Shown here: piece by piece, positions 1-64,000 of the stretch
Numbering within the stretch: the stretch's first letter is position 1
How the letters are laid out: each line of letters begins with the position of its first letter
Assembly (NCBI RefSeq): GCF_025699295.1
Contig: NZ_JAILWB010000002.1
Span: 62,001 to 126,000 of the forward strand
Source: Hydrogenophaga sp.
GTDB taxonomy: Bacteria; Pseudomonadota; Gammaproteobacteria; Burkholderiales; Burkholderiaceae_C
Direction of reading: 5' to 3'
DNA: 64,000 nucleotides
Position numbers and translations under genes: made by a program
Notes under the pieces: generated by a model
What the model was told of the DNA's origin: nothing
Databases searched by the model: none
What the model saw: only the letters and a program-made list of their open reading frames with translations

Positions 1-775
1 TGGGCCTGTCCGGCGGCATCGACTCGGCGCTGGTGCTGGCCATCGCCGTCGATGCGCTGGGCAAGGACCGTGTGCGCACGGTGATGATGCCGTCACCCTA
101 CACGGCCGATATCTCCTGGATCGACGCGCGCGACATGGCCGCGCGGCTGGGCGTGCGCTACGACGAGATCGCCATCGCGCCGCAGTTCGAGGCCTTCAAG
201 GCCAGCCTGGCGGGTGAGTTTGCCGGTCTGCCCGAAGACACGACGGAAGAGAACCTGCAGGCGCGCATTCGCGGCACGCTGCTCATGGCGCTGTCCAACA
301 AGTTCGGCAGCATCGTGCTGACCACCGGCAACAAGAGCGAGATGGCCACGGGCTATTGCACGCTGTATGGCGACATGGCGGGTGGCTTCGCGGTCATTAA
401 GGACGTGGCCAAGACCATGGTCTTCAAGCTCGCGCGCTGGCGCAATGCGCACGACCCCTACGGCACAGGTTCCAGCCCGATCCCCGAGCGCATCATCACG
501 CGCCCACCCAGCGCTGAACTCCGCCCGGACCAGAAGGACCAGGACAGCCTGCCCGCCTACGAAGTGCTCGACGCCATCATCGAGCGCTACATGGAGAACG
601 ACCAGAGCCCTGAGAGCCTGGTGGCGGCCGGGTTCGAACGCGCCGACGTGGACAAGGTGGTGCGCCTGATCCGCATCAACGAGTACAAGCGCCGCCAGGC
701 GCCAGTGGGCATCCGCGTGACCCACCGCAGCTTCGGCAAGGACTGGCGCTATCCGATCACGAGCAAGTACCGCGC

Positions 776-779
<4 letters not shown>
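1..779 (+). CDS. nadE: NAD+ synthase, C-terminal part (5' end outside window)
   Basis: This is the C-terminal synthetase domain of NAD+ synthase, which converts deamido-NAD+ to NAD+ with ATP and a nitrogen donor in the cytoplasm. The reading frame is already open at base 3, and the first residues show the ATP pyrophosphatase P-loop SGGIDS. Further family motifs follow (TTGNKSEMATGY, then a KDV.KT segment). The ending RSFGKDWRYPITSKYRA is typical of the glutamine-dependent form, so an N-terminal nitrilase-like glutaminase domain is probably upstream, outside the window. The first ATG inside the window (base 33) is internal and not the start. The stop overlaps by 4 bases the stop of the convergent asparaginase gene. 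Linkage to glnB is common in Burkholderiales. Confidence 0.95.
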
Positions 780-2247
<1,468 letters not shown>

Positions 2248-2250
2248 GTC

Positions 2251-2838
2251 TCAGATCGCTTCCAGGCGGTCGGCGGGTGCCAGACCCGCCGCCTGCACCA
2301 GTTCGGGCAGCAGGGCCTCGGCATCGGTGCCGACCCGGATCAGGTCCATCTGCCATTCGCTCATGAAGGCCTGCTCCACGCCGGTGCGTAGGAATGCCAT
2401 CAAGCCATCGTAGTAGCCACCCGCGTTGAGCAGGCCCACGGGCTTGTCGTGGTAGCCGAGCTGGCGCCAGGTCCAGACTTCAAAGAACTCCTCGAAGGTA
2501 CCGATGCCACCGGGCAGCGCCAGAAACGCATCGGCCCGCTCCGCCATCATGCGCTTGCGCTCGTGCATGGTGTCGACCACGTGCAGTTCGGTACAGCCGT
2601 TGTGGGCCCATTCCTTCTCAACCAGCGCCCTGGGGATGATGCCCACGACGCGCCCGCCCGCAGCCAGGGTGGCTTCGGCGACCACACCCATGAGGCCGTT
2701 GCGGCCGCCACCATAGACGAGTTGGCCGCCCCGGTTGCCGATCCATTCGCCCACGGCCCGGGCGGTGTCGATGAAAGCGGCATCGGCGCCCGGGCGCGAG
2801 CCGCAGTACACGCAGAGCGAAAAGGCGGGTGAGGTCAT
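2251..2838 (-). CDS. LOG family protein (TIGR00730 Rossmann fold)
   Basis: A 195-residue LOG-family (lonely guy) protein. Family members are nucleoside 5'-monophosphate phosphoribohydrolases that release free cytokinin-type bases, or act in general purine nucleotide turnover. The signature motif PGGIGTFEEFFEVWTW around residue 110 contains the PGGxGTxxE core, and the Rossmann glycine run YGGGRNGLMG is at about residue 42. The ATG at 2838 gives the standard MTSPAFSLCVYCGS start; the upstream in-frame extension has no support. Shine-Dalgarno pairing is weak. It is the last of three same-strand genes (RDD, dgkA, LOG), 32 bases after dgkA. The true substrate in this organism is unknown. Confidence 0.9.
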   Translation of the reverse strand: MTSPAFSLCVYCGSRPGADAAFIDTARAVGEWIGNRGGQLVYGGGRNGLMGVVAEATLAAGGRVVGIIPRALVEKEWAHNGCTELHVVDTMHERKRMMAERADAFLALPGGIGTFEEFFEVWTWRQLGYHDKPVGLLNAGGYYDGLMAFLRTGVEQAFMSEWQMDLIRVGTDAEALLPELVQAAGLAPADRLEAI

Positions 2839-2870
2839 GGTGTCGGGGAAGGAATGGAAAACCGGGTGGC

Positions 2871-3269
2871 TCACGCCCAGCGCGCCCAGATTGCGGCCAG
2901 CCAGATGCCGGCGCACAGCAGCAGGCTGAGCAACACGGCGGCACTGCCCATGTCCTTGGCGCGTTTGGACAGGTCATGCCATTCCGGGCCGATGCGGTCG
3001 ATGGCGGTTTCGATGCCGGTGTTGAGCAACTCCACCACCATCACGAGCACCACCGAGGCACAAAGCAAGGCGGTTTCGACCCAGTTGCGTCCGAGCCAGA
3101 AGCCGGCAGGGACCAGCACCAGCGCAGCCAGTGCCTCCTGGCGAAATGCGGTCTCGCCCCAGCCCGCCCGCAGGCCTGCCAGTGAATAGCCGAAGGCGTG
3201 CACAAGGCGCGACAGACCGGTGCGGCGCTTTTGCGCGTCGACGGGTTCCTGGAGGCCTGGTTCGCTCAT
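2871..3269 (-). CDS. dgkA: Diacylglycerol kinase (prokaryotic, integral membrane)
   Basis: A 132-residue DgkA-type enzyme that phosphorylates diacylglycerol to phosphatidate in the inner membrane, recycling lipid from envelope glycan synthesis. The family signature VELLNTGIETAIDRIGPEWHDLSKRAKDMGSAAV is plainly present in the second half, with the catalytic/metal-binding Glu residues in it. Three transmembrane segments are expected: VLVPAGFWLG, ALLCASVVLVMVV and LLSLLLCAGIWLAAIW. The ATG at 3269 overlaps the stop of the upstream RDD gene in ATGA, which suggests translational coupling. A longer in-frame upstream extension was rejected because it is low-complexity and would lie inside the RDD gene. 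Confidence 0.92.
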   Translation of the reverse strand: MSEPGLQEPVDAQKRRTGLSRLVHAFGYSLAGLRAGWGETAFRQEALAALVLVPAGFWLGRNWVETALLCASVVLVMVVELLNTGIETAIDRIGPEWHDLSKRAKDMGSAAVLLSLLLCAGIWLAAIWARWA

Positions 3270-3826
3270 GGCCTTGTGCGCGCCGGCCCTGGCGGCGGGA
3301 TGTGGTGCACGAGCCGTGTGCCAGCCAGCGCATCGTGCAGGAACTGGCGCTGGGGGTGGAAGCGCGAGAGCAGCGCCCAGATCAGGACCCAGCCGATCAG
3401 CAGCACGGCCAGCTCGCCGCCGGGCAGGGCCATTGCGCCGGAAACCGCCAGTGGCGGCAGCAGCCAGAGCCACGACAACAGATAGCGCAGCAGCGCACGC
3501 GGCTGGGTCAGTGGCTGTCCCTTGCGGTCCACCACGCGGATGTGCCAGGTCTTCATGGCCAGGGTCTGCCCCTTGGCCCAGAACCAGGTGAAGTAGACGC
3601 CGAACACAATGAAAAGGAAGGCCTGCTGCGCATGCCGGTTGTCCAGGGCATGGCGGGTCTGTGTCAGGGTGGAAAACAGGTAGCCCGCGATGAACACCAC
3701 GCCGAACATCAGCATGCCCTCGTAGAGCCAGCAGGCCATGCGGCGGCGCAGGGAGGGCGCAACCAGGTGGGTGCCGCGCTCAGGGCTGGAGGAGGGGGAT
3801 GTCGAGGTCGGCAGGGAGGCGGACAT
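3266..3826 (-). CDS. RDD family membrane protein
   Basis: A 186-residue RDD-family integral membrane protein. A Ser/Pro-rich N-terminal stretch is followed by RRRMACWLYEGMLMFGVVFIAGYLF, a family-typical first transmembrane helix. Next come a second helix with FTWFWAKGQTLAMKTWHIRVVDRKGQPLT, the family hallmark, and a third pair with a WPL-rich helix. The C terminus FLHDALAGTRLVHH also fits. The function of most RDD proteins is unknown; some act in ion transport or envelope stress. The ATG at 3826 was chosen because sequence upstream of it is not RDD-like. It is first in a run with dgkA and the LOG gene, and it diverges from ilvB. Confidence 0.85.
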   Translation of the reverse strand: MSASLPTSTSPSSSPERGTHLVAPSLRRRMACWLYEGMLMFGVVFIAGYLFSTLTQTRHALDNRHAQQAFLFIVFGVYFTWFWAKGQTLAMKTWHIRVVDRKGQPLTQPRALLRYLLSWLWLLPPLAVSGAMALPGGELAVLLIGWVLIWALLSRFHPQRQFLHDALAGTRLVHHIPPPGPARTRP

Positions 3827-3945
3827 GGGGGCGGGGCAAGGGAAGGGCAGCGGTCGCGAAAGGCTCGAATTGTCGCATTGCCGATGGGGACTTCGCCTTT
3901 TTGAAGTCGTTCGCGGACCGGGTGGCTGGAAAACCCGTGTTGCAG

Positions 3946-3954
3946 TGCGATAAT
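3946..3954 (+). promoter_or_regulatory. Candidate extended -10 promoter for ilvBNC
   Basis: TGC followed by GATAAT forms an extended -10 element about 155 bases before the ilvB ATG. The 17-base-distant -35 is poor (CTGGAA), as is allowed with an extended -10. The implied leader is about 150 bases. I looked there for a leader peptide rich in Ile/Val/Leu codons with a terminator and found none. Confidence 0.4.
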
Positions 3955-4108
3955 GCGCGCTGCAGTTCAAAACAAGGCAAACGGATCAGGGTCCGGCGGG
4001 GTATGTGCCCGCTCATGTCCATTGGTCTCAAGTCTCGACACCGCTCCACAAGAGATGGTCTAGAGGCACCCAAGGTTTTTCGTCAGAGAAATTCTCGAAA
4101 GGTTCATC

Positions 4109-5884
4109 ATGGAAATCAGCAAGGCCGAACTGGCCTCGGCTGCCGCCGCCACTGGCGCAGCCCCTCAAGACCTCCGCGGCGCAGAAATCCTCGTCAAGGC
4201 CCTCCAGGCCGAGGGTGTGAAGTACATCTGGGGTTATCCCGGTGGTGCCGTACTGCACATCTACGACGCTTTCTACAAGCAGGACACCATCCAGCATGTG
4301 CTGGTGCGTCACGAGCAGGCCGCCGTGCACGCGGCCGACGGCTATGCACGCGCAACCGGCGACGTGGGTGTGGCGCTCGTCACTTCCGGCCCGGGCGTGA
4401 CCAACGCCGTCACCGGCATCGCCACCGCCTATATGGACAGCATCCCGATGGTGATCATCACCGGCCAGGTGCCCACGGCCGCCATTGGCCTGGACGCCTT
4501 CCAGGAGTGCGACACCGTCGGCATCACGCGACCCATCGTCAAGCACAACTTCCTGGTCAAGGATGCGCGCGACATGGCGATGGTCATGAAGAAGGCCTTT
4601 CACATCGCCCGCAGCGGCCGCCCAGGACCGGTGGTGGTGGACATTCCCAAGGACGTGTCATTCAACAAGGTGCCTTACAACGGCTACCCCGAGACGGTGG
4701 AGATGCGCTCGTACAACCCGGTGCGCAAGGGGCATGGCGGCCAGATCCGCAAGGCGTTGCAGTTGCTGCTGGCGGCCAAGCGTCCCTACATCTATACCGG
4801 TGGTGGCGTGCTGCTGGGCAACGCCACGAACGAGTTGCGCACCCTGGTGGACATGCTGGGTTACCCGGTTACCAACACGCTCATGGGCCTGGGCGCATAC
4901 CCCGCGACGGACCGCAAGTTCCTCGGCATGCTGGGCATGCACGGCACGATTGAAGCCAACAACGCCATGCAGAACTGCGACGTGCTGCTGGCCGTGGGCG
5001 CGCGCTTCGACGACCGGGTGATCGGCAATCCCAAGCACTTTGCTCAGAACGAGCGCAAGATCATCCACATCGACATCGATCCGTCGAGCATTTCCAAGCG
5101 AGTCAAGGTCGACGTGCCCATCGTGGGCGATGTCAAGGATGTGCTGACCGAACTGATCAACATGGTGCGTGAGAGCGCTGCGCGCGCCGACGAGAAGGCC
5201 CTCGCGGAATGGTGGAAGACCATCGAGGCCTGGCGCTCGCGCGACTGTCTGAAGTACGACCGCGACAACACCGACGTGATCAAGCCGCAGTACGTGATCG
5301 AGACGCTGTGGAACATGACCAGAGACTCGGACGCCTATGTCACGTCCGACGTCGGCCAGCACCAGATGTGGGCGGCGCAGTACTACCGTTTCAACGAGCC
5401 GCGACGCTGGATCAACTCCGGCGGTCTGGGCACCATGGGCGTGGGCATTCCTTATGCCATGGGCATCAAGCTGGCCAAGCCCGAGAGCGAGGTGTTCTGC
5501 GTCACTGGCGAGGGTTCGGTGCAGATGTGCATCCAGGAGCTCTCCACCTGCCTCCAGTACAACACGCCGATCAAGATCATGGCGTTGAACAACCGCTACC
5601 TCGGCATGGTGCGGCAGTGGCAGGAGATCGACTACGAAGGACGCTATAGCCACAGCTACATGGACGCACTGCCCAACTTCGTGAAGCTCGCCGAGGCCTA
5701 TGGCCATGTCGGCATGCTGATCGAACGACCGCAGGACGTGGAAGGCGCTCTTCGCGAGGCGCGCAAGCTCAAGGACCGCACCGTGTTCATGGACTTCCGC
5801 ACCGATCCGACGGAGAACGTGTTCCCCATGGTCAAGGCTGGCAAGGGCATCACCGAGATGCTGCTGGGTTCCGAAGACCTGTAA
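4109..5884 (+). CDS. ilvB: Acetolactate synthase, large (catalytic) subunit
   Basis: A 591-residue ThDP/FAD-dependent acetohydroxyacid synthase catalytic subunit. It condenses pyruvate with pyruvate or 2-oxobutyrate in the first common step of valine, leucine and isoleucine synthesis. Domains are the N-terminal pyrimidine-binding domain with the ThDP-activating glutamate in VRHEQAAVHAADGYAR, a central FAD domain (GARFDDRV), and the C-terminal ThDP pyrophosphate domain with VTGEGSVQMCIQELST ending in NN (GDG-variant GEG). The length matches the family (about 570-600). An AAGG about 9 bases before the ATG is the likely ribosome site. ilvN and ilvC follow on the same strand, so the three probably form one transcription unit ended at 7603. 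Confidence 0.97.
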   Translation: MEISKAELASAAAATGAAPQDLRGAEILVKALQAEGVKYIWGYPGGAVLHIYDAFYKQDTIQHVLVRHEQAAVHAADGYARATGDVGVALVTSGPGVTNAVTGIATAYMDSIPMVIITGQVPTAAIGLDAFQECDTVGITRPIVKHNFLVKDARDMAMVMKKAFHIARSGRPGPVVVDIPKDVSFNKVPYNGYPETVEMRSYNPVRKGHGGQIRKALQLLLAAKRPYIYTGGGVLLGNATNELRTLVDMLGYPVTNTLMGLGAYPATDRKFLGMLGMHGTIEANNAMQNCDVLLAVGARFDDRVIGNPKHFAQNERKIIHIDIDPSSISKRVKVDVPIVGDVKDVLTELINMVRESAARADEKALAEWWKTIEAWRSRDCLKYDRDNTDVIKPQYVIETLWNMTRDSDAYVTSDVGQHQMWAAQYYRFNEPRRWINSGGLGTMGVGIPYAMGIKLAKPESEVFCVTGEGSVQMCIQELSTCLQYNTPIKIMALNNRYLGMVRQWQEIDYEGRYSHSYMDALPNFVKLAEAYGHVGMLIERPQDVEGALREARKLKDRTVFMDFRTDPTENVFPMVKAGKGITEMLLGSEDL

Positions 5885-6001
5885 AGACCCAAGCGAAGCG
5901 GTGGACGCGGTTCACTGCTTCATCCCTTTAGACGAATCTATTGCTTGCCAAGCCTGTGCATTACCGTGCGCAGGGGAGGGCGGTGAAAAGAGGAATCGAA
6001 C

Positions 6002-7575
<1,574 letters not shown>

Positions 7576-7602
7576 TTGTTGCGGCACCCGGCGCAGCCAT
7601 GA

Positions 7603-7633
7603 CAGAGGCCACTTCGGTGGCCTCTGCCGTTTT
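7603..7633 (+). terminator. Rho-independent terminator of ilvBNC
   Basis: A perfect 10-bp stem CAGAGGCCAC/GTGGCCTCTG (7603-7612 with 7617-7626) is closed by the very stable TTCG tetraloop and followed by CCGTTTTT. It sits between ilvC and pssA and should separate their transcripts. Confidence 0.9.
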
Positions 7634-7729
7634 TCACCTCGCGATCCCTGCCTTACACTGGGACACTCTGCGCAGGACAGCTGGCGCAGCGGCCGACGGC
7701 CCGTGATACGACAGAAAAGAAAGGCCTTC

Positions 7730-8545
7730 ATGCACGATGGAACCGACCCCCACATGACGCAGGATCAGGAGCGCCCCAAGCGGCCCAAGGGCATCTACAT
7801 GGTGCCGAACATGATCACGCTTGCGGCTCTGTTCGGTGGTTTCTATTCGGTGGTCATGGCCATGAACGGGCGCTACGATCTGGCAACCCTGGGCATTTTC
7901 GTGGCCATGGTCCTCGACAGCCTGGATGGGCGTGTGGCCCGTCTCACCAACACCCAAAGCGCCTTCGGCGAACAGATGGACTCGCTGTCCGACATGGTTT
8001 CCTTTGGCGCGGCGCCAGCGCTCATCGCCTACGAATGGGCGTTGCGCGACATCGGCCGCTGGGGCTGGATTGCGGCCTTCGTGTACTGTGCCTGCGCGGC
8101 GCTGAGACTGGCGCGCTTCAACGTGAATACCGCTGTGGTGGACAAGCGCTATTTCCAGGGCCTGCCATCGCCGGCTGCTGCCGCGCTGGTCGCCGGCTTC
8201 ATCTGGCTCATGACCGAACTCGGCATTCGCCCGCAGGATGTCACCTGGCCGATGTTCGTCATCACCCTATATACCGGTCTGACCATGGTGACCAATGTAC
8301 CCTTCTACAGCTTCAAGGACCTGAGCCTGAAGAGGAGCGTGCCTTTCGCCGCAATCGTGCTGGTGGCGTTGGGCATCGCCGTGATCAACATTCACCCACC
8401 CACGGTGCTGTTCGCGCTGTTCGTTGTGTATGGGCTCTCAGGCTATGCGGTTTACTGCTGGCGCAAGGCCAAAGGACGCCCCACCAGCGTGATCAGCACA
8501 TCCACCGACGAGCCCGACGAGCGCGGCCTGCACAGCGACGACTGA
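7730..8545 (+). CDS. pssA: CDP-diacylglycerol--serine O-phosphatidyltransferase
   Basis: An integral membrane CDP-alcohol phosphotransferase (271 residues from this start) that makes phosphatidylserine from CDP-diacylglycerol and serine, the precursor of phosphatidylethanolamine. The catalytic signature DGRVARLTNTQSAFGEQMDSLSD (DG..AR, then G...D...D) is complete at about residues 64-86. About six to eight hydrophobic helices follow. The ATG at 7730 is preceded by AAAGG at a 5-base distance; a GTG at 7703 in the same frame is a possible longer start. Its position between ilvC and leuA is common in betaproteobacteria. An intrinsic terminator upstream suggests its own promoter. Confidence 0.93.
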   Translation: MHDGTDPHMTQDQERPKRPKGIYMVPNMITLAALFGGFYSVVMAMNGRYDLATLGIFVAMVLDSLDGRVARLTNTQSAFGEQMDSLSDMVSFGAAPALIAYEWALRDIGRWGWIAAFVYCACAALRLARFNVNTAVVDKRYFQGLPSPAAAALVAGFIWLMTELGIRPQDVTWPMFVITLYTGLTMVTNVPFYSFKDLSLKRSVPFAAIVLVALGIAVINIHPPTVLFALFVVYGLSGYAVYCWRKAKGRPTSVISTSTDEPDERGLHSDD

Positions 8546-8601
8546 TTCGCAGAGACGACTCGCCGGGGCTGGCGCGTCTTCAGGCCTGTCCACCGGCTTT
8601 G

Positions 8602-8610
8602 TGCTACATT
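8602..8610 (+). promoter_or_regulatory. Candidate extended -10 promoter of the leuA leader
   Basis: TGC-TACATT forms an extended -10 just before the leader ORF. Transcription would begin about 7 bases after the hexamer, at 8617-8618. That is the leader peptide's ATG itself, so the leader would be translated with little or no 5' untranslated region. No Shine-Dalgarno sequence is visible before that ATG, which fits. The -35 element is weak. Confidence 0.45.
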
Positions 8611-8617
8611 GCGATCC

Positions 8618-8674
8618 ATGTTCCAGATTTCCCTCTCGCTACTACTGGGTGTCCACCACGGGCAGGTCTGGTAG
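8618..8674 (+). CDS. leuL: Leucine leader peptide of leuA attenuator
   Basis: An 18-codon ORF encodes MFQISLSLLLGVHHGQVW and stops with TAG. Four of five codons at positions 6-10 are leucine (CTC, TCG for Ser, CTA, CTA, CTG). Two consecutive CTA codons stand out because CTA is rare in such a GC-rich genome, so they should stall ribosomes when leucyl-tRNA is short. Downstream are an antiterminator option and a strong terminator before leuA, the layout of classical amino-acid attenuation. The product probably has no function beyond its translation. The name leuL is by analogy with the enterobacterial leader and is not based on protein similarity. Confidence 0.75.
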   Translation: MFQISLSLLLGVHHGQVW

Positions 8675-8704
8675 CGCGCGAGCGATTTCCCAAAAACGGC
8701 CCGT
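8658..8704 (+). promoter_or_regulatory. Candidate antiterminator pairing in leuA leader
   Basis: ACGGGC at 8658-8663, inside the His-Gly-Gln codons of the leader, is a perfect complement of GCCCGT at 8699-8704, which covers the distal half of the terminator's 5' arm. A ribosome stalled on the CTA codons (8639-8644) would leave this segment mostly free to pair and so block the terminator. A ribosome that reaches the stop codon would cover it and let the terminator form. Six base pairs is short, so this is a proposal. Confidence 0.5.
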
Positions 8705-8728
8705 TTGCACCTGCAGCGGGCCGTTTTT
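8692..8728 (+). terminator. Attenuator terminator before leuA
   Basis: The 12-base arms AAAAACGGCCCG (8692-8703) and CGGGCCGTTTTT (8717-8728) are perfectly complementary with a 13-base loop, and the 3' arm itself ends in the U-tract. It lies 17 bases after the leader stop codon and 62 bases before leuA. It therefore ends the leader transcript unless disrupted. Confidence 0.85.
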
Positions 8729-8752
8729 GCTTCTGGAACTGCAGGTTTTTTT
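8709..8752 (+). repeat. Second inverted repeat with T-run, overlapping the attenuator loop
   Basis: ACCTGCAG (8709-8716) lies entirely in the loop of the attenuator terminator. It is perfectly complementary to CTGCAGGT (8739-8746), which is followed by a further T-run to 8752. Together with the first stem this gives an H-type pseudoknot topology: stem 1 of 12 bp, stem 2 of 8 bp, no intervening base, and connecting loops of 5 and 10 bases. Alternatively it is a second tandem terminator. Confidence 0.5.
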
Positions 8753-8790
8753 GAAGCTTTGCCCACGAGGCGATTCATCGGAGCATTGAG

Positions 8791-10332
8791 ATGAGCGACA
8801 AACTGATCATTTTTGACACCACCTTGCGCGACGGCGAGCAATCTCCCGGTGCCTCCATGACGAAGGACGAGAAACTGCGCATTGCGCGCCAGCTCGAACG
8901 TCTGAAGGTGGACGTCATCGAGGCCGGGTTTGCCGCCAGCTCCAACGGCGACTTCGACTGCGTGCAGGCCATCGCCAACACCATCAAGGACTCCACGGTG
9001 TGTTCGCTGGCACGCGCCAACGACCGCGACATCGCGCGCGCGGCCGAGGCGCTCAAAGGGGCTCAGCGCGCCCGCATCCATACCTTCATTGCCACCAGTG
9101 CACTGCACATGGAGAAGAAGCTGCGCATGACGCCCGAGCAGGTGCTGGAGCAGGCAGTGCAGTCGGTGCGCTTCGCGCGCAATCTGGTCGACGACATCGA
9201 GTTCAGTCCGGAAGACGGCTACCGGAGCGATCCGGATTTCCTCTGCCGCGTTCTGGAGGCCGTGATCAAGGAAGGGGCGACGACACTCAACATTCCTGAC
9301 ACGGTGGGCTACGCCATACCCGAGTTGTACGGAGAGTTCATCCGCAACCTGCGCGAGCGCGTGCCCAACGCCGACAAGGCGATCTGGTCGGTGCATTGCC
9401 ACAATGACCTGGGGATGGCCGTGGCGAACTCGCTTGCGGGGGTGAAGATCGGCGGCGCACGCCAGGTCGAATGCACCATCAACGGGCTGGGTGAGCGTGC
9501 GGGCAACTGTTCACTCGAAGAGATCGTGATGGCGGTGCGCACTCGGCGTGACTACTTCGGCCTCGACATCGGCGTGGACGCGACGCAGATCGTGCCGGCC
9601 AGCCGCATGGTCAGTCAGACCACGGGTTTCGTCGTGCAACCCAACAAGGCCGTGGTGGGCGCCAACGCATTTGCTCACGCCAGCGGCATTCACCAGGATG
9701 GTGTGCTCAAGGCGCGCGACACCTACGAAATCATGCGGGCAGAGGATGTGGGCTGGAGTGCCAACAAGATCGTGCTGGGCAAACTCAGTGGGCGCAATGC
9801 CTTCAAGCAACGCCTGCAGGATCTGGGCATCGAGATGGAGTCCGAGAGCGAGATCAACACCGCGTTTGCCGCGTTCAAGGAGCTGGCCGACCGCAAGAGC
9901 GAAATCTTCGACGAGGACATCCTCGCCCTGTGCAGCGACGAGAGCGTGACTGCCGAGAAGGAACAGTACGGCCTCGTGTCGCTCAAGCAGCGCAGCGAAA
10001 CCGGCGAACGGCCGCATGCCAGTGTGGTGTTCACCGTGGAGGGCAAGGAAATCCAGGGCGAAAGCGACGGCAACGGCCCGGTGGACGCGTCGCTAAAGGC
10101 GATCGAGAACCACGTCAAGAGTGGCGCCGAGCTGGTGCTGTACTCGGTCAACGCCATCACGAGTGGATCGACCGAGAGCCAGGGTGAAGTCACGGTGCGG
10201 CTGCAACACGGCGGGCGTGTGGTCAACGGCGTGGGGGCGGACCCGGACATCGTGGTGGCGTCGGCCAAGGCTTATCTGAGTGCGCTGAACAAGCTGCACA
10301 GCAAAGCCGACCGGGTCGCTGCTCAAGGATAA
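8791..10332 (+). CDS. leuA: 2-isopropylmalate synthase
   Basis: A 513-residue enzyme that condenses acetyl-CoA with 2-oxoisovalerate in the first committed step of leucine synthesis. It begins with [16 protein letters not shown], the catalytic/metal region of the DRE-TIM metallolyase family. It contains [17 protein letters not shown] with the metal-binding His residues around residue 207, and [13 protein letters not shown]. The C-terminal 120 residues form the regulatory LeuA dimer domain ([26 protein letters not shown]) that binds leucine for feedback inhibition. It therefore appears to be controlled both by attenuation (upstream leader) and allosterically. The other leu genes are not in the window. 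Confidence 0.97.
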
Positions 10333-10444
10333 TACTCAATTAAATCAAAGGCTTGCGGTATTTTGTTTCTTGATCCGCAGAATTGACACCAAAAGTAGCG
10401 CCTGTTCTACCGATCACTGAAGATAATTACCCAAGCTTTTGATA

Positions 10445-10473
10445 TTGCTAGTTTTTTTCCGCGTGCTTATACT
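10445..10473 (+). promoter_or_regulatory. Sigma-70-type promoter of the PBP7-like gene
   Basis: TTGCTA (10445-10450), a 17-base spacer and TATACT (10468-10473) form a near-consensus promoter. It lies within an AT-rich gap after leuA, 36 bases before the start codon. Confidence 0.7.
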
Positions 10474-10509
10474 CCACTCCTGCGCAATTCCTGTTGCTGG
10501 AGTGAAGTC

Positions 10510-11655
10510 ATGGTCATCGGCGTCAATCACCTTCGCAAATTCCTGCTGACGGCAGCCATTGCTTGCTGGGTGACGTTGTCCCTGACGCCAGCTCCTGTCG
10601 AAGCTGCAACCACTGGAAAAACCACAAAGAAGGCGGTGGCCTCCAAGACCTCGGTCAAGCGCAGCGTTGCGTCGACGCGCAAGTCCCCATCCAAAGTGGC
10701 CAAGACCCCGACGCGCAAGACGGCCAGCGCTTCCCGCAGGACCGCCAACCGGGTCAAGGTGCAGATGGCGGCGGGCAAATCCGGCTCGCTGCACAAGGTG
10801 GCTGTGCGCAAGAACCCCGTGGCGCATGCCGCCGTACAGCCGCGCCGCTCGAACGGAGAGCGCCTGGGTCTGCGCTCGATGGACGATCCGCTTGATCTCA
10901 ACTCGAGCGTGGCGCTGGTGATCGATCAGGAAACGAATGAAGTGCTGTTCAGCAAGAACGATGCGGCCGTGCTGCCGATCGCGTCGCTGACCAAGCTCAT
11001 GACGGGTTTGGTGATTGCCGAGGCCAATCTCGACATGGAAGAGATGATCACCATCACCCGGGATGACGTGGACACCTACAAGGGCAGCCGTTCGCGGTTG
11101 GCCGTTGGCAGCACGCTCAGTCGCGGTGAACTGTTGCACCTGGCGCTGATGTCCAGCGAAAACCGGGCGGCGCACGCGCTCGGGCGTACCCACCCAGGTG
11201 GGCTGGACGAGTTTGTTCGCCTGATGAATCGCAAAGCCGACGAGCTTGGCATGGCCGATACCCGCTACGTGGAGCCGACTGGTCTTTCGAGCCAGAATCA
11301 GTCGAGCGCACGCGACCTTGCCACACTGGTCTCGGTCGCTTACGAGCGCCCGATCCTGCGCAGCCTGTCCACCTCGCCGGGATATGAAGTGGAGCTGGGC
11401 CGCCGAACCCTCCACTACAACAACTCCAACCGCCTCGTCAAGAACCCGTCATGGGATATCGGTCTGCAGAAAACGGGCTACATCTCGGAGGCTGGGCGCT
11501 GTCTCGTCATGCAGGCCAAGGTGGCGGGCCGCCAGTTGATCATGGTCTTCCTCGACTCGGCGGGCACGCTCAGTCGCCTTCGGGATGCCGAACGGGTGCG
11601 GCGCTGGGTGGAGGTGCAGACCGACACGCATCCTGCGGTCAGGCCGCAGGGCTGA
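10510..11655 (+). CDS. pbpG: D-alanyl-D-alanine endopeptidase (PBP7 type, peptidase S11)
   Basis: A 381-residue exported serine peptidase of the PBP7 family, which cleaves peptide crosslinks in peptidoglycan in the periplasm. A signal peptide (residues 1 to about 32, FLLTAAIACWVTLSL, cleavage near VEA) is followed by about 85 residues rich in Lys, Arg, Ser, Thr and Ala with no recognisable fold, probably a linker or wall-binding tail. The penicillin-binding motifs are complete: SLTK at 159-162, SEN at 216-218, KTG at 321-323. The ATG has GGAGTGAA upstream. It is monocistronic, between its own promoter and a strong terminator. The gene symbol is inferred from the motifs and length; a PBP5/6 carboxypeptidase would have a C-terminal beta domain and amphipathic helix, which are absent here. 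Confidence 0.87.
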   Translation: MVIGVNHLRKFLLTAAIACWVTLSLTPAPVEAATTGKTTKKAVASKTSVKRSVASTRKSPSKVAKTPTRKTASASRRTANRVKVQMAAGKSGSLHKVAVRKNPVAHAAVQPRRSNGERLGLRSMDDPLDLNSSVALVIDQETNEVLFSKNDAAVLPIASLTKLMTGLVIAEANLDMEEMITITRDDVDTYKGSRSRLAVGSTLSRGELLHLALMSSENRAAHALGRTHPGGLDEFVRLMNRKADELGMADTRYVEPTGLSSQNQSSARDLATLVSVAYERPILRSLSTSPGYEVELGRRTLHYNNSNRLVKNPSWDIGLQKTGYISEAGRCLVMQAKVAGRQLIMVFLDSAGTLSRLRDAERVRRWVEVQTDTHPAVRPQG

Positions 11656-11673
11656 CAAGGCTGCTGTACACAA

Positions 11674-11718
11674 GTACACAAGAGAAAAGGCCCCACCGGG
11701 GCCTTTTCTCTTGTGTAC
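11674..11718 (+). terminator. Bidirectional terminator with 21-bp perfect stem
   Basis: Two perfectly complementary 21-base arms (11674-11694 and 11698-11718; core AAAAGGCCCC/GGGGCCTTTT) enclose a 3-base ACC. The AAAAG/CTTTT symmetry supplies U-rich ends for both strands. It sits between the convergent pbpG and iclR-type genes. The outer TGTACACAA is partly duplicated just upstream at 11665-11673. Confidence 0.85.
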
Positions 11719-11734
11719 AGCGCGGTCGGTTTGT

Positions 11735-12535
11735 TCAGCGTGCCGCGGACGGGTTGGGGACCTTCGGACACCCCAGGGCCATGGAGATCTCCGCCGCTGT
11801 CGAGCGCAGCTTGGGTACCCAGCTCTCGTCAATGCGATCGGCCGGCGCGGAGATGGACAAACCCGCCACCAGTTTGCTCTGGTCGTCGTAGATGCCGGCG
11901 GCCATGCAGCGCACGCCCATTTCCAGTTCTTCGTTGTCGCGTGCCAGACCGGCCTGGCGGCATTGCAACAGTTCACGCTCCAGCGTGCTCAACTGGGTCA
12001 GGCTGTTGCGGGTGTTGCCCGCAAGTCCGGTGCGTGTGGCATAGGCGCGCACCCTTTGAGGTTCGTCATCCGCCAGAAAGAGTTTGCCCACCGAGGTCAG
12101 GTGCAAAGGGGCGCGTCCACCGATGGCGCGCACCACCTGCATGCCCGAGCGCTCGCTGTAGGCGCGCTCCACGTACACGATTTCATCGCCCTGGCGCACG
12201 CTCAGATTGACGGGCTGCTGGATCAGCTTGTGCAGCTCACGCATGGGGAGCAAGGCCGCATCCCTGACGCTCAGGCGGGCCTTGACCAGATTGCCCAGTT
12301 CCAGCAGCCGCATGCCCAGGCGGTAGCTGCCAGCTTCCGGGCGATCAACAAAGCGGCCAATGGTCAGGTCGTTGAGGATGCGGTGCGCGGTGGACGGATG
12401 AAGGCCCGTCTTTTCGCTGATGTCCTTCAGCGACACTGGCTCTTCACGCGATGCGAGCACCTCCAGCAGATTGAACATGCGCTCGATGACCTGAACGGTC
12501 GGCGTGCTGGGGAGAGACTCGGAACGTTTGGTCAT
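11735..12535 (-). CDS. IclR family transcriptional regulator
   Basis: A 266-residue IclR-type regulator. The N-terminal winged helix-turn-helix is seen in VIERMFNLLEVLASREEPVSLKDISEKTGLHPSTAHRILNDL (residues about 15-55). The C-terminal effector-binding domain runs from about residue 75, with the typical GGRAPLHLTSVGKLFLA and MGVRCMAAGIYDD segments. The ATG at 12535 (MTKRSESL) is preferred over a TTG three codons upstream. The effector and targets cannot be read from the sequence. No catabolic operon lies next to it; the nearest genes are the convergent pbpG and the bpt-aat pair, so it probably acts elsewhere. Confidence 0.92.
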   Translation of the reverse strand: MTKRSESLPSTPTVQVIERMFNLLEVLASREEPVSLKDISEKTGLHPSTAHRILNDLTIGRFVDRPEAGSYRLGMRLLELGNLVKARLSVRDAALLPMRELHKLIQQPVNLSVRQGDEIVYVERAYSERSGMQVVRAIGGRAPLHLTSVGKLFLADDEPQRVRAYATRTGLAGNTRNSLTQLSTLERELLQCRQAGLARDNEELEMGVRCMAAGIYDDQSKLVAGLSISAPADRIDESWVPKLRSTAAEISMALGCPKVPNPSAAR

Positions 12536-12601
12536 GGGTGGCAATGGTAGCGTCTGATTTTACAAGATGAAATCAGAGCCCAGGCGCTGCGCGCCGCAAA
12601 C

Positions 12602-13348
12602 TCACCGCCGCCGGCGGGATTCAACCCATCTGCCATCGTGAAGCAGCTCATGGGGACGGAACCCCGCCTTGTAGCTCATCTTGCTGCTCTGGCCGATCCA
12701 GTAGCCGAGATACACATGAGGCAGCTCCAGTGCGCGGGCCTGATCAATCTGCCATAGCACGCTGTAGGTACCGTAGCTTGCTTTCTCCTCAGGCTCGTAG
12801 AAGGTGTAAACCGCCGACAGCCCGTCGTTGAGTACATCCACGATTGACACCATCTTGAGTTTCGAAGGTCGCCCATGCGCGGCCGGTTCGTGAAACTCCA
12901 CCAGGCGTGAGTTGACACGGCTCTGAAGCAGGAATTGCGTGTATTGGTCGATGCTGTCGTGGTCCATGCCACCGCCTGCGTGGCGGCTGTTCTGGTACCG
13001 GAGGTATAGCTGGTAGTGCTCCGGGATGAAACACAGCTTGAGCACGCGTGTCTGGAGCATGCCATGTTGCGCTTTTGAGCGGCGCTGACTGCGGCTGGGG
13101 GAGAACGTCGCCACGGGCACGCGCAGCGGCACGCAGGCGTGGCAGCCATCGCAGTACGGACGGTAGGTGAACATGCCGCTGCGGCGAAAGCCGTGCGTGA
13201 CCAGATCCGAGTAGGCGTCGTTGTGGATCAGGTGGCTGGGCGTGGCCACCTGCGAGCGGGCCTGGCGGTCAGGCAGGTAGCTGCACGGGTAGGGCGCTGT
13301 GGCGTAAAACTGCAGCGCCTGCAGCGGAAGTTCTTTGAGATGGGTCAC
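12602..13348 (-). CDS. bpt: Aspartate/glutamate leucyl-tRNA--protein transferase
   Basis: A 248-residue Bpt/Ate1-type aminoacyl-tRNA protein transferase. It adds leucine to proteins with N-terminal Asp or Glu and feeds them into ClpS/ClpAP degradation. The N-terminal Cys-rich segment [18 protein letters not shown] and the GNAT-like C-terminal half ([45 protein letters not shown]) are diagnostic. The start is GTG at 13348, overlapping the stop of aat in GTGA, so translation is probably coupled. The next in-frame ATG would remove the conserved N terminus. Confidence 0.93.
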
Positions 13349-14115
13349 GCGCGAGGACCGTCTTCAGAGAGGAGGTTCTGCCAGTATACGGGCAGGAATT
13401 TCCACACTGGTGCGGGATTCAGCACGGCCATGCTCACATGCCGGCAAAAGTCTTCGCGGGTCATCAGGTGCCCGCCCTGCGATGCCAGGTGGGCCGTGTT
13501 CTGCTGGCAGTCGATCAAGGGCAGGTCATGGGCGCGGCAGAAGGCAATGAGGCCGGCCAGGGCGATCTTGGATGCATCATTGCGACGACTGAACATCGAT
13601 TCACCGAACACCATGGAGCCGAGGTTGACGCAATACAGGCCGCCTGCGAGTTCGCCATCCAGCCACGTTTCCACGCTGTGCACCAGGCCCGCCTGGTGCA
13701 GCCGGACATAGGCTTCCACCATGGCGGGCAGGATCCAGGTGCCTGACTGGCCATTGCGTGGCGTGTGGGCGCAGGCCTTTATCACGCGCTCGAAATCTTG
13801 ATCGATGCGTACCTCAAGGCGGTTTTCGCGCAGCAGGCGCACGAGCGTCTTTCGCAGCGAGCGGTGCAGGCGGAACGCGGACGGTTCGAGCACCATGCGC
13901 GGGTCGGTGCTCCACCAGAGGATGGGCTGACCCGCGCTGTACCAGGGGAAGATGCCACGCGAGTACGCTGCCACCAGCGTCGGCTGGTCGAGCACGCCGC
14001 CTGCGGCGAGCAGCCCGGGTGCCGGGTCGGCGGCGCTCCACGCGGTTTCCACAGGCGGAAAGGCCTGTCCAGGCTCCAGCCATGGCAAAGCGCGGTTGGG
14101 CGGGGTGTGTGACAT
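13345..14115 (-). CDS. aat: Leucyl/phenylalanyl-tRNA--protein transferase
   Basis: A 256-residue Aat enzyme that adds Leu or Phe to proteins with N-terminal Lys or Arg. With bpt it makes up the two branches of the bacterial N-degron pathway. Family blocks include [63 protein letters not shown] with [16 protein letters not shown], and the C-terminal [15 protein letters not shown]. All are intact. The ATG at 14115 is the only sensible start. Overlap with bpt by four bases indicates a two-gene operon. Confidence 0.95.
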
Positions 14116-14145
14116 GGCGCTATTGTGCGCGGCGGCCGTGCGGAT

Positions 14146-14490
14146 TCAAGGTGTCGGAGGCTTGGTTCCTCGCACAAGTGTCCATGCCGCGGCGCCCATC
14201 AGGATGCCAACGCCATCACCCAGCAGATCCAGCCATTCGCCAAAGCGCCAGCCCGTCGCGGTCTGGGCAAGTTCGATGGCGGCACCGAACGCGAGCAGAG
14301 ACAGGACCACGCGTGAAGGGTGCTGTGGGTACGAAAACAAGCCCAGCACGCCCAGCCAGGCGAATCCGGCCGCATGCTGGGCTTTGTCCCAGATGTTGAA
14401 GGACTGGGCGGGCAGCAGTTCCACAGGCACGAGCGATGCGATGGTGAGCGCCAGAACGCTCAGCCAGAAAGCGGGTTTGATGATCGACAT
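14146..14490 (-). CDS. VanZ-like small membrane protein
   Basis: A 114-residue protein with three or four predicted membrane helices (FWLSVLALTIASLVPV, AGFAWLGVLGLFSY, VVLSLLAFGAAIELAQ, GDGVGILMGAAAWTLV). It has the VanZ-family features WDKAQHAAGFAWLG and a late LDLLGDGVGI. VanZ was first described with teicoplanin resistance, but chromosomal relatives like this one have no proven role and should not be read as a resistance gene. It is 30 bases upstream of aat on the same strand and could be cotranscribed with aat-bpt. Confidence 0.75.
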   Translation of the reverse strand: MSIIKPAFWLSVLALTIASLVPVELLPAQSFNIWDKAQHAAGFAWLGVLGLFSYPQHPSRVVLSLLAFGAAIELAQTATGWRFGEWLDLLGDGVGILMGAAAWTLVRGTKPPTP

Positions 14491-14524
14491 GAAAGAGGGT
14501 CTCAGAAAGCCAGAAAAACGACGC

Positions 14525-14530
14525 TATAAT
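14525..14530 (+). promoter_or_regulatory. -10 element of tRNA-Asn
   Basis: A perfect TATAAT lies 10 bases before the mature tRNA-Asn. The -35 region at the expected distance (TCAGAA) is weak. Transcription would start within a few bases of the tRNA 5' end. Confidence 0.6.
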
Positions 14531-14540
14531 TCGAGGCTGT

Positions 14541-14616
14541 TCCCTGATAGCTCAGTCGGTAGAGCGACGGACTGTTAATCCGCAGGTCCCTGGTTCGAGT
14601 CCAGGTCGGGGAGCCA
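14541..14616 (+). tRNA. tRNA-Asn (anticodon GTT)
   Basis: A 76-base tRNA including an encoded CCA. The acceptor arms TCCCTGA/TCGGGGA pair (one T-G). The D arm GCTCAGTCGGTAGAGC, an anticodon loop with ACTGTTAATC giving anticodon GTT, and a T arm with GGTTCGAGTCC are all present. A 17-bp terminator follows at once. Confidence 0.97.
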
Positions 14617-14625
14617 GAGATGCAA

Positions 14626-14663
14626 AAAAGACAAAGGCCTTCTTCGGAAGGCCTTTGTCTTTT
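14626..14663 (+). terminator. Bidirectional terminator after tRNA-Asn
   Basis: A perfect 17-bp stem (14626-14642 with 14647-14663; inner part GGCCTTC/GAAGGCC) is closed by a TTCG tetraloop. The A-run at the start and T-run at the end let it work for tRNA-Asn on one strand and the ferredoxin reductase on the other. Confidence 0.9.
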
Positions 14664-14684
14664 GTATGGCTCGCAGGCGGCCAT

Positions 14685-15785
14685 TCAGTCGAACACCGGC
14701 GAATTCACACCCAGTACCTTGTGCAGCTTCGGGCTGGTCGTGGTGTATTGCAGCATGACTTTCTTGTCTGGAAAGATGAACGGCGCAGCGCCGAACGCCG
14801 CCAGGGCGCATTCGTGGAAGCCGGAAAGTATCAGCTTCTTCTTGCCGGGGTAGGTGTTGATGTCACCTACCGCGAAGATGCCGGGAACGCTGGTTGAAAA
14901 TTTCTCCGTGTCCACCAGCAGTTGCTTTCGCTCGATGTCCAGGCCCCAGTCGGCAATCGGCCCGAGCTTCGGGGACAGACCGAAGAACACAAGCAACGCA
15001 TCCATGGGAACGACGCGCGTCAAGGCGTCGGGCCCTGTGACCTTGAGACCGCTCAGGTGGCCAACGGTTTCTTCGATCCCTGTGACCTGCCCCACGACGA
15101 ATTGCATCTGTTGGCGCTCGCACAACTCGCGCATCCGGCTCACGCTGGCTGGCGCCGCCTGAAAGCCGTCGCGCCGGTGGATAAGGATCACGCTTGCGGC
15201 GCGGTGCGGACCGTCGGCGGCGAAGTTCAAGGCCCAGTCCAGCGCCGAATCGCCACCGCCCACGATGACCAGGTCCTTGCCCGCAAACCGGGCCGGGTCC
15301 TTCACGCGGTAGAACACCTGCTTGTTTTCATACGCCTCCAGGCCGTCGACTTTGAGCGTGCGTGGCTGGAAAGCTCCGACACCCGCAGCGATGAACAGCG
15401 TTCTGGTGAGGAACCGGGTGCCCCGGGAGGTGGCCACATGGAAGCGGCCATCGTCCAGCGGCTGAACCGTGCTGACTTCCTGGCCTAGATGGAAGATGGC
15501 GCCGAAGGGCTTGATCTGTTCGAGCAGTCGGTCGGTGAGTTCCTGGCCCGTGCACACCGGGATGGCGGGGATGTCGTAGATGGGCTTGTCGGGGTAGAGC
15601 TCGGTCGGCTGGCCACCGGGGTAAGGCAGCGCGTCGATGACGTGGGCCTTGATCTCCAGCAAACCGAGTTCGAAGACCTGAAACAGCCCCACAGGGCCGG
15701 CGCCGACGACGACGGCGTCCGTCTCGATCGGGCCGTCCTGTGCTGTAGCGAGAGTCATGACGTCCCGGGTCGGCTCCGAGTTCAT
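14685..15785 (-). CDS. Ferredoxin--NADP+ reductase, thioredoxin-reductase-like type
   Basis: A 366-residue TrxR-like ferredoxin/flavodoxin-NADP+ reductase (type 2, as in YumC of Bacillus). The N-terminal FAD motif is [19 protein letters not shown], the NADPH-binding motif is [16 protein letters not shown] around residue 170, and the C-terminal FAD motif is [27 protein letters not shown]. The thioredoxin-reductase redox CxxC is absent, as expected for this group. fdxA lies 16 bases upstream on the same strand, so the two are probably a ferredoxin and its partner reductase. A second, unrelated FNR is encoded at 25025-25795. Confidence 0.9.
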
Positions 15786-15801
15786 CGTGCGCGCCCGGCG
15801 A

Positions 15802-16131
15802 TCAGCGCAGCAACTCGGACAGCTTGTCGGTGCGGTCTTTCCACTCTTCCGCGTCTTCCAGCGGGGCCTTGCGCTTGGTGATGCTCTTCCAGCCCGGCAG
15901 CCGGGCCAGTTCGGCGTTGAGTTCGGTCATGTGCTGCTGGTCCTTGGGCAGGTCTTCCTCGGCGTAGATCGCACTTACCGGGCACTCGGGGATGCACACT
16001 GCGCAGTCGATGCACTCGTCCGGGTCGATGGTCAGGAAGTTCGGGCCTTCGCGGAAGCAGTCGACGGGACAGACGTCCACACAATCGGTGTATTTGCAGC
16101 GGATGCAGGCTTCGGTGACAACGTGGGTCAT
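15802..16131 (-). CDS. fdxA: Seven-iron ferredoxin FdxA
   Basis: A 109-residue [3Fe-4S][4Fe-4S] ferredoxin, an electron carrier. The cysteine pattern is C9, C12, C17, C21, C25 then C40, C43, C46, C50, which matches Azotobacter ferredoxin I shifted by one residue. That assigns C9, C17 and C50 to the 3Fe cluster and C21, C40, C43 and C46 to the 4Fe cluster. The C-terminal 50 residues form the family's extension ([17 protein letters not shown]). It sits between cysN and the TrxR-like reductase on the same strand. A TAAAAT at 16160-16165 on the minus strand is a possible -10. It may supply electrons to sulfite reduction, but this is inferred from position only. Confidence 0.93.
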
Positions 16132-16180
16132 GGTGGTGGTCGGAGTCGGAGTAACCCTGGATTTTAGGGTTTCCATGGAG

Positions 16181-16209
16181 CCCAGGCCGGGGCATGCCCC
16201 TTGCCTGGG
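16181..16209 (-). repeat. Inverted repeat after cysN
   Basis: The arms CCCAGGC (16181-16187) and GCCTGGG (16203-16209) flank the perfect palindrome GGGGCATGCCCC. It starts 24 bases after the cysN stop on the transcribed strand. No U-run follows, so it is more likely a transcript-stabilising hairpin than an intrinsic terminator. Confidence 0.4.
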
Positions 16210-16232
16210 TCGGTGTAAAGGAGAAAGGGTGC

Positions 16233-17552
16233 TCAGAGCACCAGAAGGGCACCGGCGGTGCGGTGGCTGGCGGTGTCCACCAGCACCAGCGAGCCCAGGG
16301 TGCGCGAGCGCTCGAACGGCAGGGTGGCGAGAGGCTCCTGCAGGCTCAGCTCGATGTGTCCGATCGCATTGGGTTCGAGCTGGCTCGCGTCCTCTTCCGC
16401 CAGAGTATGGATGTCGAGCCGGTGCACGATGCGCTTGATGCGGGCCTTCACCCAGCGATGTCCGTGCAGCGCCCAGTACACCCGGCCCGGCACGAGGGTC
16501 TCGTCGTCCAGCCAGGCCACCGTCGCGCGGATCTCGCGGCTGCCCTCGAGAGGCTCGTTTTCGTCGACCGCCAGCAGCCAGTCGCCACGTGAGACGTCGA
16601 CTTCGCGGTCGAGTACGATGCCGGCGCTGTGGCCGGCCAGCACGGCTTGCGGGCTTCGCACATGGTTGAGCACCTGTGCCACGACGGCGGTCTGCCCGTT
16701 GGGCATGATGCGCACCGGCTGGCCGGGCTGCACGCCGCCCGTGGCCACGCGGCCCCAGAACACACGGCGCCCTTGAGTGGTATCGGACGAGCTGCTGAAC
16801 TTCTCCACCCATTGCACCGCAAAGGCGAACGGCAGGTTGCTGTCCGTTGGCGTGACGGGCAGGCCTTCCAGAATGTCCAGCAGTGTCGGACCGTTGTAGC
16901 CGCACCAGCGGGCCTGCTCACTCGCGTCCACCACGTTCCAGCCCTTGAGCGCGGAGATCGGCACGATGGCCGTCACGGGAATACCGGCCTGCGCTGCGAA
17001 CCGCTGCAACGCCGCTGCGATGTGCTGGAACGCCTGCGCGTTGTTGTCCACAGCGTCGAGCTTGTTGATGGCAAAGACGACCGACGGCACGCGCAGCAGC
17101 TTGAGCAGCAGGCTGTGGCGTCGCGTCTGGGGCAGCAACTGCAGGGCGGCATCGGCCCAGTCCAGTTTGGTGGCATCCACCAGCACCACGGCAGCGTCCG
17201 CGCTGCTGGCGGCAGTGACCATGTTGCGCGTGTACTGTTCGTGGCCGGGTGCGTCGCCGATGATGAATTTGCGCGCTTCGGTGCTGAAGTAGCGGTAGGC
17301 CACGTCGATGGTGATGCCCTGCTCGCGCTCGGCCGAGAGGCCGTCGGTGAGCAGCGCCAGGTCTGTCTGGCCCTGGCGTTGCACGCCGGCCAGATGGTCC
17401 TGCAGCACAGCCTTGCTGTCGACCAGCAGGCGGCCGATGAGGGTGCTCTTGCCGTCGTCCACGCTGCCGCAGGTGATCAGGCGCAGCGCGGAGCGGGTGT
17501 CCTGGCCGAAGGTGTCGGCGGGCGCGGCCCGCACGGATGCAATGGTGGTCAT
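16233..17552 (-). CDS. cysN: Sulfate adenylyltransferase subunit 1 (GTPase)
   Basis: A 439-residue GTPase subunit of ATP sulfurylase. GTP hydrolysis here drives formation of adenosine 5'-phosphosulfate (APS) by CysD. GTPase motifs are [12 protein letters not shown] (G1), [12 protein letters not shown] (G3) and NKLD (G4), followed by EF-Tu-like beta-barrel domains 2 and 3. No fused APS kinase domain is present at the C terminus (the protein ends at about 440 residues, not 630), which agrees with the APS-type reductase in this operon. The ATG at 17552 overlaps the cysD stop by one base (TGATG). A longer in-frame upstream frame is inside cysD and was rejected. Confidence 0.95.
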
Positions 17553-18511
17553 CAGAAATACCCGTCCTTCTTGCGTTTTTCCATGGAGGCATCGGACGTC
17601 TTGTCGTCCATGCGCGTGGCACCGCGTTCGCTGACCTCGGCGGCAAGGGTTTCGATCACGATGTCGTCGGCCGATGCGGCCAGGCTGTCGACAGGGCAGG
17701 TGCAGGTGATGTCGCCCACCGTGCGGAAGCGCACGTCGCGCACCTGCACGGTTTCGCCCTCGCGCGGCGGGGTGAGTTCGGTCACCGGCACGAGCAGGCC
17801 GCGGCGGTCGACCACCTCGCGCCGGTGCGTGTAGTAAATGGAAGGCAGGGCGATGTTCTCGCGCGCGATGTACTGCCACACGTCGAGCTCTGTCCAGTTG
17901 CTGATGGGGAACACGCGGAAGTGCTCGCCGGGCTGCAGGCGGGTGTTGAACAGCGTCCAGAGCTCGGGGCGCTGGGCCTTGGGCTGCCATTGGCCGAAGC
18001 TGTCGCGGTGGCTGAAGATGCGCTCCTTGGCGCGCGCCTTTTCCTCGTCGCGCCGCGCGCCACCGATCAGGGCGTCGAAGCGGAACTCTTCAATGGCTTC
18101 GAGCAGGGTGACCGACTGGTGCACGTTGCGGCTCTCGCCCGGGTGCGCCAGGCGCACCGTGCCGCGCTTCATCGAGTCTTCGACGTTGCGCACGATCAGT
18201 TCGGCACCGAGCTCCTTCGCACGCAGGTCGCGGAAGTCGGTGACTTCGGGGAAGTTGTGACCGGTGTCGATCATCAGCAGCGGGTAGGGAATGCGACCCG
18301 CGCCAAAAGCCTTTTCGGCGCACTTGAGCATGACCAGCGAATCCTTGCCGCCCGAGAACAGCAGCGCGGGGCGCTCGAAGGCAGCCGCCACCTCGCGCAG
18401 GATGAAGATGGTTTCTTCCTCCAGCGCGTCCAGGTGGGCGTTGCTCAGGTGGTGATCGCTGGCATGTTGCAGGGCGGTCTGGATCACGGCGGTTTCGGTG
18501 CGGGCGTTCAT
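17552..18511 (-). CDS. cysD: Sulfate adenylyltransferase subunit 2
   Basis: A 319-residue catalytic subunit of ATP sulfurylase that makes APS from sulfate and ATP together with CysN. The PP-loop ATP pyrophosphatase motif is SGGKDSLVML around residue 53. Other family blocks are LLMIDTGHNFPEV, GGARRDEEKARAKERIFS and FPISNWTELDVWQYI. The ATG at 18511 overlaps the cysH stop in ATGA. The C-terminal tail (DDKTSDASMEKRKKDGYF) is the normal CysD ending. Confidence 0.96.
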   Translation of the reverse strand: MNARTETAVIQTALQHASDHHLSNAHLDALEEETIFILREVAAAFERPALLFSGGKDSLVMLKCAEKAFGAGRIPYPLLMIDTGHNFPEVTDFRDLRAKELGAELIVRNVEDSMKRGTVRLAHPGESRNVHQSVTLLEAIEEFRFDALIGGARRDEEKARAKERIFSHRDSFGQWQPKAQRPELWTLFNTRLQPGEHFRVFPISNWTELDVWQYIARENIALPSIYYTHRREVVDRRGLLVPVTELTPPREGETVQVRDVRFRTVGDITCTCPVDSLAASADDIVIETLAAEVSERGATRMDDKTSDASMEKRKKDGYF

Positions 18512-19257
18512 GAAGGGGTCCGTTCGAGAGACGACACGAGGGGTTCTGAAGCGGGTTGCACGTGCAGTCCGCATTCCTTGGCGCTTTCCTGTTCCCACCA
18601 CCAGCGTCCGGCGCGGAAGTCCTCGCCAACGCTGATGGCGCGCGTGCAGGGCGCGCAGCCGATGCTGGGGTAGAACTGGTCGTGCAGCGCGTTGTAGTCG
18701 AGTTGGTGCAAGGCGATGAAGTGCCAGACGTCGCCCCAGGTCCATTCGACAATGGGGCTGACCTTGATGCGCTCGGGCTCCTGGATGATTTCACCCACCT
18801 CGGCACGGGCGTTGGACTGTTCGCGCCGCAGGCCGGTGATCCAGCCGTCCTGGCCGGCCAGGGCACGCGCGAGAGGTTCCATCTTGCGCAGGTCGCAGCA
18901 GGCCTTGCGCAGTTCGATGCTCTGGTACATGGCCTCTTCGCCGTTCTTGCGCACGAAGTGGATGACCGATTCCTGCCGGGGACGGAACAGCTGCACGCTG
19001 ATGCCGTAGCGCTGCTCGATCCTCGGGATCAGGGCGAGCGTTTCGGCGTGCAGCTTGCCGGTTTCCAGCACGAACACGCTGGCCTCGATGCCGGCGAGGT
19101 GGATCAGGTGCGTGACCACGATGTCCTCGGCGCCCAGGCTGGAGGCCTGGGTCAGCTTCGGATGGTTGGCGGCGGTTTCGCGCAGCAGTGCGATGCTGCG
19201 CTCGACCTTGGCGGCGAAGTCGGGCGAGGGGCGGTTGTAGAGAGCGATGGCGGTCAT
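18508..19257 (-). CDS. cysH: Adenylyl-sulfate (APS) reductase, assimilatory
   Basis: A 249-residue CysH-family reductase that reduces activated sulfate to sulfite with thioredoxin or glutathione. It carries two cysteine pairs, KACCDLRK around residue 130 and IGCAPCTR around residue 212. These ligate a [4Fe-4S] cluster and mark the APS-using type, rather than the PAPS-using enterobacterial type. The catalytic cysteine is in the C-terminal ECGLH motif. The absence of APS kinase (cysC) from the cluster agrees with this. The ATG at 19257 follows DUF934 by 19 bases. Confidence 0.94.
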   Translation of the reverse strand: MTAIALYNRPSPDFAAKVERSIALLRETAANHPKLTQASSLGAEDIVVTHLIHLAGIEASVFVLETGKLHAETLALIPRIEQRYGISVQLFRPRQESVIHFVRKNGEEAMYQSIELRKACCDLRKMEPLARALAGQDGWITGLRREQSNARAEVGEIIQEPERIKVSPIVEWTWGDVWHFIALHQLDYNALHDQFYPSIGCAPCTRAISVGEDFRAGRWWWEQESAKECGLHVQPASEPLVSSLERTPS

Positions 19258-19276
19258 GGCGTTGGCTGTGAGGCGC

Positions 19277-19666
19277 TCAGGCGGTGGCGAAACGGGGTGC
19301 GGTCTGCAGCGCGTCACCCTGGTAGAAGGCGGGGTAGTGCGCCAGCAGTGCCTGGCCATGGGCCAGGTTCTGGTCGGCGCGCAGCACGGCCTGGGTGAAG
19401 CCGCTGCGCTGCATCTGCACGAGCTGGTCGATCAGCACGTCGCCGGTGGCGCGGATCTCCCCCGCGAAACCCAGGCGGCGGCGCAGCAGGAACGCCTGGC
19501 TGAACGCGCGCCCGTCGTTGAATTTCGGAAAGTGCAGTTCGATCGCATCGATGCCGCTCAGGTCGGATTCGCACGGATCGGCGTCGTTGGCAATGGCGAT
19601 GCGCCGGTTCTCGGCCTCGCTGGGCGTGAAGGCCTTGGCGCTGAAAACCTGGAAGTTCTGGCTCAT
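19277..19666 (-). CDS. DUF934 family protein of the cys operon
   Basis: A 129-residue protein of the DUF934 family, always small and nearly always encoded next to cysI in proteobacteria lacking a standard cysJ. Conserved stretches here are FPKFNDGRAFSQAFLLRRRLGFAGEIRATGDVLIDQL and the SGF/F..A segment after it. There are no cysteine clusters or membrane helices. Its biochemical role is not established. The constant linkage suggests it assists sulfite reductase, perhaps in electron delivery or assembly. It starts 11 bases after the cysI stop. Confidence 0.85.
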   Translation of the reverse strand: MSQNFQVFSAKAFTPSEAENRRIAIANDADPCESDLSGIDAIELHFPKFNDGRAFSQAFLLRRRLGFAGEIRATGDVLIDQLVQMQRSGFTQAVLRADQNLAHGQALLAHYPAFYQGDALQTAPRFATA

Positions 19667-19677
19667 GGGGTCTGTCC

Positions 19678-21453
19678 TCAGGCGGTGGCACGGGCCGTGC
19701 TGGTGCGCACCGCGTTGGCGGCGGCCTTGAACGGTTCAGTGCCGGTGCGGCGCAGCGTGGCGACAAAGGTCTCGCGGTCGCTGCGCTGTGCGCGGTAGGT
19801 ATCGAGCAGGGCCTCGATCACGTCAGGCACTTCGCTGGCGGCGAACGAGGGGCCGATCACCTTGCCGGGCGTGGACTCGCCCGACAGGCGTGTGCCGTCG
19901 GAGCCGCCGAGCGTGACCTGGTACCACTCCTGGCCGTCCTTGTCGACGCCCAGGATGCCGATGTGGCCACTGTGGTGGTGGCCGCAGGAATTGATGCAGC
20001 CGCTGATGTGCAGGTCGATCTCGCCCAGGTCGTGCAGCTCGTCCAGGTCCTTGTAGCGCCCCAGGATGGCCTGTGCCAGCGGCAATGAGCGCGCGTTGGC
20101 CAGGTCGCAGAAGTCACCACCGGGGCAGGCGATCATGTCGGTGAGCAGGCCGATGTTGGGCTTGGCCAGGCCCAGCCGGCGCGCTTCGCGCCAGAGTTCG
20201 GGCAACTGGTCGCAGCGCACCCAGGGAAGCAGCAGGTTCTGCTCGTGCGTCACGCGGGCCTCGCCGGCCGAGAAGCGCTCGGCCAGTTCGGCGGCGCGGT
20301 CCAGCTGATCCGCCGTGGCGTCGCCGGGGGCCTGACCGAAACGCTTGAACGACAGCGTCACGGCGCGCAGATCCGGGTTCTGGTGCGGCTTGACGTTCTG
20401 CTGCAGCCAGCGGCTGAACTCAAGGTCGTCCTCGGCGGCGGCCTTGAGGATGTGCGCGATCTTCGCGTCCGCACTCTTGCGGTCGCAATTCAAGGCCGGC
20501 GGCACGAAGAAGGCGCTCACGCGGTCCAGCTCGGTCTGGCTGATGGTGTGCGGCGCGCCGTCCTTTTCGACGATGTCGCGGTACTCGGCCTCCACCTGGT
20601 CGGTGAATGCCTGGCCTTCTGCCTTCACGAGAATCTTGATGCGGGCCTTGTAGATGTTGTCGCGCCGGCCGAAGCGGTTGTAGGCGCGCACCACGGCCTC
20701 GAGGTAGTTGAGGATCTGGTGCCAGGGCAGGAATTCGCGGATCACGCTGCCGATGATGGGCGTGCGGCCCATGCCGCCACCCACGCGCACCTGAAAGCCC
20801 AGTTCCCCGTCCACGTTGCGCAGCAGCCGCAGGCCGACGTCGTGCCAGGCGGTGGCGGCGCGGTCTTCGCGCGCGCCGGTGATGGCGATCTTGAACTTGC
20901 GCGGCAGGAAGGCGAATTCCGGGTGCAGTGTGCTCCACTGGCGCATGATTTCGGCGAAGGGGCGCGGGTCGGCGACCTCGTCGACCGCGATGCCGGCCAG
21001 CGCGTCGGTGGTGATGTTGCGGATGCAGTTGCCGCTGGTCTGGATGCCGTGCATGTTCACGCTGGCCAGCAGGTCCATCACGTCGGCTGATCGTGCGAGC
21101 GGGATCCAGTTGTACTGCACGTTCTGCCGCGTGGTGAAGTGGCCGCAACGATCGGGCAAGGTGGGCACTTCGCTCAGGCCAGCGTTGGCCTGGGAGACGT
21201 CGCGGTCTTCCTTGTGGTCGAACTCGCGTGCAATCTTCGCGAGCACGCGCAGTTGCGGGCTGGAGATCTCGCCATAGGGCACCGCCACGCGCAGCATGGG
21301 CGCAAAGCGCTGCACGTACCAGCCGTTCTGCAGGCGCAGCGGCTTGAATTCGTCTTCTTTCAGCGTGCCGTCCTGCCAGCGGATGAGCTGGTCGCGGTAC
21401 TGGGCTGCGCGCAGACGCACGAACTGGCGGTCAAAGTCGGAGTATTGGTACAT
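19678..21453 (-). CDS. cysI: Sulfite reductase, hemoprotein (nitrite/sulfite reductase family)
   Basis: A 591-residue sirohaem and [4Fe-4S] enzyme that reduces sulfite to sulfide with six electrons. The cluster and sirohaem ligands are visible as CPGGDFC (C-x5-C) around residue 455 and CINSCGHHHSGHIG (C-x3-C) around residue 497. Two ferredoxin-like half-domains precede these, with RCGHFTTRQNVQYNW in the first repeat. No cysJ flavoprotein gene is nearby. DUF934 and a ferredoxin/reductase pair lie further down the same strand. tauE precedes it by 21 bases. Confidence 0.93.
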   Translation of the reverse strand: MYQYSDFDRQFVRLRAAQYRDQLIRWQDGTLKEDEFKPLRLQNGWYVQRFAPMLRVAVPYGEISSPQLRVLAKIAREFDHKEDRDVSQANAGLSEVPTLPDRCGHFTTRQNVQYNWIPLARSADVMDLLASVNMHGIQTSGNCIRNITTDALAGIAVDEVADPRPFAEIMRQWSTLHPEFAFLPRKFKIAITGAREDRAATAWHDVGLRLLRNVDGELGFQVRVGGGMGRTPIIGSVIREFLPWHQILNYLEAVVRAYNRFGRRDNIYKARIKILVKAEGQAFTDQVEAEYRDIVEKDGAPHTISQTELDRVSAFFVPPALNCDRKSADAKIAHILKAAAEDDLEFSRWLQQNVKPHQNPDLRAVTLSFKRFGQAPGDATADQLDRAAELAERFSAGEARVTHEQNLLLPWVRCDQLPELWREARRLGLAKPNIGLLTDMIACPGGDFCDLANARSLPLAQAILGRYKDLDELHDLGEIDLHISGCINSCGHHHSGHIGILGVDKDGQEWYQVTLGGSDGTRLSGESTPGKVIGPSFAASEVPDVIEALLDTYRAQRSDRETFVATLRRTGTEPFKAAANAVRTSTARATA

Positions 21454-21474
21454 CGTCTTCGTGGGGCTTCGGGA

Positions 21475-22266
21475 TCAAAAGGCCATCAGCTTCAGGCCGG
21501 CATAGGCCAGAAGGACGGACAGGGCGGAGCGCACCAGGCGCTCGGGGGTGTGACGCATCAGCCGCGTCCCCAGCCAGATGCCCGGCAGCGAACCGGCCAG
21601 CAACTGGACCAGCAGCGGCCAGTCCACCGAGCCCAGGCTGGCATGGCCGAGACCCGCCACCAGCGTGAGGGGGACGGCGTAGGCAATGTCGGCGGCCACG
21701 ATCCGCGGCAGCGGCAGCAGGGGGAACAGCAGCAACAGTACCGACACGCCGATGGCGCCCGCACCCACCGAAGTGAGCGTGACCAGGGATCCGATCACCG
21801 CGCCGAACAGCACCGGCAGGCTCCAGTGGCGCGCGCGCATGGCGTTGTGCATTTGACCCTCGGGGACATGGCGTGGCAGCTGTTTGCCACGCGCAGCCTT
21901 GTAGAACATGGCCGCCGCCGTCAGCAGCAAGGCCACACCCAGGGTGGTGGTCATGAGCGACTGGGCGAAGGCGCTGGCCGGACCCAGCTTCTGCAGCGCG
22001 GCCAGGGTGAGTAGCGCCGCAGGGATGCTGCCCGCGCACAGCTGACCCACCACGCGCCAGGGCACCAGCCGCTGCCGTGCCAGGCTCACCGTGCCACCCA
22101 TCTTGGTGAAGGCCGCGAACAACAGGTCGGTGCCAATGGCGAGGTGGGGCTTGACGCCGAAGAAGAAGATCAGGATGGGCGTCATGAGCGAGCCGCCACC
22201 CACGCCCGTGAGACCCACGATGAGTCCCACGGCGAATCCGGCCAGGATGAAGGCAATGTCAGGCAT
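21475..22266 (-). CDS. TauE/SafE family sulfite exporter-like permease
   Basis: A 263-residue integral membrane protein of the TauE/SafE (DUF81) family. The first helix and repeat AFILAGFAVGLIVGLTGVGGGSLMTPIL carries the family's glycine-rich motif, repeated as SVGAGAIGVSVLLLLFPLL in the second half. About eight helices are expected. Family members export sulfite, sulfoacetate or other organic anions. As the first gene before cysI it may move sulfur anions, which is inference from context. The ATG at 22266 (MPDIAFILAGF) is preferred over an upstream start lying in the AT-rich promoter region. Confidence 0.87.
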   Translation of the reverse strand: MPDIAFILAGFAVGLIVGLTGVGGGSLMTPILIFFFGVKPHLAIGTDLLFAAFTKMGGTVSLARQRLVPWRVVGQLCAGSIPAALLTLAALQKLGPASAFAQSLMTTTLGVALLLTAAAMFYKAARGKQLPRHVPEGQMHNAMRARHWSLPVLFGAVIGSLVTLTSVGAGAIGVSVLLLLFPLLPLPRIVAADIAYAVPLTLVAGLGHASLGSVDWPLLVQLLAGSLPGIWLGTRLMRHTPERLVRSALSVLLAYAGLKLMAF

Positions 22267-22345
22267 GGGGGCGACTGTAGAGAGGCATCGATATATCCCA
22301 AACGATTTTTTGCTCATGCCCATATTTCAAATTGGTATAAACAAT
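22267..22345 (-). promoter_or_regulatory. Probable promoter region of the tauE-cys operon
   Basis: This AT-rich stretch directly upstream of tauE contrasts with its GC-rich surroundings. It contains TTTATACCAATTTGAAATAT on the transcribed strand, which has the T-N11-A layout bound by LysR-type regulators, and a TATATC that could be a -10. CysB binding is plausible because cysB is encoded in this window, but the motif match is weak. Confidence 0.35.
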
Positions 22346-22432
22346 ACGGGCTCGTGCTGGATCACACGCCAATCGCCCGCTTGTCGCGAGTTCGCGACCG
22401 CGCATCGCTTCGCCCGGCGTAACATCCGCGCC

Positions 22433-23245
22433 ATGCAGAAGCAGCGTGTCCTGGTCAGCGTGGTCGGTTTCTCCGACGTGGAGCGGCACGCGCTCAACAC
22501 GGTCTTTCGCCTGTCCCAGGAGCGAGACCTGTCCTACGCCCCCTGGGCGCCGCTGCTGGCACCCGGTGCGGCGGTGCCGACGACCGTGCCGCAAGTGGCG
22601 CTGGTCGACGGCGAAAGCCTGGAGGCGGTGCTTTCCCATGCGAAGGAGATGCCCAGCGGCCAGCGCCTGATCTGGGTCGGCCCGGATGCGCCCGAGCACG
22701 CCTGGCGGGTGTTGCAGCGTCCCATCGAGTGGGCTGCGGTGCTGCACGACCTCGATGCCGTGTTCGCCGCGCACCAGGTCGACTCGGGCCTGCTCGATCT
22801 GGATGTGACCGCGCCGTCGCCACTGGATCTGGACCTCGACATGGACATGGGTGAACCCGGCGAGATCGTGCGGCGCGCTGTGGTGATCGGCGCCGACGAA
22901 CAGGAGGGCACCTACCTGCGCACGCGCCTGGCGCTGGCCGGGGTGGCGCATGTGGACGAGGTGACGGAGACAGAGCTGGCGCTTGAACTCATGGAGCGCC
23001 ACCGCTATCTGTGCGGGGTGTTCAACCTGGACGACCACCGCATCGATGTGTGGGCCCTCATGCGCCACTTTGTGACGCGCAACCCGCAGGCACTCACCCT
23101 CGCCACGACCGAGCTGGCCGGTCCGCTGGCAGGCTGGTGGCGCCGCCGCCGTGTGCGGCGCGACGCGCACCGCGTCGGCATCACGGCCTTGCTGGAGCGG
23201 CCCTTCCAGCCCCGTCAGATCTCCGCCTGGCTGGACCTGATCTAG
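22433..23245 (+). CDS. Unknown protein with two degenerate receiver-like halves
   Basis: A 270-residue protein I do not recognise by name. The C-terminal half has the pattern of a response-regulator receiver: RRAVVIGADEQEG (strand 1 with acidic pair, residues about 147-159), GVFNLDD (strand 3, residues 195-201, possible phospho-Asp) and ALLERPF (strand 5, 252-258, with Arg in place of the invariant Lys). The N-terminal half shows a weaker copy: RVLVSVVGFSD, VALVDGE (D59), LIWVGPD and QRPI. An Asp/Leu-rich linker (residues 118-140) joins them. No output or DNA-binding domain is visible. The ATG at 22433 is the natural start. It is transcribed away from the cys operon. Confidence 0.6.
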   Translation: MQKQRVLVSVVGFSDVERHALNTVFRLSQERDLSYAPWAPLLAPGAAVPTTVPQVALVDGESLEAVLSHAKEMPSGQRLIWVGPDAPEHAWRVLQRPIEWAAVLHDLDAVFAAHQVDSGLLDLDVTAPSPLDLDLDMDMGEPGEIVRRAVVIGADEQEGTYLRTRLALAGVAHVDEVTETELALELMERHRYLCGVFNLDDHRIDVWALMRHFVTRNPQALTLATTELAGPLAGWWRRRRVRRDAHRVGITALLERPFQPRQISAWLDLI

Positions 23246-23270
23246 AACCCGGCCCTGTTGTCTGCGGCGC

Positions 23271-24446
23271 TCAGGCCCGGGCCGCGGCCGGTGGGCGCCT
23301 GCGGGCGTGCTTCCAGGCAAAGCGCGCCGGGTCGATGGCCGCCAGCAGATCGGCTTCGTCCTGACGCGCAGGCTCGCCGTCCAGGGACGCGGCCAGGCGG
23401 GTCGCGCACCAGTGAGCCAGCGTGATGCCGCGCGATCCCAGCGCCGTCAACAGATGCAGTCCCGTAAGGCGAGGTGTCGCGGCCAGCGGCATGCGCATGC
23501 GGCGTGGGGGCTCCATGAGCGAGCGCAGTGCCTCGCAGTCCGGCGCTGCACCTACCAGCGGAAGTCGGTCCAGTGATGCGCAGCGCACCTGGGCCCAACC
23601 AAGCAGCGTGCCGTCGGCCATGGCTTCTCGCAGCTGCCGGGCGGCAGGCGGGCACATGGCGTTCAGGCTGGCAGCGTTGCTGTCGTGCGCGACTGCGCTC
23701 ACCGCCACGTCATGACGACCGCGTTCGTACGTGGAGCCCGTCGCCCACAAACGCGCCGGCCAGTGCGGCGGCAAACCGGTGTCCTCGTAGAGCGGGACGT
23801 ACACGCCCTGATTGCGCTGCGGCCGGGCCGCCAGCGGCTCGCTCCGCAGCGCGGCCAGGCTCATCTGGCCTTTGACCGGGCGCAGCGGCAGGCTGGCGGG
23901 GCCCGTGAGCGCCGAATGCTCCACCAGCAGGGCGAGGCTGCCGAATGCCGAGGCCACCACCACCACCGGTGCCTCGGCCAGATGGAGGCCATCCGTATCC
24001 AGCGCTTGCCACAGCGAGCCATGGCGCGCGAGGGCGTGTACCTGTGCCTGCCACATCGTTTCCATTGCGCTCAGTCGGGCTGCTTCCTGCAGCCAGGCCT
24101 GCACCAGGGCGGCCGGGCGTACCAGCGCGGCGGGCCGGCGCCCTGGATCGTGGCCGAGGTTGTCCACCTCGCACGCACGCCAGCCCTGGCCCTGTGGCAC
24201 CAGGCGTTGCAACTCGGCGAGTGTGGTGTCCACGCCGAGCGCCGACAGGCGCGACAGTGGCGTGGGCGCGCGCGTCACGTGCGCGCTGAGCATGCCCACC
24301 GGCAATGCGGATGCCCCTTGTGCCGGGCCGGCGGCCGCGTCCAGCAGTGTGAGCCGCCATCCGCGCCGAGCGAGCGCCGCGCACACGGCAGCACCCGCCA
24401 GGCCGGCGCCGATCACCAGGGCATGGCGTTTTTCCGAAGCTGGCAC
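23271..24446 (-). CDS. mnmC: FAD-dependent oxidoreductase, MnmC C-domain-like
   Basis: A 391-residue FAD-dependent amine oxidase of the DAO family with the dinucleotide motif VIGAGLAGAAVCAALARRG. The C-terminal ALGSRGITLAHWCATRLAASLDGEP matches the oxidase domain of MnmC. That domain removes the carboxymethyl group from cmnm5s2U34 in tRNA wobble uridines. It also has PVGMLSAHVTRAPTPLSRL near residue 50, as in MnmC. The methyltransferase domain fused in E. coli MnmC is absent, so only the oxidase half is encoded here. The assignment rests on these motifs; a general glycine/D-amino-acid oxidase remains possible. Confidence 0.7.
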   Translation of the reverse strand: MPASEKRHALVIGAGLAGAAVCAALARRGWRLTLLDAAAGPAQGASALPVGMLSAHVTRAPTPLSRLSALGVDTTLAELQRLVPQGQGWRACEVDNLGHDPGRRPAALVRPAALVQAWLQEAARLSAMETMWQAQVHALARHGSLWQALDTDGLHLAEAPVVVVASAFGSLALLVEHSALTGPASLPLRPVKGQMSLAALRSEPLAARPQRNQGVYVPLYEDTGLPPHWPARLWATGSTYERGRHDVAVSAVAHDSNAASLNAMCPPAARQLREAMADGTLLGWAQVRCASLDRLPLVGAAPDCEALRSLMEPPRRMRMPLAATPRLTGLHLLTALGSRGITLAHWCATRLAASLDGEPARQDEADLLAAIDPARFAWKHARRRPPAAARA

Positions 24447-24470
24447 AGGGAAGGGGCGTGGCCGAAAGAC

Positions 24471-24749
24471 TCAGTTGCCTTCGGACGGGGGAACGTATCC
24501 GGCGGCCGGGTCGGCGCCATCACCAAAGAAATGTTTCTCCATCTGGCGTGCCAGGTACTGGCGCGCCCGTGCATCGGCCAGGTTGAGCCGGTTTTCATTG
24601 AGCAGCATGGTCTGGTGCTTGAGCCAGGCGGCCCAGGCTTCCTTGCTCACGTTCTCGTACAGGCGCTTGCCCATTTCGCCCGGATAGGGCGGAAAGTCGA
24701 GCCCTTCGGCTTCCTTGCCGAGCTTGATGCAGTGGACGGTGCGTGCCAT
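24471..24749 (-). CDS. yggX: Fe(2+)-trafficking/oxidative damage protection protein YggX
   Basis: A 92-residue YggX-family protein, the usual size. It lowers damage to Fe-S clusters by oxidants and may deliver Fe(II). The start [27 protein letters not shown] is highly characteristic, including the conserved Cys7, and is followed by [22 protein letters not shown] precedes the ATG. The gene is just upstream of the MnmC-like gene on the same strand and diverges from a ferredoxin reductase gene. Confidence 0.95.
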
Positions 24750-24769
24750 GGGGATATCCTTGCGATTGG

Positions 24770-24798
24770 TTTATATGGTGTGGTTATAAGGAACTGAA
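24770..24798 (-). promoter_or_regulatory. Promoter of yggX
   Basis: On the minus strand TTCAGT (24798-24793), a 17-base spacer and TATAAA (24775-24770) lie about 20 bases before the yggX ATG, in an AT-rich patch of the 275-base gap. The rest of the gap toward 25024 holds a GCCGGCC/GGCCGGC hairpin and a TACAAT at 24990 that may be the -10 of the next gene. Confidence 0.55.
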
Positions 24799-25024
24799 GA
24801 AATTATTCGTTCCAGAACTGATCGACCGCCGGCATGATCCGGAGTGTTGTTCGGTGGCGCCGCCTGTCAGCGACCGCATGACCCTCGCCGGGTGTGCAGA
24901 AAGCCCGCCACTGTAGCAAGGTTTCGGTGCCCTGCCGGCCGGTGTGGCCGGCGCATTGCCCTGGACACGGCCCCGCCGGGCCAACTTTCTACAATACCGG
25001 GATCAGACCCCATCAGGATTTCTC

Positions 25025-25795
25025 ATGAGTGCATTTCTGGAAGAGCGCGTGCTCAGCGTTCACCACTGGACCGACCGGCTGTTCAGTTTCACCACCACGC
25101 GCGACACCTCGCTGAGATTCTCCAATGGCCACTTCACCATGATCGGCCTGCGGGTGGACGGCAAACCGCTGCTGCGCGCGTACAGCATCGTCAGCCCGAA
25201 CTACGCCGACCACCTCGAATTCCTCAGCATCAAGGTGCAGGACGGTCCGCTGACTTCGCGTCTGCAGCACATCCAGGTGGGCGACAGCATCGTGGTCGGT
25301 CGCAAGCCCACCGGCACCTTGCTGGTCGACTATCTCTTGCCGGCTCGTCGCCTGTACCTGCTGGGCACGGGCACGGGTCTGGCGCCGTTCATGAGCATCA
25401 TCCGCGACCCGGAGACCTATGAACGCTTCGAGCAGGTCGTGCTGGTTCACGGTGTGCGCCAGGTCAAGGAACTGGCCTATCGCGAACTCATCTCCGAGCA
25501 ACTCCGGCACGACGAGTTCCTGGGTGACGAGGTCCGGCAGAAGTTGCTGTATTACCCCACGGTCACGCGCGAGCCCTTCATGCACCAGGGCCGCATCCCG
25601 CAACTCCTGTCCGACGGCGTGATCGCCAAGGACCTGGGTATTCCACCACTCAACCCGGCCGAAGACCGCGTGATGATCTGCGGCAGCCCCGAGATGCTGC
25701 GCGACCTCAAGGCCCTGTGTGAGAAGCGCGGCTTCAAGGAAGGCAACACCAGCACACCGGGTGACTTCGTCATCGAACGCGCTTTCGTGGGCTGA
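25025..25795 (+). CDS. fpr: Ferredoxin--NADP+ reductase (bacterial plant-type fold)
   Basis: A 256-residue FAD enzyme that exchanges electrons between NADPH and ferredoxin or flavodoxin. The FAD-binding RAYSIVSP (RxYS) motif is around residue 57. The NADP-binding LLGTGTGLAPFMSIIRD is around residue 117 and VMICGSPEMLRDLK around residue 218. The C terminus FVIERAFVG fits the subclass I bacterial FNR of Azotobacter/Pseudomonas. AGGA lies 8-10 bases before the ATG. It differs completely in fold from the TrxR-like reductase at 14685-15785, so the organism has two parallel routes. Confidence 0.93.
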   Translation: MSAFLEERVLSVHHWTDRLFSFTTTRDTSLRFSNGHFTMIGLRVDGKPLLRAYSIVSPNYADHLEFLSIKVQDGPLTSRLQHIQVGDSIVVGRKPTGTLLVDYLLPARRLYLLGTGTGLAPFMSIIRDPETYERFEQVVLVHGVRQVKELAYRELISEQLRHDEFLGDEVRQKLLYYPTVTREPFMHQGRIPQLLSDGVIAKDLGIPPLNPAEDRVMICGSPEMLRDLKALCEKRGFKEGNTSTPGDFVIERAFVG

Positions 25796-25877
25796 GGCGC
25801 GGGAACTTGCTGCAGACTGCGGGGCTCATTGCCCTGTCCCGCCCGGCGGCCGTGTTCGCCCCTCCTCAGGAATCCCC

Positions 25878-26402
25878 TTGATCGCCACGCTTTCTTCCAG
25901 TCCGCTCTCGCCCCTGGCGAACCACCCCCGCCGCATACTGGGCCTGATCGCGGCGGCCTGCGTCGCGATGCTGGCGTTCGGTCTGTATCTCCAGCACGTC
26001 GTGGGTCTGGAGCCTTGCCCCATGTGCATCGTGCAGCGGTATGCGCTGGTCGCCGTGGCTCTGGTGGCTGGTGTGACTGCCGTGTTCAAGCGCCGCTTCT
26101 TCCTGTATGCCGGCGTGATCAAGATGGGCGTGTTCGCGGCACTCGGCGCCTTTGTCGCCGCGCGCCAGAGCTGGCTGCAGTGGAATCCGCCCGAAATCCT
26201 GAGCTGCGGGCGCGACTTCTTCGGCATGATCGAGGCCTTCCCTCTGCGCCGCGCGATCCCCATGATCTTTCGCGGCAGCGGCGACTGCTCGGTGATCGAC
26301 TGGACTTTCCTCGGCCTGTCGATCGCCAACTGGTCCTTCCTCTGCTTCTCGGCCATCGCCCTGCTGGCCGTTGCCCTCTGGGCGAAGCGGCCCGCCGCCT
26401 GA
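25878..26402 (+). CDS. dsbB: Disulfide bond formation protein B
   Basis: A 174-residue inner-membrane protein that reoxidises DsbA and passes electrons to quinone. Four membrane helices are visible. The first periplasmic redox pair is CPMC after the first helix (EPCPMCIVQRYAL), and the second pair is in SCGRDFF and GDCSVIDW. No ATG fits: the first ATG would cut into helix 1. TTG at 25878 is chosen because AGGA sits 6 bases before it and the product then has normal length. Confidence 0.9.
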   Translation: MIATLSSSPLSPLANHPRRILGLIAAACVAMLAFGLYLQHVVGLEPCPMCIVQRYALVAVALVAGVTAVFKRRFFLYAGVIKMGVFAALGAFVAARQSWLQWNPPEILSCGRDFFGMIEAFPLRRAIPMIFRGSGDCSVIDWTFLGLSIANWSFLCFSAIALLAVALWAKRPAA

Positions 26403-26427
26403 GCGACCTGGCGTCTGGCCCGGCCCC

Positions 26428-27768
26428 TCAGCTGAGTTTCTTCACCAGCACCTGGCTCTTGCGGTCCCAGTTGTACTTGCGCTTGCGCGCCTCGGGCAGC
26501 CAGTCGGCATTGACCTGGACGAAGCCGCGCTTGATGAACCAGTGCATGGTGCGCGTGGTGAGCACGAAGATGCTCTGCAGGCCCTGGGCCCTGGCACGGG
26601 TTTCGATGCGCTTGAGCAAGCGCTCTCCGTCGCCCTGGCTCTGCGTGTCGGGTGAGACGGTGAGCGCGGCCATCTCGCCCGTGCGCGCTTCCGGGTAGGG
26701 ATAGAGAGCCGCGCAGCCGAAGATGACGCCGTCGTGTTCGATGATGGTGTAGTAGCCCGCGTCGCGTTCGATCTCGGTGCGGTCGCGCTTGACCAGGGTG
26801 CCGTCCTTCTCGAACGGCTCGATCAGGGCCACGATGCCGCTCACATCATCCATGGTGGCTTCGCGCACGCTCTCCAGCTTTTCGTCCACCACCATGGTGC
26901 CGATACCATCGTGGGTGTAGATCTCCAGCAGCAGGGCTCCGTCCACCGCGAAGGGCAGGATGTGGCTGCGTTCGACACCACCCTGGCACGCGCGGATGCA
27001 GTGCTGCAGGTAGAAGGCGGTGTCCGTGGGTTGCGTGGCCGCGGGCAGTGCCGCGAGCAACTTCTTCGCGTCGGCCAGTGGCAACTCGGTGTCGATATCG
27101 CTTTCGGGGTCTGCGTTGTCCACCCGGATGCCGGCCACCTCGGTGAGGAACATCAGCTTGTCGGCCTGCAGTGCCACCGCCACCGAGGTCGCCACGTCCT
27201 CCATGGTCAGGTTGAACGCCTCGCCGGTGGGCGAGAAGCCGAAGGGGGAGAGCAGGACCATGGCGCCCATGTCGAGCGTGCGCTGGATGCCTTCGGTGTC
27301 GACCTTGCGAACCAGGCCCGAGTGCTGGAAGTCCACACCGTCCATGAGACCGACCGGGCGCGCGGTGATGAAGTTGCCCGAGATCACGCGCACCGTGGCG
27401 CCCGCCATGGGGGTGTTGGGCAGGCCCTGGCTGAACGCGGCCTCGATCTCGTAGCGCAGCTGGCCGGCGGCTTCCTGCGCGCAGTCCAGCGCCACCGAAT
27501 CGGTGATGCGCATGCCGTGCGAGTACTTCGCCTCATGGCCCTTGAGCCGCAGCTGCTCGTTCACCTGGGGTCGAAAGCCATGCACCAGCACGATCTCCAC
27601 GCCCATGCTCTGGATCAGCGCGAGGTCCTGCGCCAGCTTCTCCAGCTTGCCGGCGGCGATCGCTTCGCCCGCGATGCCGACCACGATGGTATTGCCACGG
27701 TGTTTGTGGATGTAGGGCGCGACCGAGCGGAACCAGGGAACGAAGGTGAAGTTGAAGACGGTGGACAT
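26428..27768 (-). CDS. argA: N-acetylglutamate synthase
   Basis: A 446-residue enzyme catalysing acetyl-CoA plus glutamate to N-acetylglutamate, the first step of arginine synthesis. The N-terminal amino-acid-kinase-like domain (residues 1 to about 290: HRGNTIVVGIAGEAI, VLVHGFRPQVNE, LLSPFGFSPTGEAFNLTMEDVA) binds arginine for feedback. The C-terminal GNAT domain (residues about 300-446) contains GEMAALTVSPDTQSQGDGERLLKRIE. The ATG at 27768 gives the standard MSTVFNFTFVPWFRSVAPYIH start. A much longer upstream reading frame is antisense to hrpA and is rejected. It diverges from hrpA with only 39 bases between starts. Confidence 0.95.
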   Translation of the reverse strand: MSTVFNFTFVPWFRSVAPYIHKHRGNTIVVGIAGEAIAAGKLEKLAQDLALIQSMGVEIVLVHGFRPQVNEQLRLKGHEAKYSHGMRITDSVALDCAQEAAGQLRYEIEAAFSQGLPNTPMAGATVRVISGNFITARPVGLMDGVDFQHSGLVRKVDTEGIQRTLDMGAMVLLSPFGFSPTGEAFNLTMEDVATSVAVALQADKLMFLTEVAGIRVDNADPESDIDTELPLADAKKLLAALPAATQPTDTAFYLQHCIRACQGGVERSHILPFAVDGALLLEIYTHDGIGTMVVDEKLESVREATMDDVSGIVALIEPFEKDGTLVKRDRTEIERDAGYYTIIEHDGVIFGCAALYPYPEARTGEMAALTVSPDTQSQGDGERLLKRIETRARAQGLQSIFVLTTRTMHWFIKRGFVQVNADWLPEARKRKYNWDRKSQVLVKKLS

Positions 27769-27807
27769 GGATGGGGTGACAGGCAGTCGGTGGGCCGGGC
27801 GCCGATA

Positions 27808-30800
27808 ATGACCGGCTGCCCGATTTTGACCGAAGTTCCCCCCTTGTCTTCCACACCGCTTCGCATCGAATTCCCCGAGACCCTGCCGGTCTCGGCCCGC
27901 CGCCACGAGATCGAGGCTGCCCTGCGCGAGCACCAGGTGGTCATCGTCTGTGGTGAAACCGGTTCGGGCAAGACCACGCAGTTGCCCAAGATCCTCCTGC
28001 AGATGGGCCGCGGCAAGTGCAATGCACCACCCGGGCAGCGTGGCCAGCTCATCGGCCACACCCAGCCGCGGCGCATTGCTGCCTCCAGCGTGGCCAAGCG
28101 CATTGCCGAGGAGCTCAAGACACCGCTGGGTGAGGTGGTGGGCTTCAAGGTGCGTTTCCAGGACCGGTTGTCTCGAGATGCCTCGGTCAAGCTCATGACC
28201 GACGGCATCCTGCTGGCCGAGACACAGACCGACCCGGACCTGCGCGCCTACGACACCATCATCATTGACGAGGCGCACGAGCGCAGCCTGAACATCGACT
28301 TCCTGCTCGGGTACCTGCGCCAGCTGCTGCCGCGCCGGCCCGACCTGAAGGTGGTGGTGACCTCGGCCACCATCGACGCGGACCGTTTTGCGCAGTACTT
28401 CGCCTCGAAGCGTGGGCCAGCGCCGGTGTTGATGGTCTCGGGCCGCACCTTCCCGGTCGAGGTGCGCTGGCGCCCTTTCGAGGAAAGCCGTGACTACGAC
28501 CTGAACAGCGCCATCACCGATGCGGTCGATGAGCTCTGGCGCGGGCCCCATGGCGGGGACATCCTGGTCTTCCTGCCCGGCGAGCGTGAGATTCGCGAGG
28601 CCGCCGACCACCTGCGCAAGCACCTCAGTCACATCCCCACGTTGCGCAACGCCGAGGTGCTGCCGCTGTTCGCGCGCCTCTCGCAGGCCGAGCAGGACCG
28701 CATCTTCCAGGAACACGGCAGCCGGCGCATCGTGCTCTCGACCAACGTGGCCGAGACTTCGCTCACTGTGCCGGGCATCCGCTTCGTGATCGACGCCGGC
28801 ACCGCGCGCGTCAAGCGCTACAGCTTCCGCCAGAAGGTGGAACAGCTCATGGTGGAGCCCATCAGCCAGGCTGCGGCCAACCAGCGCGCCGGGCGCTGTG
28901 GCCGCGTGGCCGACGGCATCTGCATCCGCCTGTACGACGAGGCCGGCTTCAACGCCCGCCCGCGTTTCACCGACCCCGAGATCCTGCGCAGCTCGCTGGC
29001 GGGCGTGATCCTTCGCATGAAGGCGCTGCGCCTGGGCGCTGTGGAGGATTTCGCCTTCATCGAGGCACCGCAAAAGCGCGCCATTGTCGACGGCTACCAG
29101 TTGCTGGCCGAGCTGAACGCGGTGGATGAGAACAACGAACTCACGCCGATTGGCCAGACGCTCTCACGCCTGCCGCTGGACCCTCGCGTGGGTCGCATGA
29201 TCCTGGAAGCGCAGCAGCGCGGCGCGCTCGACGAGGTGCTGGTGATCGCCTCGGCGCTTTCCGTGCAGGACGTGCGCGACCGCCCTCTGGACAAACAGGC
29301 CCAGGCCGACCAGGCGCATGCGAAGTTCGATGACGAGAAGAGCGAGTTCAGCGGCACGCTCAAGCTGTGGAAGTGGCTGGAGGATACCAAGGGTGGTCAT
29401 GGCAAGGACCACAAACTCAGTCACCGGCAGTACGACAACCTGCTGCGCGAGAACTTCGTCAACGTGCGCCGGGTGCGCGAGTGGCGCGACATCCACACCC
29501 AGCTGCACACCGTCGTGGCGGAGCACAAGTGGCAGATCAACACCCAACCCGCGAGCTACGAACAGCTGCACCTGGCCATGCTCGCCGGCCTGCTGGGCAA
29601 CGTGGGCCAGAAGAGTGAAACGGAAGACTGGTACCTGGGTGCGCGCGGCATCAAGTTCTACCGCCACCCTGGTGCCAACCTGAGCAAGAAGCCCGGACGC
29701 TGGATCGTCTGCGCCGAGCTGGTGGAAACCACCCGTCTGTTCGGGCGCGGCATCGCCGGCATCGAACCGCTCTGGCTGGAGCAGGTCGGTGGGCATCTGA
29801 TCAAGAAGCAGCTGCTCGACCCGCACTGGGAGAAGAAGGCCGCACAGGTGACGGCGCTGGAGCGCGCCACGCTCTACGGCCTGGTGGTCTACAACAACCG
29901 GCGTACCGACTACGGCCGCGTGGATCCGGCGGGTGCCCGCGCGATCTTCATCCGCGAAGCGCTGGTGGCCGGCGAATGGGACACGCGCCTGCCGTTCCTG
30001 GCGGCCAACCAGAAGCTGGTGCGCCAGGTGGCCGAGCTGGAACACAAGTCGCGCCGCCAGGACGTGCTGGTCGACGACGAGCTGATCTACGCCTTCTACG
30101 ACCAGCAACTGCCGGCGCACATCTGTAACGGCGCGGCGATGGAACGCTGGTACAAGGACGCCTCCCGCGACAACCCCAAGCTGCTGCTGCTCACGCGCGA
30201 AGAGCTGATGCGCCACGAGGCCGCAGGCATCACCACGCAGACCTTCCCGAAAACCCTGCGCCTGGGCGGTGTGGACTGCGCGTGCAGCTACCTGCACGAG
30301 CCGGGCGACCCGCGCGACGGCCTGTCGGTCGCGCTGCCGATCTTCGCGCTCAACCAGGCCAGCGAAGACCGCTGCGACTGGCTGGTACCCGGCATGCTCA
30401 AGGACAAGCTGCTGGCGCTGCTCAAGACGCTGCACCAGCGGCCGCGCTCGCGCCTGGTGCCGCTGCCCGCCACGGCAGAACGTTTCGCGCAGGCGCTGTG
30501 CGAACCCGCCGTGTTCGGTTCCGGCAACCTGATGGACGCGCTGCTCAAGCTCGTGCGGCAGGCCACGCAGCTCGACATCCAGCGCAACGACATCAAGATC
30601 GACATGCTCAGCCCGCACCACTTCATGCACTTGCGCGTGGTGGACGAGCACGGTCGTCAACTGGGCCAGGGCCGCAACCTCGCGGCGCTCAAGGCCGAGC
30701 TCGGCGCGCAGGCGCGGGGGGCGTTCCAGGCGCTGGCGCAGCTGAAGCTGTCTTCTTCACCCGCTCCCTCCGGGAGCGGGCAAGGTGAGGGAGCGGTGCG

Positions 30801-31746
30801 GGCGAAAGGCCATCACCCCAACCCTCTTCCGGAGGGCGTGGGAGTGAAGACATCGCCGGCAGCGCGGACCAGCGCCGCGCAACGCCATACCAGCTGGGAT
30901 TTCGGCGAGTTGCCCGAGCTGATGGAGATCCAGCAGGGGCGGCAGACGCTGATCGGTTTCCCCGCGCTGGTGGACGACGGCGACGCGGTGCGCATCGAGG
31001 TGTTCGATGAACCCGCGGTGGCGCAGGGGCGCCATCGCGAAGGCTTGCGCCGCCTGTGTGCGCTGCAGATCCGCGACGCGCTGAAGTACCTGGAGAAAAA
31101 CCTGCCCGGCCTGCAGGCCATGGGCGTGGCCTACATGCAGGTTGGCAAGGAAGCGGGAGGGGGTGGCACGCTGGAGGAGCTGCGCGCGCAGATTCTCGAA
31201 CTGGCTCTGGACCGCGCCTTCCTCGGCGACCCGCTGCCCACCGACGAGGCGGCCTTCAAGCGCCGGGTGGACGAGGGAAGAGGGCGCCTCACACTGATCG
31301 CCAATGAGATCGCGCGCATCGCCGGCACCGTGCTTGCCGAGTACGCCGCCGCCGCGCGCAAGCTCAAGGATGGAAAGCCGCCAGCTGACGTGGCGAGCGA
31401 CATCGTGCAACAGCTGCAGCGTCTGGTGCCCAGGCGCTTCCTCTTGCAGACACCGTACGCTCAATTGCAGCACCTTCCGCGCTACCTCAAGGCGGTTCAG
31501 TTGCGGCTGGACAAGCTGCGCACCGACCCCGCGCGCGACGCCGCCCGGCTGGCCGAGCTTCGTCCGCAGGAGCAGCGCTTCTGGCGCCTGGTGGCCGAGC
31601 GCAAGGGTGTGCAGGACGCGCGCCTGCAGGAGTTGCGCTGGCTGCTGGAGGAGTTGCGGGTCAGCTTCTTCGCGCAGGAACTGCGCACGCCCCAACCGGT
31701 GAGTCTCAAGCGGCTGGAAAAGTGCTGGGTGCAACTGAGCAGTTGA
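27808..31746 (+). CDS. hrpA: ATP-dependent RNA helicase HrpA (DEAH box)
   Basis: A 1312-residue DEAH-box helicase. The family in E. coli is about 1300 residues and acts on mRNA and stalled ribosomes. Walker A GETGSGKT is at residues 49-56, DEAH at 154-157, SAT and QRAGRCGR motifs follow, then the HA2/OB and DUF3418 C-terminal regions. The ATG at 27808 is chosen; a TTG at 27844 is an alternative. Residues about 983-1015 are encoded by a palindromic repeat-like insert and read as low-complexity Ser/Pro/Gly, between two well-conserved blocks (AFQALAQLKL and SWDFGELPELME). The last codons form part of a terminator hairpin. Confidence 0.95.
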   Translation: MTGCPILTEVPPLSSTPLRIEFPETLPVSARRHEIEAALREHQVVIVCGETGSGKTTQLPKILLQMGRGKCNAPPGQRGQLIGHTQPRRIAASSVAKRIAEELKTPLGEVVGFKVRFQDRLSRDASVKLMTDGILLAETQTDPDLRAYDTIIIDEAHERSLNIDFLLGYLRQLLPRRPDLKVVVTSATIDADRFAQYFASKRGPAPVLMVSGRTFPVEVRWRPFEESRDYDLNSAITDAVDELWRGPHGGDILVFLPGEREIREAADHLRKHLSHIPTLRNAEVLPLFARLSQAEQDRIFQEHGSRRIVLSTNVAETSLTVPGIRFVIDAGTARVKRYSFRQKVEQLMVEPISQAAANQRAGRCGRVADGICIRLYDEAGFNARPRFTDPEILRSSLAGVILRMKALRLGAVEDFAFIEAPQKRAIVDGYQLLAELNAVDENNELTPIGQTLSRLPLDPRVGRMILEAQQRGALDEVLVIASALSVQDVRDRPLDKQAQADQAHAKFDDEKSEFSGTLKLWKWLEDTKGGHGKDHKLSHRQYDNLLRENFVNVRRVREWRDIHTQLHTVVAEHKWQINTQPASYEQLHLAMLAGLLGNVGQKSETEDWYLGARGIKFYRHPGANLSKKPGRWIVCAELVETTRLFGRGIAGIEPLWLEQVGGHLIKKQLLDPHWEKKAAQVTALERATLYGLVVYNNRRTDYGRVDPAGARAIFIREALVAGEWDTRLPFLAANQKLVRQVAELEHKSRRQDVLVDDELIYAFYDQQLPAHICNGAAMERWYKDASRDNPKLLLLTREELMRHEAAGITTQTFPKTLRLGGVDCACSYLHEPGDPRDGLSVALPIFALNQASEDRCDWLVPGMLKDKLLALLKTLHQRPRSRLVPLPATAERFAQALCEPAVFGSGNLMDALLKLVRQATQLDIQRNDIKIDMLSPHHFMHLRVVDEHGRQLGQGRNLAALKAELGAQARGAFQALAQLKLSSSPAPSGSGQGEGAVRAKGHHPNPLPEGVGVKTSPAARTSAAQRHTSWDFGELPELMEIQQGRQTLIGFPALVDDGDAVRIEVFDEPAVAQGRHREGLRRLCALQIRDALKYLEKNLPGLQAMGVAYMQVGKEAGGGGTLEELRAQILELALDRAFLGDPLPTDEAAFKRRVDEGRGRLTLIANEIARIAGTVLAEYAAAARKLKDGKPPADVASDIVQQLQRLVPRRFLLQTPYAQLQHLPRYLKAVQLRLDKLRTDPARDAARLAELRPQEQRFWRLVAERKGVQDARLQELRWLLEELRVSFFAQELRTPQPVSLKRLEKCWVQLSS
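30754..30850. repeat. Palindromic repeat-like element inside hrpA
   Basis: The ends TCTTCAC and GTGAAGA are perfect inverse copies. Inside are the palindrome CCGCTCCCTCCGGGAGCGG and the segment CACCCCAACCCTCTTCCGGA, a sequence type seen as an intergenic REP-like repeat in many proteobacterial genomes. Read in frame it gives the peptide motif HHPNPLPEGVGV, the usual translation of such elements. It lies in the middle of hrpA without breaking the frame. Confidence 0.7.
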
Positions 31747-31758
31747 CCCAGCACTTTC
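31719..31758 (+). terminator. Terminator overlapping the end of hrpA
   Basis: AAAGTGCTGGGT (31719-31730) pairs with ACCCAGCACTTT (31746-31757), and inside it CAACT pairs with AGTTG. The result is a 17-bp stem with one bulged G and a 4-base loop. The 5' arm encodes the last residues (KCWVQLSS) and the stop TGA lies in the 3' arm. The T-run is short, so efficiency is uncertain; it may also serve the convergent FecR gene. Confidence 0.55.
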
Positions 31759-31851
31759 GGCGAGGCTCACATTTGCCCGAAGGGCATGTGATGCCGGAGC
31801 CACAAGGCCTGGACCCAGGTCAACACCTGAGCGCGCAGGCGGCCCGGCTCC

Positions 31852-32808
31852 TCAGCGGCTGGCCAGCGCCACGCGGCCGGCGGTCACCCCCAGCGCGGAA
31901 TTGGACTGCAGGCGCCTGAGCACGGCCTCTGCATCCTCGCGCGTGGCGAGCTGGTTGATGCGCACTTCATGGCGGCCATCCCTGGCCACCATGTCAGCCG
32001 GGTACCCGGCTGCCTGCAGACGCGTTCGCAGGCCGGCAGCCTCGACCACACTGGACAGCGTGGCCGCCACCGTACGCCAGCGCCCACCCTGGAGCACGAT
32101 GCCGCTGCCGGGTTGCATTTCCGCCTGGCCGATGAACTTGGCCAGTTGATCGGGGGTGGCCTGACCAGCAGGCTTCTCGGGCTGACCGGTGAACACGACC
32201 CAGAAGGCGCCGGGCTTGTCCAGGCTGATCTGCGGATGTGCTGCGCGCTCCACGGCGACCTTGCCTTCGAACACGCAGACCGCGTCGTGCGCGGCGTCGG
32301 TCATGGCCCAGAAGTCGGTGCCGCGGATACCCACGGTGGCGGTGGCCAATTCCAGGTTCAACTCGCGCCTGTTGCCCAGCGCCTTGCTGGTGTAGTCGGT
32401 GGCATAACGGAACACGCCGGTGATCAGCTTGAAGGCGCTGCGCTGTTCGCTCGATGCGTTGGTGCTCTCGCGGCGGGTGTCGATCGACTGGATCAGGAAT
32501 TCGGTCTGTTCGCCGAGCTTGATCACGCTTCTGTCGTCCATGCGCAGCAGCATGCGGGATCCGTCAGCGGTGACTGCCTTGTCCTGGGCGCGCAGCTGCG
32601 CGCCGGGTTCGGCGGCGCGGCGCTGGCCGTTTCGCTCAACCCAGGCGGGCAGTTGCACGGCTTCCACCACGGCATGGCTGGCAGCGGCGTGGGCACGTCC
32701 GGTCATGCCCCAGGCCAGGCCCGCAGCAACCAGCAGTGCGCAGGTCTGATACCGCAGCGCCCTGCGGCTCGGGCCTCTGGAACGGGTAGCGGTGTTCGTG
32801 CTCTGCAT
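31852..32808 (-). CDS. FecR-domain protein with C-terminal SPOR domain
   Basis: A 318-residue exported protein. An N-terminal signal peptide (about residues 18-42, YQTCALLVAAGLAWGMTGRAHA) is followed by a FecR-like beta domain (residues about 60-190, with VTADGSRMLLRMDDRSVIKLGEQTEF and ELATATVGIRGTDFW). The end is a SPOR-type domain (residues about 238-318, WRTVAATLSSVVEAAGLRTRLQAAGYPADM with REDAEAVLRRLQ), which binds denuded septal peptidoglycan glycans. No FecI sigma factor or TonB receptor is adjacent, so it is probably not an iron-signalling anti-sigma protein. The RBS GGAGAT precedes the ATG. The 287 bases upstream hold no obvious gene. Confidence 0.75.
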   Translation of the reverse strand: MQSTNTATRSRGPSRRALRYQTCALLVAAGLAWGMTGRAHAAASHAVVEAVQLPAWVERNGQRRAAEPGAQLRAQDKAVTADGSRMLLRMDDRSVIKLGEQTEFLIQSIDTRRESTNASSEQRSAFKLITGVFRYATDYTSKALGNRRELNLELATATVGIRGTDFWAMTDAAHDAVCVFEGKVAVERAAHPQISLDKPGAFWVVFTGQPEKPAGQATPDQLAKFIGQAEMQPGSGIVLQGGRWRTVAATLSSVVEAAGLRTRLQAAGYPADMVARDGRHEVRINQLATREDAEAVLRRLQSNSALGVTAGRVALASR

Positions 32809-33095
32809 GTCGGGATCTCCGGGCGGTGGCCGGTGCGATGGCGCCCGGCCTGTATGGGGTACGCGAGTATCGTGGTGCTGGATGCGCGGCGAGCGTGATA
32901 TTGGTCATCGGTGTCCATGCCGGCGCGCCGGGCGTGACCCGCTTCACGCTGAAAGCGGTGGTGGGTCCCTGTCCTTTTCGCAGACCCACCGCGGCGCAGG
33001 TGTATTGCGACACTGGTTGACAGCGCCCGAACTCCTGCGTTTCACTGCATGGAGTCGGCCGCATCCGGCCGTCGATTCATCACGGGACGCTCACC

Positions 33096-33815
33096 ATGGA
33101 CCGACGTGAATTTGTGGAAGCCTGTGCTCTGGGCGGCGTCGGCTCGCTCGCTGCGATACAGGCGGTGCAGGCCTGGGCCGCGGACGCCCGGCCGCGCGCC
33201 TATGCGCGCGTGCCCCTGCTCGACGAGTTGGGCCAACCGCTCAAGGCCGCAAGCCTCAGGCCGCAGACCAACTACGTGTTTCACTACCCCTTCGAAGCCA
33301 CACCGGTGTTCCTGCTCGAGCTGGGCAAGCCGGCCCTGGCCACGCAACTGCTCACGCGCGACAAGCTGCGCTACCAGTGGCCGGGGGGAGTGGGGCCCGG
33401 GCGCAGCCTGGTGGCGTTTTCCGCCATCTGCGCACACAAGCTGGTGTACCCCACGCGGGAACTGAGTTTCATCAGTTTTCGCAAGGGGGGCGCGCTGAAC
33501 CCCCAGACGCCGGACAAGGGCGATGACCTGATCCATTGTTGTGCCGACCACAGCCAGTACGACCCGGCGCGCGGCGCCCAGGTGCTGGGGGGGCCGGCCG
33601 AGCAGCCGCTGTGCGCGGTGTTGCTCGAACACGATGCGAAGACCGACACGCTCACCGCCACGGGCACCCTGGGGGGGGAGCTGTTTGACGACTTCTTCCA
33701 GAAATACGAAATGAAACTCAGCCTGGAGGTGGGCCCCGGCGCGAAGCGGGCGGTGGCCGGTCCGGCAACGGTACGCGAGCTGGCCCGCTACTGCCGCAAC
33801 CCCGTGAGGTGTTAG
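33096..33815 (+). CDS. Exported Rieske [2Fe-2S] protein
   Basis: A 239-residue protein with an N-terminal signal starting MDRREFVEACALGGVG, a twin-arginine-like RREF context that suggests Tat export of a folded Fe-S protein. The Rieske ligands are C112-A-H114 and C149-A-D-H152, with an extra Cys at 148, in CAHKL and CCADHSQYDP. There is no second membrane helix after the signal. It is not next to cytochrome bc1 or oxygenase genes, so it is an orphan Rieske protein of unknown partner. The adjacent genes are a divergent FecR-SPOR gene and a convergent aminotransferase. Confidence 0.75.
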   Translation: MDRREFVEACALGGVGSLAAIQAVQAWAADARPRAYARVPLLDELGQPLKAASLRPQTNYVFHYPFEATPVFLLELGKPALATQLLTRDKLRYQWPGGVGPGRSLVAFSAICAHKLVYPTRELSFISFRKGGALNPQTPDKGDDLIHCCADHSQYDPARGAQVLGGPAEQPLCAVLLEHDAKTDTLTATGTLGGELFDDFFQKYEMKLSLEVGPGAKRAVAGPATVRELARYCRNPVRC

Positions 33816-33880
33816 CCCCCGCGCCATACCGTTGTGAGGGCACGGCTCCCGGGAAAAGCCCTGCGCCGGATCTTTACCGC

Positions 33881-35059
33881 TTACAGCCGCGCGAGCCGCT
33901 TGAGCGCTTCGCTCAGGGTGCCGTCCTGCTTCGCGAAGCAGAAGCGCACCACGCGCTGGTCGAAGCCATTGCCGTAGAAGGCCGAGAGCGGAATGGCCGC
34001 GACGCCGATCTCCTTGGTGAGCCACTGGCAGAAGTCGGCCTCGGGCAGGTCGCGCTCGGGCACCGCCAGGTTCGAGATGTCCACACACTGGAAGTAGGTG
34101 CCTTCCCCGGGCAGCAGGCGAAAGCGCGTGGCGGCCAGGCCGTCGCGGAAAAGATCGCGCTTGCGCTGATAGAAAGCCGGCAGTTCCAGGTAGGGCGCTG
34201 AGCTGGCCATATAGGCCGCCAGCGCGTGCTGCATCGGCGTGTTCACCGTGAACACGTTGAACTGGTGCACCTTGCGGAACTCGGCCGTCAGCGGCGCCGG
34301 TGCCACCACCGTGCCCACCTTCCAGCCGGTCACGTGGTAGGTCTTGCCGAAGCTGCTGACGATGAAGGCGCGCGCGGCCAGGCCAGGGAAACGCGCAACG
34401 CTCTGGTGCGCATGGCCGTCGAACACCATGTGCTCGTACACCTCGTCGCTGATCAGCAGCACGTCGGTGGGCGCCAGCAGCTCCTGCAGGCGCAGCATGT
34501 CGGCCTCGTTCCAGACTGTGCCACTGGGGTTGTGCGGGCTGTTGATGAGCAGGGCGCGCGTGCGCGGCGTGATGGCGGTGGCGATGCGGTCGAAGTCGGG
34601 CCGGAAGCTGCCGGGCGTGAGCGGCACGCGCACGGCCACACCGCCGGCGAGCTCGATGTTGGGCACGTAGCTGTCGTAGCAGGGCTCGAGCACGATCACC
34701 TCGTCACCCGGCTGAACCACGGCCAGGATCGCGGTGAGAATGGCCTGCGTGGCACCTGCGGTCACGGTGATATCGGAGTTCGGATCGCAGGTCAGGCCAT
34801 ACAACGCCTGCATCTTGGCTGCTACGGCCTGTCGCAGCGCGGACACACCCGGCATGGGTGGGTACTGGTTGTGGCCCGCCTTCATGGCCGCGCTCACCGC
34901 ATCCACCAGAGCCGGGTCGCAGTCGAAGTCCGGAAACCCCTGACCCAGATTGACCGCCTTGTGTTCGGCGGCCAGCGCCGACATGACGGTGAAGATGGTG
35001 GTGCCCACGCTGGGCAGGCGCGACGGGGGGACCGGTGTGCGGGCGGGATTCAGGATCAT
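33881..35059 (-). CDS. PLP-dependent aminotransferase (YbdL/kynurenine aminotransferase-like)
   Basis: A 392-residue fold-type I class I/II aminotransferase. It shows the N-terminal VNLGQGFPDFDCDPALVDAVSAAM, the PLP-phosphate region VTAGATQAIL, NSPHNPSGTVW, and the Schiff-base lysine in SSFGKTYHVTGWKVG. These features place it near methionine aminotransferase YbdL and kynurenine aminotransferases. The position directly after cysB (4 bases) makes a sulfur amino acid substrate plausible, but this is not shown. The ATG at 35059 avoids overlap with cysB; an ATG at 35074 in the same frame is possible. Confidence 0.85.
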   Translation of the reverse strand: MILNPARTPVPPSRLPSVGTTIFTVMSALAAEHKAVNLGQGFPDFDCDPALVDAVSAAMKAGHNQYPPMPGVSALRQAVAAKMQALYGLTCDPNSDITVTAGATQAILTAILAVVQPGDEVIVLEPCYDSYVPNIELAGGVAVRVPLTPGSFRPDFDRIATAITPRTRALLINSPHNPSGTVWNEADMLRLQELLAPTDVLLISDEVYEHMVFDGHAHQSVARFPGLAARAFIVSSFGKTYHVTGWKVGTVVAPAPLTAEFRKVHQFNVFTVNTPMQHALAAYMASSAPYLELPAFYQRKRDLFRDGLAATRFRLLPGEGTYFQCVDISNLAVPERDLPEADFCQWLTKEIGVAAIPLSAFYGNGFDQRVVRFCFAKQDGTLSEALKRLARL

Positions 35060-35063
35060 GGGG

Positions 35064-36008
35064 TTACAACTCATAGTCGTCGGGGGTGCCACTCATGGCG
35101 CGCATGATCTGGTCGCGTGTGAGGCGCTCACTCAACAACTCGGCAAAGCGCAGTACGAAGTGGCGCAGGTAGGTGCCGCGCTTGAAGGCCACGCGCGCGA
35201 GATTGTGGCCGAACAGCTGACCCGCGGGACGCGCCACCAGGTCGGGCGTCAGGTTCTCGCCGTGCATCGCCATCTCGGCCACGATGCCCACGCCCATGCC
35301 GAGCTTGACGTAGGTCTTGATCACGTCCGAGTCGATCGCCTCGAGCACGATGTTGGGCTTGAGGTGGCGCAGCGCAAAGGCCTGGTCGATGCGCGTGCGG
35401 CCGGTGAAGCTCGGGTGGTAGGTGATCAGCGGCTGCTGCGCCAGGTCTTCGAGCGTGATGCTCTCGCGTTCGAGCAAGGGGTGGTCGAACGGCAGAACCA
35501 GCACGTGTTGCCATTCGTAGCAGGGCAGGGTGACCAGTTCGGGGTAATTCGCCAGCGACTCGGTTGCCATTCCGATCTCCGCCATTTCTTCCATCAACAT
35601 GCGCGCGACCTGATCGGGTGAACCCTGGTGCAGGCTGATGCCCACCTTGGGGTAGGCCTGGCGCAGGGCGGCCACCGGTCCCGGCAGCACATAGCGCGCC
35701 TGCGTGTGGGTGGTGGCAATCGAGAGCGTGCCGCTGTCCTGGGCCGAGTACTGCTCACCGATGCGTTTGAGGTTGTTGACCTCGCGCAGGATGATGTCGA
35801 TGCTCTTGAGCACCTGCTGGCCGGGTTCGGTGACGCGCTTGATGCGCTTGCCGTGGCGCGCGAAGATCTCGATGCCGAGCTCGTCCTCCAGCTCGATGAT
35901 GGCCTTGGACACACCGGGCTGCGAGGTGTGCAGGGCCTTGGCGGCCTCGGTGAGGTTCAGGTTGCGGCGCACCGCCTCCTGCACGAAGCGGAACTGGTGC
36001 AGGTTCAT
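35064..36008 (-). CDS. cysB: CysB-type LysR transcriptional regulator
   Basis: A 314-residue LysR-family protein of the CysB/Cbl group, which activates sulfur assimilation genes in response to acetylserine or sulfate. The N-terminal helix-turn-helix is in MNLHQFRFVQEAVRRNLNLTEAAKALHTSQPGVSKAIIELE. This exact opening, plus IEIFARHGKRIKRVTEPG, is characteristic of CysB. The effector domain starts near residue 90 (TLSIATTHTQARYVLP). The ATG overlaps the stop of cbiX in ATGA. Its likely targets, the cys genes, are 14 kb away in this window. Confidence 0.9.
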   Translation of the reverse strand: MNLHQFRFVQEAVRRNLNLTEAAKALHTSQPGVSKAIIELEDELGIEIFARHGKRIKRVTEPGQQVLKSIDIILREVNNLKRIGEQYSAQDSGTLSIATTHTQARYVLPGPVAALRQAYPKVGISLHQGSPDQVARMLMEEMAEIGMATESLANYPELVTLPCYEWQHVLVLPFDHPLLERESITLEDLAQQPLITYHPSFTGRTRIDQAFALRHLKPNIVLEAIDSDVIKTYVKLGMGVGIVAEMAMHGENLTPDLVARPAGQLFGHNLARVAFKRGTYLRHFVLRFAELLSERLTRDQIMRAMSGTPDDYEL

Positions 36009-36370
36009 GCGGAGGTCTCCAGTGCGATTTGTGCAAGCAGGGCGGTCAGTCGTGGGTCTTCGCCCGCAGTGGGCAGCAGTTCGAACACCGTGCCCGGATG
36101 CGCCCGTGCCAGCTCGGCCATGAGCACGGGCAGGTCCTCGCGCGCGTGCTTGCCCATGCCGAAGAACAGCGGGAGCACGCGGACCCGGCGCACGTCCTGC
36201 GCCACCAGCTGGCGCGCGGCTGTGGCCAGACTGGGCTCGCAAAGCTCCAGGTAGGCGCACGACACCACAACGGACGAGTCAGTGAGGGCGATCTGTCGCG
36301 CCACCGCCTCAACCGGTTGGCACCACAGCGGATCGCGCGACCCATGGGCCAGGACGATGACTCCGCGCAT
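36005..36370 (-). CDS. cbiX: CbiX/SirB-type sirohydrochlorin chelatase
   Basis: A short (121-residue) single-domain chelatase of the CbiX-small/SirB group. The family inserts Fe or Co into sirohydrochlorin; the Fe form yields sirohaem, the cofactor of CysI. The N-terminal VIVLAHGSRDPLW carries the catalytic histidine motif HGSR, and VLPLFFGMGKHAREDLP carries the second histidine. It precedes cysB with a four-base overlap and follows lptG by five bases. The context favours sirohaem over cobalamin, as no other cobalamin gene is present. Confidence 0.85.
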   Translation of the reverse strand: MRGVIVLAHGSRDPLWCQPVEAVARQIALTDSSVVVSCAYLELCEPSLATAARQLVAQDVRRVRVLPLFFGMGKHAREDLPVLMAELARAHPGTVFELLPTAGEDPRLTALLAQIALETSA

Positions 36371-36375
36371 TGCCG

Positions 36376-37494
36376 CTACCTCCGAAGCACCAGCCACCCG
36401 AAAGCGCCGAGTGAGAATACCGAATAGATCAGCGCCGGCGAAGCCGCTGCCAGCCAAGGCTGCCACTGGTTGAGGTTGCCGATGTAGCCGAACACGTTGT
36501 TGAGCAGAAAGAAGCTGATGCCGATCATCACCCCACCGAACACATAGGCGGTGATGCTGCCCGAGCGGAAATGCAGGTAGGCAAAAGGAAGCGCCAGCAC
36601 CACCATCACCAGGCAGGAGAGCGGATAGAACACCTTGCGCCAGAACTCGATCTCGTAGCGCTGCGCGGTCTGACCGTTGGCCTGCAGGTGGCGGATGTAG
36701 CCGAACAGGTCGGCGGTGCGCATGCGTTCGGGTTTGAGCAGTGCCACCGACACCATCTCGGCGTTGATGCCGCTGGGCCACCGGTAGCTCTCCAGGTCCC
36801 CGCGCTGAACGCGCGCGGACGACTGTCCTGCCGTGTCGAACTCGCGGCGCTGCACCTGGCGCAGCGTCCAGGAATCGTCGGCTTCGATCTGCCCGGTGCG
36901 GGCATGCACCGTCGAGACCAGAAAACCCTGGTTGTTGAATTCGAAGATGCGCACGTTGTCCAGTTCCCCCTGCGGCGACATGGAGCCGACATTGACCGAG
37001 AAATTGCTGTACGGCTGCTTCTCCTTGAGCCAGGCACCGGTCTGACCCAGGCTGATGTTGCCCTGGTAGCGCGCCTTGAGCAGTTGCGCATTCTTGTCCG
37101 ACAGTGGCGCGAGGTAGTCGCCGATGGCGAAGGTGAGCACCACGAACACCACGCCCAGACCCAACAGCGTGCGCAGCGCGCGCCACGGCCCCAGGCCGCT
37201 GGTGCGCAGGATGGTGTACTCGGAGCCCTGCGCCAGGCGTGCCAGCACGAAGACCGAGCCGATCAGCACCGCGATCGGCAACAACTCATAGATGCGGCTG
37301 GGCATGAGCAGCCCCACGTACAACAGCGCATGCGGCACTTCGTAGAACAGCGCCGGATCGAGCGCCGAGGGCTTGCCCAGCGCGGGCAGCTCGTCGACGA
37401 AATCGAAGAAGAAGAACAGCGACAGAAAGGCCAGTAGCACGAAAAACACGGCCGCAAAAACCTCGCCGTAGATCAGGCGGCGAATGGTCCTCAT
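36376..37494 (-). CDS. lptG: Lipopolysaccharide export permease LptG
   Basis: A 372-residue inner-membrane permease of the LptB2FG ABC transporter, which extracts LPS from the inner membrane. It begins with MRTIRRLIYGEVFAAVFFVLLAFLSLFFFFDFVDEL, the standard LptG first helix. A periplasmic beta-jellyroll follows (residues about 130-260), then three further helices. The stop is TAG at 36376. The ATG overlaps the lptF stop by four bases. Confidence 0.94.
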   Translation of the reverse strand: MRTIRRLIYGEVFAAVFFVLLAFLSLFFFFDFVDELPALGKPSALDPALFYEVPHALLYVGLLMPSRIYELLPIAVLIGSVFVLARLAQGSEYTILRTSGLGPWRALRTLLGLGVVFVVLTFAIGDYLAPLSDKNAQLLKARYQGNISLGQTGAWLKEKQPYSNFSVNVGSMSPQGELDNVRIFEFNNQGFLVSTVHARTGQIEADDSWTLRQVQRREFDTAGQSSARVQRGDLESYRWPSGINAEMVSVALLKPERMRTADLFGYIRHLQANGQTAQRYEIEFWRKVFYPLSCLVMVVLALPFAYLHFRSGSITAYVFGGVMIGISFFLLNNVFGYIGNLNQWQPWLAAASPALIYSVFSLGAFGWLVLRR

Positions 37495-38615
37495 GCTGTG
37501 GCCCTCTCCAGCGTCTCGGCGCGCCGGGCACGCCGCGCTCTGATCCAGCCGCGCACGCTCAGATTCTGGTGGCGCATGAACATCCAGAAGGCCGTGATGG
37601 CAAGTACCCCGCCGTGCAGAGCCAGCATGTAGCTGGCAAGGCTGACCTGACCGCTGGCCACCCAGCTCTGGCCCAGATTGAGCAGGTTGTAATAGAACAC
37701 GAAGGCGAACAGGGTGAAGAACAGGTTGCCGCCACGGCCAGCGCGTGGGTTGCCAGTGGTCGTGGCCACGGCGATCAGCACGAAGTTGAGGGCGGTGATC
37801 GCCAGGCCGATGCGCCAGCCGAGTTCACCCAGGTTGGCGCTGATGGGGTTGGCGATGAGGTCCCAGCTGCTGCGGGCCTTGAGTGCTTCACCGCGCTCCC
37901 GGATGGTGGACGCCCCGATCTGCGTACCGTATTCCTCGAACTCGCTCACCTTGAGGGCGCTCTGACCGGGCTCGGACTCCAGCCGCTGCCCGTTGCTGAG
38001 CATCAGGAACTGGCGCTCCCCCAACCATTCGATGCGCCCGGAGCGCGCCGACGTCACGGTTTCGCTGCCATCCTTTTCGGTGCTGGAGATGAAGATGTTG
38101 CGCCCCTCCGTACCGTCAGCGGTGTCCTTGTCGATGAAGAACACGCGCCGCCCGCTTGACGACTCCTGGAACTGCCCGGGCTCGATGCGCTCGAGGTCGC
38201 CCCGGCGTTCGAACCGGTCACGCAGGTTGTCGGTCTGCTGGTTCGCCCACGGCCAGACGAAAAACACCATGAGCGCAATCACCAGCAGAATGGGCCACGA
38301 GAAACGCAGCACAGGCCCGAGAAAGCCCCCGAGCGAGCGTCCGCTGGCGAACCAGATGATCATTTCGCTGTCGCGGTACATGCGCGAGAGCGTGAACACG
38401 ATGGCGATGAACAGCGCCAGCGTGAGGATGGTCGGCATGCGGCCGATCACCGTGTAGCCCAGCACCAGCGCGATCTCCTCGGGGTTCACACTGCCACGCG
38501 AGGCCAGGCCCAGCGTGCGGATCAGCAGCATGGTCAGCACGATGGTGAACAGCACCACCAGGGTGGCCCCGAAGCTGCGCGCCAGCTCTTTGCGGATGGA
38601 AGAATGGAATAACAT
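37491..38615 (-). CDS. lptF: Lipopolysaccharide export permease LptF
   Basis: A 374-residue partner of LptG. The start MLFHSSIRKELARSFGATLVVLFTIVLTMLLIRTLG is typical, with six membrane helices and a central periplasmic domain (ERIEPGQFQESSSGRRVFFIDKD). The ATG at 38615 is used; a longer reading frame runs into the pepA start region. The starts of lptF and pepA are 25 bases apart, so their promoters must overlap each other or the coding sequences. Confidence 0.95.
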   Translation of the reverse strand: MLFHSSIRKELARSFGATLVVLFTIVLTMLLIRTLGLASRGSVNPEEIALVLGYTVIGRMPTILTLALFIAIVFTLSRMYRDSEMIIWFASGRSLGGFLGPVLRFSWPILLVIALMVFFVWPWANQQTDNLRDRFERRGDLERIEPGQFQESSSGRRVFFIDKDTADGTEGRNIFISSTEKDGSETVTSARSGRIEWLGERQFLMLSNGQRLESEPGQSALKVSEFEEYGTQIGASTIRERGEALKARSSWDLIANPISANLGELGWRIGLAITALNFVLIAVATTTGNPRAGRGGNLFFTLFAFVFYYNLLNLGQSWVASGQVSLASYMLALHGGVLAITAFWMFMRHQNLSVRGWIRARRARRAETLERATA

Positions 38616-38640
38616 CGATCGAGAACAGGAAAACACGATT

Positions 38641-40149
38641 ATGGACTTCGAACTCAAATCCCTTTCGCCCATTCAGGCGGCCTCCCAGGTCTGTGATGCC
38701 CTGCTGGTGCTGGTACCCGATGCATCGCCGGACAAGCGCGCCACCGGTGCATTGCCGGAACTTGTGGCCAGTGTCATCAGGCAAGGGGATCTGGACAGCG
38801 GCGTGGGCAAGCAGCTGTCCTGCTACCGGCCAGTGGGGTTCAAGAGTGCCCGGGTACAACTGGTGCGCGCAGGTGATGGCTCGGCAGCCTCGGTGCGCAA
38901 GGCCGTCCTGGCGGGCGTGGCCTCGCTCAAGCAACCCGGCGTGAAGAAGCTCGGCCTGGTGCTCAGCCTGTTCGGGGCCGGCGCGGATGCGGTACGCGCG
39001 GCGGTGCAGGCTTGCGCAGAGGCTTCCTATGTCTACACCACCACCAAGCCTTCGGCAAAGGCGCGCATCTTGCAGCAGGTCGTGGTGGGCGTGGGTCAGG
39101 CGAGCGCGGTGCGCGCCGGTTTCGACGCTGGACGCGCGCTCGTCACGGGGGTCGAATTCGCCAAGGAATGGGCCAACCGCCCCGCCAATCACGCCACCCC
39201 CGCCATGCTGGCTGACGCGGCGCGCAAGCTCGGGCGCCAGCGCAACATCAAGACCGAGGTGCTCGGCCCGAAACAGGTCGAGGCGCTGGGCATGGGATCC
39301 TTCCTGGCAGTGGCCAGGGGTTCGGCCGAGCCCTTGCGCTTCATCGTCATGCAATACAGTGGCGGCGCCAAGGGCAGTGCACCCGTGGTGCTCGTGGGCA
39401 AGGGCATCACGTTCGATACCGGAGGCATCTCCCTCAAGCCAGCGCCCGAAATGGACGAGATGAAGTTCGACATGGGAGGTGCCGCGAGCGTGCTCGGCAC
39501 GTTTGCCGCCCTGGCGGAGTTGCAACCCGCCATCAACGTGGTGGGCCTGATCCCGAGCTGCGAAAACATGCCCGATGGTCTGGCGGTGAAGCCGGGGGAC
39601 GTGGTCACCAGCATGAGCGGTCAGACCATCGAAATCCTCAACACCGACGCCGAGGGTCGTCTCATCCTTTGCGATGCGCTGACCTATGCCGCGCGCTTCA
39701 AACCGCACAGCGTGATCGACATCGCGACCCTCACCGGAGCCTGCGTCATCGCCCTGGGTGGCGTTCGTTCAGGTCTGTTCTCCACGCGCGACGATCTGGC
39801 ACAGGCGCTCTACAAGGCAGGGGAAGCCGCGCAGGACCCGTGCTGGCGCATGCCGCTGGACGACGAATACGCCGAAGGCCTCAAATCCAGCTTCGCCGAC
39901 ATGGGCAATGTAGCGGGCCGTGCAGGTGGTGCCATCACCGCAGCCAAGTTCCTGCAGAAGTTCACCGCCGAGTTGCCCTGGGCCCACCTGGACATTGCCG
40001 GCACTGCATGGAAGAGTGGCGCGGCGAAGGGCTCCACCGGCCGACCCGTACCCCTGCTGCTGCAGTACTTGCTCGACCAGGCTGCGGCAGGCAAGGCCCG
40101 GCCAGCAGCCGCGGGCGCGAAGAAGCCCCGCAAGACCGCCAGGGGCTGA
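38641..40149 (+). CDS. pepA: Leucyl aminopeptidase (cytosol aminopeptidase, M17)
   Basis: A 502-residue M17 metallo-aminopeptidase that removes N-terminal residues from peptides with two metal ions. In E. coli PepA also binds DNA. The signature NTDAEGRL is at residues 334-341. Other metal-ligand blocks are LVGKGITFDTGGISLKPAPEMDEMKFDMGGAASVLG and IATLTGACVIALG. The C terminus has an unusual Ala/Lys-rich tail (KARPAAAGAKKPRKTARG). AGGA precedes the ATG at 38641. holC follows by 33 bases, as in most proteobacteria. Confidence 0.96.
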   Translation: MDFELKSLSPIQAASQVCDALLVLVPDASPDKRATGALPELVASVIRQGDLDSGVGKQLSCYRPVGFKSARVQLVRAGDGSAASVRKAVLAGVASLKQPGVKKLGLVLSLFGAGADAVRAAVQACAEASYVYTTTKPSAKARILQQVVVGVGQASAVRAGFDAGRALVTGVEFAKEWANRPANHATPAMLADAARKLGRQRNIKTEVLGPKQVEALGMGSFLAVARGSAEPLRFIVMQYSGGAKGSAPVVLVGKGITFDTGGISLKPAPEMDEMKFDMGGAASVLGTFAALAELQPAINVVGLIPSCENMPDGLAVKPGDVVTSMSGQTIEILNTDAEGRLILCDALTYAARFKPHSVIDIATLTGACVIALGGVRSGLFSTRDDLAQALYKAGEAAQDPCWRMPLDDEYAEGLKSSFADMGNVAGRAGGAITAAKFLQKFTAELPWAHLDIAGTAWKSGAAKGSTGRPVPLLLQYLLDQAAAGKARPAAAGAKKPRKTARG

Positions 40150-40182
40150 CAGACCTGCAAGGAGGTTCCTGCACGTGCCACC

Positions 40183-40617
40183 ATGACCGAAGTCGCCTTT
40201 CATTTCAATGCGCCGGATCGGGTGAGCTACGCCTGCCGGTTGTTGCGCAAGGCCTACCTGAAAGGCGCGCGCGTACTGGTGCTGGCTGAAGAGAGCGAGC
40301 GCGCGGCGCTGGATGCCGCACTCTGGACCCGTGTAGCCGGTGATTTCGTACCGCACAGTGGTCCGGGCGATCCGGCCCAGGTACAGGCCCGTTCGCCGAT
40401 TCATATCGTGTGTGAGTCGAGCGAGACCCATGGGGCCTCGGTGCTGGTGAATCTGCGCGCACAGATGCCGCCCGACCACGAGCGCTTCCAACGGGTGATC
40501 GAAATCGTCACTGCCGACGAGGCCGACCGCCACCAGGCCCGCGAACGCTGGAAGCGTTACAAGGTGTTGGGCATCGAACCACAACGGCACGACCTGCAAC
40601 TCTCACCCCTGGATTGA
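40183..40617 (+). CDS. holC: DNA polymerase III chi subunit
   Basis: A 144-residue HolC protein, which links the clamp loader (through psi) to single-stranded DNA binding protein. It has the family start MTEVAFHFNAPDRVSYACRLLRKAYLKGARVLVLAE, the block IHIVCESSETHGASVLVNL and the EIV..DEADRHQARERWKRYK helix. The strong AAGGAGG at 40159-40165 is 17 bases before the ATG, longer than usual. No alternative in-frame start lies closer to it. Confidence 0.93.
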   Translation: MTEVAFHFNAPDRVSYACRLLRKAYLKGARVLVLAEESERAALDAALWTRVAGDFVPHSGPGDPAQVQARSPIHIVCESSETHGASVLVNLRAQMPPDHERFQRVIEIVTADEADRHQARERWKRYKVLGIEPQRHDLQLSPLD

Positions 40618-40804
40618 ATGTCCAGGGCCGCATGCGGGGCGCTTATGCGCCATTCAGACGGGTGATGGGCTTTGGGAAAACCCTCGAACAGCCGACAGGA
40701 CGCCGCGTTGCGTGATTTCCGCCGGTTTTTTGGAGTATCTTTATGGGCGTGGAGAAAAAAAAGTTCCCTCCGCATTCCAACTTCCATCCTTTCCGAGGAA
40801 AACC

Positions 40805-41989
40805 ATGCAACTGAACATCAAACTGGCCGTCATCGCGGCGGCTGTCGCTCTTGCCGCTTGTGGCAAAAAAGAAGAAGCAGCCCCGGCTGCCGCTCCTGCT
40901 GCCGCTCCTGCGCCCGCAGCCCAGGTCGTCAAGATCGGTCACGTTGGTCCCACCAGCGGCGCCATCGCCCACCTCGGCAAGGACAATGAGAACGGTGCCA
41001 AGATGGCGATCGAAGAACTCAACGCCGCTGGATTGACCATGGGCGGTGCACCTGTCACGTTTGAACTGCTGGCTGAAGACGACGCCGCCGATCCCAAGCA
41101 GGGCACGGCCGCCGCCACCAAGCTGGTCGACGCCAAGGTCGCTGGCGTGATCGGTCACCTGAACTCGGGCACGACCATCCCGGCTTCGCAGATCTACAAC
41201 GACGCCGGCATTCCCCAGATCTCGCCCTCCGCGACCAACCCCAAGTACACCCGCCAGGGCTACGAAGGCGTGTTCCGGATGGTGGCTGACGACGTGCACC
41301 TGGGCGGCACGCTCGGCAAGTACGCCGTGGAAACCCTCAAGGCCAAGAACGTGGCCGTGATCGATGACCGCACGGCCTATGGTCAGGGCGTGGCCGACGA
41401 GTTCGAAAAGGGCGTGACCGCCGCTGGCGGTACCGTGGTGGGCCGTGAGTTCACCAACGACAAGGCGACCGACTTCAACGCCATCCTGACCACCTTGAAG
41501 GCCAAGAAGCCCGACGTGGTGTTCTTTGGCGGCATGGACGCCGTGGCCGGCCCGATGCTCAAGCAGATGAAGCAGCTCGGCATCAACGCCAAGTTCATGG
41601 GTGGCGACGGCATCTGCTCCAGCGAGCTGCCCAAGCTGGCCGCCGACGGCATGGCCGACGACATGGTCTACTGCGCGGAAGCCGGTGGCGTGGAAGGCGA
41701 GCAGAAGGAAGGCATGGACAAGTTCCGCGCCGACTTCAAGGCCAAGTTCGGTGCCGACGTGCAGGTGTATGCCCCCTACGTCTATGACGCCGTCAAGGTC
41801 ATGGCCAACGCCATGGTCACCGCCGGCTCGGCCGACCCGAAGGTCTACCTGCCCGCACTCAAGGCCACCAACTACAAGGGCGTGACCGGCAACATCGCCT
41901 TCGATGAAAAGGGCGACATCAAGAACGGGGCCCTGACGCTGATGACCTACAAGGGCGGCGTTCGCACCACCCTGGCCGTGATCCGCTGA
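40805..41989 (+). CDS. Branched-chain amino acid ABC transporter binding lipoprotein (LivK-like)
   Basis: A 394-residue substrate-binding protein of the LivJ/LivK family. The N terminus has a lipobox LAAC with Cys19 as lipidation site. An Ala/Pro linker (EEAAPAAAPAAAPAPAAQ) follows, then the fold begins at VVKIGHVGPTSGAIAHLGKDNENGAKMAIEELNA. GTTIPASQIYNDAGIPQISPSATNP and FFGGMDAVAGPMLKQMKQLGI are typical of the family. No permease or ATPase gene is near, so the transporter partners are elsewhere. GAGG precedes the ATG. It is followed by a clear terminator, so it is transcribed alone, perhaps from the T-rich region around 40725-40745. The codons look highly optimised, as expected for an abundant protein. 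Confidence 0.9.
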   Translation: MQLNIKLAVIAAAVALAACGKKEEAAPAAAPAAAPAPAAQVVKIGHVGPTSGAIAHLGKDNENGAKMAIEELNAAGLTMGGAPVTFELLAEDDAADPKQGTAAATKLVDAKVAGVIGHLNSGTTIPASQIYNDAGIPQISPSATNPKYTRQGYEGVFRMVADDVHLGGTLGKYAVETLKAKNVAVIDDRTAYGQGVADEFEKGVTAAGGTVVGREFTNDKATDFNAILTTLKAKKPDVVFFGGMDAVAGPMLKQMKQLGINAKFMGGDGICSSELPKLAADGMADDMVYCAEAGGVEGEQKEGMDKFRADFKAKFGADVQVYAPYVYDAVKVMANAMVTAGSADPKVYLPALKATNYKGVTGNIAFDEKGDIKNGALTLMTYKGGVRTTLAVIR

Positions 41990-42010
41990 TCCCGCGCCCC
42001 GGTCTGATCG

Positions 42011-42036
42011 AAAAAGCCACCTCCGGGTGGCTTTTT
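42011..42036 (+). terminator. Rho-independent terminator after the LivK-like gene
   Basis: AAAAAGCCACC and GGTGGCTTTTT form a perfect 11-bp stem with a TCCG loop, 21 bases after the stop codon. The 3' arm ends in a T-run continuing as CTTT. Confidence 0.9.
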
Positions 42037-42149
42037 CTTTGAGGCTTGTGCGGGCGCATGGCCGGACCTCGCGGCGGCGTCCTACAGCCGCGACAAAAGC
42101 GTTCCGGTAACGTGGTCCGGTACTTTTGATACGGCAACAGGAGATCCGC

Positions 42150-42599
42150 ATGGACAACATCTACGAAGCCCTCAGGGAGAGCCACAGGACCCAGCGCACA
42201 TTGTGCCGGCGCTTGCTGCGCCTCAAGCCGGACGACTCACGCGCGCAAGAGACCTTCAATGCGCTGCGCATCGAACTCGCGGCCCACGCGGCGGCCGAGG
42301 AGCGGTACCTGTACGCGCAGATCCTGTTCGACGACATGGGCTTGAAGTCGTCCCGCCACGCACTGGCCGAACACCATGAGATCGATGAATGCGTGGAGGC
42401 AATGGATGCCGTGCGCGATCAGCCCGAGGCATGGCTGGAGCACGCCAGAAAGCTCTCCCACGAGGTGCACCATCACCTGCGGGAAGAAGAGCGCAAGTTC
42501 TTCCAGCTGTCGGGAAAGATTCTCAGTGACCGGCAGAAGGCCAGCCTGGCCTCCCGCTATCGACGCGACCTGAATCGGATGCGTGAAGTGGTGGCCTGA
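42150..42599 (+). CDS. Hemerythrin HHE-domain protein
   Basis: A 149-residue four-helix protein of the HHE/hemerythrin cation-binding family, which usually binds a di-iron centre and responds to O2 or NO. Candidate metal-ligand His and Glu residues are seen as ELAAHAAAEERYLYAQ, LAEHHEIDECVEAM and SHEVHHHLREEERKFF, spaced as expected. AGGAG lies 6 bases before the ATG at 42150. It is a single gene with its own terminator-isolated upstream region; the role is unknown. Confidence 0.85.
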   Translation: MDNIYEALRESHRTQRTLCRRLLRLKPDDSRAQETFNALRIELAAHAAAEERYLYAQILFDDMGLKSSRHALAEHHEIDECVEAMDAVRDQPEAWLEHARKLSHEVHHHLREEERKFFQLSGKILSDRQKASLASRYRRDLNRMREVVA

Positions 42600-42624
42600 T
42601 CAGCGGGCCCTCCGGCTGACCCGC

Positions 42625-43377
42625 TCAGTGCCACAGCTCGCGCAGCGCGGTCTGCGGGCTGAACCGGTGCGCTACCTGGGCCTGCAGCAGTTCGGCCGAG
42701 GCCAACGAGTCCGAGAGGGCATGGTGCAGGCGGTAGCGGGGCAGACCATAGCGTGCCCGGCTGGCCGCGAGCCGGATGGACACGGGTGGGGGAGCTGGCC
42801 GCCACAGGCGCTGCCACAGGGACGGCGGCTCACGGCGGTGCAGGCGGGCCTCCAGCGCCATGGTGTCGATGACCGGAAACTCGATGCCCTCGCCAATGCG
42901 CCGGCGCAGGCCCTGGTCGAGAAACTGGCGTTCGATGTCCCGGCAGTGGACCACCATCACCTGGCCTGCCATGATGGACAGCAACTCCGCCAGCACGTCG
43001 TCCAGATCCGGCGCCTGGCGCAGCTGCTGGTGGGTGATGCCGTGAAGGGTGATCGCCTCGTCGGCCAGCGGCACGCGAGGCTTGAGCAACCAGTGTCGGC
43101 CCTGGCTGGCCCGGATGCGCTCCAGCGTCATGGGCACCAGGCCCACGCTCACGATGCCGTCGGTGGCCGGATTCAACCCCGTAGTCTCCACGTCCAGTGC
43201 CAGCAGCGGAACGTCCCGAAGCGGTGTGTCGCCGGCGACTGCGCCAGCGGCATAGAAGGCCTGCAGGCGGGGGTCGCGAGCCGCCTGGTGCAGCGCCGCA
43301 AACCGGGCCGGCCAGTCCGCCACATCGCCGCGTGCCTCTGCGGGCTTGAGGTCGCGCAACATGTCGGCGTGCAGCAT
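42625..43377 (-). CDS. 3'-5' exonuclease, DnaQ-like
   Basis: A 250-residue DEDD-type exonuclease resembling the epsilon subunit of polymerase III. The Exo I motif LDVETTGL is around residue 62, Exo II around residue 145 (VVHCRDIERQFLDQ) and Exo III is HHALSDSLASAELL around residue 220, with the catalytic His at its start. The first 50 residues are a family-specific extension. It begins 5 bases after the DUF294 gene. Such an exonuclease beside a DUF294/CBS protein and a solute transporter is a recurrent arrangement; the reason is not known. Confidence 0.85.
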   Translation of the reverse strand: MLHADMLRDLKPAEARGDVADWPARFAALHQAARDPRLQAFYAAGAVAGDTPLRDVPLLALDVETTGLNPATDGIVSVGLVPMTLERIRASQGRHWLLKPRVPLADEAITLHGITHQQLRQAPDLDDVLAELLSIMAGQVMVVHCRDIERQFLDQGLRRRIGEGIEFPVIDTMALEARLHRREPPSLWQRLWRPAPPPVSIRLAASRARYGLPRYRLHHALSDSLASAELLQAQVAHRFSPQTALRELWH

Positions 43378-43382
43378 GGCCC

Positions 43383-45263
43383 TCAGCGTGCCGATTGGTG
43401 CCGGAACTTCAGATAGTCCTGCGCCTGGTCCAGCACCAGGAAGGCATCGCGCAGACTCTTGCGCTCGAACTCCGACAGTCGCTCCGGCGACACGGTGTTG
43501 CCGGGCTCCTGATCGTTCTTCAGGTCCTCGGCCTGGGTGCGAAAGCGCACGAAGGAGAGAAACTCCAAGGCATCGTGCAGGTCGGGCCCCCGTCCTGGTG
43601 ACAACACGTTGGCGCGGATGACCTCGTCCAGCCGGTCGAACGAATTGATGGCTTCGGAACCCACGGACAGCGCATGCACCCGAATCAGGTCGGTCAGCGG
43701 CGCGGTGCCTCTGCGCTTGAGGTTGATGCCCGCGCTGTGGCGACCATCGGTCTCCAGCACGAAACCCTTGAAGAAGCCCAGCGGGGGCGTGCGCAACAAG
43801 GCATTGCGTGCCATGCTGGCCAGAAAGCGCGGGTGCTGGCGCGCCAGGCGCGCCACGTCACGCCGCAGGCTGTCGGCCCACTCGGTACGGCCGTGCACGC
43901 CATCGAGGTCGAAGAAGATGCTGCTGTTGAGCAGGCCTTCGGCGCTGGGTTTTTCGATCCAGTCCTTGAAGTACGCCTGCCAGACGCGCAGCGGCTGGCG
44001 CCAGCGTGGATTGGTGGCCATCACGTCGCCGGTGCACAGCGGGTAGCCGCAGCGCGCCAGGCCTTCGGTGACGAAGCGGGCCAGGCTTTCAAAGTAGGTG
44101 TCGTGGCGGGCGGGGTCGAAGCGGTTGTCCAGTACCAGGGCGTTGTCCTGGTCGGTGACCACGCCCTGCTCCTGCCGGGCCATGGAGCCCAGCGCCAGAA
44201 AGCAGTAGGGCAGGGGCGGCGGCCCCAGTGACTGTTCGGCCAGTTCCAGCAGGCGCTGCTTGAACGCCCGCCCGATGGCGGACATGGCACTGCCGACCAC
44301 GCGGGCGCTGGCATGTTCACCCAGCATGCGCAGAAAGCTGGTCCGTACCTCGGGCACCAGGGCCTCCAGTTCGTCCACGCTCTGCGCGCGGCCGATGCGG
44401 CCGACCACAAACAGACTGTTGCCGGACTCGAAGCGGATGATGTCGGCCAGGGCAACCACCCCCACGAGCCGGCTCCCTCGGGTCACGGGCAAATGGTGCA
44501 CCTTGTGGCGCAGCATCAACGCCATGGCCTCGAACACCAGCCGGTTGTATTCGATGGCGATCACGTCGGTGCTCGCAATATCCACCACCGGTGTGCTCAG
44601 CGGCAGGCCCCGCGCCAGCAATCGGCTGCGCAGGTCGCGATCGGTCAGGATGCCGGCCATCCGGGCCGCGGTGCCCTCATCGGAGGCCGAAACGCCTTCC
44701 TCCACCAGCAACAGCGAGGACACGCCGGCCTCGGTCATGCGCTGGGCAGCCTCCTGCGCGCTGGCCTGCGGCGACAGGGTCACCGGCGCGCGCTCGACCA
44801 GGCTACCGACCGTGGCCGACAACAGGGTGTTGCCGGCCTGCTGGCGCGAGACCGCCTTCTGCAGCCGCGTGCGGTCCTCGATCTCCACCTGATCGGCGAA
44901 GGCTTCGTTGCCTTCGAACAACTCGGTGAACACCGGTTCGGGCAGCAGGTAGAGCAGTGTGTCTTCCTGCGCCACTGCGGGGAAGCGCACCTTCTTGCGA
45001 TGCAGCAGGCCGAACTCGCCGAAGTAGCCGCCCTCGGTCAGGCGGTTGTAGAGCGTGCCGTCACGCCGATAGACCTCGACCACGCCGCTGCGCACAATGT
45101 GCCAGAACTGCGCCTCCTCACCGAATTCGACGATGCGTGTGCCCGCCTTGCAGTAGCGCACGTCGATGGTGCCGCCGATGCGCGAGAGCGTGTCTTCGTC
45201 GAGGTCCCGAAACGGCGCGTGCAGCCGCAGGAACCCGACAATGTCATGCTGCTCGTCGTCCAT
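43383..45263 (-). CDS. cNMP-binding / CBS / DUF294 nucleotidyltransferase-like regulator
   Basis: A 626-residue multidomain protein. Residues about 10-125 are a cyclic-nucleotide-binding-like domain (GEEAQFWHIVRSGVVEVYR, YFGEFGLL). Two CBS domains span about 150-280 (VTLSPQASAQEAAQRMTEAGVSSLLLV; HHLPVTRGSRLVGVVALADII). A nucleotidyltransferase domain with GlnD-type motif GSMARQEQGVVTDQD is around residues 358-372, followed by the DUF294 C-terminal domain. Related proteins sit next to acetate or betaine transporters and are thought to regulate them by ligand-dependent modification, but the reaction is unproven. Here it is 10 bases after a BCCT transporter. Confidence 0.88.
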   Translation of the reverse strand: MDDEQHDIVGFLRLHAPFRDLDEDTLSRIGGTIDVRYCKAGTRIVEFGEEAQFWHIVRSGVVEVYRRDGTLYNRLTEGGYFGEFGLLHRKKVRFPAVAQEDTLLYLLPEPVFTELFEGNEAFADQVEIEDRTRLQKAVSRQQAGNTLLSATVGSLVERAPVTLSPQASAQEAAQRMTEAGVSSLLLVEEGVSASDEGTAARMAGILTDRDLRSRLLARGLPLSTPVVDIASTDVIAIEYNRLVFEAMALMLRHKVHHLPVTRGSRLVGVVALADIIRFESGNSLFVVGRIGRAQSVDELEALVPEVRTSFLRMLGEHASARVVGSAMSAIGRAFKQRLLELAEQSLGPPPLPYCFLALGSMARQEQGVVTDQDNALVLDNRFDPARHDTYFESLARFVTEGLARCGYPLCTGDVMATNPRWRQPLRVWQAYFKDWIEKPSAEGLLNSSIFFDLDGVHGRTEWADSLRRDVARLARQHPRFLASMARNALLRTPPLGFFKGFVLETDGRHSAGINLKRRGTAPLTDLIRVHALSVGSEAINSFDRLDEVIRANVLSPGRGPDLHDALEFLSFVRFRTQAEDLKNDQEPGNTVSPERLSEFERKSLRDAFLVLDQAQDYLKFRHQSAR

Positions 45264-45273
45264 TCAGCGCCCA

Positions 45274-46902
45274 TCAGGCCCTGGGTTCGGACGCCAGTCC
45301 CTTGACCACCGACACGGTGGCCACCAGCAGCACCACCGCAAACGGAAAGCCCGTGGACACGGCCATGGCTTGCAGGGCCACCAGACCACCGCCCAGAATC
45401 AGCGCAATCGCCACCAGCCCTTCAAACACGCACCAGAACACACGCTGCGGCGTGGGCGCGTTGATCTTGCCCCCAGCGGATATCACGTCGATCACCAGCG
45501 AGCCGGAGTCCGACGACGTGACAAAGAACACCACCACCAGCACGATGGCAACAAAAGACGTGATCTGAGCCAGTGGCAAGGCCTCCAGCATCAGGAACAG
45601 CTGCAGCGGCAGATCGGCCCCGGCCACGGCCTGGTAGCCGTCGTTGACCAGCTGGAGGATGGCCGTGCCACCGAACACGGTCATCCACAGCACGCAGGCC
45701 AGCGAAGGCACGATCAGCACCGAGATGATGAACTCGCGCACCGTGCGACCCCGCGAGACGCGCGCGATGAACATGCCCACGAACGGTGACCAGGAAATCC
45801 ACCAGGCCCAGTAGAAGGCGGTCCAGCCCTGGGAGAAGTTGGCGTCGTCACGGCCTACGGGGTTGGCCAGCGCCGGCAGGTACTGCAGGTAGGCGCCCAG
45901 GTTGTCGAAGAAGCCGGTCATGATGGCGATCGTCGGCCCCACGGCAATCACGAACACCAGCAGCAGGATTGCCAGCACCATGTTGATCTCGGACAGCCGC
46001 TTCACACCGGCGTCCAGGCCAGCCAGCACCGAGATCAACGCGATGGCGGTGATGCCGATCACCAGCACGATCTGCGTGGTCTCTCCCAGCGGCACGCCGA
46101 ACAGATGATTCAGGCCCGCAGCGGCCTGCGATGCGCCCAGGCCCAGCGAAGTGGCCAGGCCGAACATCGTGGCCAGCACTGCCAGGATGTCGATCACATG
46201 GCCAGGCCAGCCCCAGATGCGCTCGCCCAGCAGCGGGTAGAACACAGAACGGATGGTCAGCGGCAGGCCCTTGTTGAAGGAGAACAGCGCCAGGCCCAGC
46301 GCCAGGATGGCGTAGATCGCCCAGGGGTGCAGGCCCCAGTGGTAGATGGTGGCCGCCATGGCCAGGCGTCTTGAGGCATCGGCATCGCCGGCCGCGGCGC
46401 CCAGCGGCGCCCAGTCGGTCCGAACACCGCCTTCCATGCTCGTGCCACCCATGGCGCTGCCAAAGTGGGACAGCGGCTCGGACACGCCATAGAACATCAG
46501 GCCGATGCCCATGCCGGCGGCGAACAGCATCGAAAACCAGCCCAGATAGCTGTAGTCCGGCTTGGCCTCGGTGCCACCCAGCCGAACCTTGCCCAGCGGC
46601 GAGATGGCCAGGCCCAGGCAGACCAGGACGAAGATGTTGCCCGCGCCGATGAAGAACCAGTCCAGGCTGGACGTCAACCAGCCGCGCAGGGCGGAGAACA
46701 TCGGCTCGGCCGCCGTCTGAAACATCAGCGTGAGCAGCACGAAAGCAATCACCGTCAGGCCCGAAATGGCAAACACCCGGTTGTGGATGTCCAGGCCGAA
46801 CGGACCGACCTGCACCACGATGTTGTCCTGGCCCACCTTGTAGTCGGTGTCGATGGGATTGACCTTCCCATCGGGCTTCATGGGGTCGTTGGATTCACTC
46901 AT
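45274..46902 (-). CDS. BCCT family betaine/choline/carnitine transporter
   Basis: A 542-residue secondary transporter with about 12 membrane helices. The BCCT signature is clear in GWTAFYWAWWISWSPFVGMFIARVSRGRTVREF, and GMGIGLMFYGVSEPLSHF is the first glycine-rich helix. It imports betaine, choline, carnitine or a related trimethylamine. The short C-terminal tail suggests it is not an osmosensing BetP-type protein. AAGGAG stands directly before the ATG. It is the first gene of an operon with the DUF294 protein and the exonuclease. Confidence 0.92.
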   Translation of the reverse strand: MSESNDPMKPDGKVNPIDTDYKVGQDNIVVQVGPFGLDIHNRVFAISGLTVIAFVLLTLMFQTAAEPMFSALRGWLTSSLDWFFIGAGNIFVLVCLGLAISPLGKVRLGGTEAKPDYSYLGWFSMLFAAGMGIGLMFYGVSEPLSHFGSAMGGTSMEGGVRTDWAPLGAAAGDADASRRLAMAATIYHWGLHPWAIYAILALGLALFSFNKGLPLTIRSVFYPLLGERIWGWPGHVIDILAVLATMFGLATSLGLGASQAAAGLNHLFGVPLGETTQIVLVIGITAIALISVLAGLDAGVKRLSEINMVLAILLLVFVIAVGPTIAIMTGFFDNLGAYLQYLPALANPVGRDDANFSQGWTAFYWAWWISWSPFVGMFIARVSRGRTVREFIISVLIVPSLACVLWMTVFGGTAILQLVNDGYQAVAGADLPLQLFLMLEALPLAQITSFVAIVLVVVFFVTSSDSGSLVIDVISAGGKINAPTPQRVFWCVFEGLVAIALILGGGLVALQAMAVSTGFPFAVVLLVATVSVVKGLASEPRA

Positions 46903-47182
46903 ATTTCTCCTTCCGGGGTGGGGTCAAATCTGACCTGCGGGTACCAATGCAACTGGTAGGTGAAGGTCTACACCATACGCGGTTCTCGAATGCGCCAGTT
47001 TCAGTTGACTTCTTCAGGATTCGGATGGAGGCCCGCACGAGGCCCAGAGCAGGCAGCAAGCATATCCCGAAGAGTGGCGCGGCGCCCCCGTCTGCACGGC
47101 TGAACTCAAGCGGGTGATCGGGACACGTGACATCTCCAGGGCGGCCACTGCCCGCGTTGCCGGTCAACCAAGTGCCACCCAG
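46903..47182. other. Non-coding gap upstream of the BCCT operon
   Basis: About 280 bases between the transporter start and the tRNA-Ser terminator contain no convincing gene on either strand. Short open frames here have no codon bias or family likeness. The transporter's promoter must be here, but I could not pick it out; the only AT-richer part is around 46975-47030. Confidence 0.5.
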
Positions 47183-47189
47183 AAACAAG

Positions 47190-47222
47190 AAAGCCCCGGA
47201 ACACGAGGTAAACCGGGGCTTT
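47190..47222 (-). terminator. Terminator of tRNA-Ser
   Basis: On the plus strand AAAGCCCCGG (47190-47199) pairs with CCGGGGCTTT (47213-47222). Read on the minus strand the stem is followed by CTTGTTTCT, a T-rich tail. It lies 46 bases downstream of the tRNA 3' end. Confidence 0.75.
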
Positions 47223-47267
47223 CAGGGCGTCTTGCGAGACATCCTGGGACGCTCTGGGACTCATTTC

Positions 47268-47357
<90 letters not shown>

Positions 47358-47369
47358 GCGAAGCCTGCG

Positions 47370-47375
47370 ATTGTA
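47370..47375 (-). promoter_or_regulatory. -10 element of tRNA-Ser
   Basis: TACAAT on the minus strand lies 12 bases before the mature tRNA. The -35 would fall on the last codons of the upstream DUF2237 gene (CTGAAC at 47397-47392) and is weak. Confidence 0.45.
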
Positions 47376-47393
47376 GCAGGCCATGGCCTGCGT

Positions 47394-47789
47394 TCAGGCG
47401 GTCGGACTGCCGTCGGCGGTCTTGCGCCAGGCGTGCTGCTGCAGCACCTCCAGCGGCACATGCTCCAGCGCAGCGGCGTGGGTGCTCTCAAGCACCACCG
47501 GCGGCGCCACGCCAGCCTGCAGGGCTTCGAGCCAGCGTTGCACGGCGAGACACCAGCGATCCCCGGGCTTGAGCCCCGCGAAGCGCCAATCGGGCCGGGG
47601 GGTGCTCAAGTCGTTGCCGCGTTCGCGCGAGAACTCGAGAAAGGCCTGGGTGACGCGCGCGCACACCACATGCACGCCGGCGTCGTCGGGACCGGTGTCG
47701 CAGCAGCCCTCGCGGTAGAAACCGGTCAGGGGATCGTACGAGCAGGGCAGCAATTCATCGCCCAGCACGTTGTGCGCAATGGGGGTCAT
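47394..47789 (-). CDS. DUF2237 family protein
   Basis: A 131-residue protein of DUF2237, a highly conserved small family of unknown function. It shows the full set of family blocks: NVLGDELLPCSYDPLTGFYREGCCDTGPDDAGVHVVCARVTQAFLEFSRERGNDL and FAGLKPGDRWCLAVQRWLEA, then THAAALEHVPLEVLQQHA. Conserved cysteines (CS, GCC, VCA, WCL) suggest metal binding or redox activity. It is 24 bases upstream of nothing else on its strand but tRNA-Ser, and it may be cotranscribed with the stomatin/NfeD genes 24 bases upstream. Confidence 0.88.
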   Translation of the reverse strand: MTPIAHNVLGDELLPCSYDPLTGFYREGCCDTGPDDAGVHVVCARVTQAFLEFSRERGNDLSTPRPDWRFAGLKPGDRWCLAVQRWLEALQAGVAPPVVLESTHAAALEHVPLEVLQQHAWRKTADGSPTA

Positions 47790-47813
47790 GCCGGCCAGAC
47801 CTTGCGAAGTGCT

Positions 47814-48731
47814 TCAGGACGCCTTGCCGGTAGCGCTGACCATCTTCATGGCCGAGCCGATCAGGGCGGAGACCTCGGTCATGTTGCTCGGCACGATCAG
47901 CGTGGTGGTGGCGTCGGCGGCCACCTGCCCGTAGGCTTCGACCGCCTTTTCGGCCACCTTGAGTTGCACGGCCTGCTCGCCGCCGGGTTGGCGGATCGCC
48001 TCGGCCACCTGGCGGATGGCGGCGGCGTTGGCTTCGGCCACCGTGATGATGGCGGCGGCCTCGCCCTGCGCCTTGTTGATCTCGGCCTGCTTCTCACCCT
48101 CGGAGCGGGCGATGAAGGCTTCGCGCTCGCCGGTCGCTATGTTGATCTGTTCCTGCCGGCGGCCCTCGGAGGCCGCGATCAGCGCTCGCTTCTCGCGTTC
48201 GGCGGTGATCTGGGCCTGCATGGCCAGCAGGATCTCCTTGGGTGGCGTGAGGTCCTTGATCTCGTAGCGCAGGACCTTCACGCCCCAGTTGAGCGCGGCT
48301 TCGTCGATGGCGTGGACCACCTGGGCGTTGATGATGTCGCGCTCCTCGAACGTCTTGTCCAGCTCGAGTTTGCCGATCACCGAGCGCAGCGAGGTCTGGG
48401 CAAGTTGAGTGACCGCCACGATGTAGTTGGACGAACCGTAGCTTGCGCGCATGGGGTCCGTGACCTGGAAGTACAGGATGCCGTCCACCTGCAACTGGGT
48501 GTTGTCGCGCGTGATGCAGACCTGGCTGGGCACGTCCAGCGGTATCTCCTTCAGGCTGTGCTTGTAGGCCACCCGGTCGATGAAGGGAACGAGGAAGTTC
48601 AGTCCTGGCGCGAGCGAGGCGTGGTACTTGCCCAGGCGCTCGACCACCCAGGAATTCTGCTGCGGAACCACCTTGATGGAGCGGGTGATGAAGATGACTG
48701 CGATGACGAGCAGGAGAACAGCGATTTCCAT
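47814..48731 (-). CDS. SPFH/Band 7 (stomatin-like, paraslipin) protein
   Basis: A 305-residue prohibitin-homology protein of QmcA/stomatin type, membrane-anchored by the N-terminal helix (EIAVLLLVIAVIFITRSIK). The SPFH domain spans about 20-200 (VVPQQNSWVVERLGKYHASLAPGLNFLVPFID, LDKTFEERDIINAQVVHAIDEAALNWGVKVLRYEI). A coiled-coil rich in Ala/Glu/Gln follows (QINIATGEREAFIARSEGEKQAEINKAQGEAAAII). With NfeD, encoded 60 bases upstream, such proteins organise membrane microdomains or protease complexes. Confidence 0.92.
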   Translation of the reverse strand: MEIAVLLLVIAVIFITRSIKVVPQQNSWVVERLGKYHASLAPGLNFLVPFIDRVAYKHSLKEIPLDVPSQVCITRDNTQLQVDGILYFQVTDPMRASYGSSNYIVAVTQLAQTSLRSVIGKLELDKTFEERDIINAQVVHAIDEAALNWGVKVLRYEIKDLTPPKEILLAMQAQITAEREKRALIAASEGRRQEQINIATGEREAFIARSEGEKQAEINKAQGEAAAIITVAEANAAAIRQVAEAIRQPGGEQAVQLKVAEKAVEAYGQVAADATTTLIVPSNMTEVSALIGSAMKMVSATGKAS

Positions 48732-48791
48732 GGTGGGGATTCTCGGGTGGGTTTCTGGAGAGGAGGAGGGTACCGCAGGCGGTCGGCAGGC

Positions 48792-49217
48792 TCAGACCTT
48801 GTCGACCAGGAGGCGGTTGCCCACCAGTTCGGCCACGCGGTAGCTGCCAGGCGTGGGCGCGTTGCCCGGGCGCTGGATCACGGTCCATCGTGCGCCGCGG
48901 TACTGCACGCTGGCGGTGCCGTCGGCCCGCCATTCGTCGATTTGCAGAATCTCGCCCACGTCCAGGTTGACGCTGCGCATGGCGCGCACGGAAGGGTCAC
49001 CCGCGCGCCGCCGCTTGATGAAGTACCAGGCGATCACGGCGGCCGACCCGACCACGGCGGCAACGATGATCTGGGCCGCCATGCCCAAGCCCGCGTGCGC
49101 GGCCAGTGCGCCGGCGACGATGCCCACGGCGAGCATGAGCAGGTAGAACGTGCCCGTGAACAGCTCGAGGGCCACCGCCGAGCCGGCCAGCAGCCACCAC
49201 AAGGTTGAATCCGACAT
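48792..49217 (-). CDS. NfeD-like membrane protein
   Basis: A 141-residue short-form NfeD protein. Two or three membrane helices (LWWLLAGSAVALELFTGTFYLLMLAVGIVAGALAA, IIVAAVVGSAAVIAWYFI) are followed by a C-terminal OB-fold domain (VGEILQIDEWRADGTASVQYRGARWTVI). It lacks the serine-protease domain of long NfeD. It is paired with the downstream stomatin gene, the classic partner. Confidence 0.9.
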   Translation of the reverse strand: MSDSTLWWLLAGSAVALELFTGTFYLLMLAVGIVAGALAAHAGLGMAAQIIVAAVVGSAAVIAWYFIKRRRAGDPSVRAMRSVNLDVGEILQIDEWRADGTASVQYRGARWTVIQRPGNAPTPGSYRVAELVGNRLLVDKV

Positions 49218-49443
49218 GAATGCGTGCTCCTGTCTCGGGAACGAAGGAAAGGGAGATGGGCCTTACAGGGCCCGGCCGGTTGTAATGTATGTCTGGCCTG
49301 CGCCACATTCTGCGTCAAAAGACCGGCGTGTTCCGCGGCGCGCCACACGATTTCCGTACACTTCGCGCCTGCTTTGCCACCGATGCGGTCCTCGACCCCG
49401 GTGCCTTTCCCCCGTAGCCGGCGTTGTGCGGCTGGAGAACCAC

Positions 49444-51717
49444 ATGAAATTCCGCTTTCCCGTCGTCATCATCGATGAGGACTTCCGCTCGGAGAACACC
49501 TCGGGCCTGGGTATCCGTGCGCTGGCGCAAGCCATCGAGGCCGAGGGGTTCGAGGTGGTCGGTGTCACGAGCTACGGCGACATGAGCCAGTTCGCCCAGC
49601 AGCAGAGCCGCGCCAGCGCGTTCATCCTGTCGATCGACGACGAGGAGTTCAGCCATGGCGAGGACACCGACCCGGTGGTGCTGAACCTGCGCAACTTCAT
49701 CGACGAGGTGCGCCGCAAGAACGCCGACGTGCCGATCTACATCTACGGCGAGACCAAGACCAGCCGCCACCTGCCCAACGACATCCTGCGCGAGCTGCAC
49801 GGCTTCATCCACATGTTCGAGGACACGCCGGAGTTCGTGGCACGCCACATCATCCGTGAAGCCAAGAGCTACCTCGAGGGCATCCAGCCGCCATTCTTCA
49901 AGGCGCTGCTCGACTACGCCGAGGACGGCTCCTACTCCTGGCATTGCCCCGGTCATTCGGGCGGCGTGGCCTTTCTCAAGAGCCCGGTGGGCCAGATGTT
50001 CCACCAGTTCTTCGGCGAGAACATGCTGCGCGCCGACGTGTGCAACGCGGTGGAGGAACTCGGCCAGTTGCTGGACCACAACGGCGCCATTGGTGCCAGC
50101 GAACGCAACGCGGCGCGCATTTTCAATGCCGACCACTGCTTCTTCGTGACCAACGGCACCAGCACCAGCAACAAGATGGTGTGGCACCACACGGTGGCGC
50201 CGGGCGACGTGGTGGTGGTGGACCGCAACTGCCACAAGTCCATCCTGCACAGCATCATCATGACCGGTGCCATCCCGGTCTTCCTCAAGCCCACGCGCAA
50301 TCACTACGGCATCATCGGCCCGATCCCGCACAGCGAGTTCGAGATCGAGGCCATCCAGGCGAAGATTCGCGCCAATCCGCTGCTGGCCGGTGTGGATGCT
50401 GCCGAGGTCAAGCCGCGCGTCCTCACCATCACGCAGTCCACCTATGACGGCGTGCTCTACAACACCGAGGCCATCAAGCAGATGCTCGACGGCTACGTGG
50501 CCAACCTGCATTTCGACGAGGCCTGGCTGCCACATGCGGCATTTCATCCGTTCTATGGCAACTTCCACGCCATGGGCAAGAAGCGTGCGCGGCCGATGGA
50601 GTCGGTGGTGTATTCCACGCAGTCCATCCACAAGCTGCTGGCGGGCATCAGCCAGGCCAGCCATGTACTGGTGCAGGACTCGCAGAACGTCAAACTCGAT
50701 CGCCATCTCTTCAACGAGGCCTACCTGATGCACACCAGCACCAGCCCACAGTACGCGATCATCGCCAGCTGTGATGTGGCTGCGGCCATGATGGAGCCGC
50801 CCGGAGGCCGCGCGCTGGTGGAAGAGAGCATTTTCGAGGCCCTCGACTTCAGGCGCGCCATGCGCAAGATCGAAGCCGAGTTCGGTAACGACGACTGGTG
50901 GTTCAAGGTCTGGGGTCCGGATGACCTCGCCGAGGAAGGCATGGGCGAGACCAGCGACTGGATGCTCAATCCGAACGACGCACCCGGTCGCAAGGACTGG
51001 CACGGCTTCGGGGACATGGCCGCGGGGTTCAACATGCTGGACCCGATCAAGGCCACCATCGTCACCCCGGGCTTGAACCTGGACGGTCGCTTCGAGCCCG
51101 AGGGCATCCCGGCTTCCATCGTCACCAAGTTTCTGGCGGAACACGGCGTGGTGGTGGAGAAGACCGGCCTGTACAGCTTCTTCATCATGTTCACCATCGG
51201 CATCACCAAGGGCCGCTGGAACACCTTGCTCACGGCCTTGCAGCAATTCAAGGACGACTACGCCAAGAACCAGCCGATGTGGCGCATCCTGCCCGAGTTC
51301 TGTCAGAAATTCCCGCGCTACGAGCAGATGGGCCTGCGCGACCTGTGCCACCACGTGCACGCCCTGTATGCCCGCCACGACATCGCCCGCCTGACGACCG
51401 AGATGTACCTGAGCGACCTCACACCGGCCATGAAGCCTTCCGACGCGTTCGCGCACATCGCGCAGCGCACCACCGAGCGCGTGCCGATCGACGCGCTGGA
51501 AGGCCGTATTACCACCAGCCTGGTCACGCCGTACCCGCCGGGCATTCCGCTGTTGATCCCGGGCGAGGTGTTCAACCGCAAGATCGTCGACTACCTGAAG
51601 TTCGCGCGCGAATTCAACCTGCAGTGCCCGGGGTTCGAGACCGACATCCACGGCCTGGTGGAGGTGGTGGATGTGGACGGGCGCAAGAGCTACTTCGCCG
51701 ACTGCGTGAAGGCCTGA
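49444..51717 (+). CDS. Orn/Lys/Arg decarboxylase (arginine decarboxylase-like)
   Basis: A 757-residue PLP-dependent fold-type I decarboxylase of the biodegradative AdiA/CadA/SpeF class. The N-terminal receiver-like wing domain (residues 1 to about 130) begins KFRFPVVIIDEDFRSENTSGLGIRALAQAIEAEGFEVVG. The PLP lysine is K397 in STQSIHKLLAG, and the large and C-terminal domains are complete (LLIPGEVFNRKIVDYLKF). It removes CO2 from a basic amino acid, most likely arginine, to make agmatine or another polyamine precursor. The substrate cannot be fixed from sequence alone. The ATG at 49444 is chosen because earlier starts lie in non-conserved sequence. Confidence 0.9.
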   Translation: MKFRFPVVIIDEDFRSENTSGLGIRALAQAIEAEGFEVVGVTSYGDMSQFAQQQSRASAFILSIDDEEFSHGEDTDPVVLNLRNFIDEVRRKNADVPIYIYGETKTSRHLPNDILRELHGFIHMFEDTPEFVARHIIREAKSYLEGIQPPFFKALLDYAEDGSYSWHCPGHSGGVAFLKSPVGQMFHQFFGENMLRADVCNAVEELGQLLDHNGAIGASERNAARIFNADHCFFVTNGTSTSNKMVWHHTVAPGDVVVVDRNCHKSILHSIIMTGAIPVFLKPTRNHYGIIGPIPHSEFEIEAIQAKIRANPLLAGVDAAEVKPRVLTITQSTYDGVLYNTEAIKQMLDGYVANLHFDEAWLPHAAFHPFYGNFHAMGKKRARPMESVVYSTQSIHKLLAGISQASHVLVQDSQNVKLDRHLFNEAYLMHTSTSPQYAIIASCDVAAAMMEPPGGRALVEESIFEALDFRRAMRKIEAEFGNDDWWFKVWGPDDLAEEGMGETSDWMLNPNDAPGRKDWHGFGDMAAGFNMLDPIKATIVTPGLNLDGRFEPEGIPASIVTKFLAEHGVVVEKTGLYSFFIMFTIGITKGRWNTLLTALQQFKDDYAKNQPMWRILPEFCQKFPRYEQMGLRDLCHHVHALYARHDIARLTTEMYLSDLTPAMKPSDAFAHIAQRTTERVPIDALEGRITTSLVTPYPPGIPLLIPGEVFNRKIVDYLKFAREFNLQCPGFETDIHGLVEVVDVDGRKSYFADCVKA

Positions 51718-51726
51718 GGCCGTTGC

Positions 51727-52590
51727 TCAGCGCGCGGCGTCGGGTCGCACCCGCACGAAGCTGGCAAAGCGCGGCACGCCGCTGGCGGTGAGCCCGCGAA
51801 ACCGGTAGGTCACCCACTCGCCCACGGCGGGTGGTTTCTCCCGCTGGGCGTCAGTGAAACCGGTCCCCAGTCGAAACCGGACGCCATCACGCGTTTGCAC
51901 CTCCAGGGCACCCATGCGGCCGGCGTGGCGGCCCTGGCCCGGCAGGTGCGCGATCACGCGGGCCTCGGCGTCTTCATGGGTTTTGACCTTCAGCAGGTCG
52001 TCGCTGCGAACAGCCCGGTAGGGCGCGTCACCGCGGTGCAGCATCAGGCCCTCGCCGCCGTCCTTCACCATGCGGTCGAGGCGTTCCATGAGCTCGCCGT
52101 GGCTGGCCACACGCTCCTGCGGCACGGCCTGCACCCAGGGCTTGTTCAGCCAGAGGACCAGCGCGCGGTAGGCCGTGATGCGGTCGGTGAACAGGCCAGG
52201 ATGCGCGGGCAAGTCGAACACCATGAAGCGGATGCGTTGCCAGGCCTTGTCGTCGGGCGTCTGCTGCCGCACGGTAGAGAGCGTTTCCTCAAACTGGCCG
52301 CGCCCAGCCCAGAGTTCGCCGTCCATGGCCTCGGCGGGCCAGCCCGCGGTGAACCACGCCGGCGCGGCGATGATTTCACCGCCGCGCGTGCGCAGCCGCT
52401 GCCCGTCCCAGAAGGCGCGGAGGCCGTCGTATTTTTCGCTGAGCCAGTAGGCGTCAAGCGCAATGCCCGGGCGGTAGACCCCGGCCAGCATGAGCGCCGG
52501 CGCATCGGCAGCCAGGGCCGCCGGCGGCAGGGCGGCGCCGGCCAGGGCCAGCACCAGCCCGCCCAGGAGCTTGCGCCGCTGCAGGCCCAC
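51727..52590 (-). CDS. Exported ATP-dependent DNA ligase (Lig E type)
   Basis: A 287-residue minimal ATP-dependent DNA ligase. An N-terminal signal (residues 1-28, QRRKLLGGLVLALAGAALPPAALA, with a twin-arginine-like RRKLL) predicts export to the periplasm. The adenylation lysine K53 lies in SEKYDGLRAFWDG (KxDG). Further nucleotidyltransferase motifs are MDGELWAGR, GEGLMLHR and DLLKVKTHEDAEARV, followed by a short OB domain. The start codon is GTG. Lig E ligases of Neisseria, Haemophilus and other proteobacteria are periplasmic and implicated in extracellular DNA repair or uptake. It ends 9 bases after the convergent decarboxylase stop and follows fabI. Confidence 0.85.
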   Translation of the reverse strand: MGLQRRKLLGGLVLALAGAALPPAALAADAPALMLAGVYRPGIALDAYWLSEKYDGLRAFWDGQRLRTRGGEIIAAPAWFTAGWPAEAMDGELWAGRGQFEETLSTVRQQTPDDKAWQRIRFMVFDLPAHPGLFTDRITAYRALVLWLNKPWVQAVPQERVASHGELMERLDRMVKDGGEGLMLHRGDAPYRAVRSDDLLKVKTHEDAEARVIAHLPGQGRHAGRMGALEVQTRDGVRFRLGTGFTDAQREKPPAVGEWVTYRFRGLTASGVPRFASFVRVRPDAAR

Positions 52591-52598
52591 GCGGGACC

Positions 52599-53396
52599 TC
52601 AGAGCATGGCCTGGCTGTCGCGGCTCACGCCGGTGGTCTGCGCGTAGCCACCATCCACATAGGTGATCTCGGCAGACACGCCCGAGGCCAGGTCCGACAG
52701 CAGGAAGGCGGCGACGTTGCCCACCTCGTCGATGGTGATGTTGCGCCGGATCGGGGCCGCGCTGGCCACCAGGTTGAGCAGCTTGCCGAAGTCCTTGATG
52801 CCGCTGGCCGCCAGCGTCTTGATCGGGCCGGCGCTGATGCCGTTGACGCGCATGCCCTTGGGGCCGAGCGACTCCGCGAGGTAGCGTACCGAGGCCTCCA
52901 GGCTCGCCTTGGCCAGGCCCATGGTGTTGTAGTTCGGGACGGCACGGATTGCGCCCATGTAGCTCAGCGTGAGCAGCGAAGCCTTGTCGTTCAGGTAGGG
53001 CAGGGCTGCCTTGGCCATGCCCGGAAAACTATAGGCGCTGATGTCGTGCGCGACACGGAAGGCCTCGCGGGAGAGGCCTTCGAGGAAGTCGCCGGTGATC
53101 GCCTCACGCGGGGCGAAGCCGATGCTGTGCACGAAGCCGTCGAATCTGGGCCAGGTCTGCGCCAGGTCGGCGAACATCTTGTCGATCTGAGCGTCGTCGG
53201 CCACGTCGCAGTCGAAGATCAGCGTCGAGTTGAAGTCCGCGGCGAATTCGGTGATGCGGTCCTTGAAGCGCTCGCCGACGTAGCTGAATGCCAGCTCGGC
53301 GCCCTGCTGATGGCAAGCCCTTGCGATGCCGTAGGCGATGGACCGGTTGGACAGCACACCCGTGATCAGCAGCTTCTTGCCAGTGAGAAAACCCAT
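52599..53396 (-). CDS. fabI: Enoyl-[acyl-carrier-protein] reductase FabI
   Basis: A 265-residue SDR-type NADH-dependent enoyl-ACP reductase, the last step of each fatty-acid elongation cycle and the triclosan target. It has [18 protein letters not shown] near the N terminus. The catalytic Tyr-x6-Lys variant is in [21 protein letters not shown], and [11 protein letters not shown] with the C-terminal ITYVDGGY complete the pattern. The ATG at 53396 gives the standard [19 protein letters not shown] start. It diverges from yejA with 37 bases between starts. Confidence 0.96.
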
Positions 53397-53433
53397 TTTC
53401 AGTCTCCAGAGAAAAATCCAGCAGAATTGTCGC

Positions 53434-55302
53434 ATGCGCCTATCTGCTCCCCGTCCCCACAGCCTCGTCGCCACGCTTTGCGTGGCTGCGGCGCTGGTGA
53501 CGTTGAGCCCGGCCAGTTGGGCGGCCCACGGGTATGCGCTGTGGGGGCAGCTCAAGTACCCCGACGGCTTCACCCACTTCGACTACGTCAACTCCGCCGC
53601 GCCCAAGGGGGGCGAGCTGCGGCTGGTCAGCAACCAGCGCATCTCCACCTTCGACAAGTACAACCCGTTCACGCTGCGCGGCAGCGCGCCTGCCTACCTG
53701 TCCAACCTGTTGTTCGACTCGTTGCTGGCGGGCTCGCTGGACGAGAACGGCGCGGGCTACGGCTTGCTGGCAGATGATGTGAGCGTCGCATCCGACGGCC
53801 TCTCGGTCACCTTCCGTCTGCGCGACACGGCGAAATTCCACAACGGTGATCCTGTGCTTGCTGCAGACGTCAAGCACAGCTTCGACACCTTGTTGGGGCC
53901 TTACACCTCGCCCGCCTACAAGACCATCCTGCAGGACGTGGCCGGCCTGGATGTGCTCGGCGAGCGCACGGTGCGCTACCGCTTCAGGCGTCCCAACCGC
54001 GAACTGCCGCTCACCGTGGGCGGCCTGCCGGTGTTCAGTCGGGCCTGGGGCGACCAGATCGATCCGCAGACCGAGAAGCGCAAGACCTTCGACAAGGTCG
54101 TGACCGACGTGCCCATCGGCAGCGGGCCGTACAAGATCGGCCCGGTGCAGTTCGGCAAGGACATCACCTATGTGCGCGATCCGGCGTACTGGGCGCGCGA
54201 TCTGCCCGTGCGCCGGGGCACAGCCAACTTCGACCGCATCACGGTCAAGATCTACAAGGACAACACCGCACGGCTTGAAGCCCTCAAGGCCGGCGAGTTC
54301 GACCTGATGCGCTTCTTTTCGGCGGGTGACTGGGCGCGACGCGTAAACGGCAAGCGCTTCGACACTGGTGAACTGGTCAAAGGTGAGTTCAGCCACCGCC
54401 TGCCCATGGGCTTCCAGAGCTATGTGCTCAATACGCGACGGGCTCCGCTGGACGACATCCGCGTGCGCGAGGCACTGGGCCTGGCGGTGGACTACGAGTG
54501 GATGAACCGGCAGATGTTCTACAACGCCTACCAGCGAGTGCAGGGCCTGTTCGGCAACACCGACTGCGCGCCGCAAGGCAGCCCCGCGCCGGACGAACTG
54601 GCGCTGCTCGAGCCCTGGCGCAAACAGCTGCCGCCCGCGGTGTTCGGGCCGATGTACCAGCCGCCGCGAACCGATGGCGAACAATCCCTGCGCGACAACC
54701 TCAAGCGGGCCCAGGCACTGCTGAGGGAGGCGGGCTGGACGGTGCGGGACGGGCGGTTGCGCAACGCGCAAGGCGAGGCCATGTCGCTCGAATACCTCGA
54801 CAGCGCGGAAACCGGTGCGCGCGTGGTCACACCCTGGATCCGCAACCTGAAAAAACTGGGCATCGAGCTGCGCTTCCGTCCGGTGGATTTCGCGCTGTAC
54901 CAGCAACGCCTGCGCGGATTCGACTTCGACATCGTGTCGATCGCCTACGGCGGCACGAACAACCCGGGCGCCGAATACGCCGACCTGTTCGGCAGCCAGG
55001 CGGCGAAGACGGCGGATTCCGGCAACTTCTCGGGCGCCGCCAGTCCGGCGGTGGACGCCATCATCCGGCGCATGACGGAGGCAGACACCGAAGACGGGTT
55101 TCTCGCCGCCTGCCGCGCGCTCGACCGCGTCATCTCCCACAGCCACTACCTGATCCCGCAGTGGACGGCGACCACGCACCGCATGGCCTACAACGCGTGG
55201 CGCCTGGACCGGCCCAGGGACATGCCGCCTTACGCCGCGGGCGAGACCTGGGCCATCGACACCTGGTGGGCTCGAAATCCCATCCATACCAGGAAGCCCT
55301 GA
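53434..55302 (+). CDS. yejA: Periplasmic oligopeptide-binding protein of a YejABEF-type ABC transporter
   Basis: A 622-residue extracellular solute-binding protein of family 5. A signal peptide (residues 1 to about 30, [20 protein letters not shown]) precedes [35 protein letters not shown], which is the YejA-type start. YejABEF in E. coli imports oligopeptides and microcin C; the exact ligand here is unknown. Permease and ATPase genes follow at 5, -1 and -4 bases, a compact operon. The ATG at 53434 has no strong Shine-Dalgarno sequence, and the promoter must fit in the short gap shared with fabI. Confidence 0.9.
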
Positions 55303-55307
55303 GCACC

Positions 55308-56333
55308 ATGTGGGTCTACATCCTCAAACGCCTGCTGCTCATGATCCCGACACTGTTCGGTGTGCTGCTGCTGACCTTCGTGGTGATCCAGTTCGTGCCG
55401 GGCGGTCCGGTGGACCAGTACCTGGCCGAGGCACGTGCCGGTGCCGGCACAGGGGCGGAGGGCGGCTCGGTTTACCGCGGTGCGCAGGGTGTGGACCCGC
55501 AGCGGCTCGAGCAGATCAAGGCGCTCTACGGCTTCGACAAACCCGCCCACCAGCGCTTCTTCGAGATGCTGGGCCGCTTTGCGCGGTTTGACCTGGGCAA
55601 CAGCTTCTTCCAGAACAAGCCGGTGAGCGAACTCATCATCGAGAAGCTGCCGGTGTCCATCACGTTGGGCTTGTGGACCTTCCTCATCAGCTACGGCGTG
55701 GCCGTGCCACTCGGGGTGGCCAAGGCGGTGCGCGCGGGCTCCCGCTTCGATCTGGTGACCACGCTGCTGGTGCTCGTGGGGTATGCCATTCCGGGCTTCG
55801 TGCTGGGCGTGGCGCTGCTGGTGATCTTCGGTGGACAGCTCCAGTGGTTCCCGTTGCGCGGGCTGACCTCGTCGAACTGGGACGAACTGAGCTGGGGCGC
55901 ACGCATCGTCGACTACCTGTGGCACATCACCTTGCCGGTCACGGCCATGGTGCTGGGCAGCTTTGCGGTGACGGCCATGCTGACCAAGAACGCGTTCCTG
56001 GAGGAGATTCGCAAGCAGTATGTGATGACCGCGCGCGCCAAGGGTCTGGACGAGCGCCAGGTGCTGTGGAAGCACGTGTTCCGCAACGCACTCATTCCAA
56101 TCATCACCGGCTTTCCGTCGGCCTTCATTGGCGCCTTTTTCACAGGCGCGTTGCTGATTGAAACCTTGTTCTCGCTCGACGGCCTGGGCCTGCTGAGCTA
56201 TGAGAGCGTGATCCGGCGGGACTATCCCGTGGTGATGGGCACGCTGTTCCTCTTCACGCTGATCGGCCTGGTGACCAAGCTGATCTCCGACCTTTGCTAC
56301 GTGTGGGTCGACCCCCGCGTGAAGTTCGACTGA
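55308..56333 (+). CDS. yejB: Peptide ABC transporter permease, YejB-type
   Basis: A 341-residue inner-membrane permease of the DppB/YejB group. It starts MWVYILKRLLLMIPTLFGVLLLTFVVIQFVPGGPVDQYLAE. It contains the EAA-loop-like ARAKGLDERQVLWKHVFRNALIPIIT and about six helices. A Gly-rich insert (RAGAGTGAEGGSVYRGAQG) follows the first helix, as in YejB. The start lies 5 bases after the yejA stop and the stop overlaps the next start (TGATG). Confidence 0.92.
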   Translation: MWVYILKRLLLMIPTLFGVLLLTFVVIQFVPGGPVDQYLAEARAGAGTGAEGGSVYRGAQGVDPQRLEQIKALYGFDKPAHQRFFEMLGRFARFDLGNSFFQNKPVSELIIEKLPVSITLGLWTFLISYGVAVPLGVAKAVRAGSRFDLVTTLLVLVGYAIPGFVLGVALLVIFGGQLQWFPLRGLTSSNWDELSWGARIVDYLWHITLPVTAMVLGSFAVTAMLTKNAFLEEIRKQYVMTARAKGLDERQVLWKHVFRNALIPIITGFPSAFIGAFFTGALLIETLFSLDGLGLLSYESVIRRDYPVVMGTLFLFTLIGLVTKLISDLCYVWVDPRVKFD

Positions 56334-57367
56334 TGGCCGCCGCGTCGATGAGCCCCGGCCGGCGTGCCTGGCAACGCTTCAAACGCAACCGGCTGGGTTA
56401 CTGGAGCCTTGTCATCTTCTGTGTGCTGGTGGTGGCAAGCCTGTTCGCCGAGGTCTTGTCCAATGACCGGCCGCTGGTCGTGCGCTACGAGGGCAAGACC
56501 TACTTTCCCATCGTGCAGGACTATCCCGAAACCGTGTTTGGTGGCGATTTCGAAACCACCACCGACTACCTGGACCCCTTCATCCGCCAGCAGATCACCC
56601 GGGGCGACAACTGGGCCCTGTACGCGCCCAACCCCTACGGCTCGCAGACCATCAACTACTTCGCGGAAATGCCCAACCCCTCGGGGCCTAGCATGGCCAA
56701 CTGGTTCGGCACCGACGATCGGGGGCGTGACCTGTTGGCGCAGCTGCTTTATGGCTTTCGTGTGAGCGTGCTGTTCGCGCTGGCGCTTACCGCCATCGGC
56801 GTGGTGCTGGGGGTGATCACCGGCGCCATTCAGGGCTTCTTCGGCGGCAAGACCGACCTGGCCTTCCAGCGTTTCATTGAAATCTGGGGCTCCATGCCGG
56901 AGCTGTATCTGCTCATCATCTTCTCGGCCGTGTTCGCGCCCAGCATCAGCCTGCTGCTGATCCTGCTGAGTCTTTTCGGCTGGATGGGTCTGTCGGACTA
57001 CGTGCGCGCCGAATTCCTGCGCAACCGACAGCTCGACTATGTGCGCGCGGCGCGCGCGCTGGGTTTGTCCAGCTGGCAGATCATCTGGCGCCACGTGCTG
57101 CCCAACAGCCTCACGCCGGTGGTGACGTTCCTGCCCTTTCGCATGAGCGCGGCCATCCTGGCACTGACCTCGCTCGATTTCCTGGGCCTGGGCGTGCCAC
57201 CGGGCACGCCCTCGCTGGGCGAGCTGCTCAGCCAGGGCAAGAACAACATTGACGCCTGGTGGATCTCGTTGTCCACCTTTGCCGTGCTCGTGCTCACGTT
57301 GCTGCTGCTGACCTTCATGGGCGACGCCCTGCGCGATGCGCTCGATCCCCGCAAGGCTGACCAATGA
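56333..57367 (+). CDS. yejE: Peptide ABC transporter permease, YejE-type
   Basis: A 344-residue second permease of the system. It has a first helix LGYWSLVIFCVLVVASLFAE, then a periplasmic loop with DYPETVFGGDFETTTDYLDPFI that distinguishes YejE from DppC. The core has NWFGTDDRGRDLLAQLLYGFRVSVLFAL and the EAA motif ARALGLSSWQIIWRHVLPNSLTPVV. It overlaps yejB by one base and yejF by four. Confidence 0.93.
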   Translation: MAAASMSPGRRAWQRFKRNRLGYWSLVIFCVLVVASLFAEVLSNDRPLVVRYEGKTYFPIVQDYPETVFGGDFETTTDYLDPFIRQQITRGDNWALYAPNPYGSQTINYFAEMPNPSGPSMANWFGTDDRGRDLLAQLLYGFRVSVLFALALTAIGVVLGVITGAIQGFFGGKTDLAFQRFIEIWGSMPELYLLIIFSAVFAPSISLLLILLSLFGWMGLSDYVRAEFLRNRQLDYVRAARALGLSSWQIIWRHVLPNSLTPVVTFLPFRMSAAILALTSLDFLGLGVPPGTPSLGELLSQGKNNIDAWWISLSTFAVLVLTLLLLTFMGDALRDALDPRKADQ

Positions 57368-58977
57368 CCAATGCGCCCGTGTTGCTCGACGTCAGAGGCC
57401 TGCGCGTGGGCTTCGGTGAACACGCCGTGGTGCACGGTGTCAATTTCTCCATCCGCGCGGGCGAAAAGCTCGCCCTGGTGGGCGAATCGGGTTCTGGCAA
57501 GACCGTCTCGGCGCTCTCATTGCTGCGGCTGGTACACAACGCGGAGGTCTCTGGCGAGGCCTGGCTGAACGGGCGGGACCTGCTCGGCATGACCGAGCAC
57601 GAATTGCGAGGCGTGCGCGGCGATGAGGTTGCCATCGTGTTCCAGGAGCCCATGAGCGCGCTCAACCCGCTCTATACCGTAGGCGACCAGATCCGCGAGG
57701 TGTTGCAACTCAAGAAGGGCCTCACGCCCCGACAGGCCCAGGCAGCGGCGGTCGAGTTGCTGGCCTCCACGGGCATTCCGGAGCCGGCGCGACGTGCCAA
57801 TGCCTTCCCGCACCAGCTCAGTGGTGGCCAGCGTCAGCGGGCCATGATCGCCATGGCGCTGGCCAGCACGCCGAAGCTGCTGCTGGCCGACGAACCGACC
57901 ACCGCGCTGGACGTGAGTCTGCGCGGGCAGATCCTGGACCTGCTGGCCGACCTGCAGCGCCAGCACGGCATGGCGGTGCTGCTGATCACGCACGACCTGA
58001 ACCTGGTGCGCCGCTTTGCCGACCGTGTGGCCGTGATGGAGCGAGGCCATCTGGTGGAGCAGGGTACGGTGGCCGACGTGTTTGCAGCGCCGCAACATGC
58101 CTACACGCAGATGCTGCTGGCCAGCAAACCCGAACGGGACGTGGTGCCCGCCCTGGCGCCCGCAGTCGACGCCACGCCCGTGCTGCAGGCCCAGGGCTTG
58201 CGCGTGAGTTATCCGGTGCCCGTGCCCGGCCTGCGCGGCTGGTTCAAGAAGGGTGAATTCGTGGCGGTGCGGGGCGCCGATCTGAACCTCGCCCCGGGTC
58301 AGACCCTGGGCGTGATCGGCGAATCGGGCTCGGGCAAGTCCACCCTGGCGCTGGCCGCGCTGGGCCTGTTGCCGCACCAGGGCAGCCTGAGCGTGACCGG
58401 CACTGACTGGCAACAGGCCCAACGAAGTGGTCAGTCCCGCGCCCTGCGCCAGCGCATCCAGGTGGTGTTCCAGGACCCGTTTTCCTCCCTGTCGCCGCGC
58501 ATGACCGTTGAACAGATCGTGGGCGAAGGGCTTCTGGTGCACCAGCCCGATCTGTCGGTGCTCGAGCGGCGCGAACGCGTGGTGCGGGCGCTGGCCGACG
58601 TAGGCCTGGTGGACGATCCGGCCCGGGGTGGCGACTGGCTCCAGCGCTATCCGCACGAGTTCTCCGGCGGGCAGCGCCAGCGCCTGGCCATTGCCCGGGC
58701 GCTGATCGTGGAGCCGCGCCTGCTGGTGCTCGACGAACCCACCAGTGCGCTGGACGTGACCGTGCAGAAGCAGGTGCTGGCCCTGCTGCAACGGCTCCAG
58801 CGCGAGCGCGCCCTGAGCTACCTGCTGATTACGCACGACGTGGATGTGATCCGCGCCATGGCCCACCAGGTCGTGGTGATGAAGGACGGCGTGGTGGTGG
58901 AGAGCGGCAGCGTCGAGCAGGTGCTTCAGCGCCCTGAGCATCCGTACACGCGCGTGCTGGTGCAGGCCGCGGCCTGA
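57364..58977 (+). CDS. yejF: Dual-ATPase peptide ABC transporter subunit, YejF-type
   Basis: A 537-residue protein with two fused ATP-binding cassettes that powers the permease pair. The first cassette has Walker A GESGSGKT at 40-47 and signature HQLSGGQRQR. The second starts near residue 270 and has Walker A GESGSGKS and signature HEFSGGQRQR. Each is followed by Walker B (LLLADEPTTALD; LLVLDEPTSALD). The ATG overlaps the yejE stop in ATGA. Confidence 0.95.
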   Translation: MTNAPVLLDVRGLRVGFGEHAVVHGVNFSIRAGEKLALVGESGSGKTVSALSLLRLVHNAEVSGEAWLNGRDLLGMTEHELRGVRGDEVAIVFQEPMSALNPLYTVGDQIREVLQLKKGLTPRQAQAAAVELLASTGIPEPARRANAFPHQLSGGQRQRAMIAMALASTPKLLLADEPTTALDVSLRGQILDLLADLQRQHGMAVLLITHDLNLVRRFADRVAVMERGHLVEQGTVADVFAAPQHAYTQMLLASKPERDVVPALAPAVDATPVLQAQGLRVSYPVPVPGLRGWFKKGEFVAVRGADLNLAPGQTLGVIGESGSGKSTLALAALGLLPHQGSLSVTGTDWQQAQRSGQSRALRQRIQVVFQDPFSSLSPRMTVEQIVGEGLLVHQPDLSVLERRERVVRALADVGLVDDPARGGDWLQRYPHEFSGGQRQRLAIARALIVEPRLLVLDEPTSALDVTVQKQVLALLQRLQRERALSYLLITHDVDVIRAMAHQVVVMKDGVVVESGSVEQVLQRPEHPYTRVLVQAAA

Positions 58978-58990
58978 GGTCCCCCTTCGC

Positions 58991-59032
58991 TTGATCTGCA
59001 TCAGGGGCCACGTGCGGGCGCAGCGTTATAAA
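58991..59032 (+). promoter_or_regulatory. Predicted FNR/Anr-activated promoter (class II)
   Basis: TTGATCTGCATCAG (58991-59004) matches the FNR consensus TTGAT-N4-ATCAA at 9 of 10 positions. TATAAA at 59027-59032 is a -10 element. If transcription starts at about 59039, the FNR site is centred at -41.5, the standard class II position. The start would then be only about two bases before the ATG of the DUF2189 gene. Confidence 0.65.
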
Positions 59033-59040
59033 GACGCGCC

Positions 59041-59796
59041 ATGACACCGACACAAGCCGTCACACTGCGATCGCCACTGCGCTGGCTGGCCCTGGGCTGG
59101 GCCGACCTGTGGCGCAACCCCTTGCCTGGCCTGATGCACGGACTGCTGATCGCCGCCTTCGGTGGCGTGCTGCTCTGGGCAGCACGCGACCGGTTCTGGC
59201 TGCTGGCCGGTGCCTTTTCCGGCTTTCTGATCGTTGCTCCCGTTCTGGCGACAGGGCTGTACACCGTCAGCCGTGCCCGCGAGGCAGGACGCAGCGTCGG
59301 CCTGGCCGAGGTGCTCGCGCTCTGGCGCTCGGGTGATGGGCGGCTGGTGCGCTTCGGCCTGCTGTTGGGCCTGGCTGGAACCGGCTGGGTGCTGACCTCG
59401 GCCGGCCTCATCACCCTGTGGTCGCCCGTGCCCATTCAGAAGCCGCTGGATTTCCTGCGTCACGTGGTGCTGGAGCCCCGACTGGGCCTGTTCGAGGCCT
59501 GGCTGCTGCTCGGCGCCCTGCTGGCGGCGCCGGTCTACGCCTCCACAGTGGTGGCACTGCCCCTGCTGGTGGACACCCCTTTGCCGGTCGGTCAGGCCGT
59601 GGCGCAAAGCTGGCGCGCCGTGGCCAGCCATCCCGGCCCCACGGCCGTATGGGCCGTGCTCATCGTGGTGCTGGTCGGCGTGGGCATGCTCACGGCGTTG
59701 CTGGGCCTGGTGATGACCATACCGCTGGTCGGTCACGCCAGCTGGCACGCCTACCGCGATCTCGATGCCAGCACCGGCCGACGGGCGGGTGCCTGA
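59041..59796 (+). CDS. DUF2189 membrane protein
   Basis: A 251-residue integral membrane protein with about six helices (LMHGLLIAAFGGVLLWA, WLLAGAFSGFLIVAPVLATGLY, LVRFGLLLGLAGTGWVLTSAGLI, LFEAWLLLGALLAAPVYASTVVALPLL, TAVWAVLIVVLVGVGMLTALLGLVMTIPL). The block SRAREAGRSVGLAEVLALWR and the C-terminal PLVGHASWHAYRDLDA identify DUF2189, a family of unknown function often linked to aerobic and microaerobic respiration genes. No Shine-Dalgarno sequence is visible before the ATG, which is consistent with a near-leaderless transcript from the upstream FNR-type promoter. Confidence 0.8.
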   Translation: MTPTQAVTLRSPLRWLALGWADLWRNPLPGLMHGLLIAAFGGVLLWAARDRFWLLAGAFSGFLIVAPVLATGLYTVSRAREAGRSVGLAEVLALWRSGDGRLVRFGLLLGLAGTGWVLTSAGLITLWSPVPIQKPLDFLRHVVLEPRLGLFEAWLLLGALLAAPVYASTVVALPLLVDTPLPVGQAVAQSWRAVASHPGPTAVWAVLIVVLVGVGMLTALLGLVMTIPLVGHASWHAYRDLDASTGRRAGA

Positions 59797-59799
59797 GCG

Positions 59800-60021
59800 A
59801 TGGAGCCCACCGTTTTCGGCTTCACGGAGAGCCAGATCGCCCAGTTCGGCCTCACGTTCGGTGTCGGTGCGTTCATCCTCTACATGCTGTTCATCGTGTT
59901 CAACCTGGCCCGCGAGTCCAAGGCGGGGAAATTCGGTACCTTCGTGCTCTTCCTGGTGCTGTCATTCGGCATGCTGGGATTTCTGGCAAAGAACCTGATC
60001 CAGTGGGTGCTCAACATCTAG
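59800..60021 (+). CDS. DUF2788 small membrane protein
   Basis: A 73-residue protein with two hydrophobic helices (LTFGVGAFILYMLFIVFNLA and FGTFVLFLVLSFGMLGFLAKNLIQWVL) joined by RESKAGKFG. It matches the DUF2788 pattern, a betaproteobacterial and gammaproteobacterial family of unknown function. It starts 3 bases after the DUF2189 stop, so it is in the same transcript. Confidence 0.8.
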   Translation: MEPTVFGFTESQIAQFGLTFGVGAFILYMLFIVFNLARESKAGKFGTFVLFLVLSFGMLGFLAKNLIQWVLNI

Positions 60022-60029
60022 GGTCTGGC

Positions 60030-60057
60030 TTGCAGTGACGCGCAGAAGCGTTACAAT
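60030..60057 (+). promoter_or_regulatory. Promoter of the rimP-nusA-infB operon
   Basis: TTGCAG (60030-60035), a 16-base spacer and TACAAT (60052-60057) form a good sigma-70 promoter. The start would be about 60064, giving a 109-base leader. Confidence 0.7.
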
Positions 60058-60072
60058 GCGAGCTTCACGACC

Positions 60073-60105
60073 AAATGGGCGGGTAACTACCGGCCCATTT
60101 TTTTT
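60073..60105 (+). terminator. Intrinsic terminator inside the rimP leader
   Basis: AAATGGGC (60073-60080) pairs with GCCCATTT (60093-60100). GGT and ACC inside extend the stem after a G-G mismatch, with loop AACT. Eight Ts end it (60098-60105). It lies about 10-40 bases after the predicted transcription start and 68 bases before the rimP ATG. It should therefore stop many transcripts of the operon unless read through. Confidence 0.8.
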
Positions 60106-60172
60106 GGCTGAACGCTTTTGGCCCGTGGTCATCCACGGGGCGGCAGGAACACAGGGCAAGACACCACACGCA

Positions 60173-60772
60173 ATGGCTTGGCAAGACACCGTAGAGCAAA
60201 CCGTCACCGGACTGGGTTTTGATCTGGTGGAGCTCGAACGCTCTGCCGGTGGCTTGCTGCGGGTCACGATCGACTGGCCCTGGCAGGCGCCGGATGCAGG
60301 TCAGCCGGTGCCCGCCGAGCGGTTTGTGACGGTGGAAGATTGCGAGAAGATCACGCGGCAGCTGCAGTACCTGCTGGAGGTTGAGGGTCTGGAATACCGG
60401 CGACTCGAGGTCGGTTCACCGGGCATCGACCGGCTACTCAGGAGCGAGGCCGATTACGTGCGGTTCGAGGGCCATGTGGTGGACCTCACTCTGAAGGCGC
60501 CGATCGGCGTGACCGGGACCGACGTGGCGGCCAATCGCAAGAAATTTCGCGGCACGCTGGAACGTGCCGCCGATGGAGTGCAGTGGCAGGTGGTGTGGAG
60601 CGATGCGCCAGAACCCAAGCCGGGGCAGCGCGTGAGCAAGAAGCGCGCGCCCGCGCCACTGCAGGCCATGACTTTTTTGCTGGATGACGTCCAGCAGGCG
60701 CGCCTGGCGCCGATCGTGAACTTCAAGGGCCGTCAGGCCCCCGGCGCGGCAGTGGCCCCCGGCGATGAATGA
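60173..60772 (+). CDS. rimP: Ribosome maturation factor RimP
   Basis: A 199-residue protein needed for maturation of the 30S ribosomal subunit. The N-terminal alpha/beta domain begins MAWQDTVEQTVTGLGFDLVELERSAGG and includes VTVEDCEKITRQLQYLLEVEGLEYRRLEVGSPGIDRLL, the family signature with SPG. The C-terminal SH3-like domain is VDLTLKAPIGVTGTDVAANRKKFRGTLE. A basic, Ala/Pro-rich tail is present. The ATG at 60173 gives the normal length; upstream in-frame sequence is the leader and terminator. Confidence 0.95.
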   Translation: MAWQDTVEQTVTGLGFDLVELERSAGGLLRVTIDWPWQAPDAGQPVPAERFVTVEDCEKITRQLQYLLEVEGLEYRRLEVGSPGIDRLLRSEADYVRFEGHVVDLTLKAPIGVTGTDVAANRKKFRGTLERAADGVQWQVVWSDAPEPKPGQRVSKKRAPAPLQAMTFLLDDVQQARLAPIVNFKGRQAPGAAVAPGDE

Positions 60773-60823
60773 GAGCAACCGTTGTGACCCAGAACAAGCT
60801 ATTCGGAAAGGTGGGCGAGTGAA

Positions 60824-62323
60824 ATGAACCGCGAAATGTTGATGCTGATCGATGCGATCTCACGCGAGAAGAACGTCGAGCGTGACGTGGTGCTCGGCGC
60901 CGTGGAACTCGCGCTGGCTTCGGCCACCAAGAAGCTCTACAAGGGCGAGGTCGACATCCGTGTTGCCATGGACCCGGACACCGGCGCGTACGAAACCTTC
61001 CGCCGCTGGCTGGTCGTGCCCGACGAGGCGGGCCTGCAGAACCCGGATGCCGAGGAGCTGCTGACCGACGCACGCGAGGAACTCGCCGACATCGAGGAAG
61101 GCGACTACATCGAGAAGCCGGTGGAAAGCGTGCCGATCGGCCGCATTGGCGCGATGGCCGCCAAGCAGGTGATCCTGCAGAAGATTCGCGACGCCGAGCG
61201 CGAGATGCTGCTCAACGACTTCATGTCGCGCGGCGACAAGATATTCGTTGGCACCGTCAAGCGCATGGACAAGGGCGACCTCATCATCGAGAGTGGCCGG
61301 GTCGAGGGCCGCCTCAAGCGTGGCGAGATGATCCCGAAGGAAAACTTCCGCACCGGCGACCGAGTGCGCGCCATGATCATGGAAGTGGACCTGACGCTGC
61401 GCGGCGCGCCGATCCTGCTCTCGCGCTCCGCCCCGGCGTTCATGATCGAGCTGTTCCGCCAGGAAGTGCCCGAGATCGAACAGGGCCTGCTCGAGATCAA
61501 GACCTGCGCCCGCGATCCCGGCTCGCGCGCCAAGATCGCCGTGCACAGCAACGACCGCCGCATCGACCCCATCGGCACATGCGTCGGCGTTCGCGGCTCG
61601 CGCGTCAACGGCGTGACCAACGAGCTCGCCGGTGAGCGCGTGGACATCGTGCTGTGGTCCGAAGACCCGGCGCAGTTCGTCATCGGTGCCCTGGCGCCGG
61701 CCAACGTGGTCTCCATCGTGGTGGACGAGGAGCGCCATGCCATGGACGTGGTGGTCGACGAGGAAAACCTCGCCATTGCCATCGGCCGGGGCGGACAGAA
61801 CGTGCGCCTGGCGTCCGAGCTGACGGGCTGGCGCATCAACATCATGACGGCCGACGAGTCGGCGCAGAAGCAGGCCGAAGAGGCCGACGGCATCCGCAAG
61901 GTGTTCATGGCCAAGCTGGACGTGGACCAGGAAATTGCCGATATCCTGATCGAGGAAGGCTTCACCAGCCTCGAGGAGGTGGCCTACGTGCCCCTGCAGG
62001 AAATGCTTGAGATCGAGTCGTTCGACGAGGACACGGTCAACGAGCTGCGAACCCGAGCCAAGGATGCCCTGTTGACGATGGAGATCGCGCGGGAAGAGAG
62101 CGTCGAAGAGGTCTCGCAGGACCTGCGCGACCTCGAGGGCATGACCCCAGAACTGATCGCCAAGCTGGCCGATGCCGGTGTGCACACCCGCGATGACCTG
62201 GCCGACCTGGCCACCGATGAACTCACCGACATCACCGCACAGACGCCTGAAGAGGCCACGGCGCTGATCATGCTGGCACGCGCGCACTGGTTCGCCGGTG
62301 ACGAAGCGCAATCCACAAACTGA
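60824..62323 (+). CDS. nusA: Transcription termination/antitermination protein NusA
   Basis: A 499-residue RNA polymerase-binding elongation factor. Domains in order are the N-terminal polymerase-binding domain (1 to about 125), S1 (about 135-200, [34 protein letters not shown]), KH1 (about 230-290, [24 protein letters not shown]), KH2 (about 300-345, [23 protein letters not shown]) and two acidic repeats at the C terminus ([70 protein letters not shown]). In E. coli NusA controls its own operon. Here a terminator in the rimP leader gives it a possible site of action. Confidence 0.97.
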
Positions 62324-62354
62324 CCAGCGGAGGCCCGAGCGGAGAAAAGAACCC

Positions 62355-64000
62355 ATGACCAGTACCACCGTCGCCGAATTGGCTGCCGAGCTGAACAAGC
62401 CCACCACCGTCCTGCTGGAGCAACTCTCCGCGGCGGGGGTGCCCAAGACTTCCGGGACCGATGCGGTCACCGAATCCGACAAGCAGTCGTTGCTCGGCCA
62501 CCTCAAGGCCAGTCACGGCACGGCCGGTGGTGAGCGCAAGAAGATCACGCTCGTCAAGAAGTCGACCTCCGAGATCAAGCAGGCCGACGCCACCGGGCGT
62601 GCCCGCACGATCCAGGTGGAGGTGCGCAAGAAGCGCACCTTCATCAAACGCGACGACGATGTGGCAGTGCCCGAGACCGCTGCCGAAACCGCGCCCGCTG
62701 CCCCGCTCATCGACACCGAGGAGCTGGCCCGCCGCGAGGAGGACGCCCGCCGCCAGGCCGAGCTGCTGCGTCGCCAGGAAGAGGAACTGACCCAGAAGCG
62801 CCAGGCCCGCGAGGCCGAAGAGGCCCGCGAAGCACAGGCAGAGAAGGAGCGCGCCGCTGCCGAGGCGGCCGAGAACGCCGCGCGCGCCGCTTCGCAAGCC
62901 TCCGCGCCCGAGACGGATGCCCCGGCGGCCAAGGCCGGCAAGGACGCCAAGACCAAGGCGCCTGCCGCGCCAGCGCCGGAGACGACGGCCACGCGCGTGA
63001 TCGTCGACAAGAACGCTGAGGCGAAGAAGGCCGAGGACCTGCGCGCCCAGGACTTGCTGGAGCGCCGCCGCAAGGCAGAGGCCGAGGCCGCCAATATCCG
63101 GGCCATGATGTCGGCGCCTGCCAAGACGATGGTGGCCAAGAAGCCGGAGCCCGCCCCTGGCACCGATCCGAAGACCGGCATCAAGGGCACCTTGCACAAG
63201 CCTGCGGGCACGCCAACCAAGGCACCCGCTGCCGCCGGCGCGGCTGGCGCTGCTGGCAAGAAGGAAATCAAGTCCGAGAACCTGTCCTCTACCTGGAAGG
63301 ACGACGCGGCCAAGAAGAAGGAAATCAAGACCCGTGGCGACACCAGTGCCGGGCGTTCCAACTGGCGCGGTGGTCCGCGTGGCCGCCGCAATGACCGCGA
63401 CGCGCGCGACAGCGGGCCGGGCAGCTTCGTGGCCCCGACCGAGTTCAAGGTGATCGAGGTGCATGTGCCCGAGACCATCACCGTGGCCGAGCTGGCGCAC
63501 AAGATGAGCCTGAAGTCGTCCGAGGTCATCAAGCAGCTGATGAAGCTGGGCCAGATGGTCACGATCAACCAGCCGCTGGACCAGGACACCGCCATGATCG
63601 TGGTGGAAGAACTGGGCCACAAGGCCATCGTCGCCGCCCTGGACGACCCGGAGGCCTTCACCGACGAGGAGGCTTCGCAGAACGAAGCCGAGGCCGTGCC
63701 CCGCGCGCCGGTCGTCACCGTCATGGGCCACGTCGACCACGGCAAGACCTCGCTGCTCGACTACATCCGCCGCGCCAAGGTCGCTGCGGGCGAGGCTGGC
63801 GGGATCACGCAGCACATCGGCGCCTACCACGTGGAAACCCCGCGCGGCATGATCTCCTTCCTCGATACCCCGGGTCACGAGGCGTTCACCGCCATGCGAG
63901 CACGCGGCGCCCAGGCCACGGACATCGTGATCCTGGTGTGCGCGGCAGACGACGGTGTGATGCCGCAGACCAAGGAAGCCATCAAGCACGCGAAGGCGGC
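62355..64000 (+). CDS. infB: Translation initiation factor IF-2, N-terminal part (3' end outside window)
   Basis: The first 548 codons of IF-2, the GTPase that places initiator tRNA on the ribosome. The N-terminal IF2_N subdomain ([28 protein letters not shown]) is followed by a long Ala/Lys/Glu-rich linker (residues about 70-330). A second IF2_N-like motif lies at about 375 ([25 protein letters not shown]). The G domain then starts: G1 GHVDHGKTS at 458, [13 protein letters not shown] (G2) and DTPGHEAFT (G3). GGAG precedes the ATG at 62355. Translation runs to the window end with no stop. Confidence 0.97.

Follow-up and report, generated by a model that had tools for sequence, protein, structure and literature searches.

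A probable leucine attenuator with a predicted leaderless start upstream of leuA in a betaproteobacterial family

Known amino-acid leaders and the leuA locus

The leucine leader of E. coli, leuL, is preceded by a 5' untranslated stretch, and leuBCD lie downstream. The leader described here, found in the window (the whole stretch of 64,000 nucleotides that was analysed), resembles leuL in carrying a run of CTA codons (four in leuL) and in having a T-run hairpin between leader and leuA. It differs in size and in how it is likely to begin: leuL has 28 codons and GGAG before its ATG, whereas the leader in the window has 18 codons and no SD-like motif, its transcription start is predicted at the ATG itself, and one half of its antiterminator lies inside the ORF.

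As PMC1183508 reports, Carter et al. found the Salmonella leu leader to be less sensitive once CUA was replaced by CUG. The S. meliloti trpL attenuator RNA (rnTrpL) begins at the ATG of a 14-amino-acid leader ORF and ends at the terminator (PMC7298713); unlike the present leader, it concerns tryptophan and trpE(G) in an alphaproteobacterium, and its 5' end is reported whereas ours is predicted. In C. glutamicum, transcription of ilvBNC starts one nucleotide from the leader start codon and a three-hairpin model has been described (PMC11857589), but the leader there is MTIIRLVVVTARRLP, it serves ilvBNC, and the organism is an actinobacterium. A survey of 43 Rfam families proposed that amino-acid leaders may originate in gammaproteobacteria, with very few transfers (PMC3766115), and the main text of a broad terminator survey (PMC2965389) makes no mention of leuA. 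Among the papers listed in literature searches, none announces in its title or abstract opening an attenuator of betaproteobacterial leuA, or of DAHP synthase of the kind described below; proteobacterial attenuators were also surveyed in 2004 by Vitreschak and others (cited in PMC6123439).

We consider the region before leuA to be very probably a leucine-specific, ribosome-mediated transcription attenuator, with a leader mRNA that most likely begins at the AUG. The earlier note on this DNA had proposed classical attenuation, and that reading is supported here by conserved parts, by a bias towards CTA and GGG codons, and by covariation in the terminator. The mechanism is an ordinary one, known in principle, in an unusual and widespread form. 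On the same strand, leuA follows ilvB, ilvN, ilvC and pssA and is itself followed by a D-Ala-D-Ala endopeptidase-like gene (gene names from NCBIfam). The closest named relatives of this leuA, among the matches listed, come from Hydrogenophaga (at most 97% identity) and from other Comamonadaceae and Burkholderiales. The gap between pssA and leuA holds the 18-codon ORF, the 12-bp terminator and the ACGGGC/GCCCGT complement (Table 1); these parts, their conservation, the codon bias and the promoter spacing emerge from sequence comparison.

Table 1. Features of the leuA leader region, with positions in the window, and one further leader from the same genome
Feature	Position	Strand	Basis
Extended -10 promoter element TGTGCTACATT	8600..8610	+	at least 8 of 11 positions match in 58/58 leaders
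Predicted transcription start, at the first base of the leader ATG or the base preceding it	8617..8618	+	usual -10 to +1 distance
Leader ORF MFQISLSLLLGVHHGQVW, 18 codons, ATG 8618-8620, stop TAG 8672-8674	8618..8674	+	sequence, relatives
Leader Leu codons 6 (CTC), 8 (CTA), 9 (CTA), 10 (CTG)	8633, 8639, 8642, 8645	+	
Leader (1:2) hairpin, 8638-8644 with 8669-8675, inner 8650-8654 with 8660-8664	8638..8675	+	fold, alignment
Antiterminator 5' half ACGGGC, within codons 14-16	8658..8663	+	sequence, alignment, fold
Antiterminator 3' half GCCCGT, overlapping the terminator 5' arm	8699..8704	+	sequence, alignment, fold
Intrinsic terminator, 12-bp stem and T run; arms AAAAACGGCCCG (8692-8703) and CGGGCCGTTTTT (8717-8728)	8692..8728	+	folding, family alignment
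GGAG, likely ribosome-binding site of leuA	8780..8783	+	sequence
leuA, 2-isopropylmalate synthase, 513 aa	8791..10332	+	TIGR00973 at 700 bits, above cut-off
DAHP synthase leader (locus L243), outside the window	G000:C38:54814-54835	minus	

Codon choice and RNA pairing in the leader

A search for leuA relatives gave 586 candidate loci, the best 80 of which were kept, and a Leu-rich leader with a terminator was found upstream of leuA in 57 of these best 80 of 586. Together with the window they make 58 leaders of 16 to 26 codons, 57 with an ATG start and one with GTG. Among them L011 stands out by its 22 codons and its lack of an H-G-R motif. Outside the 57, L080 has both leader and terminator farther upstream of leuA, and L012 (142 bases upstream), with a terminator and a GTG ORF, was left uncounted.

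Because the 58 leaders were picked as short Leu-containing ORFs, the openness of these frames is no evidence. The evidence that the leader is probably translated lies in its codon choice. CTA accounts for 130 of 261 Leu codons in the leaders but for 8 of 1,891 in the leuA genes next to them, and at least one CTA occurs in every one of the 58 leaders. The ORF described earlier, with leucine at codons 6, 8, 9 and 10 including a CTA CTA pair, is present in the window, and CTA is as rare there as had been claimed (14 of the 1,858 Leu codons counted over 41 ORFs). The suggestion that pairing with the UAG stop is the sole reason for keeping CTA was weakened: leaders with a TAA stop keep CTA despite losing a pair.

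The Gly codon within the antiterminator is also biased: among the 52 leaders in which a script found the motif, 50 use GGG, vs 8.6% GGG in the leuA genes. This bears out the earlier note's suspicion that RNA pairing constrains the peptide. In L029 and L078 the GGG spans two codons (CTG CGG GTG). Since the Gly codon is biased to GGG and is split across codons in these two leaders, the sequence there is conserved more as RNA than as peptide.

The claimed 12-bp terminator was confirmed in the sequence. Positions 8690-8728 fold with z = -5.3 (0 of 200 shuffles as good), and the 111-nt leader, 8618-8728, with z = -4.2 (1 of 200). Across 55 distinct rows of the family alignment, 97.6% of terminator cells are paired, and two pairs show two-sided changes, in 22 and 10 sequences. 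The 6-bp antiterminator option could likewise be recovered, its two halves being complementary and the first beginning inside the ORF. Folding energy is not above chance for either the antiterminator stretch (8655-8708, z = -0.3) or the leader hairpin (z = -0.9), so both rest on comparison with relatives. In the hairpin's outer helix 79.2% of cells are paired and four of seven pairs have two-sided changes; the inner helix is 68.7% paired.

Antiterminator columns are paired in 94.5% of cells, mainly because the core GGGC/GCCC hardly varies. The sole two-sided change counted, at one pair in five sequences (L029, L042, L062, L065, L078), is unsound because neighbouring pairs break in that alignment register. 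Sliding the 3' partner by +2 columns gave a covariation of 0.065 vs 0.054 and eight two-sided cells vs five; two columns off, L029 and L078 read by eye as GCGGGT facing GCCCGC (six pairs, one of them G-U), and the region in L042 and L062 reads GCGCGC. With almost no sound two-sided change, covariation was set aside as the chief proof of the antiterminator. The earlier note had predicted conservation together with compensatory changes in this pairing. The leader, its Leu codons and the terminator are indeed kept, but compensation in the antiterminator is scarce and is present in the terminator instead.

Promoter element, predicted start and competing readings

An element resembling TGTGnTAnAnT precedes the leader start codon in all 58 leaders, at a distance of 6 nt in 32, 7 nt in 24 and 8 nt in 2; these leaders had been selected for leader and terminator, independently of the -10. 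For this count the start of L045 was assigned to an ATG 12 bases upstream of its inner ATG; an earlier, wider -10 search gave 6-8 nt in 56 of 58, with L031 (a tie) and L045 as exceptions. No position passed the information cut-off for a -35 in the 39 bases before the element's first flanking base across the 58 leaders. At -18 to -4, 52 of 58 leuA matches have an SD-like 4-mer, as against 0 of 58 leaders (with the inner ATG used for L045). Because the -10 box sits 6-8 nt before the start in all 58 leaders and an SD-like motif occurs in none, the leader mRNA is probably leaderless, a feature absent from the earlier note, with its start placed at the ATG by the usual distance from -10 to +1.

The main competitor keeps the leucine attenuator and has the leader translated from a longer mRNA, through readthrough from ilvBNC-pssA or from an upstream promoter, so that TGTGnTAnAnT would not be the relevant promoter. 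The gene order is in keeping with this, as leuA lies downstream of ilvB, ilvN, ilvC and pssA on the same strand, and a simple promoter scan found no match to the sigma-70 consensus in 8400-8900. However, a leader within a longer mRNA sits poorly with 58 of 58 leaders missing an SD-like motif. The element and its spacing are also kept in three loci where no pssA was found alongside (L120-L122; selected by a model whose columns take in the -10), and the same element stands before a DAHP synthase leader. We regard this reading as unlikely, and we favour a leaderless leader mRNA initiated at the extended -10 element.

The start site, the stalling and the response to leucine are what we infer for the attenuator. 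RNA polymerase would start at the extended -10 promoter and a ribosome would load on the 5' AUG. With ample leucyl-tRNA, the ribosome would reach the UAG and cover the last codons, and the terminator would end the transcript at ~111 nt. When leucine is short, the ribosome would stall at codons 8-10 with the leader hairpin opened, leaving ACGGGC free to capture GCCCGT, so that leuA would be transcribed. Without a ribosome, the leader hairpin (8638-8675) would hide the antiterminator half.

These ribosome positions were modelled by folding 56 leaders (without L011 and L073), with the ribosome assumed to mask the RNA as far as 12 nt beyond the first base of the A-site codon. With the ribosome on the last Leu cluster, the terminator 5' arm was captured by upstream RNA with a mean probability of 0.96, the value being that of the best among several Leu codons; a control with a single masked position and the intervening stretch shuffled gave 0.59. 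Mean capture was 0.16 with the ribosome at the stop and 0.54 without a ribosome; given the latter value, the leader hairpin is not clearly protective in every species. In the window itself, capture was 0.89-1.0 at the Leu codons, 0.31 at the stop and 0.44 with no ribosome. L005 was low at Leu in the model because the script took a later single Leu as the cluster; at its LLL the profile reaches 1.0. In L004 capture stays above 0.5 at the stop codon.

Two further readings are highly improbable. That the hairpin is a mere terminator of ilvBNC-pssA with an incidental short ORF would suit a stem and T run placed directly after pssA, where they would end upstream transcription, but it is opposed by the CTA and GGG enrichment in the ORF, the promoter-like element between pssA and the leader, the kept antiterminator pairing, and the presence of the element without a nearby pssA match in L120-L122 and L228. 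That a protein or riboswitch senses leucine at the leader, with the ORF secondary, has the general precedent of other attenuator kinds before amino-acid genes; against it, the control codons and their spacing fit ribosome stalling in the folding model, and neither 7000-12000 of the window nor 11 loci from relatives gave an Rfam match reaching the gathering score. The Rfam leucine operon leader, RF00512, was not among six matches up to E = 1 in 7000-12000, and the one match overlapping the leader was Thr_leader, at 25.8 bits vs a gathering score of 55.

Distribution in the family and leaders beyond it

Besides the leaderless-looking start, the earlier attenuator reading needs amending as to which leuA the element precedes. 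A second leuA, ~26% identical, stands directly in front in 18 of the best 80 of 586 loci, and in 17 of these 18 tandem-leuA genomes (L216-L227, L229-L233) the element comes after pssA and before this distant leuA, which is a TIGR00970-like 2-isopropylmalate synthase (NCBIfam; two tested, L213 and L228). The genome of L044 has the element before a distant leuA located elsewhere. An element precedes a 2-isopropylmalate synthase gene in 76 of the genomes behind the best 80 of 586 loci. The elements before the distant leuA were located with R1, a covariance model made from 56 leaders (all but L011 and L073), which had no match at E <= 0.05 in the genomes of L012, L020, L076 and L079.

Across the family, R1 matched 217 of 250 genomes (the window's own included) and 126 of 141 genera at E <= 0.01, with no match in the other 33 genomes at that threshold. 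In the order it matched 11 of 300 genomes at E <= 0.001, eight from the same family and three from another (f10). Neighbours were checked for 39 better-scoring matches (30 from the family draw, eight from the order draw and one other), and all 39 lie before one or other kind of leuA. A weak match in the window's own genome (L115, E = 0.2) showed no Leu-rich leader. Seven secondary R1 matches comprise one before a distant leuA (L235), one in coding-like sequence (L236) and five DAHP synthase leaders (L237-L241).

The strict pattern TGTGNTANANTN{5,8}ATG occurs twice in the 4.69 Mb genome (reversed control, once), and both sites precede attenuator-like leaders, that of leuA and that of DAHP synthase. 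Ten genomes of the genus contain it 17 times (reversed control, 5): at eight leucine leaders, three of which (L247, L248, L250) precede a distant leuA, at eight aromatic leaders preceding DAHP synthase, and at one other site. Six genomes of other families have two occurrences (control, 2), and no such leader follows either of them.

The DAHP synthase gene (TIGR00034, NCBIfam) is preceded by MSSRFAFFAFYFWFSVPGGREARL, a Phe/Tyr/Trp-rich leader with the same -10-to-ATG layout and a GC-rich terminator. From its sequence, this leader looks like an aromatic amino-acid attenuator. Similar Phe/Tyr/Trp-rich leaders were observed in seven more genomes of the genus (L255-L261) and in the five other genomes of L237-L241.

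For other families, we inspected 48 leuA places (28 loci and 20 regions), with L135 and L150 having only 34 and 88 bases upstream. At 24 of the 48, all within L132-L171, a different Leu- or Arg-rich leader was recognised by eye, many of these ending in LLLRPAR or LLLRVRAH before the stop; at L131 a Leu-rich leader is accompanied by a terminator. Among the 24 recognised by eye, 23 show TAnAnT 6-10 nt ahead of the ATG, as against 0.8% of other upstream positions, and an SD-like motif was found in 0 of 24. The first 18 bases past the stop contain 3-7% G and 35-61% C, counted in blocks of six, and for most of these leaders a simple search for a hairpin followed by a T run gave no terminator. A Rho-based working of these leaders is a guess on our part.

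With a sequence-only model of these leader ends, R2, matches at E <= 0.001 came from 137 of the 300 genomes drawn from the order, spread over 36 families, weak matches included in the count. Ten R2 regions, mostly away from known leuA, comprised seven before a distant leuA, two before an ordinary leuA (in one of which, L212, the script found no leader ORF) and one inside an anthranilate synthase gene in genome G370, which was taken as a chance match. Outside the family, two genomes, G521 (L209, L215) and G274 (L169, L208), have an LLLR-type leader in front of each of the two kinds of leuA, at two different sites.

Tentatively, and short of calling it probable, we suggest that betaproteobacteria share leaderless attenuators, with a -10 box fused to the start codon, which would guard the first step of leucine synthesis, whichever kind of leuA encodes it, and within the window's family the first aromatic amino-acid step as well. 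The older leucine form would be the one spread over many families, ending in LLLRxxR, C-rich and G-poor after the stop, without a recognisable terminator and perhaps working through Rho. The window's family would then have evolved the intrinsic-terminator switch, with its antiterminator in the last codons. The leucine attenuator read here would extend leucine attenuation to leuA in a large family of betaproteobacteria. It would also provide natural leaderless small ORFs that have to be translated if the switch is to operate, making leaderless initiation testable in this group. Theory on how attenuators choose their codons may find in the CTA bias a second natural case, next to that of the enterobacteria.
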